From the NCBI GenBank assembly GCA_021777375.1, contig JAJYDV010000001.1, positions 136,864 through 190,885 of the forward strand: a stretch of DNA of 54,022 nt, read 5' to 3'. Source of the stretch: a bacterium. Its GTDB lineage: Bacteria; Patescibacteriota; Saccharimonadia; Saccharimonadales; UBA4665. Below, piece after piece: positions 1 to 54,022 of this stretch; the stretch's first letter is position 1, and each line of letters opens with the position of its first letter. Below the pieces are notes generated by a model. That model was not told the DNA's origin and ran no database searches. It saw only the letters and a program-made list of their open reading frames with translations. Position numbers and translations under genes: made by a program.

Positions 1-2
1 CG

Positions 3-536
3 AACACGCCACCTATTTTTAGCAGCAGCTCCCCTTCTGCTTCGACAATGAATGCTGACCTTAAGGAGATTGCCCAACAGAATGAAATTAGCAAAGAAAA
101 TGCGTCGAATCAAAATGCCGCAGATCCCACCTCATCAGCCGGATCTTTGAATCAGCTATCTCCGGATCATACATTTACGGCAGGAGCAGTGACAGGAACT
201 ACCTCAGTTAATGGCGTTTCGCCTTCTCAAGCTATGAAAGTTGAACGTACTATGAGCCCTACTGCCAACACTGCTTCTCCTTCGCCTGCATTTGGATCGG
301 GCTACCCTCCATCTTCAACTTATGCAGTACCAGTACCTCCTTCTCAAACATCTGCAGCATCGGGTATAGTTGTCTCTGCTTCTGATACACACTTCCATAA
401 ACCTGGTGATTCAATTTCTGGGTGGGGAGGTAGGCCAGCACTAGATCCAATTAATCCTATTTATGATCCTAAGAAAAAGATCCAAGAAACTATTCCTAAA
501 TCAGAAACTCAACCCCTAGGGCACATTCAACCTTAA
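3..536 (+). CDS. Ser/Thr/Pro-rich low-complexity protein, 5' end cut by window edge
   Basis: The frame is open from the first bases of the window and the residues before the first ATG (position 48) are already Ser/Pro-rich, so the true start is probably upstream and this is the C-terminal part. The visible ~178 residues are dominated by Ser, Thr, Ala, Pro, Gly and Asn. There is no membrane segment, no Cys and no recognisable domain. The composition suggests a disordered, perhaps surface-exposed or linker tail. The stop codon interlocks with that of the convergent HAD-like gene (4-bp overlap). Function unknown; it could be the tail of a larger surface protein. Confidence 0.6.
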   Translation, partial: NTPPIFSSSSPSASTMNADLKEIAQQNEISKENASNQNAADPTSSAGSLNQLSPDHTFTAGAVTGTTSVNGVSPSQAMKVERTMSPTANTASPSPAFGSGYPPSSTYAVPVPPSQTSAASGIVVSASDTHFHKPGDSISGWGGRPALDPINPIYDPKKKIQETIPKSETQPLGHIQP

Positions 537-1117
537 GGTTTGCTGTTAACGATTAGTTTGAGGTATCTAGATACATCATTGAAGTCAATAAATCTATATA
601 CGTTCATGCTAATCTGCTTAGCAAAATTTAAATAATCTTGATGCCCACTGATTAGAAGACAATTCTGCGGTGGCTCGCCTAAATCCTTTAAAGCTGCTTT
701 AAAGAATGATTCACTTAGCAAGGGATCTCCATAAGTTGATGGTCCGGCAATTAAGTCGAATTCTTTTAACTGCTCATTAAAATTAGATAATAAACTAATT
801 TCTTGCTCGCCAATGTTAGCGATGATACTAACTTTCAAAAAATGCATATGAAGGGCTTCGACAAGCTTAATAAAAATTTCGGGTATATCAGATTCAAAAA
901 GTTTAAAGTTTTCGGTTAGGCTTTTTTCGTTTCCAGATATATATTCTAGTGCTCCAGTTAAATACTCAAATGTAGATAAGCCCATAAAGTAGTCGTCTAA
1001 CTGTTTTTGAATTTTGCTTGCTGATTGCTCATCTTTACTTAAAAGCTCTTTTTCAAAGTTTTCAAATACGTCAGGGATCACTACGCTATAAAAATCAAAA
1101 ATTACTGCTCTTATCAC
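533..1117 (-). CDS. HAD-superfamily-like protein with degenerate catalytic motifs
   Basis: 194 aa with a GTG start. The N-terminus (AVIFDFYSVVIPDVF, residues 4-18) has the beta-strand-plus-motif-I look of subfamily IA HAD hydrolases. However, the second Asp of the DxD motif is replaced by Tyr (DFY). Near residues 155-163 the usual motif IV acidic pair is also missing (LLISGHQD where the family has FIDD). A Lys in ESFFKAAL fits motif III. Seen: loss of the general acid/base Asp. Inferred: a non-catalytic binding or regulatory descendant, or an enzyme with altered chemistry. It lies 78 bp downstream of the flavin/heme operon and may be co-transcribed with it. It is convergent with the upstream low-complexity gene. 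Confidence 0.65.
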   Translation of the reverse strand: MIRAVIFDFYSVVIPDVFENFEKELLSKDEQSASKIQKQLDDYFMGLSTFEYLTGALEYISGNEKSLTENFKLFESDIPEIFIKLVEALHMHFLKVSIIANIGEQEISLLSNFNEQLKEFDLIAGPSTYGDPLLSESFFKAALKDLGEPPQNCLLISGHQDYLNFAKQISMNVYRFIDFNDVSRYLKLIVNSKP

Positions 1118-1195
1118 TAGACAATCCTATCATATAGGCTAAGGTTAATTAAGGTTGTTTTTATACTGTAATTGCGTTCGCTCTACGCAAAACTG

Positions 1196-1813
1196 CTAAT
1201 TATCTGTGCCACCACCCCCGCCGTCACTTCCACTGCTTGGAGCAGTTATATAAACGGGAGTAATTATCTTCTGAATAATAATTTGGGTTTGAATCTTCGG
1301 AGCAACGGGCTTGGCTACAACTTGAAAGTCATAGTAAGGTAGTGCGGTGTAGTTTGTTGCAAGTCCTACGATGCGGTAAATGCCTGGTTTTTTAAACAGG
1401 TTTGGCCATTTCGCGAAACTTTGTGTGTAGGATTTGCCAGCCGGTATGACTTGCTGTTTAGGTTCTCCGGCGCAAGCGGAGGCAGATGCCCTGTCGTTGA
1501 TGCGAACCCAGGAATTATTGGTCCAGGTGTAAGTATATAGAGGCTGGCCTGGGCAATTATTAATCAGGGTAATCGATTGGCTTAGACCATTTCTTATGGT
1601 GTAAGTTATAGGGTCTCCTACGGTGTACTTTGTTTTGGAAGTGCTCAGTTGTATTGTGCCACTAGCAAAGCTCAGAGTGTTGATACGTTTTACTTGCCAG
1701 TACATAGCAAGAATGAAAGATGTGATCAGTAGGGCGTATAAAAGAGCCCATCCGATTAGCCGTTTTCTTTTATTACGCACGCGTATAGTAGTCAGCGCAC
1801 TAGATTGATTCAT
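1196..1813 (-). CDS. Membrane-anchored protein with extracellular beta-sandwich domain
   Basis: 205 aa from the ATG at 1813, chosen because it forms an ATGA overlap with the stop of the upstream ferric-reductase-like gene; the longer frame would run 70 bp into that gene. A basic stretch (RNKRKR) precedes one transmembrane helix at about residues 20-41. An outside domain follows with the pattern TKYTVGDPITYTIRNGLSQ and a later PAGKS...W, resembling BsuPI-type or similar Ig-like beta-sandwich modules. Two Cys lie in the domain (NNCPGQ and SACAGE) and could form a disulfide. The tail ends Ser/Gly-rich. Last gene of the FNR-ApbE-heme operon, so probably an outside accessory or binding subunit. 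The domain assignment is tentative. Confidence 0.65.
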   Translation of the reverse strand: MNQSSALTTIRVRNKRKRLIGWALLYALLITSFILAMYWQVKRINTLSFASGTIQLSTSKTKYTVGDPITYTIRNGLSQSITLINNCPGQPLYTYTWTNNSWVRINDRASASACAGEPKQQVIPAGKSYTQSFAKWPNLFKKPGIYRIVGLATNYTALPYYDFQVVAKPVAPKIQTQIIIQKIITPVYITAPSSGSDGGGGGTDN

Positions 1814-2565
1814 TCTGCGCGTACTCTCCGGCGCAGTCGGTAAACTATTGCAACGGCTACCGCCACGCCAATTATTATCCATAGAATGCGGAAAATTCCG
1901 TGCATCAAGTCAGTGCCCAGATAAAGTGCATGGAAGAAGACGAAAATCATTGTTAGGTATGCTAAAAAATGAAAGAGCTTCCAGGTATGCGGTTTTTTAT
2001 CTACCCAGAGAATAGAGGTTAAGATGATGGCTATGACGAAATACATCGAGAATACGCCTAGGGCTACGTAAAGCGATCCTAAGTGGTACCCAGCAAAAGA
2101 TACTTCTCGGTAATGCGAAAGGAAAGGCACTAATGCTTGTGCAACCGTGAAAGGTACGTATTTATCAAACAACAATGCAATTACATGTATAGCTCCGGAA
2201 ACGGCGAATACATAGGCAATGGATTTGTGTGTAGCCCAGGCCGTGAGCGGTTCTAAAAATTTAAAACTTGTTCCAGTTATGAAACCTACTCCGGACAGCA
2301 TTAAAAGAGCTAACGAACCGGCAGCCACAAATCCGGCTGCTCGAGTAATATACCAGGGCCAAGACAACTTTGCTCTGGTCGCAAGACGTTTTGAAACTGT
2401 AGGACCCTGAACGGGATTGACTAAAATATCTGGAGGATTTTCGGAGTTTATATTTTGGCTGGTAAGCGAAGTTGTAATCGTACTGGCAAAAACCGTAATG
2501 TTATTACTAAGACCGACAGCTATAAATACAAAAGATAGGATAATTAAAGCGACTAAATTACGCAT
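1810..2565 (-). CDS. Ferric-reductase-like transmembrane b-type heme protein
   Basis: 251 aa. An N-terminal signal-like helix (1-28) leads into a ~40-residue polar linker, then about six membrane helices (roughly 72-240). His113 and His127 lie 14 residues apart on one helix, and His199 and His212 lie 13 apart on another. This is the bis-His spacing that holds two stacked b hemes in the NOX/ferric reductase (PF01794) and MsrQ/YedZ family. It would carry electrons from the cytoplasm outward across the membrane. It has no dehydrogenase domain of its own; the FAD/NAD(P)H part is supplied by the gene two places upstream. Start ATG at 2565 follows the apbE stop by 1 bp. Final acceptor unknown (Fe(III), oxygen or a periplasm-facing protein). 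Confidence 0.8.
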   Translation of the reverse strand: MRNLVALIILSFVFIAVGLSNNITVFASTITTSLTSQNINSENPPDILVNPVQGPTVSKRLATRAKLSWPWYITRAAGFVAAGSLALLMLSGVGFITGTSFKFLEPLTAWATHKSIAYVFAVSGAIHVIALLFDKYVPFTVAQALVPFLSHYREVSFAGYHLGSLYVALGVFSMYFVIAIILTSILWVDKKPHTWKLFHFLAYLTMIFVFFHALYLGTDLMHGIFRILWIIIGVAVAVAIVYRLRRRVRAE

Positions 2566-2566
2566 G

Positions 2567-3520
2567 TTAATTGTTGATTATTATATCATTACCGTAATAA
2601 ACAAGTTTTGGTTCTTGACTAGCCGAGCGACATTGGAAAAGCGCAGACTTAACTCCTTGTTTTTCAAGGAATGGTAGACCTTTTTTGCTTCCAAGTATAA
2701 CCGCGCAACCCGCTAAAACATCAGCTCTTAGAGTCGTATTTGCATATACCGTAGATAACAGTATGTCGGTTCTGGCTGGTTTAGCGGTTTTTGGGTCGAT
2801 AAGATGGTGCCATGATTTTCCATTCTTTTTACCTTGATGTACGGTTATACCGGAAGTTGCGACACCGCTTGGGTTATCGATAAATAGTCTTGCTACCTCT
2901 CTGGTTTGATCAAAGGCACTCTGGATCCCAATATTCCATTTGTCTCCATGTTCATCTCGGCCGCCTACTAAGATATCGCCACCAAAAGATAACCAGTATC
3001 CGGATATTATGCCGGTCAGCACGCCGCGTAGTTGGTCTGCCAGGTAACCTTTACCGCAACCTCCAAGATCTATCGCGGTACCATATGGTATCTTTGCCCA
3101 GTCCTTGCCAATTTCTAGTTTATCAATTGTCGAAATCGATCTTTTGGAATAATCATTAACGGCGTCTAGCTCCCGTCCTGGTACTCGGGAACGAACGTAA
3201 CCGGACAATTGAAGCGCTGGTAGAATAAACGGGTTGTATAAGCCATCGGTTTCTACAGCCATTTCTCTGGCAGCTTTAAGAAGGGCTTTAAAGCTAGGGG
3301 TAATAGTCTGTTTTGTGCCAGCGTTGTTATTAAAAATAGAAAGCTCGCTGCCAGGGAGAAAACGGCTAAATTGCCTTTCAAATATAAATATTTTGCCCCA
3401 AAGTGATCGGAATAATGACTCAACTTGGATTTTTGGAGCTTTACTAACTAGCGAGATTCCAGTCTTGCTCCCGAGTGCAATTGCTTCTTGGTAGTATTGC
3501 ATAGGAGTTCTTAGATACAT
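2567..3520 (-). CDS. apbE: FAD:protein FMN transferase (ApbE family)
   Basis: 317 aa from the ATG at 3520, which overlaps the upstream gene by 10 bp; a longer frame would start at a TTG. ApbE enzymes attach FMN covalently to Ser/Thr of target proteins using FAD and Mg2+. Family marks are the early SRFLPGSELSIFN stretch, DLGGCGKGYLAD (family consensus DLGGIAKGYA), SFGGDI, HHLIDPKTAKPA, and ADVLAGCAVILG carrying the metal-site Asp. There is no signal peptide or lipobox, unlike many exported ApbE proteins, so it probably works in the cytoplasm. No D-x-S/T-G-A-T flavinylation motif is visible in its neighbours, so its target is elsewhere or non-canonical. Second gene of the operon. Confidence 0.9.
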   Translation of the reverse strand: MYLRTPMQYYQEAIALGSKTGISLVSKAPKIQVESLFRSLWGKIFIFERQFSRFLPGSELSIFNNNAGTKQTITPSFKALLKAAREMAVETDGLYNPFILPALQLSGYVRSRVPGRELDAVNDYSKRSISTIDKLEIGKDWAKIPYGTAIDLGGCGKGYLADQLRGVLTGIISGYWLSFGGDILVGGRDEHGDKWNIGIQSAFDQTREVARLFIDNPSGVATSGITVHQGKKNGKSWHHLIDPKTAKPARTDILLSTVYANTTLRADVLAGCAVILGSKKGLPFLEKQGVKSALFQCRSASQEPKLVYYGNDIIINN

Positions 3521-4611
3521 CGACCGGACGGTGTTGTTTGACAAGTTGGTGCCGGAGCTGTTATTGGAGAAGCGTAGATAGGAGCAAGAGTTTGGGTCTG
3601 CAGATTACTGCTGCCGGAACTTACACCGCCACTGCTTGCCGGTGTAGTGGGCGATGTTATAACGTCAGGTGAAGGTGGGATACTATTAACAAGCTGATCA
3701 AGTTGTTGCTGGCGAGCATTGGTAATTAAGTAAGGCGTTGTCTTAGTCGGTTTTAGTGTTGTAGTAGGCGGCAAGTTCCTCAAGAGGTCGCTTACTGTAA
3801 CAGTGAAGGTTCCCAATACTAGACAAATAGCCCCTAATGCATAAACGTTTGACGGCCAACTGCGCAAAATACTAGTTTGTTTTGGAGATGACTGGGTAAA
3901 AGCTTCAGTTAACACGTTGCTTCTAGGTACTCCCTGCTTTGCAAGTAGTCCGGATGAAGCTTTCATAAATACTGGCGGACCGCAAATAAAGAATCGGCGA
4001 TCGTTATATTTTTTGTCAGTTACTTTATCGAGGAGATCTGCCGTAATATATCCGGTTGTAACCTGTTTTTGCGGGAGTTTATCAATTGGGCCATTACCAA
4101 CTACAAAAATGACTTTTAGATTTGGATGCTCAGTCTCAATTGATAAAAGCTCATCTTTAAAAGGTACGTCATCCTGAACGGCGCAGCTATAAAGCAAGGT
4201 AACTTCATTTGTGGCGTTTAAGACGTTTAAGTAGCGCAGGATGCTCATAAATGGCGTAACGCCGATTCCGCCGGCCATAAAAACAGCTTTTTCGTCACGG
4301 ACAGTATCGAAAATGAAGCCTCCAAAGGGCCCACTTATCTCAACTATGTCGCCCTTCTCAAGCTTACTTAAAGCAGTGGTGAACTTGCCGCGAACGCGCA
4401 TGCTGAACTCGAGCTTATGCTGGTCTGTTGGTGAACTAACAATCGAGAAACAGCGGGTGTCTGATTGCTTGCCGTGACGCCTTTCGTAACTAATTGCAGC
4501 ATATTGTCCAGGCTGAAAAGCTAAAGGACGCTCAGATTCGTCACGCAACAAAGTTAACAGTAGCGTTGAAGGAGTAATTTTTGACGTTTCAGATACAGTA
4601 TAGGTGTGCAT
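3511..4611 (-). CDS. NAD(P)H:flavin oxidoreductase (FNR fold) with C-terminal membrane anchor and outside tail
   Basis: 366 aa. Residues 1-240 are a ferredoxin-NADP reductase-type module: FAD-binding RCFS at 53-56, nucleotide-binding GGIGVTPF at 114-121, CGPP at 210-213 and a terminal TEAF. One hydrophobic helix follows at about 256-276, then a ~88-residue Pro/Thr/Ser-rich tail ending in two Cys (357 and 365). With the catalytic domain inside, the tail would lie outside the cell. An anchor placed after the FNR domain is unusual. First gene of the operon with ApbE and the heme protein, so it most likely passes electrons from NAD(P)H to those hemes. A TATAAT box lies 10 nt before the ATG. Confidence 0.85.
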   Translation of the reverse strand: MHTYTVSETSKITPSTLLLTLLRDESERPLAFQPGQYAAISYERRHGKQSDTRCFSIVSSPTDQHKLEFSMRVRGKFTTALSKLEKGDIVEISGPFGGFIFDTVRDEKAVFMAGGIGVTPFMSILRYLNVLNATNEVTLLYSCAVQDDVPFKDELLSIETEHPNLKVIFVVGNGPIDKLPQKQVTTGYITADLLDKVTDKKYNDRRFFICGPPVFMKASSGLLAKQGVPRSNVLTEAFTQSSPKQTSILRSWPSNVYALGAICLVLGTFTVTVSDLLRNLPPTTTLKPTKTTPYLITNARQQQLDQLVNSIPPSPDVITSPTTPASSGGVSSGSSNLQTQTLAPIYASPITAPAPTCQTTPSGRCI

Positions 4612-4621
4612 GCTTACGCTT

Positions 4622-4627
4622 ATTATA
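4622..4627 (-). promoter_or_regulatory. -10 box of the FNR-apbE-heme operon
   Basis: A perfect TATAAT on the minus strand ends 10 nt before the ATG at 4611. No convincing -35 and no Shine-Dalgarno sequence are visible. A start about 7 nt downstream of the box would leave a leader of only about 3 nt. Confidence 0.55.
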
Positions 4628-4810
4628 ATAGCAAAAGAGGCACTACATTCTCTAGATATAACCCCAAGTTTCGATAAAGTTTTTATTTATGCGAAGTGTG
4701 GCGCAGAAGCAAAAAATATCTTCATCTTAATAACCTAAACTGGCATTTTTTAAATAAAATTACGTTTACGTATTTAGCATGGAAACCGCCGCCGAGCTTG
4801 ATTATCGAAT

Positions 4811-5287
4811 CTAGCAAGCGCTAATTATGCTAGGTACGTTTAAGATAAAATGCCATCCATAATAAAGTGAAGCCAGTTGGTAGGCAGTTTCTTCAAGCGG
4901 TGCACTTATTTGGGGACTGGAGTCTAAATCGGCGACGTTAGCGTCCTTGCAAATAGCAGTTGTTACTTGAGATTGCGATGGAGCGTAGCCTAGTGTCATA
5001 ACCGTTGGTTCTTGGGTTGCTAAGGCGTCCCAAGCCAAAATGTTTAAAGCTCCGTCATTGCATTGAATTGGCGACGGGCTACCATTAGAGGCGTAATTTA
5101 AACTTTCCTTGCAAACAGAAATTTTCGATGGTACGTTCGCCGGTTTAAGTGTGGGGTTAGATAAGGTTGTGCTCGAAAAAGAGTTTCCGCTTACCTTGCT
5201 AGAGTTGCTTGAAGAAACGGTATATATTGCAAAGACGATAGCTAAGATAGACAAAAATCCCGCTAGCCCGATGACAAATGAGCGCAT
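4811..5287 (-). CDS. Secreted or membrane-anchored protein with four cysteines
   Basis: 158 aa. A single hydrophobic N-terminal segment (about residues 4-25) has no clear cleavage or lipobox motif, so it is either an uncleaved anchor or a signal peptide. A Ser/Thr-rich stretch follows, then a compact domain with Cys in SVCKESL, IQCNDGAL, AICKDANV and at the very C-terminus. Four Cys could make two disulfides outside the cell. No family recognised. The start is supported by a TTGCGC - 17 bp - TATTAT promoter whose -10 box is only 5 nt from the ATG. Transcribed separately, 199 bp upstream of the flavin/heme operon. Confidence 0.6.
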   Translation of the reverse strand: MRSFVIGLAGFLSILAIVFAIYTVSSSNSSKVSGNSFSSTTLSNPTLKPANVPSKISVCKESLNYASNGSPSPIQCNDGALNILAWDALATQEPTVMTLGYAPSQSQVTTAICKDANVADLDSSPQISAPLEETAYQLASLYYGWHFILNVPSIISAC

Positions 5288-5292
5288 AACAG

Positions 5293-5298
5293 ATAATA
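5293..5298 (-). promoter_or_regulatory. -10 box (TATTAT) of the four-Cys secreted protein gene
   Basis: On the minus strand TTGCGC is followed by exactly 17 bp, TATTAT, 5 bp, then ATG. This geometry would start the transcript at or just inside the start codon, so it is a leaderless candidate. Confidence 0.5.
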
Positions 5299-5674
5299 CT
5301 TTAGCTCATAAGTCGGCGCAAGGTAAACAGCAGATTAATCATCACCCCGGTTGATTGGGTTGGTGACTAAATCAATTTTGACTTTAATTTTTTAGATAAT
5401 TTAATACAAGATTTTTTAGTTAACGCTAATTTTTCCAATAAGCTGAGAAGTTTCTTAAAAGATTTTAAAATACATTATTGCTTCAAATGCTTAAATTCAA
5501 GACTTTCAATCCTGCTAGCATTATATTTAACTGAGGTGGAATGCCGAATTTTATTTATTTGATGCTTGTTTGCCTACCGGCCAAGCTATTTTCGTAACCA
5601 ATACCTAGATTTCTTTTATTTCTTACTAGACGTAGAGTTATTACGAGGACCTAAACAGACCATTAAGGCTTAAG
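5299..5674. other. AT-rich intergenic region between divergent secreted-protein genes
   Basis: About 375 bp with no open frame of note. The part near 5340-5370 has short imperfect inverted repeats (TCACC...GGTGA). T-rich stretches follow. It must contain the promoters of both divergent genes, but apart from the minus-strand box at 5293-5298 no strong element was picked out. Confidence 0.4.
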
Positions 5675-6220
5675 ATGCGCAAACTATTTTTTATTTTACT
5701 TATTTTAGCCATTGTCATCTTCGGTGCTATCTTTAGCTATAAATTGATAGCTGAGCACCCTGTTATAGCGAGTAATCGCACCAAAATATCGCAAGGTGTT
5801 AATAAACCAGTGAGCGGCGCGCAAGCTAATCCCTTAAGTCTATTTCCTAACTCTCAGATTACTTGCAGCAGCAGTGTTTCGCTTGTGCCCTTATCCGTGG
5901 ACTATACCATCACAGGAATGAATTGTCTTTCGGTGCCAGGCAATACGATTGCTGTAATTTGCAACGGCACTATTATGCAGCGGGCAACAACTGTAAGTAT
6001 TGGCTGCTATCCCCCGGGCCACTATACTTCGGCTGATCACCTGATTTGCAGCGGTTCTACCAATGAGCAAAGTAATCCAACTAATCTTTCTTTAAGCTAT
6101 AACTGTGCGCTTCCGAACCTTTCGTCAACTACAACCATTTATTCTTGTAGTGGCAGTATAACTAACTACGGGTCTCTATCTATTAATTTGCCTCTAGATA
6201 CCAACTGCAGTCGAGCCTAG
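5675..6220 (+). CDS. Secreted protein made of four cysteine-bounded repeats
   Basis: 181 aa. An N-terminal hydrophobic helix (3-22) serves as signal or anchor. A short linker is followed by eight Cys in four pairs: C64/C84, C96/C111, C125/C144 and C158/C178. First Cys of successive units are about 29-33 residues apart. Units begin like C-S/N-G-S/T and end with hydrophobic residues before N/G-C, as expected for small beta hairpins each closed by a disulfide. No known family recognised. Stop lies 21 bp from the convergent DUF1634 gene. A repeat-built extracellular binding or adhesion protein is an inference only. Confidence 0.65.
   Translation: MRKLFFILLILAIVIFGAIFSYKLIAEHPVIASNRTKISQGVNKPVSGAQANPLSLFPNSQITCSSSVSLVPLSVDYTITGMNCLSVPGNTIAVICNGTIMQRATTVSIGCYPPGHYTSADHLICSGSTNEQSNPTNLSLSYNCALPNLSSTTTIYSCSGSITNYGSLSINLPLDTNCSRA
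5864..6208 (+). repeat. Four tandem Cys-pair repeat units within the secreted protein
   Basis: Residues 64-178 of the encoded protein. Each unit spans about 30 residues with one Cys at each end of a Ser/Thr/Leu-rich stretch (spacings 20, 15, 19 and 20 residues). Conservation is at protein-pattern level; the DNA copies have diverged. Confidence 0.6.
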
Positions 6221-6241
6221 AGACTGTCGCAATGTTATAAG

Positions 6242-6658
6242 TTAGCGCACTGCTATGCCTACTCCGAAAGAGCTCAACAGAACAAGTAATACGAACACCG
6301 TTACATAGGCCATGCGCTTATCATGAGTTGCTAAAAACAGTTGTGATGATACCGCGACTCTAAGGATTGGCGTGAGTATTAGAAGTAGTATCCCGAGTTC
6401 AATATATGCTAAACCGCTGCCCGATATAAGTCCGGAAAAAAGAGCGCCTGGCGAATGCGGAAAAGTAAAGTTCGAAGCCGTAAACTTGTGGAAAGAACCC
6501 ACTTTAAACGGATTAATTGTTTGATTGTTGAAATGTGCAAAGATAATGATCAGCCCAATAATAATTATTGCTGCACTTAAGCTGACGCCAATACGAAGTA
6601 CGCGGCTAACTAGAGCTTCGATTCTCCAGGTCGGAGTATTTTCGGACGAGCCGGTCAT
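6242..6658 (-). CDS. DUF1634 family membrane protein
   Basis: 138 aa with three membrane helices. The pattern RIEALVSRVLRIGVSLSAA, a central SGLISGSGLAYIELGILLLI and a last helix fits DUF1634 (PF07843). Its start overlaps the stop of the TauE/SafE gene by ATGA, the usual pairing for this family. The partner role in anion export is inferred from that conserved linkage; no activity is established for the domain itself. Confidence 0.85.
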   Translation of the reverse strand: MTGSSENTPTWRIEALVSRVLRIGVSLSAAIIIIGLIIIFAHFNNQTINPFKVGSFHKFTASNFTFPHSPGALFSGLISGSGLAYIELGILLLILTPILRVAVSSQLFLATHDKRMAYVTVFVLLVLLSSFGVGIAVR

Positions 6659-7494
6659 AAGCCAACTCCTCTTTGAATCATCTCAATTGCAACAATAATT
6701 AACACGACTACTAACAGTCTCTGAATTGATTTCGGTGCAATGTGACTTAGCAGACGCGATCCCGGAATAGCCCCTAGCAAAACACCGATCGCTACCGGAG
6801 CGGCAATAAACGGATTAATTTGCCCGCGAGCGAAATAAGCGCCAGCACTAGCGGCGGCCGTTACGCCAATCATAAAGTTACTAGTTGCTGCCGATGCTTT
6901 AATTGGCATATGCATGGCAATGTCCATAGCCGGAACTTTTAGAGAGCCAGACCCAACTCCTAGAAGAGCAGAGACTAAGCCGGCAATGTACATCAAAAAC
7001 AAGCCAAGCTTAGTGTTTTTGACCTTATATATAATCTCTTTTTTCAAGTTGTCGTCGAAGTATGAACCGTGCAAGTTGAGGCTGTTAGCAATTTTGTCAT
7101 TTGAGATTGCAAGTAATTCGGTTTTAGGACTTTTACGTAGCAAAAGAGCAGATGAGTATATTAAAACTACTGCAAATAAGACAAACAACGCCTTATCCGA
7201 TATTTTGGTTATTAAGTAAGCGCCGGATATTGCCCCAAGCGTAGTACCTATCTCGAGAAACATACCAGTACGTAAATTGGTTAAGCGTTCTCTGACATAG
7301 GTAACGGCCGCGCCTGAAGAAGTAGCAATAACAGACAAAAGCGAAGCACCAATAGCTAGCCGGATATCTATGTGGTAGACAAGAGTTAGTATCGGAACAA
7401 TTATAATCCCTCCGCCCAGTCCGACTAAAGACCCGAGCAAGCCTGCGGCAATTGAGATCAATCCCAGCGAAAGTACAAAATCGAACGGAGTCAT
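6655..7494 (-). CDS. TauE/SafE family (sulfite/organosulfur exporter-type) permease
   Basis: 279 aa, eight or so membrane helices in two halves. The first half carries GSLVGLGGGIIIVPIL and the second SALLGVGSGSLKVPAM, the duplicated glycine-rich signature of TauE/SafE (PF01925). About 40 polar residues in the middle form a cytoplasmic loop. Members move sulfite, sulfonates or other small anions; the substrate cannot be read from the sequence. Transcribed with the downstream DUF1634 gene through an ATGA overlap. Confidence 0.9.
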   Translation of the reverse strand: MTPFDFVLSLGLISIAAGLLGSLVGLGGGIIIVPILTLVYHIDIRLAIGASLLSVIATSSGAAVTYVRERLTNLRTGMFLEIGTTLGAISGAYLITKISDKALFVLFAVVLIYSSALLLRKSPKTELLAISNDKIANSLNLHGSYFDDNLKKEIIYKVKNTKLGLFLMYIAGLVSALLGVGSGSLKVPAMDIAMHMPIKASAATSNFMIGVTAAASAGAYFARGQINPFIAAPVAIGVLLGAIPGSRLLSHIAPKSIQRLLVVVLIIVAIEMIQRGVGL

Positions 7495-7657
7495 AAACCT
7501 ATTGTACTTTGCAGCAAGTCATTAAGTGTAATTATTAAGTCAACTATTTCAGAATCAATATTTTACTGACTTTGGTACTTGTCTCAGTTCAAAATAACCT
7601 AGACTACTTCACTTAAGATTTTTTATTTAGCTACTTTTTAATTTGAGATGTTGGAAT

Positions 7658-7732
7658 TGGCTCCGGGGACTGGATTCGAACCAGCAACCTAGTCGTTAAC
7701 AGCGACCCGCTCTACCGTTGAGCTACCCCGGA
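7658..7732 (-). tRNA. tRNA-Asn (GUU)
   Basis: 75 nt with CCA encoded in the DNA. Acceptor TCCGGGG pairs perfectly with CCCCGGA. The D arm is GCTC/GAGC. The anticodon stem is GGTCG/CGACT with loop CTGTTAA, giving anticodon GTT. The T arm has TTCGAAT. It stands alone between the TauE gene and smpB. Confidence 0.95.
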
Positions 7733-7808
7733 ATAGTTGTGGGTTATTGGTGACTGAATACGTCGATTATAACTGAACATCTAACTGGTGAGCAAATGAT
7801 TGCAGGCC

Positions 7809-8270
7809 CTAACGTTTGGATTTAAGTTTTGTCTCTATTTGTCGCTTGGCGCTGCGCTGTCTTAAGGTCTCGCGCTTATCATAGCGTTTTTTCCCCTGAG
7901 CGGTAGCGATTTTAAGTTTGATGAACCTACCTTGAGTTAAGATTTCAAGTGGGATAATAGTTTTACCTTGGTGCTTAGTCTCAATTAAATGGTTTATTTC
8001 CCTGCGCTTGGCTAGTAGCTTGCGAGTACGAGTTTGCTCAACGTCTTTAATATGAATTGCGCCGGTACCGCTGATCGTAGCATTAATCAGGTATAGTTGA
8101 TTATCCTTGATGGATACGTATGAGCCGGTCAAATTGCCATGTCCTAAGCGCAAGGCTTTAGTTTCTGCTCCGGTGAGCTCCAGACCCACGATTAGAGTAT
8201 CCCCGATCATGTAATCATAGCGGGCTCGGCGGTTAACAATTGATTTGGTTGTCCTCTTGGCTTTAGCCAT
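7809..8270 (-). CDS. smpB: SsrA-binding protein SmpB
   Basis: 153 aa, normal length. SmpB binds tmRNA and brings it to stalled ribosomes for trans-translation. Family marks are NRRARYDYMIGDTLIVGLEL, TGAETKALRLGHGNLTGSYV, an LLAKRREINHL stretch, and a strongly basic C-terminal tail (KKRYDKRETLRQR and on) that enters the ribosomal channel. The tmRNA gene is not in the window. The start codon lies inside a 20-bp near-palindrome, and TATAGT ends 7 nt before the ATG, so the message may be leaderless. Confidence 0.95.
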   Translation of the reverse strand: MAKAKRTTKSIVNRRARYDYMIGDTLIVGLELTGAETKALRLGHGNLTGSYVSIKDNQLYLINATISGTGAIHIKDVEQTRTRKLLAKRREINHLIETKHQGKTIIPLEILTQGRFIKLKIATAQGKKRYDKRETLRQRSAKRQIETKLKSKR

Positions 8271-8285
8271 AGTTTAAACTATAGC
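8266..8285. promoter_or_regulatory. Near-palindrome spanning the smpB start and -10 box
   Basis: The two 10-nt arms (GCCATAGTTT and AAACTATAGC) are inverted repeats with one mismatch. The element contains the smpB ATG and the minus-strand TATAGT (8278-8283), so a bound protein or an RNA fold here would block initiation. Chance origin is possible because the core is AT-rich. Confidence 0.35.
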
Positions 8286-8288
8286 TTA

Positions 8289-9437
8289 TTACAGGTTTGG
8301 ATGAGAGAGCAGATATTCTCCGTCATGGTAATTGTTGCTTTTAAACTCCTGTTTCGCAATGTTCCATAGAGACGGGTCGTGGAGAACTATCAATCTGTAA
8401 TACCAGTACTCAGCTCCCCACATAATGATGTCCTTCATGCCAGTAGATTTGCCAAAAGCGAAGCGCCCCTTGAGCATTGCTGGAGATAGAGATTTATTTT
8501 GTTCCGCCAGAGAGGTTTGCGGAATCGGCTGGCCATTTGGCGGCCAGGCTTCGGCCTGCAGCTCGTCAATGATCATATTTTTGCCTTGATAGATTTCTTG
8601 AGTGCCGGCTAAAAATGCATAAAACCAACCAGGAAACGGGTATTCAATATAGCGGTGGGTAATGTTAGCGTCCCAAACCCGCTTATAAATGGATATCCCA
8701 TAGAAAGTCGGTGTGGGTGATCCGGTTGGGATACCTAGGGCATTATTGCTGCGGTTAATAATTATTGGATGCCTGGGATCAAGACGCTTTAGCAAGTTGT
8801 ACTCTGTAATTAGTCTGGTGCGGCTAAAATTAGTGCAGCCGCCAAATCCCTTAAGAAAGTATTCGTTTTCCAACTGCCAGGCCTCTAGAGCCGGATTGGT
8901 CTTGTATCTGTTAATGACGCTACCCATGAAACTAAGTAATTGCGGTTCCCAAGTGCTCATTGGAGCTGCAGTATTTACCCAAGAGGGGGGATGGCACTCC
9001 GGCCAACGAGGTTGGCGTAGACCAACAGTTAAAATTACCTTAGCGTGGTATTGATTAGCTAGCCTAAGTTCCCAATCGAGCTGACTAAAATCATAAACAT
9101 TCTTGTTTGGTTGGATGTCGCTCCAGTAGCTAGTCAGTCGAAACTGGCGTACGCCGATGCTAAGTAAAGCCTGCATGGTTTGCTTAGGATTCACACCTAA
9201 ACTTTGAGCATAATCCGGGATAAAAGTAACTCCGTAGGTCAAGGGTATGTCGCTTTGCGTAGAGATGTAGTATTCACCTATTCCGGCAAATGTTGAAATA
9301 ATTAAAAAGGTTAGGACTACTAAAATGAGTATCAGTTTTTGCAACCAACCATAGCGCCAGTAACGCAACGGTAATTCGTACAGGAACAGCAAGCACTTTT
9401 TCAGTTTAGAAGCGTAGATTTCAGTATTAAGTGGCAT
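8289..9437 (-). CDS. Membrane-anchored TIM-barrel glycoside hydrolase (GH5/GH42-like)
   Basis: 382 aa. An N-terminal membrane helix (about 34-55) is followed by an extracellular barrel that starts LTYGVTFIPDYAQSLGV. WQLENEYF (Glu192 in the NE pair) matches the acid/base position of clan A glycosidases. IIDELQAEAW (Glu292) matches the nucleophile strand. A GVRQFRLTSYWSDIQP strand early in the barrel fits a retaining beta-glycosidase fold. The substrate cannot be told; cell-wall or host glycan trimming is an inference. Divergent from a glycosyltransferase gene whose start is only 17 bp away. Confidence 0.8.
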   Translation of the reverse strand: MPLNTEIYASKLKKCLLFLYELPLRYWRYGWLQKLILILVVLTFLIISTFAGIGEYYISTQSDIPLTYGVTFIPDYAQSLGVNPKQTMQALLSIGVRQFRLTSYWSDIQPNKNVYDFSQLDWELRLANQYHAKVILTVGLRQPRWPECHPPSWVNTAAPMSTWEPQLLSFMGSVINRYKTNPALEAWQLENEYFLKGFGGCTNFSRTRLITEYNLLKRLDPRHPIIINRSNNALGIPTGSPTPTFYGISIYKRVWDANITHRYIEYPFPGWFYAFLAGTQEIYQGKNMIIDELQAEAWPPNGQPIPQTSLAEQNKSLSPAMLKGRFAFGKSTGMKDIIMWGAEYWYYRLIVLHDPSLWNIAKQEFKSNNYHDGEYLLSHPNL

Positions 9438-9442
9438 ATAAT
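9437..9442 (+). promoter_or_regulatory. -10 box for the family 2 glycosyltransferase gene
   Basis: A perfect TATAAT overlaps the first base of the divergent glycosidase start codon. It precedes the glycosyltransferase ATG at 9455 by 12 nt and an in-frame GTG at 9449 by 6 nt. The transcript would begin at about the GTG, leaving almost no leader. Confidence 0.45.
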
Positions 9443-9454
9443 AAAGCGGTGTTA

Positions 9455-10315
9455 ATGAAGAAAAATCTAAAAGTCAGCATTATTATCCCAGTATACAACG
9501 ACGCCGACAGTCTGCTTGCCTGCCTTAATAATATTGAAAAACTGTCAGTTAAGCCTTTTGAAGTAATTGTCGTAGATAATAACTCAAGCGACCAAACTCG
9601 TGAGATTGCAAAAAGCTTTAACTTTGTCTCATTAATTAGCGAGAGTAAGCAAGGTGTTGTACACGCCCGCAGCAGCGGTTTCGATGCGGCCAAGGGTGAC
9701 ATCTTGGCACGAATTGATGCCGATACACTACTTTATGATGGTTGGATTGAGCAAATCGTCGGACTTTTCAGCAGAGACTTCGATTTGGCTGCCGTATCCG
9801 GGCCCCCTGATTACTATGACATTATGCTGACTAAAACAGCCAATCGGATTGATCATCAAATCAGGAAGTTTTTGGCTAAGCATTTAGCGAAACATTTGTT
9901 TCTGTATGGATCAAACATGGCTATTCGCCGTACTGCCTGGAGAGGTGTGAAAGCTACTTTATGCGCCAAAAATGGCATTCATGAAGACATTGATCTGGCG
10001 ATCCATCTTCAGCTTGAAGGTTATCGCGTAGCATATGATGATCAGTTGGTAGCCGGTGTTTCAATCCGCCGCGTCGGAGGAAGTTTTAGTGATTATGTTC
10101 GATACTCGCTCATCAGTCCGCGTTCATATTCAGTCCATGGACTGCGCTATCATCGCTTTATCTATCCGGTCGTAATTCTATGCTGGGTGCTTTATGCTCC
10201 GGCACACCTGTTCTTTTTAGGATACGATCGTGTTAGCGGCTCGTTTTCGTGGCACACTTTTTGGCTGAATCGCCGCCGTCCGGTGCGAATCGATCCGACG
10301 GTTAACGTTTCTTAA
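9455..10315 (+). CDS. Family 2 glycosyltransferase
   Basis: 286 aa from the ATG at 9455. An upstream in-frame GTG at 9431 would overlap the divergent gene; GTG at 9449 is also possible. The GT-A fold is clear: VSIIIPVYNDADSLLACL at the N-terminus, VVDNNSSDQT binding the nucleotide, the DADT metal motif (DxD) near residue 88, and a later HEDIDLAIHL acceptor-site acidic stretch. A hydrophobic segment near the C-terminus (about 235-255) suggests membrane association. It transfers sugar from an activated donor, probably to a lipid or cell-surface glycan. The stop codon interlocks with that of the lipid kinase gene. Confidence 0.9.
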   Translation: MKKNLKVSIIIPVYNDADSLLACLNNIEKLSVKPFEVIVVDNNSSDQTREIAKSFNFVSLISESKQGVVHARSSGFDAAKGDILARIDADTLLYDGWIEQIVGLFSRDFDLAAVSGPPDYYDIMLTKTANRIDHQIRKFLAKHLAKHLFLYGSNMAIRRTAWRGVKATLCAKNGIHEDIDLAIHLQLEGYRVAYDDQLVAGVSIRRVGGSFSDYVRYSLISPRSYSVHGLRYHRFIYPVVILCWVLYAPAHLFFLGYDRVSGSFSWHTFWLNRRRPVRIDPTVNVS

Positions 10316-11271
10316 AGATTAGGCTTGGTGACTACTAGGTGCATCGGTTGTTCATGAATACTGACGCTAATCTGGCTTTGAGCAGGAATAATCTTAGCTT
10401 CGCCATCAAACTGCGCTAAGATATCTTGCTCGATGACAAATGAATCTTCTTGCCCTAAATTAAGAAATTCACCACTAGGCTGTCCCATAATCATGCTTTT
10501 AGATATGTAGTGGAATAAGTCATGGCGTTTCGGAATCTGGTAACGAAAAAGCTCGGGCTGAGTTAGATTGGTGGGAAAGCGTAAATACTTAGCCATAATG
10601 CGGGAGTTAATGTAGCCGAAATCAAAAAATTCTTGAGTACCATTTTCCGTGCGGATTAGACTTTGCTGTGAACTAAGCAATCCATATATTCCTAATGGCA
10701 GCTCGCTTAAAGAACGGCTAAGGGCATACTTAGCGAGCAGGCTGCTACGGTACGTGTCACGGTTTAGAAACTCGTTACTTGCCACCAAGGCAGATGCGCC
10801 TAGGGTGGCGTAAAAGGCGGCGGGATACATTTCTTGCTTTTGATTAGGTAAAGTTATGTCAAAGCGGATTGGACGAGTTTCGACTATCCGGCTGTTACTT
10901 AGGGCCATTTCTGGATGACGGAGGGATAGTTTGGTATGTGTCGCTCTGGTGCCATCTTCAGCGTTGCCGCCGCCAAGACTCCAGACCGGTGTTTTTTTAG
11001 CCTTTTCTGTCAAATTGTTGGAAATAATGGTGCGAACTACGCTATTAAAAGTTCCGTCTCCAGAAATAACGAGAAGTAAATCGCTGCTTTCTAGTGAGTT
11101 ACGGATAATTTCTTTAGTGACGTGATCATCTTTGGCGGTCATGACGGTATTGATTTCAAAAGGAGAGACATCGATTAGCCGCTGCAGTCGTTTTTGGCCA
11201 CGTCTTTTAGAGCTGCTAACCGGATTGATTAGAGCAGTAGCGTACCTTACTCGGCTTAAATCTTCGACCAT
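10312..11271 (-). CDS. Diacylglycerol/sphingosine-kinase-family lipid kinase
   Basis: 319 aa. The NAD-kinase-like fold of DAGK-cat proteins shows in ALINPVSSSKR, in the nucleotide loop SGDGTFNSVV (family GGDGT), in GGGNAEDGTR (family P-GTANDFAR, here variant) and in a late AQFDGE (family DGE). It would phosphorylate a lipid such as diacylglycerol or undecaprenol at the inner membrane face. The altered third motif leaves the substrate uncertain. Convergent with the glycosyltransferase, sharing a 4-bp interlocked stop. Confidence 0.8.
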   Translation of the reverse strand: MVEDLSRVRYATALINPVSSSKRRGQKRLQRLIDVSPFEINTVMTAKDDHVTKEIIRNSLESSDLLLVISGDGTFNSVVRTIISNNLTEKAKKTPVWSLGGGNAEDGTRATHTKLSLRHPEMALSNSRIVETRPIRFDITLPNQKQEMYPAAFYATLGASALVASNEFLNRDTYRSSLLAKYALSRSLSELPLGIYGLLSSQQSLIRTENGTQEFFDFGYINSRIMAKYLRFPTNLTQPELFRYQIPKRHDLFHYISKSMIMGQPSGEFLNLGQEDSFVIEQDILAQFDGEAKIIPAQSQISVSIHEQPMHLVVTKPNL

Positions 11272-11330
11272 CTGATGTTTGACGAAACTGCTTGTCTCTT
11301 ATCTTCAAGTGAAGCTTAACATTACCCTGC

Positions 11331-11900
11331 TTAATAATCTATACCTTTATTTGCTAAAAAGTTTTTATCGAAATGATGAGTTAATTTTTTCATGTCAGTT
11401 GCGATATCTACTAAATCTAACAGTTCGAATTTAAAGTTACGACCAGTTAGACAAAGGCTGGTCTTAGGGTGACGCTTTAAGATTAGCTGTTTGAGGTCGC
11501 TAGTTTTTAGTAGGTGATCATTTACGGCATTATTTATCTCGTCGCAAATTACTAAGTCATACTCGCCACTACTGGCACACTTCATGGCGGTTTTGAGTGT
11601 TAGTTCAGCGGCTAGCTTATGTTCTTCCAAAGTAACATCTTTAGCGCTTAGGTCGCCGGCGTTATAAAAACCCTTGCCGCCCTTATAGAAAAAAAGTTTT
11701 TTTTCGTACAGCGGTTGAATTTGTTTGATGAAAACGTGTTCGCTAACCTCCCAGTGCTTAATAAATTGAACGAAAGCTACACGCCAACCATTACCGAGTG
11801 CCCGTGCCATTAACCCAATTGAAGCGCTGGTTTTGCCTTTCCCTTCGCCGGTAAATACCACAACTACCGATTCTTTGGTTTTATATCTCTCAAATGCCAT
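11331..11900 (-). CDS. Cob(I)alamin/corrinoid adenosyltransferase (CobA/BtuR type)
   Basis: 189 aa, usual length. P-loop TGEGKGKTSAS at residues 17-27, then VAFVQFIK, the Walker-B-like VICDEI, a LCLTGRNF strand, and the typical end ATDMKKLTHHFDKNFLANKGIDY in two parts. This enzyme class adenosylates the cobalt of corrinoids using ATP. No B12 synthesis or B12-dependent enzyme is in the window, so it would serve corrinoid salvage or a B12-dependent enzyme elsewhere. TATAAT lies 14 nt before the ATG; no clear ribosome site. Confidence 0.9.
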   Translation of the reverse strand: MAFERYKTKESVVVVFTGEGKGKTSASIGLMARALGNGWRVAFVQFIKHWEVSEHVFIKQIQPLYEKKLFFYKGGKGFYNAGDLSAKDVTLEEHKLAAELTLKTAMKCASSGEYDLVICDEINNAVNDHLLKTSDLKQLILKRHPKTSLCLTGRNFKFELLDLVDIATDMKKLTHHFDKNFLANKGIDY

Positions 11901-11943
11901 AGTTAGTTGCCTGTATTATATAATGTCTCGGGAAAGCTTACTG

Positions 11944-12438
11944 CTACATCGTAATTAATGAATTTACTGGTGTATCAATTTGTATCTCAAGTTTTGGCTT
12001 TGATTTCATGCTTTCCAATTTATCTTGAATGGCTAAGCTAGCAACCATTCTTAGCATATTAGCCCGCTTGGAGCGGGAAATTACTAATTCCGGATTTAAG
12101 TCATCGTCTAAGTCTTTGTTTCTTAAGTGAGCAAATATCTCGGTTTCGACTTCTTGTTGCGTAATATCGCTCGCTACGGCATCGTCTACTCGGGGATCGA
12201 AATCAATATCTAAAAAGGCTCGGGAGTTGTTTATTACTTGAAATAAGAAACCGTAGTACTCTAATACGTCCGTGCCGTGTTTTTGTTCTATTTCAGACAG
12301 ATGTTCACTGGCGTTCCCGTGAATCGGGTTACGCCTCAGTTCATCTAGCGCCAACTCGGCAGCCTCCGGCGCTTCGAGAATCCCTTTTATTACTGCACCA
12401 GGAGCGTAGTTAACTTCAAAGTCATTTTCGTTATACAC
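11944..12438 (-). CDS. Acidic hypothetical protein
   Basis: 164 aa with a GTG start at 12438, supported by AGGAAGG about 7 nt upstream. The protein is soluble, acidic and mostly helical in character (EAPEAAELALDELRRN, DVLEYYGFLFQVINN, RSKRANMLRMVASLAIQDKLE). No membrane segment, Cys or known motif. It stands between the adenosyltransferase and the glutaredoxin genes. No function can be assigned. Confidence 0.6.
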   Translation of the reverse strand: MYNENDFEVNYAPGAVIKGILEAPEAAELALDELRRNPIHGNASEHLSEIEQKHGTDVLEYYGFLFQVINNSRAFLDIDFDPRVDDAVASDITQQEVETEIFAHLRNKDLDDDLNPELVISRSKRANMLRMVASLAIQDKLESMKSKPKLEIQIDTPVNSLITM

Positions 12439-12520
12439 TTGTCACCTTCCTTGGTAGGTGTATCTTAACACTTCTTTACTAAGATGTTCTGTTGAAATTC
12501 TAACTAAGTATGCTAATAGA

Positions 12521-12784
12521 TTAGGCAGCCAAACCGTGTGCAGCTAGGGCTGAGTCAATTCTAGGGCGATCGAAGCCAATAATTATGTCACCGCCAATAT
12601 CTAATACCGGAATGCCGCGCTGGCCGCTTTTTTCAACCGCTGCGTTACCATTAGCCGGATCGCTCTCGACGTCAAGATCTGTATACTTAATGCCTTTTTG
12701 GTCTAGATATTGCTTTGCAGCGTGACAAAAGGCACACCAAGTGGCCGTGTAAATGGTTACCGTTGTATCCTTATCGCTTGCCAT
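12521..12784 (-). CDS. Glutaredoxin
   Basis: 87 aa from the ATG at 12784. A longer in-frame version would run into the divergent atp operon start and adds nothing glutaredoxin-like. Thioredoxin fold: VTIYTATWCAFCHAAKQYL has the CxxC redox site (CAFC), followed by RGIPVLDIGG with the cis-Pro, then GFDRPRID. It would reduce disulfides or mixed glutathione/low-molecular-thiol disulfides in the cytoplasm. TATAAT (12795-12800) lies 10 nt before the ATG with no Shine-Dalgarno. Confidence 0.9.
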   Translation of the reverse strand: MASDKDTTVTIYTATWCAFCHAAKQYLDQKGIKYTDLDVESDPANGNAAVEKSGQRGIPVLDIGGDIIIGFDRPRIDSALAAHGLAA

Positions 12785-12867
12785 AGTATTTATTATTATA
12801 CATCTATATTTGAAGATTTGCTGAAGAGCGGCAAGCTTAAATTTTATAACGTTTAGCGGATATCTGT

Positions 12868-12873
12868 TACAAT
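12868..12873 (+). promoter_or_regulatory. Extended -10 promoter of the ATP synthase operon
   Basis: TGTTACAAT (an extended -10 with TG one base upstream of TACAAT) ends 7 nt before the ATG of the first atp gene. There is no -35 match and no ribosome site. The spacing predicts a transcript starting on the A of the ATG. Confidence 0.55.
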
Positions 12874-12880
12874 TTAAGAA

Positions 12881-13180
12881 ATGTCTAGTGAGATGACCGG
12901 CAGACAGCCGGCTAAGATGAATCAGGCGCAAAAAGAGCGTGCTAGAAAGACGGCCATGAATTTATTTATGGGTGCTGTATTAGACATGAGCTGGCAAATG
13001 GCAATAGTCGTACTGGTTCCTATAATTGGCGGTGTCGAGCTCGACAAACACTGGCACACCACGCCGTGGCTAACGATTTGCGGTTTTATTATCGCCATGT
13101 TTGGAACTTACCTGGTCATTAAGCGAATGCTGGCGGCGTATGGGGATACTAGCCTCAGTAATCCTAAGGATAAAAAATGA
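12881..13180 (+). CDS. atpI: AtpZ/AtpI-type small membrane subunit of ATP synthase
   Basis: 99 aa, two membrane helices (about 38-57 and 64-84) joined by GGVELDKHWHTTPW, which matches the G-x-x-LD-x-x-x-x-x-x-P hinge of the AtpZ/AtpI family (PF09527). These proteins help c-ring assembly and may bind Mg2+. It is the first gene of the atp operon and overlaps atpB by ATGA. Symbol by position and family; atpZ is an equally fair name. Confidence 0.8.
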   Translation: MSSEMTGRQPAKMNQAQKERARKTAMNLFMGAVLDMSWQMAIVVLVPIIGGVELDKHWHTTPWLTICGFIIAMFGTYLVIKRMLAAYGDTSLSNPKDKK

Positions 13181-14016
13181 ATTTTTGGACAAACCATGTA
13201 TTTGCTTCTAGCGGCCCGTCGGTGCATATTGCGCCTCAGGGTTTGTTCCATATCTGGCATTTAGCAATTACCAACTCGATCTTATTTGGCTGGATTGGCA
13301 CGATAGTAATGATTATTCTTTTTATTTGGATTGCACGCCGGATTACCGTTAAGCCTAAAGGCGGGATTATCCAGTTTATTGAAGTGATTGCGGAATATAT
13401 TGGCGGCACCGTAGAGGACGCTTTTGATGAGAAAGCTAGAGCCCAGAAGTATGTGCTTTACTTTGTGCCCTTGTTTTTCTTTATTTTATTTAATAACCTG
13501 CTTGGATTAATTCCGGGGATTGGTGACCCAATTACCTACAACAGTACGGCACTACTTAGACCACTGACGGCAGATTTTAATGCTACTCTTGCGATGGCGG
13601 TTATTACTATGGGATTGGTCTATACTAGCTCGATTCGTGAGGTAGGATTGAAGGGATACTTCGGTCATTTCTTTGTCGGTAGCTTAAAGAATCCGTTCTA
13701 TATATTTCTAGGCTTAATAGAGATGGTCACTGACCTGACTAGAGTAATCAGCCTGTCGCTTCGTCTTTTCTTAAATATTTCGATCGTTGAGATTATAGTA
13801 GTTGTCTTCGCTTGGCTCGGACACGTGATCGCTCCGTTTACCGCCGCTCCATTTTATTTACTCGATTTGTTTGACGATGTGCTGCAGGCCTTTATTTTTG
13901 TGCTTCTAGGCACAATGTATCTGGCGATTGCAGTTAATCACGGTTCTGCTCATTCTAACGCGAAAGACAGCTTGACCGAGACCGTGCTTCCTGAAAGAAT
14001 TAAAGCGAACGCCTGA
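13177..14016 (+). CDS. atpB: ATP synthase Fo subunit a
   Basis: 279 aa, five to six membrane helices. The essential Arg that faces the c-ring carboxylate is Arg196 in ISLSLRLFLN. The last helices carry DVLQAFIFVLLGTMYLAIA. FFFILFNNLLGLIPG marks the earlier conserved helix. It forms the two proton half channels. The short C-terminal tail is hydrophilic. Start overlaps the stop of the previous gene by ATGA. Confidence 0.95.
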   Translation: MNFWTNHVFASSGPSVHIAPQGLFHIWHLAITNSILFGWIGTIVMIILFIWIARRITVKPKGGIIQFIEVIAEYIGGTVEDAFDEKARAQKYVLYFVPLFFFILFNNLLGLIPGIGDPITYNSTALLRPLTADFNATLAMAVITMGLVYTSSIREVGLKGYFGHFFVGSLKNPFYIFLGLIEMVTDLTRVISLSLRLFLNISIVEIIVVVFAWLGHVIAPFTAAPFYLLDLFDDVLQAFIFVLLGTMYLAIAVNHGSAHSNAKDSLTETVLPERIKANA

Positions 14017-14075
14017 GATAGAGGTTATTGACGTTAGTTGTGAATTAAATCAATTTAAAGGAGAAGAGATAAAGT

Positions 14076-14315
14076 ATGGTAACGATTCTAGCAACATTAA
14101 CACAGCCGCAAGCAATGCAGACTATCGCTAAAGGTCTAATGATTGGTGGCGGCTTTATTGGGCCAAGCATTGGAATGGGTGTAGTCGGTGGCAGCTACTT
14201 GCAAGCTACCGGAAGAAATCCGGAGTCTAAACTATTAGGTCAGGCTTTAGTGTTCGTAGCAATTATTGAGCTTTATGCCCTTTTGGCGTTTGCTTCGGTG
14301 TTTTTTATCGCCTAG
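14076..14315 (+). CDS. atpE: ATP synthase Fo subunit c
   Basis: 79 aa, two helices with loop ATGRNPES. The ion-carrying carboxylate is Glu65 (VAIIELYALL). Na+-type rings have Gln in the first helix (GPGVGQG) and E-S-T in the second; here they read GPSIGMG and E-L-Y, so the ring is predicted to be proton-specific. A good AAAGGAG lies 12 nt upstream (14057-14063), one of the few clear ribosome sites in the window, as expected for a subunit needed in many copies. Confidence 0.95.
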   Translation: MVTILATLTQPQAMQTIAKGLMIGGGFIGPSIGMGVVGGSYLQATGRNPESKLLGQALVFVAIIELYALLAFASVFFIA

Positions 14316-14358
14316 AGAGTATTAATAATAATTAGAAGACTTAAGTAAGAGAGTAAAA

Positions 14359-14889
14359 ATGATAGGATTGGCACAAAACTTTGGCAGTTCGACAGGACTA
14401 GGAGCCCTAGGGCTAAGTGCGTCAGCTTTTGTAATCCAGTTGGTGACCTTTATTATAGCCCTGCTGGTTTTGCGCAAGTGGGCCTTTAAGCCAATCATGA
14501 AAGTTCTTAATGAGCGGCGTGAAGCTATTGAAAAGGGTGTTAGTTTAGGTGAGCAGATGCAGAGAGAAAAAGATGAGCTGGAGACTAAAGTTAACCACAC
14601 CTTGACCCAGACTCGTCAGAAAGCAGATAAGATTTTAGCTGACGCCTCGGCTACTGCTAGGCAGATGGTGCATGAAGCTGAGGATCAGGCCAGAGCTAAG
14701 GCTGAAGTAATTATTAAAGACGCATCTGAAAGGGGTTTACTCGAAACTAAGCGAGCCTGGCGCAAGCTTGAAGGACAGTTGACCGGTTTAGTGACCGACG
14801 CTACGGAGGCTGTAATTGGCGAGAAGGTAGATTCCGCTAAGGATTCGGAGCTTATTAACCGCGCCTTAAAGGAACAGATTAATTCATGA
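14359..14889 (+). CDS. atpF: ATP synthase Fo subunit b
   Basis: 176 aa. One N-terminal membrane helix (about 20-41, FVIQLVTFIIALLVLRKW) leads into a long charged helix (about 50-150) rich in Glu, Lys, Ala and Gln, which forms the peripheral stalk. Length is typical. The stop overlaps atpH by ATGA. Confidence 0.95.
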   Translation: MIGLAQNFGSSTGLGALGLSASAFVIQLVTFIIALLVLRKWAFKPIMKVLNERREAIEKGVSLGEQMQREKDELETKVNHTLTQTRQKADKILADASATARQMVHEAEDQARAKAEVIIKDASERGLLETKRAWRKLEGQLTGLVTDATEAVIGEKVDSAKDSELINRALKEQINS

Positions 14890-15290
14890 AGGTAGCGCGT
14901 AGACAAATCGCCTCCGTCGTTTCGGATCTTAGTTTTAAGACTCCGATAGACAAATTAGCTAACCAGGTTGCTGCCTATCTATTGGTTGAACGTAGGAGCA
15001 ATGAGCTAGATTCGCTGATGCGTGACGTTATGGAAAATCGTGCTCAGCAGGGCACCGTAGAAGTGGTTGCGGTAAGCGCTCATGATTTGGATTTGCAGAC
15101 GCTTGCAGATATCAAACGTGAAGTCCTAATGCATTATCCTAAAGCTCAAGAGGTTATTGTCAGCCCAAGACTCGACTCATCGCTGATTGGTGGCGTGCGA
15201 TTAGAATTTGCTAATGCCCAGTTGGACTTAACCCTTAGGGGGAAATTAAATCGCTTTAAACAATTAATGACTTACGGAAAGGACGAATAG
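14886..15290 (+). CDS. atpH: ATP synthase F1 subunit delta, short form
   Basis: 134 aa against the usual ~175-180. The C-terminal part is normal ([17 protein letters not shown], then [20 protein letters not shown] and [10 protein letters not shown]). The N-terminal helical domain that caps the alpha subunits is cut to about 60 residues. There is no upstream frame to extend it, and the ATGA overlap with atpF fixes the start. It links F1 to the b stalk. The shortening looks like a real variant rather than a wrong start. Confidence 0.9.
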
Positions 15291-16852
15291 TGGCTGAGAT
15301 CTCGATTCAAAATTTAAGTGCGGATATTCGCCGGGCCATAACTGAACTGAAAAGTCGCCCGGAAATCGAAGAAGCCGGAATTGTCACCCGCGTTGGTGAT
15401 GGTATTGCCTGGATATATGGATTAAGACGTTGCGGCTTTAGTGAAATGATTGAGATTGAAGGTTTAAGCGGTAAACCGGTTACAGCTTTCGCTTTTAATT
15501 TAGGCGACGATGAAATCGGTGCAGTACTCTTGGGTGAGGATACTGAAGTTAAGGCTGGTGCAAAAGCCTCACTGAGCGGTAAAGTGCTTGAAGTGCCTGT
15601 CGGTCCGGAACTAGTTGGAAGAGTTGTTGATCCCTTAGGACGTCCGTTGGACGGCGGCGAGCCCATTAAGACTAAGCAGACCGCTCGGGTAGAGCGCCGG
15701 GCACCGGGCGTGCTGGATCGTAAAAGCGTTCATGAACCGCTAATGACCGGTATTATGGCAATTGATGCAATGATCCCAATTGGTCGCGGACAGAGAGAGT
15801 TAATCATTGGTGACCGTCAGACTGGCAAAACAGCCATCGCTATAGATACGATGATTAACCAAAAACGCCAAAAGACAGGAGTTATTAACGTTTACGTGGC
15901 AATTGGCCAGAAGTTGAGCAAGGTTGCCCGGTTAGTAGATAGACTGAAACGTGAGGGTGTGATGGAGCAGACTATTGTCGTGGCAACTTCTCCTGCCGAT
16001 CCGGCCGCCCTTCTCTACCTAGCTCCCTACGCTGGTTGTGCAATGGGCGAATACTACCGCGATAACTCGGCCCATGCCTTAGTTATTTATGACGACTTAT
16101 CGAAGCACGCCGTTGCCTATAGGCAGATGAGTCTCCTTCTTCGACGTCCACCAGGACGAGAGGCCTACCCGGGGGATGTTTTTTATTTGCATTCACGCTT
16201 GCTGGAGCGGGCTGCAAAATTAAGCGACGATCAAGGTGGCGGTTCATTGACTGCGCTGCCGATTATTGAGACTCAAGCTGGTGACATTTCTGCGTACATT
16301 CCGACGAACGTAATTTCGATTACTGATGGTCAAATTTTTATGGAAACGAACTTGTTCTATCAGGGTATTCGACCGGCTATTTCAGTTGGTTTATCAGTTT
16401 CGCGAGTTGGTGGTGCCGCACAGACCAAGGGAATTAAGAATGTGGCTGGTGGACTTCGTTTGGCCTTGGCGCAGTTCCGTGAACTAGCCTCTTTTAGCCA
16501 GTTTTCTACCGATCTTGATCAAGATACCAGAAGCCGCATTGAGCGCGGTCAACGGCTTACAGAGCTACTAAAACAGGCCCAGTACACTCCTTACGCATTA
16601 TGGGAGATGTATGCTGCAATACTTGTCACAACCGCAGGCTTACTAGACAAAGTGCCGCTAGAAAAGATTAAACCTGCGGAAGCTGAGTTGCTACGCGAGC
16701 TTCAGGCCAAGCACTCTAAGATGATTGAGCAGATTAATAGTGGTGCGCTTCCAGAAGACCGCCAAAAAGAAGCAATTTTAAGTGTCGGCAAGACTATTGC
16801 AGCTTCTTACGAGCCGGCTCCTGAAACTAAGAAAAAGGCAAAAAGCGAGTAA
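15290..16852 (+). CDS. atpA: ATP synthase F1 subunit alpha
   Basis: 520 aa with a GTG start that overlaps the atpH stop (TAGTG). Non-catalytic nucleotide site: P-loop GDRQTGKT at 174-181. Other conserved parts are [20 protein letters not shown] (two pieces of one strand-loop), [20 protein letters not shown] and [13 protein letters not shown], the latter two near the alpha/beta interface. The C-terminal tail is Lys/Glu-rich. Full length and intact. Confidence 0.97.
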
Positions 16853-16855
16853 ATA

Positions 16856-19129
<2,274 letters not shown>

Positions 19130-19130
<1 letters not shown>

Positions 19131-19561
19131 TGATGTTTCATCTCAAACTTGTGACATTAACCGGCACTAAGTTTGAGGGTGATGTCTATGAAGTGTTATT
19201 GCCGACTTTGGATGGTCAGATCGGTATTTTACCCAACCATATGCCGCTAATTAGTGTCGCGACCACGGGCGTTATTAGCGTGCGTAAAAACCCGCATGAT
19301 ACTGAAAAGCAAATGGATCACTACGCAACATACGGCGGTGTGATTGAATTCGAACATAACAATCTTCGGGTAATTGTCGACGAGGCTGATGCCGCGGAAG
19401 GGATTAATGAAGCTGAGGCTCAAAAGGCTTTTGATAGGGCTAAGCGTATGCACGCTGAAGCTAAGGATCAGGTATCGCTGGAGCATGCCCAGGCTTTAAT
19501 TGATCGTAGTGCCGTACGGCTTCAGGTTGCAAACTTGCACCGCAGGCACCGTCAAAGATAA
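19130..19561 (+). CDS. atpC: ATP synthase F1 subunit epsilon
   Basis: 143 aa. The start is either GTG at 19130 (overlapping the atpD stop) or ATG at 19133. The N-terminal beta sandwich carries YEVLLPTLDGQIGILPNHMPLI in two adjoining pieces, with YGGVIEFEHNNLRVI further on. The C-terminal half is a helical, Ala/Glu/Arg-rich hairpin that can inhibit ATP hydrolysis. Last gene of the operon; it converges with mscL 17 bp away. No clear terminator hairpin is visible between them. Confidence 0.95.
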
Positions 19562-19578
19562 TTTTTGGTTTTCTTGAC

Positions 19579-19989
19579 TTAATTGCTTTTTAATTTAACG
19601 CCGCAAAAAGCGCAGCGCGTTGCTTTAATTGGAATTGTACTAAAACACTCCGGGCACTTTTTGTCCGTTGGGTCGGGCGGAGTTTTTAGCCTTGCTGTAA
19701 ATTCAATAAGTTTATTTAGTGGATGAATTACCAAAAAGAAAACGGCAGCCGCAATCATTAGAAATGAAACCAGACTATTTATAAAATCGCCGTATGCAAA
19801 GCGACTATTATTGATCGTAAAATAGTAAGCTGAAAAGTTTGGTTTTCCGCCAACTGCCGAGATTAGCGGTGTTATTAAATCTTTGACTAATGATTGAACG
19901 ACACCGTTAAAAGCTGCTCCAACGACAAATGCTACGGCTAACTCTATAGTATTTCCGCGAAGTATAAATTTCTTAAAGTCTGACAGCAT
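19579..19989 (-). CDS. mscL: Large-conductance mechanosensitive channel MscL with C-terminal zinc ribbon
   Basis: 136 aa. The first 95 residues are MscL: FKKFILRGNTIELAVAFVVG, then AAFNGVVQSLVKDLITPLI, a short outer loop, and a second helix. It opens under membrane tension to release solutes. Residues ~110-132 add CPEC...CAFC, a four-Cys zinc-ribbon tail that would lie in the cytoplasm; such tails occur in some MscL lineages. Convergent with the atp operon. Confidence 0.93.
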   Translation of the reverse strand: MLSDFKKFILRGNTIELAVAFVVGAAFNGVVQSLVKDLITPLISAVGGKPNFSAYYFTINNSRFAYGDFINSLVSFLMIAAAVFFLVIHPLNKLIEFTARLKTPPDPTDKKCPECFSTIPIKATRCAFCGVKLKSN

Positions 19990-20108
19990 CGTATTTTACA
20001 GCTTTACTCTAGCTATATATTAAGACAATTCAATACAATTATAAATTCATTTGCTACGTAAAATGAAAATTTGTTATTAACTTTTCTATTACGCTAAAGC
20101 TTAAAACC

Positions 20109-20137
20109 TTTACATTTGTATTCATACCTTGTACGCT
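20109..20137 (+). promoter_or_regulatory. Promoter of the aquaporin gene
   Basis: TTTACA at 20109-20114, a 17-bp spacer, then TACGCT at 20132-20137. A TATAAA further down (20143-20148) is an alternative -10. Either leaves a true leader carrying the AAGGAGG ribosome site at 20154-20160. Confidence 0.45.
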
Positions 20138-20168
20138 AAGGATTATAAAATATAAGGAGGTTCCAATT

Positions 20169-20930
20169 ATGGTAATTGGAAGAAAACAGGTGGCTACATT
20201 TGTAGCTGAGTTCCTGGGTGTCGGTTTATTGACGCTAACGTATTTAAGCGTTCAGCGTTCTACAATCGGCATTGCCTATTTCGTCGCCATTGCGGCAGGC
20301 GTTGCAGTTGCAGCTACAGCGTACTTCTTCGGCGATGTGTCTGGCGCACACATGAACCCAGCCATCACCCTGGCCTTATGGACGGCCAGAAAAGTAGGAA
20401 CGGTCACGGCGGCATTATACCTCGTGTTCCAAGTTCTGGGCGCCTGGACGGCGTATGGTGTTTACCACTATTTAGTGGGGAATGGCTTTCAGCCAATTGG
20501 TGGGCATTACAGTGCACACGTACTAGTAGCTGAAGCTCTTGGCGCATTCGTATTTGCCATGGCTTGGGGTGCTGCATCGGTGCGTAAGATGGAAAACGGC
20601 AACCGAGCATTCTTGCTGGGTGGAGCATACGCCTTAGCAATCATTCTTGCAGCAGTGTCTGGTGTCGGTTTCGGTGTCGCCAACCCGGCGGTTGCTCTAG
20701 GCATTCGAGCTTGGGCTTTTGCTGGTTCTATGGGCTGGGGCACTTACGTTGCTGGTCCAGTGCTAGGTGCGCTAATTGGCGTCAACCTCTACATGCTTTT
20801 GTTCGCGGACTCCAAGTCTACGGGCAGCGGCAAAATGGTAGCTGCTGAGGCGGTAACAACTTCATCGGCTAGCTCTCGTGCTACTCGTGGCAAGAAAAAA
20901 TCTTCTACTGCAAAGAAGACTCGCCGCTAA
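20169..20930 (+). CDS. Aquaporin/MIP family channel with basic C-terminal tail
   Basis: 253 aa, six membrane helices plus two half helices. The two NPA boxes are GAHMNPAITLALW and GVANPAVALGIRAW. After the second NPA the family normally has Arg, which forms the ar/R selectivity filter; here it is Val. A-E-F-L-G near residue 15 is typical of helix 1. A ~40-residue Ser/Lys/Arg tail (GKKKSSTAKKTRR at the end) is cytoplasmic. Strong AAGGAGG 8 nt before the ATG, a good promoter and a textbook terminator suggest high expression. Neutral solutes or water are the likely cargo; specificity is open because the filter Arg is missing. Confidence 0.88.
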   Translation: MVIGRKQVATFVAEFLGVGLLTLTYLSVQRSTIGIAYFVAIAAGVAVAATAYFFGDVSGAHMNPAITLALWTARKVGTVTAALYLVFQVLGAWTAYGVYHYLVGNGFQPIGGHYSAHVLVAEALGAFVFAMAWGAASVRKMENGNRAFLLGGAYALAIILAAVSGVGFGVANPAVALGIRAWAFAGSMGWGTYVAGPVLGALIGVNLYMLLFADSKSTGSGKMVAAEAVTTSSASSRATRGKKKSSTAKKTRR

Positions 20931-20961
20931 TATTCAGACTTAAAAAGTTTGGAAGAATTAA

Positions 20962-20992
20962 CTGCCTGCACAAATAGCGGGCAGTTTTTTTT
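20962..20992 (+). terminator. Intrinsic terminator after the aquaporin gene
   Basis: An 8-bp stem (CTGCCTGC / GCGGGCAG, one G-T pair) with a 7-nt loop is followed directly by eight T. The T run touches the stop codon of the convergent helicase gene. Confidence 0.9.
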
Positions 20993-23900
20993 ATTGTTTT
21001 TGGTAATTCAAAAAATTATCTGACGTTAATAAATTTTTCTCAAAAGCTAGTATGCCTGTAACGTCTTTTCGGTAATCATCAGTAGATGGAAAATCTAAGA
21101 CCATAACTTTTTCCCAGACTACGTGAACTAAGTCTTCTACATATTTTTCTTCTTCTAAATTAAAGCCTAAATCAATACTTTCAATTACTCCGTCCTCGTT
21201 TGGCTCAACAAACTGAATACAAGCTTGAGTGACATTGTAGCCTTTGAATTTTGGAGTATTTTCAAGTAGCAGTTTGTAAAAGTACAGTTGGCGTTTATGG
21301 TGCAGGGATTTAATGTCCGATTTGCTCCAGCGGTTATAGCTTGAGCCCGTCTTATAATCAATAATCTTAAGCGTTTTATTTTTACGATCAATATTTAATC
21401 GATCGATTGTACCGCTGAGTCGTATATTATTTGCTGCTCCAATTATCGGTTTTGAAGCAAACTCACTTAAATCATCCGGACCAACTATAAACGGAACTTG
21501 AATTAGAAATTTATTTAGTGCATCCTTTCCCCGCTCAAGCAATTGCTTAAAGTCCTGGCTCGCTAATTGTCTTTGAGCAAGTAGTGTCTCAAACTTCTCT
21601 AAAACCTGTCCAGTCTTCGGAAGTCGCCCCTTAGCAAGCTGCGTTTGCTTGAACAACCAGTCTAGCGTTAAGTGCATAGCGCTACCGTATTGCGCACGTT
21701 CTGATTGAGATTGCGGGAACTTTAATACTTCATTTATAAAAAATAGTTGTGGTCCGCCGTCTACGACATTGGTAAAGTTATTTAGGCTAGTTGCGCTGAG
21801 ACGAAAATTATCCAGCCGATCTTGGAGTAGCGCGGTTCGGTCTGCTTTAAAATCGTCCAAATGTCGGTTCCACCAACTAGGTGCAGTCTCAAGGCTTAGT
21901 AACTGATTTGGTTGAGGATATTTTACTTCCTGGTGTATTGAAGGTAAGAATGGCGAGATTAATCGGCCGTCCTGCTGATGTTCATTTAGGTAAGACAGCG
22001 GTTCGCTACTGCGACCAGACAAAGTATTTTTATAGCTTGTCAAAATAAGCTTTCTCTTAGCCCGTGATACGGCTACGAAAAGCAAGCGAAGTTTATCGTC
22101 ATCGTTATTTTTATTAAGTTTTACATGGGCTAAATTTTGCGGTAAAGATATTTTATCCGGTTGGCGCTTTGCACTCTTCCCCCAAACATTATCTACAGCA
22201 TTAAGTAATATTACAGTATCAAATTCCTGCCCTTTGGCAGCATAGGCGGTCATTAGATTTACGGCATCGACACTTTCGCGAAATGGGGAGCTGTCAATAA
22301 TAACTAACTTAGCCTTTTTGTAGCTGTCACAATAGTCAATAAAGTCTACAAGTTTTAGTCCTTGCTCACTGGATTCTCTTGCTTTAGAAATCAAAATAGT
22401 CAGTTGTCCAAGTAGTTGCAAGGATGCGGTCTCGACTTGCTTGCCTAGCCGTGAGAGTTGCCTAAAATAGTAGCTATAAAAGGGATTTGTGAATGTTGAA
22501 ATGCTCTTCTCATTTATTGCCAGTTTCTGGCTGCCGAGAAGATAACTAAGAACTAGCTCAAAGGGGGCTTCATTACTTATTTGGTTTAAGCGCATGAAGT
22601 ATAAGGCGATGGATTTAGTCTCGGGGTTTTCAAAAACAAGCTCCGTCCAAGATCGTCTCAAATTAAATGATTGAAGTGAAAGTTTCCAAATTAAACTAGC
22701 CGGTAGTTCCCAGTAAGCGTGACTAAGTACTTTGGGCCAAAGGACATCGGCGGATTTTGAATCATTAAGCTGAATTGCTAGTTTGGCCGCCGAAAGGATT
22801 TCGTCTATCCTCGGGTCTTCTAAAATATTGTTTCTTTGTTCGTAATTAGTGGCAATGTTCTTGGCATGTAAAAACGGAATTAGATCGACTAACATTTGAT
22901 GTCTTGGCGCAAAAACAGCAATCTCTTCAGCCTTGCCACCCTGTTTAATCTGCTGATGAATAAAATTTGCAACCCAAGCTAAAGACTCGATGTCCTTATC
23001 TAGTTCAATACGTTCAATGGTTGCATCTTTAGTATTTTTAGCTTTAGATGTTTGCTGTTTAGGAATTAGATCCAGTCTTTCGTTTATTTGATCCCTAATT
23101 CTAAAGCTTAAGTCGATAATATCCTGAGTCGAACGATAGTTATTTCTTAACCCTACGAGTTTTACGTTATGGTAAAGATTTAAAAAGCGTTCGATGTGTG
23201 AATAGTGGGCTCCTTGGAAACTGTATATTGCTTGATCGTCGTCGCCAACGGCTAAAATGTTCGGTCTTCCTTCGTTAAGCGGGTGATCACCTAATAGCTC
23301 AACAAGTTTTAATTGCGCTTCGTTGGTATCTTGAAACTCATCAAGCTGGATGTAAAGATACGTCTCCTGCAGAGTTTGTTTTAAGTCTAAGTTTTCACTA
23401 AGCCCTTTAATGGCTAGCATAATCATGTCATCGTAGTCGAATAGCCCACTGTTAGTTAAAAGTTTATTGTAGCGGCGGTAAACTTCCACGAAGGCTTGTT
23501 GTTTACGCATTGTTTTGGGCGAACCAACAATAAAACAATTTTGATTATTCTTTTCCAGCCAGCGATCTTTCCATTCGCGCAACGGCGTAGTTTTGTTTAG
23601 CTCTTGGGCTTGATCTAAAGCCTGTTCAAGACTTTCTTGCCATAGCTCTTTAAGTGGCACAATGTTCTCGACAGTTGGGCAAAATAAATTACTGGACTCT
23701 TCTAACAACCGCTCGAACAATGAAATAGCAGATTTGCTAAGTTTAAATTCTGGATTGAAAATCGTCTCTAAGAGCATATTAGCCTGATTCATAAACGTAT
23801 TGTTTGACTCTAATATCTGCTCTAAAAGTTCTGGCGTTATAAGGGCCCGTTTGTAGCCGCTGATTAAAGATTTAAGATCGCTATTATAGTAATCATTTTT

Positions 23901-24332
23901 GAGCGGATTAGCATATGGAAGTTCGGCTTGTATTTTACGCAGTAATTTATCTAATAACAATTCATCGGCAGGTTTGGCGTCTAAAACCTCCTGGTTAAAC
24001 TGCTCGGGGTAATTAGCAATTAACGTTCTACCAAAGCCGTGATAAGTAGTGACCGTAATATCACGTGCCGCTGGTCCAATTAGTGTCGCTAGGCGCTGTT
24101 TGATGGCGCTAACAGCCGATTCGCTAAAGGTTAAGCAAAGAATATTTTCAGCGCTCGTGTCAGTGTGTTTAAGGATGTTCCCTACTCTAGTTGCCAGTAG
24201 TTGAGTTTTACCGCTACCTGGGCCGGCGATAACCAGAACTGGCCCTTCCAGTTGATTAACCGCTTCTTTTTGTTCACTGTTTAATTCTTCCATCGCTTTA
24301 GCGAAGGCTTTGTCGCTAGGAGTGTTTGCCAT
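20991..24332 (-). CDS. UvrD/Rep-family helicase fused to RecB-type nuclease
   Basis: 1113 aa. Superfamily 1A helicase: P-loop GPGSGKT at 37-43 within VLVIAGPGSGKTQLLATRV, Walker B as QLDEFQDTNEAQ, GDDDQAIYSFQGAHY (motif III), LRNNYRST (motif IV), and motif VI seen as LRLLFVAVSRAKRKLILTS. About 120 residues before the C-terminus, GTIDRLNID and LKIIDYKTGSS form the PD-(D/E)XK nuclease core. The whole is like AddA or an archaeal/actinobacterial UvrD2-nuclease and would resect or repair DNA ends. No AddB/RecC partner is near. TATAAT (24342-24347) lies 9 nt before the ATG. Confidence 0.92.
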   Translation of the reverse strand: MANTPSDKAFAKAMEELNSEQKEAVNQLEGPVLVIAGPGSGKTQLLATRVGNILKHTDTSAENILCLTFSESAVSAIKQRLATLIGPAARDITVTTYHGFGRTLIANYPEQFNQEVLDAKPADELLLDKLLRKIQAELPYANPLKNDYYNSDLKSLISGYKRALITPELLEQILESNNTFMNQANMLLETIFNPEFKLSKSAISLFERLLEESSNLFCPTVENIVPLKELWQESLEQALDQAQELNKTTPLREWKDRWLEKNNQNCFIVGSPKTMRKQQAFVEVYRRYNKLLTNSGLFDYDDMIMLAIKGLSENLDLKQTLQETYLYIQLDEFQDTNEAQLKLVELLGDHPLNEGRPNILAVGDDDQAIYSFQGAHYSHIERFLNLYHNVKLVGLRNNYRSTQDIIDLSFRIRDQINERLDLIPKQQTSKAKNTKDATIERIELDKDIESLAWVANFIHQQIKQGGKAEEIAVFAPRHQMLVDLIPFLHAKNIATNYEQRNNILEDPRIDEILSAAKLAIQLNDSKSADVLWPKVLSHAYWELPASLIWKLSLQSFNLRRSWTELVFENPETKSIALYFMRLNQISNEAPFELVLSYLLGSQKLAINEKSISTFTNPFYSYYFRQLSRLGKQVETASLQLLGQLTILISKARESSEQGLKLVDFIDYCDSYKKAKLVIIDSSPFRESVDAVNLMTAYAAKGQEFDTVILLNAVDNVWGKSAKRQPDKISLPQNLAHVKLNKNNDDDKLRLLFVAVSRAKRKLILTSYKNTLSGRSSEPLSYLNEHQQDGRLISPFLPSIHQEVKYPQPNQLLSLETAPSWWNRHLDDFKADRTALLQDRLDNFRLSATSLNNFTNVVDGGPQLFFINEVLKFPQSQSERAQYGSAMHLTLDWLFKQTQLAKGRLPKTGQVLEKFETLLAQRQLASQDFKQLLERGKDALNKFLIQVPFIVGPDDLSEFASKPIIGAANNIRLSGTIDRLNIDRKNKTLKIIDYKTGSSYNRWSKSDIKSLHHKRQLYFYKLLLENTPKFKGYNVTQACIQFVEPNEDGVIESIDLGFNLEEEKYVEDLVHVVWEKVMVLDFPSTDDYRKDVTGILAFEKNLLTSDNFLNYQKQ

Positions 24333-24350
24333 AGAAGATTAATTATAACG

Positions 24351-25541
24351 CTAGCTGAATTGTTTACTGCAGATACTGCACTGTTCAGCTTCACCTGCGC
24401 CATAACTAAACCACTGGGGCATAGCTTTACTCCAGGGCTCAAAATAGTGAAAAGCTCTAGCGTCAGCCGCTTGACGGAGCAGCCAGCCAATCCAGCCATA
24501 GATACGAACATGACCCCATGAAATACCCGCCCAACCTTCTCTTACTGGTATAACGGTAATTGGCGGATGTGGAACGTAGCTTTTAAATCGCTTGCCTTTA
24601 GCGCGACGCCTTAGGTTTTCAGCTACAAAGATTGCGTCATATATGGCGGTTTGGGCCATTCCGCTATAAGGTGTATTGGCATTGTCGCCAAGTACAAAGA
24701 TGTTTGGCTCGGCTTGAAGGTAAACATCAGTCGCTACTTTATGGTTATAGCTAAGTGCGAAATTGTTTAGGCTAAAGAAAGGGTTATTGGCCGTTCCGGC
24801 AGTCCAAATAACAGTATGGCTTTGGATTGGCTTGCCATTAACATTAAGTTCATTAGCTGTTTCCCCCTCTACCCTTTTGTTTAGGTAAAGATGGATTCCC
24901 TGACGGCGTAACTGTCGCGCGATAACTCGTCTCATGTCTTTTGACAATTTACTTAAGATTCCAGGTGATGCTTCAACGATATCTATATGGATAGGTCTGT
25001 TTTCCAGGCCGTGCAAATAGGCTGTACGTTGTAAGTAGGCCTTGAGTGCACCAGCTAGTTCAACACCCGTAGGCCCGCCACCGACAATTACGTAGTTGAG
25101 ATCTGGTTTATGGTCGCTTAAAAGTTGAGCGTGCAAATGGGCTTTAAGTTTTTCAACTTCATCAATACTCTTAACACCGTATGAAAGTTCCGCTAGGCCA
25201 GGAATATTAAAATAATTAGTTACTTCACCAAGACCCAAAAGCAATGTGTCATAATAATAGCTCTGTCCGGTTTGGGTAGTCAGGCTTTTATTGTGACGAT
25301 CAATGGAAGATGCATGTCCGTTTCTAAGTGTGACATGTTTACCCTCAAAAATAGTTTTAAGTGGAATCGAAGCGTTGGCTCTCGCGCCGCCGGTTGCTAC
25401 GTGATAAAGCGTGGGAAAGTAGGTAAGGTTGTCAGAGTCGGAAAGCAGTGTAACCTCGAAGTGTGGGTCTTTACAAAGCTCTAATGCAGCCTTTGTCCCG
25501 GCAAAGCCTCCGCCAACAATTAATACTTTTTCTTTTGCCAT
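24351..25541 (-). CDS. ndh: Type II NADH:quinone oxidoreductase (NDH-2)
   Basis: 396 aa. Two Rossmann folds: the FAD-binding VLIVGGGFAGTKAALELC at the N-terminus and NADH-binding YVIVGGGPTGVELAGALKAY near residue 150. The second FAD contact is NIFVLGDNANTPYSGMAQTA. It passes electrons from NADH to membrane quinones without pumping protons. A C-terminal amphipathic part rich in Trp/Tyr probably binds the membrane. The extreme C-terminus has a CSIC pair of unknown role. Divergent from the FAD-linked dehydrogenase, 88 bp away. Confidence 0.92.
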   Translation of the reverse strand: MAKEKVLIVGGGFAGTKAALELCKDPHFEVTLLSDSDNLTYFPTLYHVATGGARANASIPLKTIFEGKHVTLRNGHASSIDRHNKSLTTQTGQSYYYDTLLLGLGEVTNYFNIPGLAELSYGVKSIDEVEKLKAHLHAQLLSDHKPDLNYVIVGGGPTGVELAGALKAYLQRTAYLHGLENRPIHIDIVEASPGILSKLSKDMRRVIARQLRRQGIHLYLNKRVEGETANELNVNGKPIQSHTVIWTAGTANNPFFSLNNFALSYNHKVATDVYLQAEPNIFVLGDNANTPYSGMAQTAIYDAIFVAENLRRRAKGKRFKSYVPHPPITVIPVREGWAGISWGHVRIYGWIGWLLRQAADARAFHYFEPWSKAMPQWFSYGAGEAEQCSICSKQFS

Positions 25542-25629
25542 AATAATTTATACCTATTATATAGCTTATGGTTGTTTTTTGTAACAGCCTTGCTCTAATG
25601 AAGCTTAAGCCTTATGCTTAAATATTGGA

Positions 25630-27297
25630 ATGACTAAAAACTTACAGGAATTAATTAAAGCTAGCGGTTTTCAAGGCGAGATCGATGACTCGTCTCCGAC
25701 TATCGATAACTATAGTCACGATGCGTCATTATTTGAGATACGACCAAAAATTGTTGTCTTTCCTAAGGACTCTAAAGATATTGAAAAATTAGTGCGGTCC
25801 GTAAAAGATCAGAAGCGTTGGGACAAAAGTTTATCTTTGACTGCCCGATCAGCCGGAACTGACATGGCCGGAGGGGCAATAAATGACTCAATTATTGTTG
25901 ATTTTAGGCGCTATTTTACAAAAATTGAAAAAGTAACCTCGAGCATGGGTCATGCTCAGCCTGGTGTACTGTATAAGGACTTCGAAGTTGAAACTCTTAA
26001 AAACGGAGCCTTAATGCCGACCTTTCCAGCCTCTAGGGATTTGGCCTCGATTGGCGGCATGGTAGCTAATAATTCCGGTGGTGAGAAGTCGCTTGAGTAC
26101 GGCAAAACTAAAGATTTTATTGAGGAGCTAAAGCTGGTCTTTGCCGACGGCATTGAACGTAGCGTTAAGCCTATTAACAAAGAACGACTTGATGAAATAA
26201 TGGCTCAAGAAGATTTCGAAGGTGAGGTTTATCGAAAGATCTATGAGTTATGCGAGAAGAATTACGATTTAATTAAATCCGCTAGGCCTAAAGTAAGCAA
26301 AAACTCCATGGGCTATACGCTATGGGAGGTATGGGACCGAGAAACCGGTATTTTTGATTTAACAAAGCTTATTGTCGGCAGCGAAGGTACGCTCGGATTA
26401 GTTACCGATATCACCTTTCGTTTAGTACCAAATGTCCCACACTCAGGATTGCTAGTACTCTTTTTAAGAGACATTGATGATTTAGGGGAATTGATCCCAA
26501 CTGTTTTGTCGCACAAGCCGGCAACAGTCGAAAGTTTTGACGATCAGACACTTTGGCTATCGATTCGTTTTATGCCTAGCTTTCTTAAATTACTCGGTCC
26601 AGTCCGGTTTATTCATTTATTATTGAGTTTAATTCCTGATGGATGGCAACTGCTAAAGGGTGTACCGAAACTTATTGTTATGGTTGAGTTTACTGCCCAA
26701 ACGGAGTCTGAAGTGAGAGATAAAATTAAGGCTCTCCATAAGGAACTAAAGGATAAAAGAGCGCGTTATGAGATAAATGGTTTCGAGGAAGATGCAACAG
26801 AGGGCAAAAGCGAGAAATTCTGGGTAATGCGACGGCAAAGTTTCAACTTGCTCAGGAGTAAGGTTAAAGACAAGCACACTGCGCCATTTATTGACGATCT
26901 TGTAGTCAACCCTGAGTATTTAGTAGATTTCTTGCCCAAAATGCGCAAAATTATTGCAAAATACAATTTATTCGCAACTATTGCCGGGCATTTGGGAGAC
27001 GGTAATTTTCACATTATTCCGTTAATGAAGCTAGAAAATAAGGCTGAAAGAGATACCATGCTGCCGGCGATGAAGGAAGTAAATGAGCTGGTTCTTAGTT
27101 ATCACGGCTCTCTTTCAGGTGAGCATAATGATGGCTTAATTAGAGGTCCTTGGTTAGGTAAACAATTTGGTTCCGAGATGCTTAAATTATTTAAAGATGT
27201 AAAACATATTTTTGATCCAAGTAATATATTTAATCCGCATAAGAAAACTGATTCGGACTGGGACTATAGTTATTCCCATATCCGCGATCATTTCTAA
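25630..27297 (+). CDS. FAD-linked oxidase, D-lactate/glycolate dehydrogenase type
   Basis: 555 aa. The N-terminal FAD_binding_4 (PCMH) domain has PKIVVFPKDSKDIEKLVRSV, then RSAGTDMAGGAIN and SIGGMVANNSGGEKSLEYG, with IVGSEGTLGLVTDITFRLV. The C-terminal FAD-oxidase domain has ATIAGHLGDGNFHIIPL and LSGEHNDGLIRGPW, the latter with active-site-type His and Glu. It ends IFDPSNIFNPHKK. Such enzymes oxidise D-lactate or other 2-hydroxy acids and reduce quinones. The substrate is not fixed by sequence; D-lactate is favoured because it is a common fermentation product. No 4Fe-4S domain. Confidence 0.88.
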   Translation: MTKNLQELIKASGFQGEIDDSSPTIDNYSHDASLFEIRPKIVVFPKDSKDIEKLVRSVKDQKRWDKSLSLTARSAGTDMAGGAINDSIIVDFRRYFTKIEKVTSSMGHAQPGVLYKDFEVETLKNGALMPTFPASRDLASIGGMVANNSGGEKSLEYGKTKDFIEELKLVFADGIERSVKPINKERLDEIMAQEDFEGEVYRKIYELCEKNYDLIKSARPKVSKNSMGYTLWEVWDRETGIFDLTKLIVGSEGTLGLVTDITFRLVPNVPHSGLLVLFLRDIDDLGELIPTVLSHKPATVESFDDQTLWLSIRFMPSFLKLLGPVRFIHLLLSLIPDGWQLLKGVPKLIVMVEFTAQTESEVRDKIKALHKELKDKRARYEINGFEEDATEGKSEKFWVMRRQSFNLLRSKVKDKHTAPFIDDLVVNPEYLVDFLPKMRKIIAKYNLFATIAGHLGDGNFHIIPLMKLENKAERDTMLPAMKEVNELVLSYHGSLSGEHNDGLIRGPWLGKQFGSEMLKLFKDVKHIFDPSNIFNPHKKTDSDWDYSYSHIRDHF

Positions 27298-27433
27298 CCA
27301 TTTTTGGGTGTCAACACTATATACTGGTGGTTATGATATGAGTTGGCGTATCTTTTTGGATAATGTTTAATTTAAGCTAGCGTCTGATATTAATCCTTAA
27401 TAAGTATATGTATGATCAAAAGAATTATTAACT

Positions 27434-28285
27434 ATGATTAAGAAGTTAAATGATTACTATACTCTAGCAAAACCAGGCATGGTGTACGGTAATTTATTAA
27501 CTGCTGTTGCCGGTTATTTATTTGCCTCTAGACTTTCACTAAATTGGGCAGTGTTCTTGGCCATGTGCGCAGGGACGACGTTAATTATGGGATCGGCTTG
27601 TTCCCTAAATAATTTATTTGATCGGGATATTGACGTTATTATGGAGCGCACAAGTAAACGCCCCTCAGCTAACAGAACCATACCTTTTTTGTCAGGAATT
27701 ATTTTTGCAATTATTCTTGGTGTCCTGGGGATTGCCTTGCTCGCGTTGTTTGTAAATTGGCTGTGTGTTGCAATCGGATTAATTGGCTTTATTGACTATG
27801 CATTAATCTACACGTATTTTAAGCGGAAGACCTATCATTCAACTCTAATTGGTTCCATTGCTGGGGCTATGCCGATTGTTGGTGGCTATGTGGCGTACGC
27901 AGGCCATTTAGACGGAGCAAGCCTTATTGTCGGGCTAATGATGCTACTTTGGCAAATGCCTCACTTTTATGCCATTGCACTTTTTCGAGAGTCCGATTAT
28001 CGCAAAGCGAAGATTCCACTTTTGCCGATAGTCAAAGGTTATGCGGCAACTACTAATGCGATGGCAGTATATAATTTGCTTTTTTCCGTCGCCGTAATTA
28101 GTCTCTACTTCTATTCTAAGCTGAGTGTTATCTATGTTATCGTGCTCGGAATTGCCTCACTTGCTTGGTTGATCTATAACTTTAAAGGTCGGAAACTTAA
28201 CTTTTTAAAAACTTGGGCTCGGAAAAGTTTTGTTTACTCTTTATTAGTTGTGGTTTTGATGTCGGTAATGTTAGCCCTTCGCTAA
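27434..28285 (+). CDS. ctaB: Protoheme IX farnesyltransferase (heme O synthase)
   Basis: 283 aa, eight or nine membrane helices of the UbiA prenyltransferase superfamily. First Asp-rich motif: NNLFDRDIDVIMERTSKRP; second: FIDYALIYTYFKRKTYHST; and LWQMPHFYAIALF is typical of CtaB. It farnesylates heme b to heme O for bo3- or aa3-type oxidases, so such an oxidase should exist elsewhere in the genome. Lies next to ndh and the FAD-linked dehydrogenase. Stop interlocks by 4 bp with that of the convergent histidine kinase. Confidence 0.95.
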   Translation: MIKKLNDYYTLAKPGMVYGNLLTAVAGYLFASRLSLNWAVFLAMCAGTTLIMGSACSLNNLFDRDIDVIMERTSKRPSANRTIPFLSGIIFAIILGVLGIALLALFVNWLCVAIGLIGFIDYALIYTYFKRKTYHSTLIGSIAGAMPIVGGYVAYAGHLDGASLIVGLMMLLWQMPHFYAIALFRESDYRKAKIPLLPIVKGYAATTNAMAVYNLLFSVAVISLYFYSKLSVIYVIVLGIASLAWLIYNFKGRKLNFLKTWARKSFVYSLLVVVLMSVMLALR

Positions 28286-29289
28286 GCTTTAATCGGAAAG
28301 TCCACCTGGACGGTTGTTCCCTTGCCCGGAGCGCTGGTAATAGTAATAATCGCTTGGTGAATGTCTGTAATTAATTTAGCAATAGAGAGACCGAGACCAA
28401 ATCCACTTTCATTACTTCTCGAAGCATCGGCTCGATAAAAGCGGTCAAAAACGTGCTCTAAATGCCCGGCTTTTATTCCATGTCCTTGATCTGTAATTTT
28501 TATCGATACATAGTCGCTAGTGTGAGCAAGACTTAGAACGACATGTGTTTGTTTCGGGCTGTACTTGATGGCGTTGTCTAAGAATATTACAAGAAGTTGA
28601 ATCAGACTGTCGTGATCCCCTTTAACTTTAAATGTCGCCTTAGATGGCGACCTAATAGATACCGAGATATTTTTAGCATCGGCTTGAGACTTAATTTGGT
28701 CAATAGCCTCTTTAGCCAACGGCTTTAAGTCTTGCATAGTAAATTGTCTTTGCTGTTTTTCAGCTTCAAGTAGCGATAGGCGCATCAAGTTATTAATTAG
28801 GGTTTCAAGTTTCGATGCCTCCTCGATATTACTAGTGATCACTCTTCTCAGAGCCTTAGTATCCAGTTGATCGTCTAGTAGGGCTACCTCAGATTCCATA
28901 CGAAGGGCTGTTAAAGGAGTTCTAAGTTCATGACTGGCATCGGCAACGAATCGCTTCTGTTGCTCGTGTGCAGCTTCAATTGGTTTTAGGGTCTCGCGAG
29001 CTAACCAGTAGCTAATTAGCCCTGCACTAACCAAAACGATTAAATTGGTTAAAATCAACTCATCGAGTAAATGGGCTCTACCAGCCGCTAAATCCGCAGG
29101 ATTGAGCTGGCCAAATCGAGTGCCATTAAATATTGGAAACGAAATAGATAATTCGCGGGATTCACGGCTTAAGCCGAACACTAAATTGTTCGAACCAATT
29201 CGATAAACGACAGCTGAAAAGATTAGACTAATGACCATCAGAACGCTTAAGTAAGATAGGGTAAGTTTGAAGGTAGCGTTTTTAAACAT
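28282..29289 (-). CDS. Sensor histidine kinase
   Basis: 335 aa. Two membrane helices (about 9-29 and 77-97) enclose a ~45-residue outside sensor loop. There is no clear HAMP linker; the second helix runs straight to the HisKA domain FVADASHELRTPLTALRM with His120. The ATP-binding domain has LDNAIKYSP (N box) and a glycine-rich FGLGLSIAK. It should phosphorylate the OmpR-type regulator encoded 38 bp upstream. The signal is unknown; the loop is too short for a classical sensor domain. Confidence 0.92.
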   Translation of the reverse strand: MFKNATFKLTLSYLSVLMVISLIFSAVVYRIGSNNLVFGLSRESRELSISFPIFNGTRFGQLNPADLAAGRAHLLDELILTNLIVLVSAGLISYWLARETLKPIEAAHEQQKRFVADASHELRTPLTALRMESEVALLDDQLDTKALRRVITSNIEEASKLETLINNLMRLSLLEAEKQQRQFTMQDLKPLAKEAIDQIKSQADAKNISVSIRSPSKATFKVKGDHDSLIQLLVIFLDNAIKYSPKQTHVVLSLAHTSDYVSIKITDQGHGIKAGHLEHVFDRFYRADASRSNESGFGLGLSIAKLITDIHQAIITITSAPGKGTTVQVDFPIKA

Positions 29290-29327
29290 TGTATCGTAGT
29301 ATTTTACCTTGTCTTAACGAATATATT

Positions 29328-30005
29328 TTAGCGGCTAAGTTTGTAACCAAATCCACGTACAGTGTTAAGTAGCTGGGGTTGATTTGGAAACGCTCGATCA
29401 ATTTTTGATCTTAAATACCCAATGTATACCTCAACCGTATTAGGCATCACAATTGCATCTTCGTTCCATACGTGATTAATAATCATGTCTTTGGTTAAAA
29501 TTTGTTCGGAGTGGCGTATAAAATACTCAAGCAGCGCAAACTCTTTGTTGGAAAGTTTAATTGCCTTACCGCTTCTAGCTACCTCATATTTTGCTGGATC
29601 TAAAGTTAGGTCGGCATAACTTAGAACCGATGAGGTTGGAACCGGAGGGCGGCGTAGCAATGCTTGCATGCGAGCTACTAGTTCTGAGAATGAAAAGGGC
29701 TTGACTAGGTAATCGTCAACACCAGCATTTAAACCTTCGACTTTGTCTTCTACACTACCCCTGGCAGTCAAAATTAGAATCGGAGCCATTTGCCCTTCGG
29801 CACGAGCTTGTCGTGCAATATCCAGGCCATCCTTGCTCCCGGGCAACATGCGGTCAAGAATGATAATGTCGTAGTCCGGATCGACTGCATAACTTAAGCC
29901 AGTGTCGCTATCGGCGACCGTGTCTACGGCGTAACCTTTCAGTTCTAACCCGCGCTTAACGGCATTGGCTATTTTTTCTTCGTCTTCGACAAGTAATACA
30001 CGCAT
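29328..30005 (-). CDS. OmpR/PhoB-family response regulator
   Basis: 225 aa. The receiver domain has acidic pocket E7-D8-E9, phosphoacceptor Asp51 (IIILDRMLPG), Thr80 and Lys102 (YLVKPF). The C-terminal winged helix has LSNKEFALLEYFIRH and the recognition part TVEVYIGYLRSKID, ending TVRGFGYKL. Binds DNA when phosphorylated by the downstream kinase. Targets unknown. Confidence 0.95.
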   Translation of the reverse strand: MRVLLVEDEEKIANAVKRGLELKGYAVDTVADSDTGLSYAVDPDYDIIILDRMLPGSKDGLDIARQARAEGQMAPILILTARGSVEDKVEGLNAGVDDYLVKPFSFSELVARMQALLRRPPVPTSSVLSYADLTLDPAKYEVARSGKAIKLSNKEFALLEYFIRHSEQILTKDMIINHVWNEDAIVMPNTVEVYIGYLRSKIDRAFPNQPQLLNTVRGFGYKLSR

Positions 30006-30086
30006 CGTTTATGTTCTCTCAGAGCTCTAATTAAATTTAACGCTTCTCTTTGTTAAGTATATGATAATCCATGAAAAATAGCTGAA

Positions 30087-30986
30087 CTACTGATCTGAGG
30101 ATGGTTTTGCTTGCTTAAAACGGTTCCTAGCATGAGTGGCAAGCATAATTATAAAAATGCAGCCTAAAAATATTAAAAAGACTCCACGGTCAATTATGTT
30201 TGCGCCAAGAATCTGGGCATTAGAAAAACCATGTAAGCGGTGCGCAAGGGCTAAAAAGGCTTCCCGGAAACCAATTGCCCCAGGTGTCAGAGCAACAAAT
30301 AACGAAAAATTAGCTGCCCCGGTATAGCTGATAGCTCTTAATAGATTGATATTGCCGGAGACTTGCCTAAGTTCAAGAAAATAGATTGCACTTTGCAATG
30401 CCAACTGAGCTATGACAATTAGTGTTAAGCGAAGTATTTTATCACGGCTTAGATTAAGGTTGATCTTGATATGCCTACGCCTAAAGTGCTTGCTAGCAAT
30501 TTTAAGTACCAAGTAACTTATTAGGACAGCACAAGCTACGCCGGGAAGGATCATCCAAAAGTATCGACCAGTGGCAAATAGTATAACACTGCTCAAAACG
30601 GCATAAATCGCGAAATATATTAATGAAGCCATGATGTATGAAGAAATTTTTACCCGATGTTTAGTCTTTAAATATCCAGCCCGAACCGCTATACCACTTT
30701 GAAGTGGCATAAAAAAATTAGTTAACGTTGAGTAAATAGATAACAGTAAATTTTCTTTAGTTTTTAAAGGCTTAGCGCAGAGATCGAGAATGGCGTTATA
30801 GATACCCATCAAGACCAGAAGCATAAGTCCATAGCCAAGAACCAATGAGATAATCAACAAAGGACTAATATGCTTTAATTCGTTAAGCACACTCTTATGA
30901 TCAAAAATGTAATCACCAAACAGTCCTAAGATTATGGTTAAAAACAGATAAATAGCTACTGTTTTTTGGGTTTTACTGAATTGCAT
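30087..30986 (-). CDS. LPG-synthase-type (UPF0104) integral membrane protein
   Basis: 299 aa, about eight membrane helices. The TPGAIGFREAFLALA motif near residue 235 matches the transmembrane (flippase-like) part of lysylphosphatidylglycerol synthases (PF03706). The catalytic aminoacyl-transfer domain of MprF is absent, so a lipid or glycolipid transport role is more likely. A paralog is encoded at 33.5 kb. TATAGT (30995-31000) lies 8 nt before the ATG. Confidence 0.8.
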   Translation of the reverse strand: MQFSKTQKTVAIYLFLTIILGLFGDYIFDHKSVLNELKHISPLLIISLVLGYGLMLLVLMGIYNAILDLCAKPLKTKENLLLSIYSTLTNFFMPLQSGIAVRAGYLKTKHRVKISSYIMASLIYFAIYAVLSSVILFATGRYFWMILPGVACAVLISYLVLKIASKHFRRRHIKINLNLSRDKILRLTLIVIAQLALQSAIYFLELRQVSGNINLLRAISYTGAANFSLFVALTPGAIGFREAFLALAHRLHGFSNAQILGANIIDRGVFLIFLGCIFIIMLATHARNRFKQAKPSSDQ

Positions 30987-31120
30987 ACTGACTTACTATA
31001 ACCTATTTAGCTTGGTCAAGCTTAAACAACGAGAGTTATACTAAAAGTTTTTAAATACTTTTAAAAATTACCTGTAGTAGCTATCTGGATGGCTATCGAG
31101 TAAACTACTTTTAGGCCACT

Positions 31121-31825
31121 ATGGGAGATATCAAAGCCGAGTTGTTAGAGAACTTTATAAGTAAATATCCTAAGAAGTCTTTTCTTAAGGGTGAGATAAT
31201 AGTTTTCCAGGGTGAATCTCCGCGCGCCGCTTATGTAATAAAAACAGGCATCGTTAAAGCCTATAACTTAAGCATTCATGGTGACGAAAAGCCGGTAGGT
31301 TTTCATCATCAGATGGAGAGTTTTCCGGGTAGCTGGATTTACTCAAGAGTGCCGAGTTCAATTTATTATTATGAAACGTTTTCTGAAGAGTGTACGTTAT
31401 ATCTTGTCCCGCGCGAAGAATACGTCTCATTCGTTCAAGATCATCAGTTTATGGCACTAAACGAGTTAAATAACTATGTTAAAAGTGCACTTGGTTTATC
31501 TATGCAACTTAATGCCCTTGAGCACTCAAGGGCTAGTGAGAAATTGATGTACACGCTGCATTACTTAGCTCTTACTTATGGAAAGCTTATTGGAGAACAC
31601 CAACGGGTCATTGATTTACATCTGACACATCAGGACTATGCAAATCTTACCGGGTTAACTCGCGAAACAGCTGCTACCGAGCTAAACAAGCTTAAGCATA
31701 AAGGAATTATTAGTTATGGCAAAAATATGCCCTACACTGTTAATCTAGCTAAACTCCAGTCAATTTTAAATGATCAATATATTGCCGAGCTCGAGCAACC
31801 GGTAATTAATAGTCAGTTAAAGTAG
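31121..31825 (+). CDS. Crp/Fnr-family transcription regulator
   Basis: 234 aa. The N-terminal cyclic-nucleotide-like beta roll has FLKGEIIVFQGESPRAAYVI, then KTGIVKAYNLS. A long helix and a C-terminal winged helix follow, with HTH LTHQDYANLTGLTRETAAT. No N-terminal Cys cluster, so it is not an oxygen-sensing Fe-S Fnr. The Arg/Glu pair for cAMP binding is not evident, so the ligand is unknown. Convergent with the receiver gene; 17 bp separates the stops. Confidence 0.88.
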   Translation: MGDIKAELLENFISKYPKKSFLKGEIIVFQGESPRAAYVIKTGIVKAYNLSIHGDEKPVGFHHQMESFPGSWIYSRVPSSIYYYETFSEECTLYLVPREEYVSFVQDHQFMALNELNNYVKSALGLSMQLNALEHSRASEKLMYTLHYLALTYGKLIGEHQRVIDLHLTHQDYANLTGLTRETAATELNKLKHKGIISYGKNMPYTVNLAKLQSILNDQYIAELEQPVINSQLK

Positions 31826-31842
31826 TGGGCTTTAGGGGACTT

Positions 31843-32226
31843 TTAGCTGGTAACTTTACTAGTTTCTTTAAGTGAGTCGTTTACTACTTTGGTTAGGTTT
31901 TGTGGTGCGGTCCAGGACTTAATAATGCAGCGTGTTGCTCCCAAGGCATAAGCTTTACTTACTTCCGGTGAATTTTCCATATTTGTAAAAATTAGAACTC
32001 TAACGTTAGGGTGATTCTTTAAATGGTAATTCTCAAGTAACTCAAGTCCGCCCATTACGGGCATCAATAAATCGAGTAGTATTAAGTCTGGCGTGTATGT
32101 CTTTAGTATTTTGAGTGCCTCTAGGCCATTAAAGGCCGTTTTAACGCGATGTTTGGCGCCCTCTAAGATAATCTTATAGGCCGCATTTAAATCTTTATCA
32201 TCCTCAACTATTAGAATGCTTGCCAT
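31843..32226 (-). CDS. Single-domain response regulator
   Basis: 127 aa, one receiver domain. The acidic pocket is VEDD (7-10), phosphoacceptor Asp52 lies in LILLDLLMPVMGG, Thr in IFTNME and Lys in CIIKSW. There is no output domain, so it acts by protein contact or passes phosphate on. It lies 30 bp downstream of a PAS histidine kinase, its likely partner. TATTAT at 32236-32241 lies 9 nt before the ATG, so it may also have its own start. Confidence 0.9.
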   Translation of the reverse strand: MASILIVEDDKDLNAAYKIILEGAKHRVKTAFNGLEALKILKTYTPDLILLDLLMPVMGGLELLENYHLKNHPNVRVLIFTNMENSPEVSKAYALGATRCIIKSWTAPQNLTKVVNDSLKETSKVTS

Positions 32227-32256
32227 ATGTTCTTAATAATACCTTCGTTAATACCA

Positions 32257-33450
32257 TTATGTCACACCTATTCTAGACTTTGCTGTCGTTTTCCTTACTC
32301 TACCGGTACCAGACTTTATTTTTCCGCTTGATATATCTTTGGTTCGTTGCCGACTTCTAAGCGGAAGAGAAAGATAAAAAATCGTCCCTTTATCTTCTTC
32401 GCTTTTAAACCAAACTTTACCGCCAAGCTCGTCCATCAGACCTTTTACTAGATAAAGGCCTAGGCCGATACCGGAGGTTTCTTGACGAATTACATTCTCG
32501 GCTCGGTAAAACTTACTAAAGATATTGGAATGTGATTCTTGAGGAATCCCTACTCCTGTATCAGATACGCTGACAATTAGCCGGTTGCCTTTTTTCGGAA
32601 CTTTTGCACTTAGTACAATCATTCCTGATTGGGGAGTGTATTTAATAGCGTTGGAAATTAGATTACCCAAAACTTCTTTAAGCACCGAGCTGTCAGAGTA
32701 TAGTCTCACCTTAGTTGGCGGGTAGTTAACCTTAAAGTTAATTGATTTTTCTGAAGCTATCAGACTGTGTTCTTCAACTACTGATTCGAAAAGTTTATGT
32801 ACAGATATTAATTTACGTTCAGCAATTACTTTGCCGCTTTCAATGCGTGAGATATTAAGAAGTGTCGAGACAGTTTCGTTCATTCGATTAGCTGCTGAAA
32901 TAATGGTCTTAAGAGCTTTAATTTGCGGCTTATTTAATTGTCCCATGTAACCGTCAAGAAGCATGTGCGAATAGGTTTTCACAGAGGATAGGGGCGTCCG
33001 TAATTGATGTGAGGCAAGAGATATAAAGTCACTTTTCATCTTATCAATCTCATACTCGGTGCTAATGTCACGAAAGATTTGGATGCTTCCTACTAGTTTT
33101 TCGCCTTCCATAATTGGCGAGACAGTTAGGGCGACTCGCACCAGATGTCCATCTTTGTGGCGGTAATTAACATGATCGGAGATAGCCTGGCCCGTAACAA
33201 AAGCGTGGGTCATAGGACGTTCCGTGATTGGTAGTTGTCTTCCAGTATCGTCAAATGGAGCATAAAGTTTTGGAAGCCAAACGCCAATAGCCTCCTTGGC
33301 CGAAAAACCGACGATAGCTTCTGCGGTAGGGTTAATACGGGTTATCTTACCAAACTCGTCAGTCGTTACTGCTCCATCGCCAATGCTATCAAATAAGACA
33401 TCATTAATGACCTGTTGACTGCTATATAAATGAGATTTAACATCTGACAT
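32257..33450 (-). CDS. Soluble PAS-domain histidine kinase
   Basis: 397 aa with no membrane segment. The N-terminal PAS domain (about 14-130) has GKITRINPTAEAIVGFSAKE and a PAC-like VRVALTVSPIMEG. HisKA: FISLASHQLRTPLSSVKTY with His148. HATPase: GNLISNAIKYTPQSG, SDTGVGIP and SGIGLGLYLVKGLM. The C-terminus is a basic tail (about 30 residues, Arg/Lys-rich). Senses an internal signal, perhaps redox or a small ligand; no Cys or heme ligand stands out. TATAAT (33459-33464) lies 8 nt before the ATG. Confidence 0.92.
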   Translation of the reverse strand: MSDVKSHLYSSQQVINDVLFDSIGDGAVTTDEFGKITRINPTAEAIVGFSAKEAIGVWLPKLYAPFDDTGRQLPITERPMTHAFVTGQAISDHVNYRHKDGHLVRVALTVSPIMEGEKLVGSIQIFRDISTEYEIDKMKSDFISLASHQLRTPLSSVKTYSHMLLDGYMGQLNKPQIKALKTIISAANRMNETVSTLLNISRIESGKVIAERKLISVHKLFESVVEEHSLIASEKSINFKVNYPPTKVRLYSDSSVLKEVLGNLISNAIKYTPQSGMIVLSAKVPKKGNRLIVSVSDTGVGIPQESHSNIFSKFYRAENVIRQETSGIGLGLYLVKGLMDELGGKVWFKSEEDKGTIFYLSLPLRSRQRTKDISSGKIKSGTGRVRKTTAKSRIGVT

Positions 33451-33535
33451 TAATAGTTATTATATAGCTGCCGAAATATTGATAAGTGCATAAATTCTTA
33501 CTCTCTGTCATAATGCTATTGGTTTTTGAAATACC

Positions 33536-34516
33536 ATGTCTGAGGTTTATCATAATCTGACATTTTCTTTTCGCTCAAAAGCGACTAGACGTTCAATAGC
33601 TATAGCTGGCGTTAGCTTAATTGTGATTTATGGTTTGATTCCAAATTTAAACTCTCTTTTCGGAGTCGATCTACGTCTTAAGATTCCTGACCATTGGCTA
33701 TACGCAGTTCTTGCTTTCTTTTCGTTTATGTTAACCTTTGGCTTCTCCACTATTAGCTATCGTTTGCTGGCGATTAAAAAGATTCGTCTAGCTCAAATTT
33801 CTTTAGTTCAACTTGGCAGTTCGGCATTAAATTTACTTTTGCCGGATGGAATAGGCGGGATTAGTTTGAACTATCTATTTTTGCGTGATAAGGGGCTAAC
33901 TCGCGGATCGTCGGCTCTTGCCGTTGGATTAAATAATAGTATTGGCGTCGCAGGAAATATAACCATGTTAATTATTTTGATCTCTATTTTTGGTGCCGAT
34001 AATAGCTTGTTAGACGTTTTTACTAAACACCAGCGCAGCTTAATATACATCGTATTAGCAGCGTTTTTGGCGCTTATGCTATTATTTTTGTTTTTAAGTA
34101 GCGCTTTCAGTATGGCGCGTAAGTTTAGGCACAATTTCGGGCTAGCTCTTAAGCGCTATCAGAATCATTGGTTTCGCATTCTAGGAGCTTATGGCTGTTC
34201 TTTAGGGCAAGCATCGGTAACGGCAACGGCTTTTTGGCTAAGTCTAAAGGCCTTCAATATAGAGCTGGCCTTTCCGTCAGCCTTTTTAATCTATTCGCTT
34301 AGTGTTTTAGTTGGCGGTTTTTTTCCTACTCCGGGAGGGCTTGGTGGTGTAGAAGCCAGTCTTGTGGCCGCGCTTGTTGCCGTGCATGGAGCGAGTACCA
34401 GTACTGCGCTAAGTGCTGTTTTAGCATACCGGCTATTAAGTTATTGGTTGCCAGTAACTATAGGGGCGTTTGCGCTTATTGGCGTGCACCGTCTTAAACT
34501 AGTCTTGCAAGACTAG
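33536..34516 (+). CDS. LPG-synthase-type (UPF0104) integral membrane protein, second copy
   Basis: 326 aa, eight or so membrane helices. Signature FFPTPGGLGGVEASLVAALV near residue 263, again PF03706 without an enzymatic domain. LLPDGIGGISLNYLFLRDKG matches the conserved middle. Compared with the 30.1-kb copy, the motif is PTPGGLGGVE instead of LTPGAIGFRE, so the two are distant paralogs with probably different lipid cargo. Confidence 0.8.
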   Translation: MSEVYHNLTFSFRSKATRRSIAIAGVSLIVIYGLIPNLNSLFGVDLRLKIPDHWLYAVLAFFSFMLTFGFSTISYRLLAIKKIRLAQISLVQLGSSALNLLLPDGIGGISLNYLFLRDKGLTRGSSALAVGLNNSIGVAGNITMLIILISIFGADNSLLDVFTKHQRSLIYIVLAAFLALMLLFLFLSSAFSMARKFRHNFGLALKRYQNHWFRILGAYGCSLGQASVTATAFWLSLKAFNIELAFPSAFLIYSLSVLVGGFFPTPGGLGGVEASLVAALVAVHGASTSTALSAVLAYRLLSYWLPVTIGAFALIGVHRLKLVLQD

Positions 34517-34583
34517 ACTTTTCGCTTGAAGTCTTTGCCGCTAAGAGACTATCATTAAAATATGTCGTAGTGAGGGCTAAGTA

Positions 34584-36842
34584 GTGTTAGTGCTAGCTAT
34601 AGTCATAGGCGCAGTAGGTTTAGTTGTAGCACGGTTAATTTTGTCCAGTTACCCAAATAAACCACTAGATTTAGTCAGTTATTTGATCAAACCAGGGGTT
34701 GCTAAAGATTCAGTGCATGACGTAGATTTAACACAGTTATATTCGACTATCCGGCAGTTACTGAATTCAACAAAGTCAAGACCCTTTAAACCACAGCCAC
34801 GGGTAATATTTGAAGCTGTATTTAGCTCTAAAAATGGCACATATTTTATTGTTAGTGCTCCAGAAAATCTAATTCATATTATTAAAAATCAGTTAATGGC
34901 TTCAAACGCTAGACTTAGTATTTACAAAGCTCAACCCAATAAATTATTAATTCCGTCTTCAAATAAACCTAGTGTAATTACCAGTTGGCGGGTTGCGCAA
35001 GATTCTAAGATGCAAGACCAAGGAGTCGTTTCCTTACTAGGGACTAATTTGCATGGATTATTACTAAAAAACAATGAATATGTAAATTGGCGCGTAAGTA
35101 TCGTTTCTGATCGGACTTTTTTTGGGCAAAAGTTTAGTAAAACTTTTCTAATTGCAATAGTGAATGTTATTAAAATAGTACTTTCATTAATTCGTGAACT
35201 TATAGAAAATGATCCCGTAGCAGCGCGTCAGCGAGCCAATAATCGAAGTGTCATCGACAAAAATATAAGGAAACTAAAGACCGACGACCGACTGGGCTTA
35301 AGAGTGGATATTAGCTCTCTAGTTGTTACTAAGTCTTATCAACGAATCTCTCAGCTTTGTTTAGCTGTAGAAGCGGCTGCTAGACTATCTTTAATTAAGC
35401 CCACAAAAAGTTTTTCAAGTTTAAGTAAAATCCAGTCTTTTAAATCCTACGAGCTAATCGCCCCCTCTCCACTTGAATCTTTGGACATTCTTGGCCAGCT
35501 GTTTGCTTTGCCGTTAGCAAATGGTATCTGGGAAGAAGATTCTGAGTTAAACTTTAGTATTGAGCTTCCGGCCGGACGAGTGCGTGATCCTAAACCGGAG
35601 GTAGTGCTTGGAGTTAGTAAAGACCAGGTAGTTGGTTTGAGCCAACTTGAGCGGGCTAAGCATACTTTAGTGTTGGGTGGCACTGGGATGGGTAAATCGA
35701 CATTACTTGGATATAGCATTATTCAAGATATAGCAAATAACAAAGGTGTGGCGGTAATCGATCCTCATGGTGATTTGGCGGGGATGCTACTTAAGTATAT
35801 TTCACCCAGCAGATCCGATGATGTAATTTATCTCAATCCTGCCCAGATTAACTATCCGGTAGCACTTAATTTAATGGAACTGCCAAGTCAAGTTAGCGGC
35901 CCCGAATTGGCGATTGCCAAGGATTTTATTGCTGAGGCAATTGTATCGATTTTTAGAAAAGTATTTTCAGATGACGATAGTGGCGGTCATCGAATAGAGT
36001 ATATCTTGCGTAACGCTATCTACACTGCATTTAGTGTTCCAGAAGCTACGTTATTGACCCTTCATAAAATTCTGACTGACGATGCTTATAGGTCCGGTAT
36101 AGTCGCAAGCTTAAATGATGTACCGCTCAAAAAATTTTGGTTAGAAGAATATAACAAAAGCGGAAGTTTTCAAAGAATAAAAATGATAAGTGGCGTAACA
36201 GCAAAACTAGGCCGTTTTCAAAGATCAGCATCGGTAGCCGGAATTATTAACCAACCAAAATCTACAATTGACTTTTTAAAAATTATTGACGAGGGAAAAA
36301 TTTTAATCTGCAACCTAGCAAAGGGAAACCTAGGCGAAGACAACTCAACATTGCTTGGCATGGTTGTGCTTTCCAAACTACAGTTGGCAGCGATTAGTCG
36401 GGCTATTCGATTGAACGGCCAAAGGAGCGTTTTCTATTTATATGTTGACGAGTTCGAGCAATTTAATGCGCCGATTTTTTCTCAGATGATTAGCGAATCG
36501 CGGAAGTTTGGTATGTCTCTAACACTAGCAGAGCAAACTACGGCCTATCAAAGCAACAAAGAAAGTAATATTTTGTTAGCTAACGTTGGCAACGTAATAA
36601 GTTTTCGGACGGCTGCGGATATTGATATGAAAAGAGTTCTGCCGCTATTTAAGCCCTACTTAAGTGGGTTTGACCTTACAAACCTAGAACCATATAAGTT
36701 CTACTTAAAGGCGGCAGGCGAAAGTGCTAAGCGTCCTGTTAGCGCCCAGACTATTGTACTAAGAGGTACCGGTAATCTTCGAACAGCTGATAATATTATT
36801 AAGCTTAGTCATCAAAAGTACTCCGTTATGTCTTTGTCTTAA
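34584..36842 (+). CDS. VirB4/TraD-like AAA+ ATPase with N-terminal membrane helix
   Basis: 752 aa with a GTG start. One N-terminal helix (about 1-20) anchors it. P-loop LGGTGMGKSTLLG near residue 370, followed by GVAVIDPHGDLAGMLLKYI, the typical strand of HerA/TraG/DUF87 ATPases. Walker B FYLYVDEFEQF near residue 620. SLTLAEQTTAYQS and SFRTAADIDMKRVLP are late conserved pieces. It resembles type IV secretion coupling proteins, but no other secretion gene lies nearby. Possible roles are DNA uptake or transfer, or pilus assembly. AT-rich codon use in the first 270 residues suggests a fast-evolving N-terminal domain. Confidence 0.85.
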   Translation: MLVLAIVIGAVGLVVARLILSSYPNKPLDLVSYLIKPGVAKDSVHDVDLTQLYSTIRQLLNSTKSRPFKPQPRVIFEAVFSSKNGTYFIVSAPENLIHIIKNQLMASNARLSIYKAQPNKLLIPSSNKPSVITSWRVAQDSKMQDQGVVSLLGTNLHGLLLKNNEYVNWRVSIVSDRTFFGQKFSKTFLIAIVNVIKIVLSLIRELIENDPVAARQRANNRSVIDKNIRKLKTDDRLGLRVDISSLVVTKSYQRISQLCLAVEAAARLSLIKPTKSFSSLSKIQSFKSYELIAPSPLESLDILGQLFALPLANGIWEEDSELNFSIELPAGRVRDPKPEVVLGVSKDQVVGLSQLERAKHTLVLGGTGMGKSTLLGYSIIQDIANNKGVAVIDPHGDLAGMLLKYISPSRSDDVIYLNPAQINYPVALNLMELPSQVSGPELAIAKDFIAEAIVSIFRKVFSDDDSGGHRIEYILRNAIYTAFSVPEATLLTLHKILTDDAYRSGIVASLNDVPLKKFWLEEYNKSGSFQRIKMISGVTAKLGRFQRSASVAGIINQPKSTIDFLKIIDEGKILICNLAKGNLGEDNSTLLGMVVLSKLQLAAISRAIRLNGQRSVFYLYVDEFEQFNAPIFSQMISESRKFGMSLTLAEQTTAYQSNKESNILLANVGNVISFRTAADIDMKRVLPLFKPYLSGFDLTNLEPYKFYLKAAGESAKRPVSAQTIVLRGTGNLRTADNIIKLSHQKYSVMSLS

Positions 36843-36885
36843 ATCAAATAACAGAAAAATATCACCTCCCATAGAATCAAAATAA

Positions 36886-36906
36886 TAAAGCCCTAAATTG
36901 GCTTTA
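36886..36906 (+). terminator. Possible weak terminator after the VirB4/TraD-like gene
   Basis: A 7-bp perfect stem (TAAAGCC / GGCTTTA) has a 7-nt loop, but no T run follows, so it would be weak or factor-assisted. It may equally only separate the gene from the tRNA promoter, whose TATAAT-like box lies just downstream near 36922. Confidence 0.35.
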
Positions 36907-36966
36907 ATAGAGACGGTTTTGTATAATCCATCAAGTGATATTGGAAATATAAGTTTCTTGATATAT

Positions 36967-37041
36967 TAGGGCGTCGCCAAGTGGTAAGGCACCAGGTTTT
37001 GGTCCTGGCATTCGGGGGTTCGAATCCCTCCGCCCTAGCCA
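36967..37041 (+). tRNA. tRNA-Gln (UUG)
   Basis: 75 nt with encoded CCA. Acceptor TAGGGCG pairs perfectly with CGCCCTA. The anticodon stem CCAGG/CCTGG closes loop TTTTGGT, anticodon TTG. The T arm GGGGG TTCGAAT CCCTC is complete. A TATAAT box lies about 40 nt upstream. Confidence 0.95.
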
Positions 37042-37265
37042 ATAAAGTCACTTATGCTGCGCAATAAGCAAATATATGGGTTTGGGAATGTTAATGATTG
37101 CCAGACAGCGTTAAAACATAAACATATGTTAAGAATTAAATTTGTAGTCCGAAAAGGTAATAGTACGTCCTTTAAATAATAAGGACATTGAAGATCAAAA
37201 AGTTATAGATTCAGCCAAAAAGTTTTGGACACTTACAAAAAGGACTTTGTTAATCTCGCAAATAG
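37042..37265. other. Intergenic stretch upstream of the broken Doc gene
   Basis: About 220 bp with only short, stop-broken reading frames (one of about 17 codons starts at an ATG near 37126). The position is where a Doc-type toxin gene would normally have its antitoxin. No antitoxin motif can be recognised, so it is either decayed or absent. Confidence 0.35.
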
Positions 37266-37670
37266 ATGATCAGTCTAACACTTAAGCAGTTACTGGAATT
37301 ACTTATCTTAGTCGTCATTTCAACTGGTGGTACCGCGGGTCTTCGGGACTTAGGAAGCTTGGCAGCTGCTGTTGCCTCCAAATCTAAAAATGTTTTCGGA
37401 GATGAACTCTATCCAAGCATTTTAGACAAAGCTACGGCTATGATTAGGGTAATCGTTGCAAATCATTCTTTTGTATACGGCAACAAACGAACTGCAAAGA
37501 TTACGCGGCTCACAATGCTTGATTTAAATGGAACTAAATTTTCTACGAAAGATGGATAAATTGAAGATCTTGCAGTAGGTATCTCACTAGCTCATATTGA
37601 TATCCCCGAGATTGTTTACAGGCTTGAGCTGCACACAACTTCCCATAGCATATTAAGAGCTCTAGCCTAA
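37266..37670 (+). pseudogene. Broken Doc/Fic-family toxin gene
   Basis: The first 97 codons encode the Doc fold: STGGTAGLRDLGSLAAAVAS, ELYPSILDKATAMI, and the Fic motif region NHSFVYGNKRTAKITRL. An in-frame TAA at 37557-37559 stops it. The same frame then continues for 36 more codons (IEDLAVGISLAHIDIPEIVY and on) in the manner of the normal Doc C-terminus, ending at TAA 37668-37670. The motif itself has lost its acidic residue (HxFxDGNKR is HSFVYGNKR). Doc proteins phosphorylate EF-Tu; both changes point to an inactive remnant. A sequencing error could explain the stop but not the motif change as well. Confidence 0.75.
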
Positions 37671-37711
37671 ACAATGGAGTTCTTCTCTAACCGAAGTTAA
37701 ACTTTTATTTT

Positions 37712-38065
37712 TCAGTTGTTTTTATTGTTGTTTGTGCTGCTGCAATAAGTGTCTCTATACCAATCGTTATTTGCTGGATTATTTCCTTTTCTTAGAGATA
37801 TGTAATAGCCATTGTTGTGTGGTGCCAGCGCTCCATTAGGTCCACCTTTAGCATAAGATGCTCTGGCTTGTCCAAAGCAGGCATTAGGGTTGGCATTAGA
37901 ACTAACTACTGGTGAGTTAGGGTTGGAAGTCCCATAGGTATCGAAAGCAGCATAAGCTGGAGCAGTAAAGCCCCCAATCATTAATAGACTAAAAACGGCG
38001 CTAAATATGTATTTTCGAATAGTCTTTTTGCTTTTTTGAAACTCATCTATTTCGTAATTCTTCAT
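37712..38065 (-). CDS. Small secreted protein
   Basis: 117 aa. A basic N-terminus (KSKKTIRKY) is followed by a hydrophobic core (19-35) and a clear signal peptidase site after AYA (about residue 39). The mature ~78 residues are Asn/Gly/Ser/Tyr-rich with two Cys (ACFGQ and TYCSS) that may pair. Ends in an Asn/Lys-rich tail. GAGGGG sits 6 nt before the ATG and TATAAT at 38093-38098, so it has a proper leader. No family recognised. Confidence 0.65.
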   Translation of the reverse strand: MKNYEIDEFQKSKKTIRKYIFSAVFSLLMIGGFTAPAYAAFDTYGTSNPNSPVVSSNANPNACFGQARASYAKGGPNGALAPHNNGYYISLRKGNNPANNDWYRDTYCSSTNNNKNN

Positions 38066-38092
38066 AATTGCCCCTCATCATTAACACTTACC

Positions 38093-38098
38093 ATTATA
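38093..38098 (-). promoter_or_regulatory. -10 box of the small secreted protein gene
   Basis: TATAAT on the minus strand, with TTAACG 18 bp upstream as a possible -35. The box lies 27 nt from the ATG, leaving room for the GAGGGG ribosome site at 38071-38076. Confidence 0.5.
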
Positions 38099-38350
38099 AT
38101 CCGATCGTCAACATGCCGTTAAAAGTTCGCCATAAAACTCTATAGTCTTAAGAAATATCAAAAGTAACGATGCCCAAGCCAAGTACAGCTCTTTAAAGCG
38201 GTCTATGTACTCAAACAATAAGCTACTTCTTATCCAGCCTTGTCTATTGGCTAGTTTTAAATTACAAATTGGCTGCAAGATCTTTTTACGTTTTGTTTAA
38301 ATCAGTTATGCTTGCATACTCAGATAATACTGGGCTACAGTTAGCTGAAC

Positions 38351-39253
38351 ATGGCGAATAGAAGAAACGATCCGGCAAAATACATTGCTCCGCTATATAT
38401 AAACCATCTTGAAGGCCGTATGCTGCGGATCATAAATAAGAAAAACGCGACCGAAATACTGTTTGTTGGAGATCTAAGCGCTAATCTGGAATTTTGGTGG
38501 GGTTTAATCCGGGCTCTTCATGACTTCGGAAGCGTTACTGCTCCCGATCTGCCAGGAATAGGCGGCATGACTAGTTTTTTTAAGATTGGCAAGCGTCCTA
38601 CGTTAGATAATTATTCGGACTATCTATCATCATTTGTAAAAATGAGCTACCGAAACAGAAGAATCGTTGTTGTTGGGGTCGGATTTGGTTTTGTAGCCGT
38701 TACGCGAATGCTAGCTCGAAATCCAGATATTGCAGCTCGGGTTAATTTGCTTATATCTCTTGGCGGATATGCTGATCATGAGGACTTTATATCAAAACCT
38801 TATTCAGCAATTGGCTATCGACTACTAGGTAAATTGTTTTCGATGCGCATGCTTTCAATAATTCTAGGTTCGACTGTCTATAGCCGATACCTTCTTAAAC
38901 ATAAATACATGCACCGTATTTCTATGCCAAATTCTAGTAGCGCTAAAAAGATACTTGCCGAAAACGAAGTTCAACGCTGGCTTAGTAGTGATCTACGTAC
39001 CTTCGGAGCGGTAGTCAATCAGCTAACAACATTTAGTAACTGTGGCTACCAAATATCTCTAAATCTATATCACGTCTCGTTAGGTAAGAAAGAACTGAAT
39101 CAGAACCATATTGAACAGCACTTAAAAATTATTTTTAAGGAAGTGATTATGCTGCAGCAGATTAAAAAAAATGTCTATTCGCTTAAAAAAGATAAGCGTT
39201 CAGCCGGAGCATTTTTACCTCCCGAGCTCAAGCATCAACTGCGTTTAGTATGA
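38351..39253 (+). CDS. Alpha/beta-hydrolase-fold protein lacking the nucleophile
   Basis: 300 aa. The front half follows the fold: ILFVGDLSANLEFWWGLI, SVTAPDLPGIGG after strand 4, and the nucleophile elbow RIVVVGVGFGFVAVTRML near residues 105-122. The elbow normally reads G-x-S-x-G; here it is G-V-G-F-G, so the Ser is Gly. The last ~60 residues are basic and helical. Seen: missing nucleophile. Inferred: a binding protein or a non-hydrolytic member. Not obviously a pseudogene because the frame is long and intact. No RBS seen. Confidence 0.6.
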   Translation: MANRRNDPAKYIAPLYINHLEGRMLRIINKKNATEILFVGDLSANLEFWWGLIRALHDFGSVTAPDLPGIGGMTSFFKIGKRPTLDNYSDYLSSFVKMSYRNRRIVVVGVGFGFVAVTRMLARNPDIAARVNLLISLGGYADHEDFISKPYSAIGYRLLGKLFSMRMLSIILGSTVYSRYLLKHKYMHRISMPNSSSAKKILAENEVQRWLSSDLRTFGAVVNQLTTFSNCGYQISLNLYHVSLGKKELNQNHIEQHLKIIFKEVIMLQQIKKNVYSLKKDKRSAGAFLPPELKHQLRLV

Positions 39254-39304
39254 CCTAATTATTCTATATTTGCGTTTGCGAATTGTATAAGTGATAATTA
39301 ACTT

Positions 39305-40438
39305 ATGTCTTTCTTTGGTCTTTTTGATAACGAAGAAAAAAAACATTCCCGCGTAGAGGTGACTGTCTCAAACGAAACATTAATTCGTGTAGTATTGATT
39401 GTTTTAATAACCATCGCACTAGTTGAGGCTTTTTTAAGGGTAAAATCAGCTTTGGTGCTACTCTTACTATCCTTTTTCTTAAGCCTGGTTTTAAATGGCC
39501 CGGTAACTTGGATTGCGAATTTATTGCCTGGGAAAATTCGCGGCAGCCGTCTAATCGCTACAACCGTATCGTATATTGTGGTTATCGTTATACTAGGGGC
39601 ATTTATTGCATATATTATCCCTCCTTTCGTACATCAAACTGAGCGTTTTATTGCAGCTGCGCCTAATCTTGTGCGAGAAACGCAAAACCAGAACACTTCA
39701 TTAGGTATCTTTGTGCGCAATCATCATCTTCAGAGCCAAGTTAACAACTTATCCTCGCAACTTTCCAGACAACTTAAGAATATTGGCGGAGTAGCTTTCA
39801 CATCGCTTATCAGGATTGTGAAGGATGTATTTTCTTTGCTTGCAGTACTGGCTCTGACATTTATGATGCTTATTGAAGGACCGCGGTGGCTTAATGGTTT
39901 TCGTTCGATATTTGTGCGTCCGCGCCATGTTAAGTTGGTAAATCGTGTCGCACATGAAATGTACCGTGTGATTCGGGGTTATGTTAATGGGCAAGTTTTG
40001 CTCGCGATTATCGCGGCCCTACTAGTTGCGCCTTCTTTGTTTATTATGGGAGTTAGTTACCCGGTAGCATTAATGGCGATTGTTTTTATAAGCGGACTGA
40101 TACCCTTAGTTGGGCACACCATAGGAGCGGCCATTCTGACGGTAGTGGCACTATTTCATTCGGTACCTGCGGCATTAGTTGTACTTATCTGGTATGTTCT
40201 TTATATAAATATAGAAAACTATGTCCTGGCACCTAAAATTCAGGCTAACACAACTAAGATGTCGCCATTGTTAGTTTTAATTGCAATTGTTGTAGGTATA
40301 AACTTCGGTGGTTTACTCGGTGGATTAATTGCCATTCCTGTAGCTGCAGTACTTAGAGTAGCAACGGCTGAATTCTTAGAGCAACGCAATAAATTACCAA
40401 AAAATTACTTAGACGACGTCAATGAAAGTGGCAGCTAG
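39305..40438 (+). CDS. AI-2E family transporter (UPF0118) permease
   Basis: 377 aa, about seven or eight membrane helices (PF01594). Helix pairs near the start (LIRVVLIVLITIALVEAFLR and the LLLLSFFLSLVLNG stretch) and the late block GHTIGAAILTVVALFHS, then YVLAPKIQANTTKMSPLLVL and GLLGGLIAIPVAAVLR, are typical. Members export varied substrates (AI-2, Na+); none can be assigned. GATAAT about 6 nt before the ATG suggests a very short leader. The stop interlocks with cysS (CTAG). Confidence 0.88.
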   Translation: MSFFGLFDNEEKKHSRVEVTVSNETLIRVVLIVLITIALVEAFLRVKSALVLLLLSFFLSLVLNGPVTWIANLLPGKIRGSRLIATTVSYIVVIVILGAFIAYIIPPFVHQTERFIAAAPNLVRETQNQNTSLGIFVRNHHLQSQVNNLSSQLSRQLKNIGGVAFTSLIRIVKDVFSLLAVLALTFMMLIEGPRWLNGFRSIFVRPRHVKLVNRVAHEMYRVIRGYVNGQVLLAIIAALLVAPSLFIMGVSYPVALMAIVFISGLIPLVGHTIGAAILTVVALFHSVPAALVVLIWYVLYINIENYVLAPKIQANTTKMSPLLVLIAIVVGINFGGLLGGLIAIPVAAVLRVATAEFLEQRNKLPKNYLDDVNESGS

Positions 40439-41808
40439 GATAAGTATTGCCAGAGTGGTCCGTTTTGTTGATCAAGAACAGTAATATTTGCCGTTTCTAA
40501 TGCGTTTCGCAGTTCATCGGCTTTAGTCCAGTTTTTTTCTTTCCTAGCCACCTCTCGCATTTGAATCAACTTCTTGTAACGATCGTCTATATCACTAACC
40601 TGCATCAAACGTAACCCTAACAATTCGTCTAATAAATTTATCGAAGCAGTTATAGACTCAGTGTTAATGTCAATGGTTTCAGCTTGTTCAAGCCAGCTTT
40701 CAAAAGATGCTAATGCCTGAGGAGTATTTAAGTCATTCTGCATTTGTTTTAATGCGTCAGGGGCTTCTAATGAAGCACTCCCAGTAGCTTGGTAGCGTCG
40801 AACGGCGAAGTTGCGGTATCTTAATAATCTTGTCTGGGCGGCTTCTAGACTTTCCCAGCTAAACTTACTTTGCGTGCGGTAGTGCGATTCCAGACAGAGT
40901 AACCTTAATGTATCTGCAGAATAACCCCGTGTTTCGATATCCTCTAATGTAATCGTATTGCCTAGGCTTTTAGAGATTTTGGAGTCGTTAATGAGGATGT
41001 GATTAGTATGTACCCAGATATTGGCTAGAGGTTTATTAGTCAGTGATTCAGACTGGGCTATTTCGTTCGTATGGTGAACTGGTATATGATCAATTCCGCC
41101 GCTATGAATATCTATTGTCTCTCCGAGGTAATTTAAGCACATTGAGGAGCACTCAATATGCCAACCTGGAAAACCCTTTCCCCATGGACTATCCCATTCC
41201 ATGTCACGCTTTCGGTCAGTAGGAGAAAATTTCCATAACGCAAAGTCTGAGGGGCTATGTTTATTTTTATTTACTTCAGTACGCTGTGCGCTTTGTTGTT
41301 CGTCAATATCTAGACGAGCGAAGTCGGCATAGCTTAAAAACTTTTTAGTTTCAAAATAGATCCCGTCTGTTAGTTTGTAGGTAAAGCCCTTGGACTCAAG
41401 TTTTAATATAAAATCAATTTGATCAGAAATGTGTTCTGTAGCTTTAGGAATATGATTGGGATGACTAATATTTAGTCGCTTTAAACCACTCAAGAAATAT
41501 TCGCTATAAAAGTTAGCGATGTCCCATGCTGTTTTGCCTTCTTTAGTGGCCTGCTTTGCCAGTTTATCCTCTCCCTCGTCGGCGTCAGAGGTTAAGTGTC
41601 CAACATCTGTAATATTAAGTACCCAGTTAGGTGTATACCCTGATTTTTTTAAAGTTCTAATTAATAAATCATAACGGATAAACGTAAACCAGTTCCCAAT
41701 GTGCATGTAGTCGTATACTGTTGGTCCGCAAGTATAAACACTAACTATCGGAGGATGTAGAGGCTTTAGGTCCTGAATTTGCCTGCTTAAGGTGTCATAA
41801 AGACGCAT
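40435..41808 (-). CDS. cysS: Cysteinyl-tRNA synthetase
   Basis: 457 aa, normal length. Class I synthetase: TCGPTVYDYMHIGNWFTF holds the zinc-binding Cys and the HIGH-type motif (HIGN), and the KMSKS loop reads KISKSLGN. Other zinc ligands are in WHIECSSM and HHTNEIAQSES. It charges tRNA-Cys. It overlaps the DHH gene by 14 bp (GAGG lies just before its ATG) and shares interlocked stops with the AI-2E gene. Confidence 0.96.
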   Translation of the reverse strand: MRLYDTLSRQIQDLKPLHPPIVSVYTCGPTVYDYMHIGNWFTFIRYDLLIRTLKKSGYTPNWVLNITDVGHLTSDADEGEDKLAKQATKEGKTAWDIANFYSEYFLSGLKRLNISHPNHIPKATEHISDQIDFILKLESKGFTYKLTDGIYFETKKFLSYADFARLDIDEQQSAQRTEVNKNKHSPSDFALWKFSPTDRKRDMEWDSPWGKGFPGWHIECSSMCLNYLGETIDIHSGGIDHIPVHHTNEIAQSESLTNKPLANIWVHTNHILINDSKISKSLGNTITLEDIETRGYSADTLRLLCLESHYRTQSKFSWESLEAAQTRLLRYRNFAVRRYQATGSASLEAPDALKQMQNDLNTPQALASFESWLEQAETIDINTESITASINLLDELLGLRLMQVSDIDDRYKKLIQMREVARKEKNWTKADELRNALETANITVLDQQNGPLWQYLS

Positions 41809-42829
41809 CTAGTAGATCCTCATTATTAAGTAGCTCGGTAGCCTTACTGATCACTTGGTTAGTTAACTGGTTTGCATCGCGGCTGTCGTTTATTTTAAAC
41901 CCGCTAGCATATTCATGGCCTCCGCCGCCAAAGTTCTCAGCCAGCTTTGCGGCAATCGGAAAGCCGTGATTGGTTCGAATCTTAACGGTAATTTTACCTT
42001 GAGAATAAATTTTAAAGACTATCGCAATAGCCGTCCCGGTAGTTAGACGCATGTCATCAAGTACTAACATCGAAGGGTTATATAACGGGCTATAACGTTC
42101 AATTTCTGGCCACGGAATGGTTAGTACCGCAATCCGGTCGTTATAAAAATAGTTAATTCTTTGAAGTAGTTGGCCCTTGTAATGAACTAATTCAGGACTT
42201 TTATGCATAAAACTTCTTCTAGTTGACTCTAGAGCAGCTAGAGATACTCCGCCTTCAACAAGTTCGGCAATTGTATTGATCGTCTGAGTATTAACGTTTT
42301 CTGTGGATAGTCCAAGGGTGTCAGAAAGTATTGATGCAACTAAGGCGTTTTTAGCAACAATATTCAGTTCAAGATCTAATTGTTTGCTAAGATTGTAAAT
42401 AACTTGAGAAGTAGCCGCAGCAAGAGGATCAACTAGACTGATGGTCGCAAAATCAATATCTGATGGAGTAGAGTGATGGTCAATAATAATTAGGGGTTTT
42501 TTGCGAAGTCTGTTCTGTGAAGGATTTCGAATTAAATTATCGATCAATGATAACGATGAAGTATCGAGCAGTATGGCTAAATCATAGTCCATTGTAATCT
42601 CCTGAGTGACTCGATCCCAGCCCGGCAAGTAGGCTAAGTATGACGGAATTTTAATTCCACAAATCATCTCCGTTTCTTTATCCAATTGCATCAGTATTTG
42701 TTCCATGGCTAATGCGCTGCCTAAGCTATCACCGTCGGGATTATCAGGCTGGACAATTAAAATCTTACTAGAAGAGTCTATAAGCTTCATAATCTGGTCA
42801 GCTTGGGGGTAGTTTGTAAAATTAGTCAT
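41795..42829 (-). CDS. DHH/DHHA1 phosphoesterase (NrnA/oligoribonuclease-like)
   Basis: 344 aa. DHH domain: VQPDNPDGDSLGSALAME (motif I), LAILLDTSSLSL (II), IIIDHHSTPSD (III). The DHHA1 part ends with KLAENFGGGGHEYASGF. The family cleaves nanoRNA, pAp or cyclic dinucleotides. Motif I normally carries a metal-binding His before the P-D; here that place looks like Pro. Overlaps recR by 8 bp and cysS by 14 bp. Confidence 0.88.
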   Translation of the reverse strand: MTNFTNYPQADQIMKLIDSSSKILIVQPDNPDGDSLGSALAMEQILMQLDKETEMICGIKIPSYLAYLPGWDRVTQEITMDYDLAILLDTSSLSLIDNLIRNPSQNRLRKKPLIIIDHHSTPSDIDFATISLVDPLAAATSQVIYNLSKQLDLELNIVAKNALVASILSDTLGLSTENVNTQTINTIAELVEGGVSLAALESTRRSFMHKSPELVHYKGQLLQRINYFYNDRIAVLTIPWPEIERYSPLYNPSMLVLDDMRLTTGTAIAIVFKIYSQGKITVKIRTNHGFPIAAKLAENFGGGGHEYASGFKINDSRDANQLTNQVISKATELLNNEDLLDASL

Positions 42830-43460
42830 CTTGGTTATTTTCGCTATTTGGCTGACTTAAAATCTGGCGATGCTCGATCGCTCGGCCGAGTGTAATCTGA
42901 TCTGCATATTCTAAATCTACGCCAATAGGTAGTCCGCGCGCCAGACGACTGACCTTTATATTCTTATTATTTACTTGTTGCTGAATATAGAGAGCCGTAG
43001 ATTCTCCCTCTACGCTCGCGTTAGTTGCTAAAATAAGTTCTCTAACCTTGTCCTCATCAATGCGTTTTAAAAGTTCCTTAATATGTAACTGATCTGGTGA
43101 GACTCCGTCAATTGGCGATACTAAGCCGCCCAGTACATGATATGTCCCATGAAATTGAAGTGTTTTCTCAATAGCTAAAATGTCAAATGGTTCGGCAACC
43201 ACTGCAACAATAGTTTTGTCGCGCCTAGGATCTGTATAAAGCTCTGAATACTGTTGATCCGCAGAAATAAGAGCAAAGGTTTTCTCGCAATATTTAATTC
43301 CATCCGGCAGAGCAGTTAAAGCGGCAGCTAATCGGGCTCCGGCATTTAAATCGTGACGCACGAACCAGTAGGCGTATCTTTCAGACGTTCTGGGGCCAAC
43401 GCCAGGTAACGCATTAAAAGCTTCAATTAATTCGTTCAGCGCTGGAGGCAATACGTTCAT
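42822..43460 (-). CDS. recR: Recombination protein RecR with degenerate zinc finger
   Basis: 212 aa, usual length. Helix-hairpin-helix: LPGVGPRTSERYAYWFV. The four-Cys zinc finger has decayed: only Cys58 remains, and the other three positions appear to be Thr61, Ser72 and Tyr75, while the following DPRRD is kept. The Toprim domain is intact in outline (VAVVAEPFDILAIEKT, YHVLGGLVSPIDGVSP). RecR loads RecA with RecO/RecF at gaps. Follows ybaB, as in many bacteria. Confidence 0.93.
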   Translation of the reverse strand: MNVLPPALNELIEAFNALPGVGPRTSERYAYWFVRHDLNAGARLAAALTALPDGIKYCEKTFALISADQQYSELYTDPRRDKTIVAVVAEPFDILAIEKTLQFHGTYHVLGGLVSPIDGVSPDQLHIKELLKRIDEDKVRELILATNASVEGESTALYIQQQVNNKNIKVSRLARGLPIGVDLEYADQITLGRAIEHRQILSQPNSENNQDD

Positions 43461-43520
43461 TTCAGGTATCTTCTTATGTCGTTAGTTGTGAATATTTTAT
43501 TCTTACCTAATTGAAAAATC

Positions 43521-43814
43521 TTACAGCCCTAGCCCGCTAAGTAGCCCCATGAAAGGCTGCATTTTTTCGGTCGCTAGGCGTTGACTTTTTTGAATGGCTT
43601 CGCGAATTGCTTCTTCCAACCAGCGTTCAAGCTCGGTAATATCTTCTAAGTCAATTAAATTGGGATCGATATGAATTTTTTTAAGTTTCTGTTCGCCGTT
43701 AAATTGTACTCTGACTGCTCCGTTGCCTTTTTCGATTTCTATTATTTCGCGCTCTAGCTCCTTTTGAACTTTTTTTATCTTTAGTGCCATTTTAGCTTGC
43801 TCAATTTTACTCAT
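43521..43814 (-). CDS. ybaB: YbaB/EbfC nucleoid-associated protein
   Basis: 97 aa, usual length. MALKIKKVQKELEREIIEIE, the beta part AVRVQFNGEQKLKKIHID, and a C-terminal helix match PF02575. Dimeric DNA-binding protein often found next to recR and dnaX, here 60 bp upstream of recR. AAGGGGAG lies 12 nt before the ATG. Confidence 0.9.
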   Translation of the reverse strand: MSKIEQAKMALKIKKVQKELEREIIEIEKGNGAVRVQFNGEQKLKKIHIDPNLIDLEDITELERWLEEAIREAIQKSQRLATEKMQPFMGLLSGLGL

Positions 43815-43908
43815 AATTGCTACAACTCCCCTTTAGTTATTTAAAAAAACTACAATGATGAACCATAGTGCGGTGCTTTACTCGATAGTATAACACCTCT
43901 ATTGGCCG

Positions 43909-45150
43909 CTAGTTTAGGCGTCGGACATAAATCGATGTGGTGTTTGAATTATTAGCCCATGCAACAAAGTAACTACGTGCTCCATAAACCGACCCAAGAC
44001 CAATTACTAAAAACATAATAGTAAGTCCCAGATTTCTAGCGATTGGGTTCCGTGGAAAAATTGAGTACCATTCCTTTAGTAAAAATGCGATACCGGTTCC
44101 GGCAGTTATGGCTACAAGGGGTAGCAAGGATAGCGGACTAATGATGCCTAATCCTGAAACAATCCACCCTGAACTAAATAAAACTAGAACTGAACGCCAG
44201 CGCCAATTTGATAGTCTGGTGGTATAACTTACTAAGCCGATTAGAAACAATATACTAAAGGCAATCGGAAAAACCGGTAGATGGCCAATACTTAAGGCCG
44301 GCCCTAAACCTTCACTGTGAATAAACAGATCACCAGGTACATGTATCAGATTTATTAAGAAGTTACGTCCGGAAAGTAAAAACTTATTGCCGAGGTCATA
44401 ACCGAGCCAAACTTTAAGTTGGCTAGTTTGGTAGTGTGCGATTAACTGGTAGAAAATAGGTACTAACATTATGAGTAGAAGTAGGATCGTTAAGATCTTA
44501 GACTTATTCCTTAGAGTTCTAAAGGTTTTCACAATTGCTCGTTGAACAAGAAGTGCAGTGACTAAAGATAACCATATTCCCCCTGGTAGATATAACGCTC
44601 CAGCTAAGACAATGGCCGCCAAAATTAAACCTAGTAAAGATGGTTTTCGGTTTAAGACAGCTATAACAAGGAGCAGCGCGGCCATTAAGAGCATCTGGGA
44701 TACTAGTGGTGTAGCTTCTCTCCCGGCCGTAAGCAGACCGAGGTTAAATAACACGATTACGCTGGCCAGCATACCAACTTTATATCCGTGCCAGCTGCTA
44801 ACTAGCATGTAAATTATTGATATTACTAGTAGTGCAATGATAACTGAGGCCAATCGAAAACCGAATAAGCTACGATTAATCGCATAAGTGAGATGCAAGA
44901 GCAAAAAGTATGGGCCATAGAAGCCATTTAACGATAGCCACCAAGGACTATGAAGAAATAGCTGATGTTTAGTTATTAATTCTTCTTTGTTAATAAAACC
45001 TAGTGTCAAACTAGTTAGTCTAAATAAAAGCAAAGAAAGGCCAAAAAATATGATTAAAATAAAACCATAGAATTCAAAATCTAAATGTGAAAGTAAAAGT
45101 TTAATTTTGCCGCCACTCAATTTGTGTGTCGATTTTTCTTTATCGGGCAT
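43909..45150 (-). CDS. GT-C fold membrane glycosyltransferase (GT39/ArnT-like)
   Basis: 413 aa, about ten membrane helices. FINKEEL after the first helix sits where GT-C enzymes have their acidic D/E motif, and LNGFYGPYFLLLHLTYAI after it matches the region with Pro/Tyr and a long loop. Enzymes of this type move sugars from lipid-linked donors to outside acceptors. Specificity unknown, and weak similarity leaves room for a non-enzymatic relative. Lies between ybaB and dnaB in a chain of replication genes. Confidence 0.65.
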   Translation of the reverse strand: MPDKEKSTHKLSGGKIKLLLSHLDFEFYGFILIIFFGLSLLLFRLTSLTLGFINKEELITKHQLFLHSPWWLSLNGFYGPYFLLLHLTYAINRSLFGFRLASVIIALLVISIIYMLVSSWHGYKVGMLASVIVLFNLGLLTAGREATPLVSQMLLMAALLLVIAVLNRKPSLLGLILAAIVLAGALYLPGGIWLSLVTALLVQRAIVKTFRTLRNKSKILTILLLLIMLVPIFYQLIAHYQTSQLKVWLGYDLGNKFLLSGRNFLINLIHVPGDLFIHSEGLGPALSIGHLPVFPIAFSILFLIGLVSYTTRLSNWRWRSVLVLFSSGWIVSGLGIISPLSLLPLVAITAGTGIAFLLKEWYSIFPRNPIARNLGLTIMFLVIGLGSVYGARSYFVAWANNSNTTSIYVRRLN

Positions 45151-45161
45151 CTTTGTAGCTT

Positions 45162-46520
45162 TTAGAATGGTGCATTATGCTTAGTATCTAATGAGCGAAA
45201 GCGTTGTCGTTCGTTATCAAAGAATAATTCAATACCGCCAACTGGTCCGTTACGGTGCTTTTTAACGATGATATCGGTAATTTTTTTGCGGTCGGTTTCT
45301 GGATTATAGAACTCTTCACGGTAAATAAATGCAACAACATCGGCGTCTTGTTCAAGTGACCCACTTTCCCTAAGATCTGATAATTGCGGAATTTGCGGAC
45401 TACGACTTTCCACTGAACGATTTAATTGAGAGGCTGCTAGTAAGGGAATATCTAGCTCACGCGCAATACTTTTAAGGCCGCGCGAAATATCGGATATTTC
45501 TTGAACACGGTTACCGTCATTGCTAAACCGATTACCGCCGCTCATCAACTGTAAGTAATCGACAATAATCATGCCTAAAGAATGACGATGATTTTCTCTT
45601 CGAGCAATAGTTCGCAGATCGCTAACAGAAATACCGGGAGTGTCGTCGATGTAAATTGGAGCCTCACTTAAAGCTCCCATTGCCTCGCCTATTTTTTCAA
45701 AGTCCGTGTCGGTAAGATTTCCGGTTCTTAATGACCAAGCATCTACGCCAGACTCAATACTTAAAAGGCGGTCTACCAGCTGTTCTTTGCTCATTTCTAA
45801 GCTAAAAAATAGTACCGTCTGCTTTGACTTTACGGCTACGTTATGCGCGAAATTAAGCATTAATGCGGTCTTACCCATTGATGGACGAGCGGCTAAAATA
45901 AATAAATCTGAACGCTGAAAACCAGCTAAAAGATTATCTAAATCTTTAAAACCGGTAGATAAACCACGTAGTTTCTTTTTATCCTTGTGCAAGTCGTCGA
46001 GGCGCTCAAAGCTCTCGGCCAATATGGTTTCTAGACTAACGACAGATTGTTTAATGTGCTGCTCGCTAACGGCGAATAAATTACTTTCAGCCTCTTCTAT
46101 TAATTCGTGTAAAGCTTTGGTTTCGTCAAATCCCAGCGATACCATTTGTTGAGAAACAGAGATTAATCTCCTGCGTAAAGACTTTTGGGCGACAATCTCG
46201 GCATATTGCTCGACGTGTGCAGCAGTTGGTACGAAATTAGTAAGTTCGGTTAAATAGCTAGCACCACCAATGCTGTCAATTTCGCCATTGGCTTTTAGTT
46301 GATTGGCGAGTGTAAGTACATCAATTGCTGAGTGTTGGGTATATAACTCATTTATTGCCGAATAAATTACTTCGTGGCGTTTATCGAAAAAGTCACTTGG
46401 TCTTATCTGGTCGGCTATTTTAACTATGGCATCAGCGTCAATCAGTATTGAGCCAAGTAATGAAGCTTCTGCATCAAGGTTTTGCGGTGGCTGTTGAAGT
46501 GATTTTGTAATTTCTGCCAT
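45162..46520 (-). CDS. dnaB: Replicative DNA helicase DnaB
   Basis: 452 aa. N-terminal helical domain with PPQNLDAEASLLGSILID, then a RecA-type ATPase: Walker A ILAARPSMGKTALMLNFAHN, Walker B MIIVDYLQLM, and SDLRESGSLEQDADVVAFIY. Hexameric helicase at the fork. No intein. Upstream: TATAAT and a purine-rich AGAGAAGAGATT form a normal leader. The neighbour dnaX supplies the clamp loader. Confidence 0.97.
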   Translation of the reverse strand: MAEITKSLQQPPQNLDAEASLLGSILIDADAIVKIADQIRPSDFFDKRHEVIYSAINELYTQHSAIDVLTLANQLKANGEIDSIGGASYLTELTNFVPTAAHVEQYAEIVAQKSLRRRLISVSQQMVSLGFDETKALHELIEEAESNLFAVSEQHIKQSVVSLETILAESFERLDDLHKDKKKLRGLSTGFKDLDNLLAGFQRSDLFILAARPSMGKTALMLNFAHNVAVKSKQTVLFFSLEMSKEQLVDRLLSIESGVDAWSLRTGNLTDTDFEKIGEAMGALSEAPIYIDDTPGISVSDLRTIARRENHRHSLGMIIVDYLQLMSGGNRFSNDGNRVQEISDISRGLKSIARELDIPLLAASQLNRSVESRSPQIPQLSDLRESGSLEQDADVVAFIYREEFYNPETDRKKITDIIVKKHRNGPVGGIELFFDNERQRFRSLDTKHNAPF

Positions 46521-46611
46521 AATTTCAATCTCTTCTCTATCTAGATTTCTTATTATATTATCTAGGCAACGTTTACCCTAACAGTTATAAACACTTTTTC
46601 CTCTAATAGTT

Positions 46612-48186
46612 CTAGACTAGTTCGCCTCCTCCGAAAATCGTGCTTATGGCTTCTAATTTATTCATTTCAATCGTTTTGTCGGCTTCATCTTTAGCTAAAA
46701 GTGATTTATCCACTATGCATTCAATTACATAGCTTTTCCCTGTTACTTTCTTAATAGCTCTTTGGATATTAGATAAATTCTTCGGCTCATTGATCATCCT
46801 TTTATGGAAGGGATATGCAAATTTAAGTGTGATTAAACTATCTGTGTTATCGAAACCTACACTTGCCATCCTTACTACTCCATATAGTGTGTTATGGCTT
46901 TTTTTTAACAACCCTAATATTTCATTCCAGGTGGTTTTGTCTAGCGTCTTCGGTATCTTGGATTTTAAAACTTCGTTTAGTGCTTGAGTCTTAATTTCCA
47001 TTTCGGCTCTGACATCCAGAGTTTTTAGCTCGTTTGTAGTTGACTCATCTATTGCTCGGACTTTCTTTTTATCTTTAACTGAGCCTTTATGCTGCTTATT
47101 GTTTACTGTGCCGGATGATTCGACGGTTGGTTTAGAAAGCTTAGCTGGTTCTTGAGTCATTAATTGAGCCAGTTCCTTAGTGTCATTCCTATCCGCTTCT
47201 ATAGAGATTGTCTTAACCTTGGCTTCAAAAGGAGGTAATGATCTTAATAGGCATATTTCTAAATAGGTCTCGGGATTTGTAGCTGAGCTAACGTCTAGCA
47301 AGTCTCCTAACAGTTTTAAAGTAAGCTCGCTAGAAAGCGGCGATTTTCCATCTATAAGCTTCTGTCTCAATTCTTTAGCTAAGCGTGACGCAATTGAGGC
47401 GGCAGGATAACCCTGTTCAATTAAATCGTGCGTATGCACAACCAGCTGATTTAACTGTCCTTCAGCTAACGCATTAATCAGACTCTCAATTAACTTGTTC
47501 GGGGGTATTCCTAAAAGATTGCTAATGTCGTTTTCGGTAATCGGCTGAGCGTAGTTAGCCGCTTGGTCTAATAGTGCAATACTGTCTCTAAAACTCCCTT
47601 GCCCATGTTCAGCAATCATATCTAAAGCTTGGCGATCTATTTTGATGTTTTCCTGTTTAGCAATAAATGTCAAATGTTTGACTACGGCATCCTTCCTAAT
47701 AGGTTTAAAAACAAAACGCTGAGTCCGGCTTACGATAGTCTCGGGCATTTTCTGAAATTCGGTAGTTGCTAGGATGTATACAACATGCTCAGGAGGTTCC
47801 TCTAGTGTCTTGAGCAAGGCGTTAAAAGACTCGCGGGTAAGCATGTGTACCTCATCAATGATGTATACCTTGTATTTTGCGCTTACCGGGGCAACATAGA
47901 CTTTTTCAATTAATGCCTTGGTTTCTTCTAACTTACGATTCGAGGCGGCGTCTATTTCGATAATATCTATATTGCCTGAATCATCAGTGTATTCCAATCC
48001 ATTGATATCATGCGCAAGGATTCTTGCGACTGAAGTTTTACCTACACCTTTAGGTCCGGTAAATAAATAAGCATGGGCTATTCGGCCGCTTTTAATTGCC
48101 TGATCTAAGGTTTTAGTAATATGTTCTTGTCCAATTACCTCAGATAGATTTTTAGATCGGTATTTGCGATATAGCGCTTGCCCCAT
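46612..48186 (-). CDS. dnaX: DNA polymerase III subunit gamma/tau without zinc module
   Basis: 524 aa. AAA+ clamp loader: YLFTGPKGVGKTSVARILAH (Walker A), YKVYIIDEVHMLTRESFNAL (Walker B) and the sensor part ILATTEFQKMPETIVSRTQ. Between Walker A and EIDAASN, bacterial DnaX normally has a four-Cys zinc module; here only DINGLEYTDDSGNIDII lies there, with no Cys. The last ~150 residues form a tau-like tail rich in Lys and Glu. TATAAT lies 13 nt before the ATG. Intact otherwise. Confidence 0.95.
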   Translation of the reverse strand: MGQALYRKYRSKNLSEVIGQEHITKTLDQAIKSGRIAHAYLFTGPKGVGKTSVARILAHDINGLEYTDDSGNIDIIEIDAASNRKLEETKALIEKVYVAPVSAKYKVYIIDEVHMLTRESFNALLKTLEEPPEHVVYILATTEFQKMPETIVSRTQRFVFKPIRKDAVVKHLTFIAKQENIKIDRQALDMIAEHGQGSFRDSIALLDQAANYAQPITENDISNLLGIPPNKLIESLINALAEGQLNQLVVHTHDLIEQGYPAASIASRLAKELRQKLIDGKSPLSSELTLKLLGDLLDVSSATNPETYLEICLLRSLPPFEAKVKTISIEADRNDTKELAQLMTQEPAKLSKPTVESSGTVNNKQHKGSVKDKKKVRAIDESTTNELKTLDVRAEMEIKTQALNEVLKSKIPKTLDKTTWNEILGLLKKSHNTLYGVVRMASVGFDNTDSLITLKFAYPFHKRMINEPKNLSNIQRAIKKVTGKSYVIECIVDKSLLAKDEADKTIEMNKLEAISTIFGGGELV

Positions 48187-48238
48187 AGTGAATAGACCTA
48201 TTATATCTTAAAGTTTTAAGCTAATAAGTAATTCGTGG

Positions 48239-48745
48239 CTACAGTGCTGCTTCTAGAGCTGCCCACTCAGCATTATCGTCTTCCGGTACGTTAACACTAA
48301 CTTGGTCTCCAGGTTTAGCTTTAAAGTAAGTTACGCTAGCCAGAAGTACGCGGTAGCTTTTAGCGCCCACCGATACCAGGTAATGGCCATTCTCAAGATT
48401 TAAGGTGCCAACTACCTGTTTCCTTGGCACTGGGCCGATTTGCTTGTACAGAAATGCACCATCGTCCGATATCGTAAGCTTTAGAATATCCCCTTGTACA
48501 AGCTTTGACTTTGAAGCGTAATTAGCCGGTACCGGATATGTCTTACCATCGCTACCGACCATGTTTTGCCCATCGAAAACTCCCTCAATAATTTTGCCAA
48601 GAGTATCTTCCCTTGCAATTGGGGCAATTTTCTCATCATCACCTACTAAACTTACCAGCAACTCACCAGCAGCTGCTAAGTTTGTCTCCGCTTCTCTAAT
48701 TAACGACCGAAGTCTCTTGATTTGTTTGTCAGGTATGTCTGGCAT
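48239..48745 (-). CDS. Conserved hypothetical protein with beta-barrel-like core
   Basis: 168 aa. An N-terminal coiled-coil-like helix (IKRLRSLIREAETNLAAAGE) leads into a beta-rich part with GSDGKTYPVPANYASKSKLV, KLTISDDGAFLYKQIGPVPR and an acidic end. No family known to me by name; the pattern resembles an OB or SH3-like binding fold. Sits between rplL and dnaX, so a role near translation or replication is possible but only positional. GGAGGAAG lies 17 nt before the ATG. Confidence 0.7.
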   Translation of the reverse strand: MPDIPDKQIKRLRSLIREAETNLAAAGELLVSLVGDDEKIAPIAREDTLGKIIEGVFDGQNMVGSDGKTYPVPANYASKSKLVQGDILKLTISDDGAFLYKQIGPVPRKQVVGTLNLENGHYLVSVGAKSYRVLLASVTYFKAKPGDQVSVNVPEDDNAEWAALEAAL

Positions 48746-48892
48746 GTTGGTATCTATTCACTTCCTCCGACCTAATCCGTATTTGTTTCGGACAGTTAAA
48801 TTCAAACTAACATTAATACTTACTAATGTCAAAGTGTTCTGTGGATAAAGAACAAACTTGTTCAAATAGTTTGGTATTTAATAAACAGAGAT

Positions 48893-49279
48893 TCAGGCTA
48901 ACTCTACTGTTGCACCGGCCTCTTCAAGCTTTTTCTTAGCGGCTTCAGCATCTTCAGTCTTTGCTTTCTCAAGTATTGTTTTGGGGGCTCCATCAACTAA
49001 AGCTTTAGCTTCGCCAAGCCCAAGGTTAGTAATGTCTTTAACAGCCTTGATAACAGCAACTTTCTGAGCACCTGCGTCTTTTAGTACGACATCGTACTCA
49101 CTTTTCGTTTCTTCGGCTTCAACGGCTCCAGCAACTGCAGGAGCGGCTACAGCAGCAACTGCGGCAGCTGGCTCAATGCCATATTTGTCTTTCAATATGT
49201 TACTAAGTTCATTAACCTCTAGAACGGTCAGCTTGACCAGTTCATCAGCTATTTTGTCGATATTATTACTATTAGCCAT
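48893..49279 (-). CDS. rplL: Ribosomal protein L7/L12
   Basis: 128 aa. The N-terminal dimer helix has [20 protein letters not shown]; an Ala/Val/Pro-rich hinge follows; then the C-terminal factor-binding domain has [20 protein letters not shown] and [11 protein letters not shown] at the end. It is the stalk protein that recruits translation factors. Good AAGGAG (49287-49292) before the ATG. Follows rplJ by 33 bp. Confidence 0.97.
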
Positions 49280-49312
49280 GATTGTTCTCCTTAAAAGTTT
49301 CTTAATTATTCT

Positions 49313-49840
49313 CTACGCTTGGTTCTTGCTTGCTTCCAGGGCTGAGATTATTGATGGCAGCCCGGAGCAAGTGGCACTAATAACTGTACGGATCGGTGCT
49401 CCTAGCAATGCTACGACCGAAGCTATTAGTTCCGGCTTGCTTGGTAATTTTGCCAAATCGCTAACTTGTTTAGATCCCAGCCAGTTTCCATCTGCAGTAA
49501 TTGCGCCGACAAATTCTAGCGTAGGGTTAGTTTTAGCAAAATTCGCTAAACTGGCTGCAGCCGCAACTTCATCCCTGTCATTGAAGGCATAAGCTAGCAT
49601 TCCTTCCAATGAACTAACGTCGACTGACTTTAAGTGTTCTAGCTGTGACAAGGCCTTAATTACGAGGCGGTTCTTGATTACTTTAATAACCGTTCCGTTT
49701 TCTTTGGCCTCTCGGCGCAAGGATTGCAAGCTTTTAACAGAGGTACCCTGATACTTAACAATTACAGTCATTTTAGATGAACTGAGCAGTTCGCCAACGT
49801 TTGAGACGACCTGTTGCTTCTTCTCTTTAGTTAAAGGCAT
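49313..49840 (-). CDS. rplJ: Ribosomal protein L10
   Basis: 175 aa. MPLTKEKKQQVVSNVGELL and MTVIVKYQGTSVKSLQSLRR start it; GNWLGSKQVSDLAKLPSKPE near the end leads to the L7/L12-binding helix. Base of the ribosomal stalk and, in many bacteria, a repressor of its own message through a leader RNA; such a leader is present just upstream (49930-50039). Confidence 0.96.
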   Translation of the reverse strand: MPLTKEKKQQVVSNVGELLSSSKMTVIVKYQGTSVKSLQSLRREAKENGTVIKVIKNRLVIKALSQLEHLKSVDVSSLEGMLAYAFNDRDEVAAAASLANFAKTNPTLEFVGAITADGNWLGSKQVSDLAKLPSKPELIASVVALLGAPIRTVISATCSGLPSIISALEASKNQA

Positions 49841-49929
49841 TTATACTTACACTTTCGATATTTAATTAACCTAGTTACATTACGAGCTATCGACCAAATA
49901 AATTCCAGCTCGATGCTTTAACAATGGTT

Positions 49930-50039
49930 GCCGAGAAGTGTAGTCTGCATTTTAGAACTGGCAGATAAACTTCATTCCAAGAGTTGAACTAGACCTCGGC
50001 GACATAATCAAGGATATAACTCCCGTCGCTGTCTTCAGG
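49930..50039 (-). ncRNA. Ribosomal L10 leader RNA
   Basis: On the minus strand the core reads CTGAAGACAGCGAC, a variable loop, then GTCGCCGAGGT, matching the known L10 leader (RF00557 type) motif. GCGAC pairs with GTCGC. A downstream CTCGGC (49930-49935) can pair with the GCCGAG of the core, an alternative fold. Between them lies a two-part hairpin: GAAGT/ACTTC and TCTGC/GCAGA. L10(L12)4 binding here would control rplJ-rplL. Confidence 0.85.
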
Positions 50040-50052
50040 CAACTTATGACTT

Positions 50053-50058
50053 ATTCTA
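50053..50058 (-). promoter_or_regulatory. Probable -10 box of the rplJ-rplL operon
   Basis: TAGAAT on the minus strand would start the RNA about 7 nt downstream, just before the L10 leader core. The -35 is unclear. Confidence 0.4.
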
Positions 50059-50137
50059 ACAGAATGACTTCTAAATGCAAAATCGCCAAGATTTTAAATT
50101 TAAATATTTTATTGCATAATAATAAATTTTATCTACA

Positions 50138-50166
50138 TTGACAACAAGAGTGAATGCTAGTACTCT
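50138..50166 (+). promoter_or_regulatory. Promoter of the 193-aa hypothetical gene
   Basis: A consensus TTGACA (50138-50143), exactly 17 bp, then TACTCT (50161-50166), ending 15 nt before the ATG. The best -35 match seen in the window. Confidence 0.6.
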
Positions 50167-50181
50167 TAATTTCGGTTTAAA

Positions 50182-50763
50182 ATGACATTAGAAAAAAGCT
50201 ATTATCCAGAGGCAGAAACTGAGTTATCGCAAAAGATAGCCACTATTAATGATTATCTAAATACCAGTGGCTCTAAATATCGCCATCGCTTTGCTAAAGG
50301 TTATATCCATAGGAACAAGGACGAATCTCTTAATCAGGAAGATCTTAATGAGTTCGCAGATAAAAAAGCTATACAGTTTATCGGTGAGAACGTTCTTGAA
50401 CTTTATGGAGCCTCAGAAAAAAGTGCGATATATTTGCCTGCCGGGGATGAGGTGCTTAACGCTATGCACAATAAAATACGCTATCACTTAGGTAGGATTA
50501 TCGCGGTTCAAATTGGTAAAGATCCAGACGATTTTCGAGTCGCTCCTCTCGATTTCGATGATCCGTACCGTTATGTTCCTTATAGCCGCGGGTCTGGAAA
50601 CGGAGAAAAACTATTGGCCGAATCAGTATTTTTGCCAGGTAGGTACTATAATACAGGAATTAACTGCCAGTATGACTTCAGCCGTTCTTTTCCTGACGAA
50701 ACGGTTCCTACGCTTGGAATTTGTGCGATTAGCTACATCCGTAATCCGGATAGTGATGCCTAA
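50182..50763 (+). CDS. Hypothetical soluble protein
   Basis: 193 aa with no signal or membrane segment. Tyr-, Asp- and Arg-rich, e.g. KYRHRFAKGYIHRNKDE and DFDDPYRYVPYSRGSGNGE. Three regions look helical (residues 13-30, 50-72, 85-112). Only two Cys. No family recognised. Its promoter has a perfect -35, suggesting steady expression. The stop interlocks by 4 bp with the tmk-thyX gene. Confidence 0.65.
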   Translation: MTLEKSYYPEAETELSQKIATINDYLNTSGSKYRHRFAKGYIHRNKDESLNQEDLNEFADKKAIQFIGENVLELYGASEKSAIYLPAGDEVLNAMHNKIRYHLGRIIAVQIGKDPDDFRVAPLDFDDPYRYVPYSRGSGNGEKLLAESVFLPGRYYNTGINCQYDFSRSFPDETVPTLGICAISYIRNPDSDA

Positions 50764-53105
50764 GGTTTAGTCCGTTTCTTTACTGCGTTTGGTTTTGTTT
50801 GTTTCGGGGCTAAATTACTTAACTTAAATTGCGTATAGCGTTCTGCGGATAGCCTAGTTAGCTCTGGATCTTCGTCACGATTAACGAAGATCATGGCATC
50901 GCAAATGACTGGATGATAAATAGACAGTTGTTCGTGCATTGACTTAATAAGCTTGCGGTATCCTGGATGTCCCTGGGGACTGGTTCTTAATTCGTGCAAA
51001 TGAAAAGCTTCGCGTGCATTATAGGTCATTTTCCAGCGCATCCGATGCCCGAGCAGAGTTGCATATTGTGCTTCAAGGACGTATCCGGCTGCAATTAACT
51101 GACTGTATAGTTTTAAAGACTTATCAAAAGCGTCTTCAAAAATATCACTTAAATCGGCTTTTTCTACCAACTCTGGTACTTCATAACCATATCTTGGAGT
51201 CAATGCTTGCCAACTTAGATCATCTACCATGCGATGTCTTTGAAGATCTCGAAAGATACCGTAGTCACATACAATATCCCAGCTATAATGTGCTTTTTCG
51301 AGAGCTCGTCCTGGTTTTTGACGGCGATTTAGTCTTTCGCCAAAATAGCTACGCATGATTTTAACTTTTTCTTCATAACTCATGGTTGCAACTTTTTTGC
51401 GAATTTCCTCCAGCGGTAAATCGCTGTAATCGTAAAGCATGTCGGCTACTAAGTCGAGTTCGTTGAGCGGCCAAATATCAACAAGAGTTGCATTAGCGGA
51501 TGAGTATGACGTAAGTTTTTGTCCAAGTAAGTCCTTAGATATTTCTCTCATTGCACGTACGGTGTTTGAACGATAAGCTACAATGGCTCCACCCCTATCA
51601 GGCTTATCTGCGCGTTCTAAAAACATTGGCATAACTTTACGGGCTTGTTTTAAAATAGCCTGACCGGCATCAACTGATTCGCTAAGATCGTCTGACATTA
51701 AGTGCATAATTAATGATTCTATTGCCTGACCAGATGCAAATAACCCGACAGTTGAGGTCGTGGCGACTGGTAGCATTGGTCGGGCCACATCGCAGGCTTG
51801 AGCCTTAACTGAAGATCGAAAAGCAGCGTCACGTTCGCTTGAAGGTACATTGCTCGTAGATTCGATGAAGCTGCTTATCCTGTGCACCAATAATGAGTAG
51901 AGTTCAAAAATTTGATTCATTGATTGCTTAAAGATGCGCTTATTTTTGCTATCTAATGTTTCTGGCGTGTAGTATCGGTATTGCCCTAGGCTGTCCTTTT
52001 TGTCGTAGTAAATGTAGCGTGTCGACTGCTCCAGATATGCTCCTAGCCGTCCCCACTCTAACTTCTTGGTTAGCAAATTAGAAGCTTGCTCAACTACCAC
52101 ATGAATGCCAGCCAACTGCTGAACCGAATCATCGCCGTATGCCGTGATGACACGCTTTAATAAATCGGAGTCTTTCCCTTTTTGGTCTATAAACTCATCC
52201 AATAAAATAACTCGCATATCGTCACCTCTGCGACTTAATCTGGCCATTGCAGCAGCTACGGAAGTTGGAGAAAAATAGTCGTTAAAGGCATATATATTGC
52301 CCTTTGTATCAGTAACCGCTTGATCTAGTACTTGATGTCCGCTATCAGTTATTTGATAACTACTTCCTTGCTTAATTAATAAAGGTTCGTTAGTTTGAAT
52401 AATGTTTTTCAGTGGTTCAGATGCTTGGTAAGCTTGAAGTGTGCGTGGCGCTGATTCTAAACTTTGCTGAGAAGTATTGTGTAGAGATAAAGTTTGTACG
52501 ACGTGGGGCCAAATGCGATTTGCTACTTCTTCTACAGAACCGGTGGCGACAATTATCGGAAATTTCCGTTGATTTGCCTCCCATAAATAACCGGCTCTAA
52601 CGCGTTCCAAGAATCCCGCATCTTGCTGATCAAAGCGCTCACCTTGATTGCGCTCCCCGATACGTCTAATTAGATCTTGTACAGGTGCATCCATAACAAT
52701 CGTTAGATCTGGTTCTATGCCATTCACAGCAAAAGCGATTATTCGGTTGATAGTATCATAGTCTTTTACGTCACCTCTGCCATAGTATTGGACTGCTAGG
52801 GTAGTTAAGTAGTTGCGGTCGACAATACAAGTGACTCCTTGTTCGATACTACGTGCAATAACCTCCAATGATTGAGCGCGCGCAGCGTTATATAGCAAAA
52901 CTTCAGTTACCGTATTCATGGGGTAGGAAGGATCTTGAGTTAGGTGTCTTATGGTTCGAGCAGTTAGGTCACTTTGCGAGTCTGGCTCCCTAAGAGTACG
53001 GATTGCTAACCCAACAGCTTGTAACCGTCGCGATAGCTCTTGTACCTGAGTAGTTTTACCAACTCCCCCAGGACCTTCGATAACTATGTATTTGCCTCTA
53101 GTCAT
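50760..53105 (-). CDS. Fusion of thymidylate kinase (Tmk) and two-domain flavin-dependent thymidylate synthase (ThyX)
   Basis: 781 aa from the ATG at 53105 (the longer frame starts at TTG 53120). Residues 1-205 are Tmk: P-loop IEGPGGVGKTTQ (9-20), CIVDRNYLTTLAVQYYGRG, and ERNQGERFDQQD in the lid region. After a linker, two ThyX-like domains follow. Domain 1 (about 270-480) has ITAYGDDSVQQLAG and R353-x7-S361-T-R363 but reads WGR where ThyX has RHR. Domain 2 (about 600-750) keeps RHR at 623-625 but has altered spacing to the next Ser (631), with MTYNAREAFHLHELRTSPQG later. ThyX makes dTMP from dUMP with FAD and NADPH; Tmk makes dTDP. Overlaps dcd by 8 bp. Basic tail. Confidence 0.88.
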   Translation of the reverse strand: MTRGKYIVIEGPGGVGKTTQVQELSRRLQAVGLAIRTLREPDSQSDLTARTIRHLTQDPSYPMNTVTEVLLYNAARAQSLEVIARSIEQGVTCIVDRNYLTTLAVQYYGRGDVKDYDTINRIIAFAVNGIEPDLTIVMDAPVQDLIRRIGERNQGERFDQQDAGFLERVRAGYLWEANQRKFPIIVATGSVEEVANRIWPHVVQTLSLHNTSQQSLESAPRTLQAYQASEPLKNIIQTNEPLLIKQGSSYQITDSGHQVLDQAVTDTKGNIYAFNDYFSPTSVAAAMARLSRRGDDMRVILLDEFIDQKGKDSDLLKRVITAYGDDSVQQLAGIHVVVEQASNLLTKKLEWGRLGAYLEQSTRYIYYDKKDSLGQYRYYTPETLDSKNKRIFKQSMNQIFELYSLLVHRISSFIESTSNVPSSERDAAFRSSVKAQACDVARPMLPVATTSTVGLFASGQAIESLIMHLMSDDLSESVDAGQAILKQARKVMPMFLERADKPDRGGAIVAYRSNTVRAMREISKDLLGQKLTSYSSANATLVDIWPLNELDLVADMLYDYSDLPLEEIRKKVATMSYEEKVKIMRSYFGERLNRRQKPGRALEKAHYSWDIVCDYGIFRDLQRHRMVDDLSWQALTPRYGYEVPELVEKADLSDIFEDAFDKSLKLYSQLIAAGYVLEAQYATLLGHRMRWKMTYNAREAFHLHELRTSPQGHPGYRKLIKSMHEQLSIYHPVICDAMIFVNRDEDPELTRLSAERYTQFKLSNLAPKQTKPNAVKKRTKP

Positions 53106-53811
53106 AAGCCAATCCGTCAATGGGTTTTGGCATAAAACGGCTGTCTTTGTAGGCTTTAGGTAGCATCATATCTGGCGCCCATGTTTTAATGATCATCTTT
53201 AGATCAGTTCCTTGCTGATACTTACCACTAAAGCCTTCGCCCCGACCTTCGCCGTAATTGCCTTCAACTGGTCCGGTATGATGAAAAACCGCTTGAGCAA
53301 TTCGCTCGCCTACCGGTAAAAGAACAGTCTCGCGCTGATTGAGGTTATAAATTTCTAAAGTTAAACGGTTAATGTAACCCGGGTCGACCCATCCGGCATC
53401 GAAGCATACTGCTACACCATTACGACCCCAGCTAGAACGACTTTTAAGTTCATATGCACCTGGAGGTAAAATGCCAAAAAACTCATGCGTGTGCGCCAAG
53501 ATACGTTCACCAGGTTTTAAACTAATTACAGGGTGATCAGGTGGTATATTCTTGAGTGGCAAAAAACTGTTTTGTTTGCACCATTCTAGATGGGGCATAG
53601 CTTTATACGGCCCATCAAAATAGCGTTCCACATCTTCTTTATCAAAAGGATTGTAGATGGCGCGTTCGTTCATCCGTTCAATACGATAAAAGTAATGTCC
53701 TAGCGTAACATCCATGCTGGCATGGGCTACATGTTTCTCGTTAAAAGGGACACAAAGAATATGTCCACTCTGAATTGCTTCGCGAATTTCGGTGTTACTA
53801 TAGACCCCCAA
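53098..53811 (-). CDS. dcd: dCTP deaminase (dUTPase-superfamily fold)
   Basis: 237 aa with a TTG start at 53811. YSNTEIREAIQSGHILCVPF is needed for the family's N-terminus and no ATG precedes it. Core: LKSRSSWGRNGVAVCFDAGW, VDPGYINRLTLEIYN with the catalytic Glu (in TLEIYN), and LLPVGERIAQAVFHHTG. It converts dCTP to dUTP (or dUMP if bifunctional). Longer than the ~190-aa standard form, with a C-terminal extension. First gene of the dcd-tmk/thyX operon. Confidence 0.88.
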   Translation of the reverse strand: MGVYSNTEIREAIQSGHILCVPFNEKHVAHASMDVTLGHYFYRIERMNERAIYNPFDKEDVERYFDGPYKAMPHLEWCKQNSFLPLKNIPPDHPVISLKPGERILAHTHEFFGILPPGAYELKSRSSWGRNGVAVCFDAGWVDPGYINRLTLEIYNLNQRETVLLPVGERIAQAVFHHTGPVEGNYGEGRGEGFSGKYQQGTDLKMIIKTWAPDMMLPKAYKDSRFMPKPIDGLAYD

Positions 53812-53835
53812 AGGAGTGTACCCTCACATATCCTT

Positions 53836-53841
53836 ATTATA
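53836..53841 (-). promoter_or_regulatory. -10 box of the dcd-tmk/thyX operon
   Basis: A TATAAT lies 24 nt before the TTG start of dcd. It leaves a leader of about 18 nt that contains a GAGGG, a plausible ribosome site. No good -35. Confidence 0.5.
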
Positions 53842-53905
53842 TTTATTATTTTACATACTTTATTGCATTATTGGCAAATATAAATACTGTTCTATGGTCG
53901 ACCCA

Positions 53906-54022
53906 CTAAACATTTAGCACACTTGTATTAACTGTAGCATGTTCAAAGCCGACTAGGCTTTGCAAGTACTCGATCGGTGTCATCATGCCAAGCATACTGT
54001 GTGGTCGGTAGAAGTTGTAGTC
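53906..54022 (-). mobile_element. 3' end of an insertion sequence transposase (integrase core, IS3/IS481-like)
   Basis: The last 38 codons of a minus-strand frame that continues past the window edge. It reads DYNFYRPHSMLGMMTPIEYL and ends ...TSVLNV before TAG (53906-53908). YN-x-x-RPH-x-x-LG-x-x-TP-x-x-Y/F is the classical C-terminal motif of DDE integrases of IS3 and IS481 elements. The stop codon sits in an inverted repeat CTAAATGTTTAG, and GGTCGACC follows a few bases on; the element end may be near 53885-53930, but no terminal repeat can be matched without the other end. Confidence 0.85.

Follow-up and report, generated by a model that had tools for sequence, protein, structure and literature searches.

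A conserved FNR, ApbE and ferric-reductase-domain operon in Saccharimonadales with a candidate flavin-acceptor tail

What would a Saccharimonadales bacterium gain from encoding a flavin reductase, an FMN transferase and a heme membrane protein side by side, and which protein would the transferase modify? The question arises from the window, the whole 54,022-nucleotide stretch of DNA that we analysed, in which four minus-strand genes lie end to end: FNR, ApbE, a ferric-reductase-domain (FRD) protein and an anchored Ig-like protein. Judging from the sequences and their conservation, the operon most likely moves electrons from NAD(P)H across the membrane to the outside of the cell. Literature searches returned no description of such an operon in Saccharibacteria or Patescibacteria.

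Gene layout and conservation of order

The features discussed below, with the evidence for each, are as follows.

3511..4611, minus strand: FNR-type NAD(P)H:flavin reductase of 366 aa, encoded first in the operon and conserved there (Pfam PF00970/PF00175; RCFS and GIGVTP motifs)
3781..3849, minus strand: predicted single FNR membrane helix, about residues 255-277 (sequence; alignment of relatives)
3514..3543, minus strand: conserved FNR C-terminal peptide CQTTPSGRCI, candidate ApbE acceptor (motif counts; restriction to the gene cluster)
2567..3502, minus strand: ApbE (FAD:protein FMN transferase), cytosolic type, no signal peptide (PF02424, E=7.5e-45; ApbE hits in the PDB)
1810..2565, minus strand: short FRD protein, four heme histidines, six predicted helices (PF01794; model pLDDT 84.9; SpNOX Z 13.2)
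2227..2229, minus strand: H113 codon, predicted inner heme ligand (invariant in 51 FRDs)
2185..2187, minus strand: H127 codon, predicted outer heme ligand (invariant in 51 FRDs)
1969..1971, minus strand: H199 codon, predicted inner heme ligand (invariant in 51 FRDs)
1930..1932, minus strand: H212 codon, predicted outer heme ligand (invariant in 51 FRDs)
1196..1813, minus strand: membrane-anchored Ig-like (Big_14-like) protein (Big_14 E=0.002; model pLDDT 85.5; Ig-like structure matches)

Inspection of the open reading frames bore out the strands and coordinates of the four-gene operon claimed in a preliminary description of this DNA. The ApbE ATG at 3502 lies 8 bp past the FNR stop, the FRD gene starts 1 bp past the ApbE stop, and the ATG of the anchored-protein gene at 1813 overlaps the FRD stop by 4 bp. 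For ApbE, an alternative TTG start is available at 3544 and the ATG is likelier, as used in relatives; for the fourth gene, the mechanical ORF start at 1882 is too long judging by relatives.

The same gene order had been expected in relatives, and FNR-ApbE-FRD is indeed kept across the order, in 55 of 66 distinct FRD loci, a recurrence that places the arrangement beyond chance; 7 of the 11 loci without the full order end at a contig or window edge. The proposal that all four genes form one unit stands for this three-gene core and fails for the fourth gene, which occurs only in subfamily A of the two operon subfamilies and is missing from subfamily B, with both often found within one genome. 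Gene distances for FNR, ApbE and FRD co-vary (Mantel r 0.86-0.91; 0/1000 permutations), and the FRD and the dehydrogenase (FNR) are separate genes in all complete loci. For the anchored protein, the Cys pair C87 and C114 is invariant, the Big_14 match is weak in the window (E=0.002) and above the cut-off in L043, and the structural model matches Ig-like folds at no more than Z about 8-9, from which no function follows.

The heme protein and the inner part of the route

The bis-histidine pairs that had been assigned to the heme protein, H113/H127 and H199/H212, were confirmed by an alignment of 51 FRDs, in which all four residues are invariant. Their spacing within six helices (H113-x13-H127 and H199-x12-H212) agrees with the two His-X12/14-His pairs of NOX enzymes (Hajjar 2017). 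Against PF01794, the protein scored 28.1 bits in a genome search, above the cut-off of 28, which together with the histidine pairs places it in the FRD superfamily, and 26.5 bits (E=7.4e-6) in a protein scan, just below the cut-off. Its model is a six-helix NOX-like bundle that matches SpNOX at Z 13.2 over 153 residues (3.4 A); Foldseek also ranked NOX first, with E above 0.01, and a PDB sequence search with the FRD gave no useful match.

Cytosolic NAD(P)H would first reduce the flavin of FNR, the FNR electrons would pass to the inner heme (H113/H199) of the FRD, and from there they would reach the outer heme (H127/H212). We propose that FNR, kept next to the heme protein by its own membrane helix, can thereby reach the FRD. 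By homology to NOX and FRE, these three steps are very probably correct.

The NOX-like fold and histidine spacing would also suit a genuine NADPH oxidase that produces extracellular superoxide, as would a GIGVTP-like NADPH motif in 44 of 45 FNRs (GIGVTP itself in the window). In addition, FRD residue R75, near the outer face in the model, resembles, on alignment to NOX2, an arginine conserved in NOX. However, the NOX FAD motif H[PSA]F[TS][LIMV], taken from PMC5676040, was found in 0 of 45 FNRs, 43 of which carry RxFS instead. Among the NOX2 residues H101, H119, T178 and G179, said in PMC3591440 to mark superoxide-making NOX versus ferric reductases, only H101 is present, as H113; by hand alignment, L131 stands at H119 and G170-V/I171 (V171 in the window) at T178-G179. 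These signature residues speak against a dedicated superoxide maker, and an oxidase appears improbable. For MsrPQ-like repair, in which the FRD would feed an exported methionine sulfoxide reductase, the two-part FNR and FRD architecture is comparable to that of MsrQ/Fre (PMC5676040). Yet neither the operon nor its conserved neighbourhood contains a recognisable MsrP-like gene, and the first canonical histidine is replaced by Arg in MsrQ/YedZ (PMC3591440), whereas H113 is invariant here; the chance that the operon serves such repair is very slim.

The FNR tail and the substrate of ApbE

For the preferred outward route, the remaining components are the operon's ApbE and the C-terminal part of FNR. 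The ApbE belongs to its family by PF02424 together with conserved GGxGKGYxxD, GGD and ATS motifs, H247 and the metal Asp (D275, 45 of 45). Four residues beyond D275, relatives carry S (29), K (14) or T (1), and the window protein alone among the 45 has Gly (G279) at this usual Thr/Ser/Lys position. FNR ends in one C-terminal membrane helix followed by a long Ser/Thr/Pro-rich tail; the helix and Cys-ended tail described earlier proved real and conserved when relatives were aligned. By its predicted topology, the tail past the helix should lie outside the cell. A signal-less ApbE combined with a tail expected outside speaks against the tail as its substrate, although the FMN_bind proteins encoded in these genomes pose the same puzzle.

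The tails end in P-x-[ST]-x-[AV]-S or C-x-T-[TS]-x-S-G...C. With patterns set after the tails had been inspected, a strict motif (P-x-[ST]-x-x-S or C-x-T-[TS]-x-S-G...C) was counted in 46 of 56 tails (A type 28, B type 18; shuffled tails give 0 and about 1), the remainder being near variants. In the specificity check, which took in the 855 ORFs of the fetched loci, the motif was restricted to this gene cluster bar one stray. A general C-terminal sorting signal was also considered for the tail and was unsupported among these ORFs.

The tail peptide resembles the ApbE acceptor [ST]-G-A-[ST]. In the published motif, D-x-x-[ST]-G-A-[ST], FMN joins the last residue; the motif is most efficient at a protein end, tolerates Asp to Ala, and gives about half the yield when Val replaces Ala or Ala replaces Gly (PMC12052999). 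Against a flavin on the tail, the canonical Asp is missing from the FNR tails, as is the canonical Gly except in L187, and the A and B forms differ; Gly-Ala does not precede the acceptor, where the sequence is [ST]-x-[AV]-S or T-[TS]-x-S-G, with GGAS in L187 only. The L044 tail runs on into a Peptidase_S74 self-cleaving domain, and cleavage there would expose PVTTAS. Four clusters from other Patescibacteria classes have no tailed FNR, but each encodes a small membrane protein with a similar C terminus: PVTTKTS, PVTKTS, PKTRTS or PKTKTS. G136 counts against the reading, since its FNR tail motif is still present although ApbE lies on another contig.

Covalent FMN at a non-standard site had been suggested earlier, and the conserved C-terminal FNR tail peptide is now a concrete candidate for that site. 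Electrons would pass to a flavin attached by the operon's ApbE to the conserved end of the long extracellular tail, a natural C-terminal flavin tag that would do the work of FMN_bind in related systems; this step is tentative and draws on the resemblance of the motif and on genomic context. In keeping with it, three FRDs without their own FNR/ApbE adjoin an FMN_bind-ApbE-RnfD/FNR cluster. The flexible flavin arm would then reduce an outside acceptor, with iron, quinone or a partner-cell compound as candidates. Taken whole, a split NOX/ferric-reductase-like transmembrane route with a tail-borne flavin from the operon's ApbE is plausible, falling just short of probable. Quite tentatively, natural flavin tags of this kind would occur across Patescibacteria classes, with ApbE-attached FMN on Ser/Thr of a tail that belongs either to FNR or to a small membrane protein of its own; the tethered arm would take electrons from the outer heme of the split NOX-like wire and deliver them to acceptors outside the cell.

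The same route could instead operate with a tail that serves for docking or for retention at the surface, while ApbE serves an unlinked FMN_bind protein (for the window's genome, that on contig C3) or an unrecognised flavinylation site. A long linker capped by a conserved peptide would also suit protein docking. The earlier remark that no flavinylation motif is visible nearby holds for FMN_bind near the operon and not genome-wide: the window's genome has one FMN_bind protein (L001/L036), unlinked, on contig C3, in an NQR/RNF-like cluster of FMN_bind, ApbE and an NqrB/RnfD-FNR fusion. In some genomes (L146/L173/L233, L226) the operon sits next to the NQR-like cluster, which fits ApbE serving FMN_bind. 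On the other hand, the FMN_bind cluster already has its own ApbE, NqrB/RnfD was absent from 11 of 14 operon genomes checked, and two models detected FMN_bind neither within the operons nor in 16 FRD-carrying genomes at >=93% completeness. PF04205 misses divergent FMN_bind proteins (L109) and was therefore not used alone; the wider model, built from eight sequences, gave weak genome matches that span a membrane helix and linker only. It is supported that the partner of the operon's ApbE cannot be FMN_bind in many genomes, and the alternative as a whole is possible, if somewhat doubtful.

Covalent FMN might also sit on the FRD itself, in a conserved loop, T97-G98-x-[T/S]100, that precedes the first heme helix. 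Some relatives have ITGATF at this site, identical to the motif of FMN_bind proteins in the same order, and T/S100 is found in 43 of 51 FRDs, with Ile there in the three FRDs without their own ApbE. Nevertheless, five loci with ApbE have Ala or Val at residue 100, FRD-ApbE pairs from other classes have lost the motif, and G136 retains it though its ApbE sits elsewhere. Flavinylation at T97-G98-x-T100 was rejected as a candidate since some loci with ApbE, and the other classes, do not keep the loop, and we regard this site as highly improbable.

If the FNR tail does carry FMN, ApbE substrates in nature need no folded domain, and very small, probably host-dependent cells would own a cheap wire for reducing iron or partner molecules outside; flavin attachment on a dehydrogenase tail would, if true, be a new way of building such a wire. 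The candidate phyla radiation has been reported as conspicuously poor in extracytosolic flavinylation (PMC8238504); the conserved ApbE-FRD unit spans Saccharibacteria, with other forms in further classes of the phylum, often without any FMN_bind.

Comparison with known systems

The preliminary description had set the split path apart from one-chain NOX and ferric reductases, and had named MsrQ as a split case with other partners. The split unit and the NOX-like fold stand; as a correction, a two-part NOX-like system (MsrQ + Fre) and ApbE-linked PF01794 clusters are already described (PMC5676040, PMC8238504). What is new here, on sequence grounds, is a conserved terminal peptide on a long FNR tail that resembles an ApbE acceptor.

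The MsrQ-like flavinylation clusters, defined by PF01794, apbE and an FMN-binding protein (Meheust 2021, PMC8238504), likewise bring together a PF01794 heme protein, ApbE and an NAD(P)H-dependent FNR module. They have an FMN-binding gene, whereas none lies inside the operons here, which instead have a separate FNR chain with helix and tail and a four-histidine NOX-like FRD; relative to these clusters, the tail peptide may take the place of FMN_bind. The same order also contains a fused version that comes with an FMN_bind-like protein (L109, L110, L112). In the two-component NOX-like system MsrQ + Fre, FRD and flavin reductase are also separate chains, but that system (cited in PMC5676040) has no ApbE and no membrane-anchored reductase, and MsrQ feeds MsrP, in contrast to the ApbE and anchored FNR found here.

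Bacterial NOX such as SpNOX share the six-helix bis-heme bundle and histidine spacing with this FRD, whereas NOX is one chain and the present chains are separate, with no NOX FAD motif and, apart from H101, none of the residues that mark NOX. The short bacterial FRD proteins (Zhang 2013, PMC3591440) are FRD-only chains with four heme histidines, as here, and the available text of that paper describes no such ApbE/FNR operon. Partial NQR/RNF-like flavinylation systems (PMC8238504), one of which lies on contig C3 of the window's genome, have an NqrB/RnfD membrane part, FMN_bind and a tail-less FNR, whereas the operon has a heme protein. Finally, Flavin-tag, an engineered seven-residue ApbE tag (PMC12052999), indicates that a short terminal peptide is feasible as an FMN carrier; in contrast to that engineered tag, the FNR tail is natural, with a relaxed motif, and is a candidate FMN carrier.

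Operon layout and conservation of the gene order

The operon consists of four ORFs placed end to end at 1196-4611 of the window, separated in order by 8 bp, 1 bp and then a 4-bp overlap:

FNR (flavin reductase with C-terminal membrane helix and tail), minus strand, 366 aa, Pfam FAD_binding_6/NAD_binding_1
ApbE (FAD:protein FMN transferase), minus strand, 311 aa if the start is ATG 3502 or 325 aa if TTG 3544, Pfam ApbE
FRD (ferric-reductase-domain heme protein), minus strand, 251 aa, Pfam Ferric_reduct
Anchored protein (Ig-like), minus strand, 205 aa from ATG 1813, weak Pfam Big_14

The host genome is 97.9% complete (724 kb, 15 contigs), and most of its publicly available relatives carry the label Candidatus Saccharibacteria. 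Upstream of the operon, window 6242-7494 encodes a TauE/SafE permease and a DUF1634 protein, for which conservation with the operon was not seen. Window 24351-28285 carries an NDH-2-like dehydrogenase, an FAD-linked oxidase and a UbiA-family gene (possibly heme O synthase); COX1 was not found in this genome and is present in 161 of 393 relatives.

Using the FRD as query, we found matches in 36 of 149 genomes of the order, and the FRD alignment matched in 59 of 393 genomes at E<=1e-8. Scanning 84,980 species genomes gave 50 FRD loci, nearly all from Saccharibacteria or MAGs, with one (L168) labelled Parcubacteria. Across all fetched loci, mostly from MAGs, FNR and ApbE lie directly upstream of 55 of the 66 distinct FRDs, so the split genes do stay together in relatives. 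The preliminary description had presented a four-gene set, which holds for the FNR-ApbE-FRD part; the anchored protein is not a constant member, being downstream of FRD in 35 of those 55 loci. Seven of the 11 remaining FRD loci run into the end of a contig or of the fetched region, and the true exceptions are genome G136, where FNR adjoins FRD and ApbE is on a separate contig, and loci L176, L180 and L183, where an FRD without its own FNR or ApbE is convergent with an FMN_bind-ApbE-RnfD/FNR cluster. For 44 complete operons, mean pairwise identity was 40% for FNR, 43% for ApbE and 49% for FRD, and pairwise distances of the three correlate (r 0.86-0.91) as expected of a jointly inherited unit, although shared ancestry alone gives such values too. 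Many genomes hold one A-type operon (with anchored protein) together with one B-type operon (without); at L233/L146/L173 (contig DAHXLE010000011), and also at L226, an A-type operon, an NQR/RNF-like FMN_bind cluster and a B-type operon adjoin as a flavin electron-transfer island.

The heme protein

All four FRD histidines are invariant in 51 aligned sequences, with pair spacings of x13 and x12; further invariant positions include W71, R75, G98 and G217, and D134 and D219 are near-invariant. The predicted structure has six helices (pLDDT 84.9), and its best structural match is SpNOX (Z 13.2, 153 residues, 3.4 A, 18% identity), followed in order by cytochrome b561, NOX5, STEAP and NOX2, a Z near 13 alone being no proof for helical bundles. 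Because model match, histidine pattern and PF01794 agree, we liken the FRD to the transmembrane portion of a NOX or ferric reductase, and it probably works like one.

A CrcB fluoride-channel-like protein (PF02537; L054:6172-6774, genome G117) has the second half of FRD as its C-terminal part, with the second histidine pair only, and is either a fusion or an assembly chimera. Many Saccharimonadales also have a second family of FRD-like proteins, about 206-216 aa long (L018:1495-2118, L021:1120-1746, L026:1102-1752, L239:4861-5481), with no adjoining FNR or ApbE.

The FNR tail and its conserved end

Following the FNR domain are one predicted helix, which would place the tail outside the membrane, and about 45-150 residues in which Ser, Thr and Pro are abundant; the end of this tail is alignable among relatives and its body is not. 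By patterns written after the tails had been inspected, the A-type end C-x-T-[TS]-x-S-G-x(1-3)-C-x is present in 28 of 56 tails (0 in shuffled tails) and the B-type end P-x-[ST]-x-x-S in 18 (about 1 in shuffled tails); 16 of these 18 have Val or Ala before the last Ser, which the pattern does not demand. Most of the other ten come close to these patterns, for example PRTTVS-VPRP, PKTRAS-VPPP and PRGGAS.

Among 855 distinct ORFs of the fetched loci (rather than whole genomes), 49 carry the conserved end: 44 are FNRs of this operon, one of them truncated at its start, and the other five comprise one stray and four small membrane proteins (123-142 aa, ending PVTTKTS, PVTKTS, PKTRTS or PKTKTS) of L229-L232, which are FRD-ApbE clusters of other Patescibacteria classes without a tailed FNR. 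In three of these clusters the small protein adjoins an acidic membrane protein whose DxDxDG-type repeats look like calcium-binding ones (L230:6667-7098, L231:3072-3572, L232:6403-6870). At L044:741-2150 (genome G114), the FNR tail continues right after PVTTAS into a Peptidase_S74 domain (PF13884, E=1.3e-7). This domain, which is otherwise a feature of phage tail spikes, cleaves itself at its own start, before its Ser-Asp; in this single case, self-cleavage would make PVTTAS the new C-terminal end.

The ApbE partner, a candidate electron route and known systems

The operon ApbE keeps the family motifs, with the metal Asp in 45 of 45, and leaves no space for a signal peptide; the Thr four residues past that Asp is mostly replaced by Ser or Lys, and by Gly in the window's ApbE alone. 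An orphan operon-type ApbE with STTD in place of the ATSG motif lies between an ATP synthase operon and an mscL-like gene (L108:4774-5676) in G109, a genome of the same genus with no FRD match.

The preliminary description saw no flavinylation motif near the operon. That stands for FMN_bind, the usual ApbE target, which is absent inside these operons. Elsewhere in the window's genome, contig C3 encodes a single FMN_bind protein (motif ITGAT), accompanied by an ApbE of its own and by a fusion of RnfD and FNR. PF04205 had no match in 27 of 51 genomes with this FRD; a wider FMN_bind model recovered true ones in two of the 27 (G016 and G323) and elsewhere membrane-linker pieces only. By both models, 16 genomes of at least 93% completeness and at most 3% contamination have FRD and no FMN_bind; of 14 operon genomes tested, 11 lack NqrB/RnfD, another ApbE target. 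The chief rival to a flavin-carrying tail is that the tail serves to dock or retain the FNR and that ApbE acts on some other target; these counts weigh against it. An FRD loop was also examined as flavin site and set aside.

In the ApbE target D-x-x-[ST]-G-A-[ST] the final Ser/Thr receives FMN; seven residues at a protein end are enough as a tag, the Asp matters little, and replacing Ala by Val or Gly by Ala retains about half the yield (PMC12052999). Of the two tail ends, [ST]-x-[AV]-S of the B type comes close to this motif, the A-type end less so. On this basis we propose a route through tail-bound FMN, in which electrons would probably pass from NAD(P)H via FNR to the inner and then the outer heme of FRD, and may go from there to FMN on the FNR tail and on to an outside acceptor.

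The FNR lacks the FAD motif that Hajjar et al. describe for NOX (PMC5676040). Zhang et al. list four residues separating NOX from metal reductases (PMC3591440), and the FRD, when aligned manually with NOX2, is without three of them. It falls outside MsrQ/YedZ at the first histidine. The FMN_bind-ApbE-RnfD/FNR type, as on contig C3, is already described (PMC8238504), and a third ApbE-linked type in the order, a fused FRD-FNR with ApbE and a divergent FMN_bind (L109, L110, L112), is the known MsrQ-like cluster. Each of the three systems has one predicted membrane-anchored protein on a Ser/Thr-rich linker, which ends in FMN_bind in these two types and in the conserved peptide in the FNR-ApbE-FRD operon.
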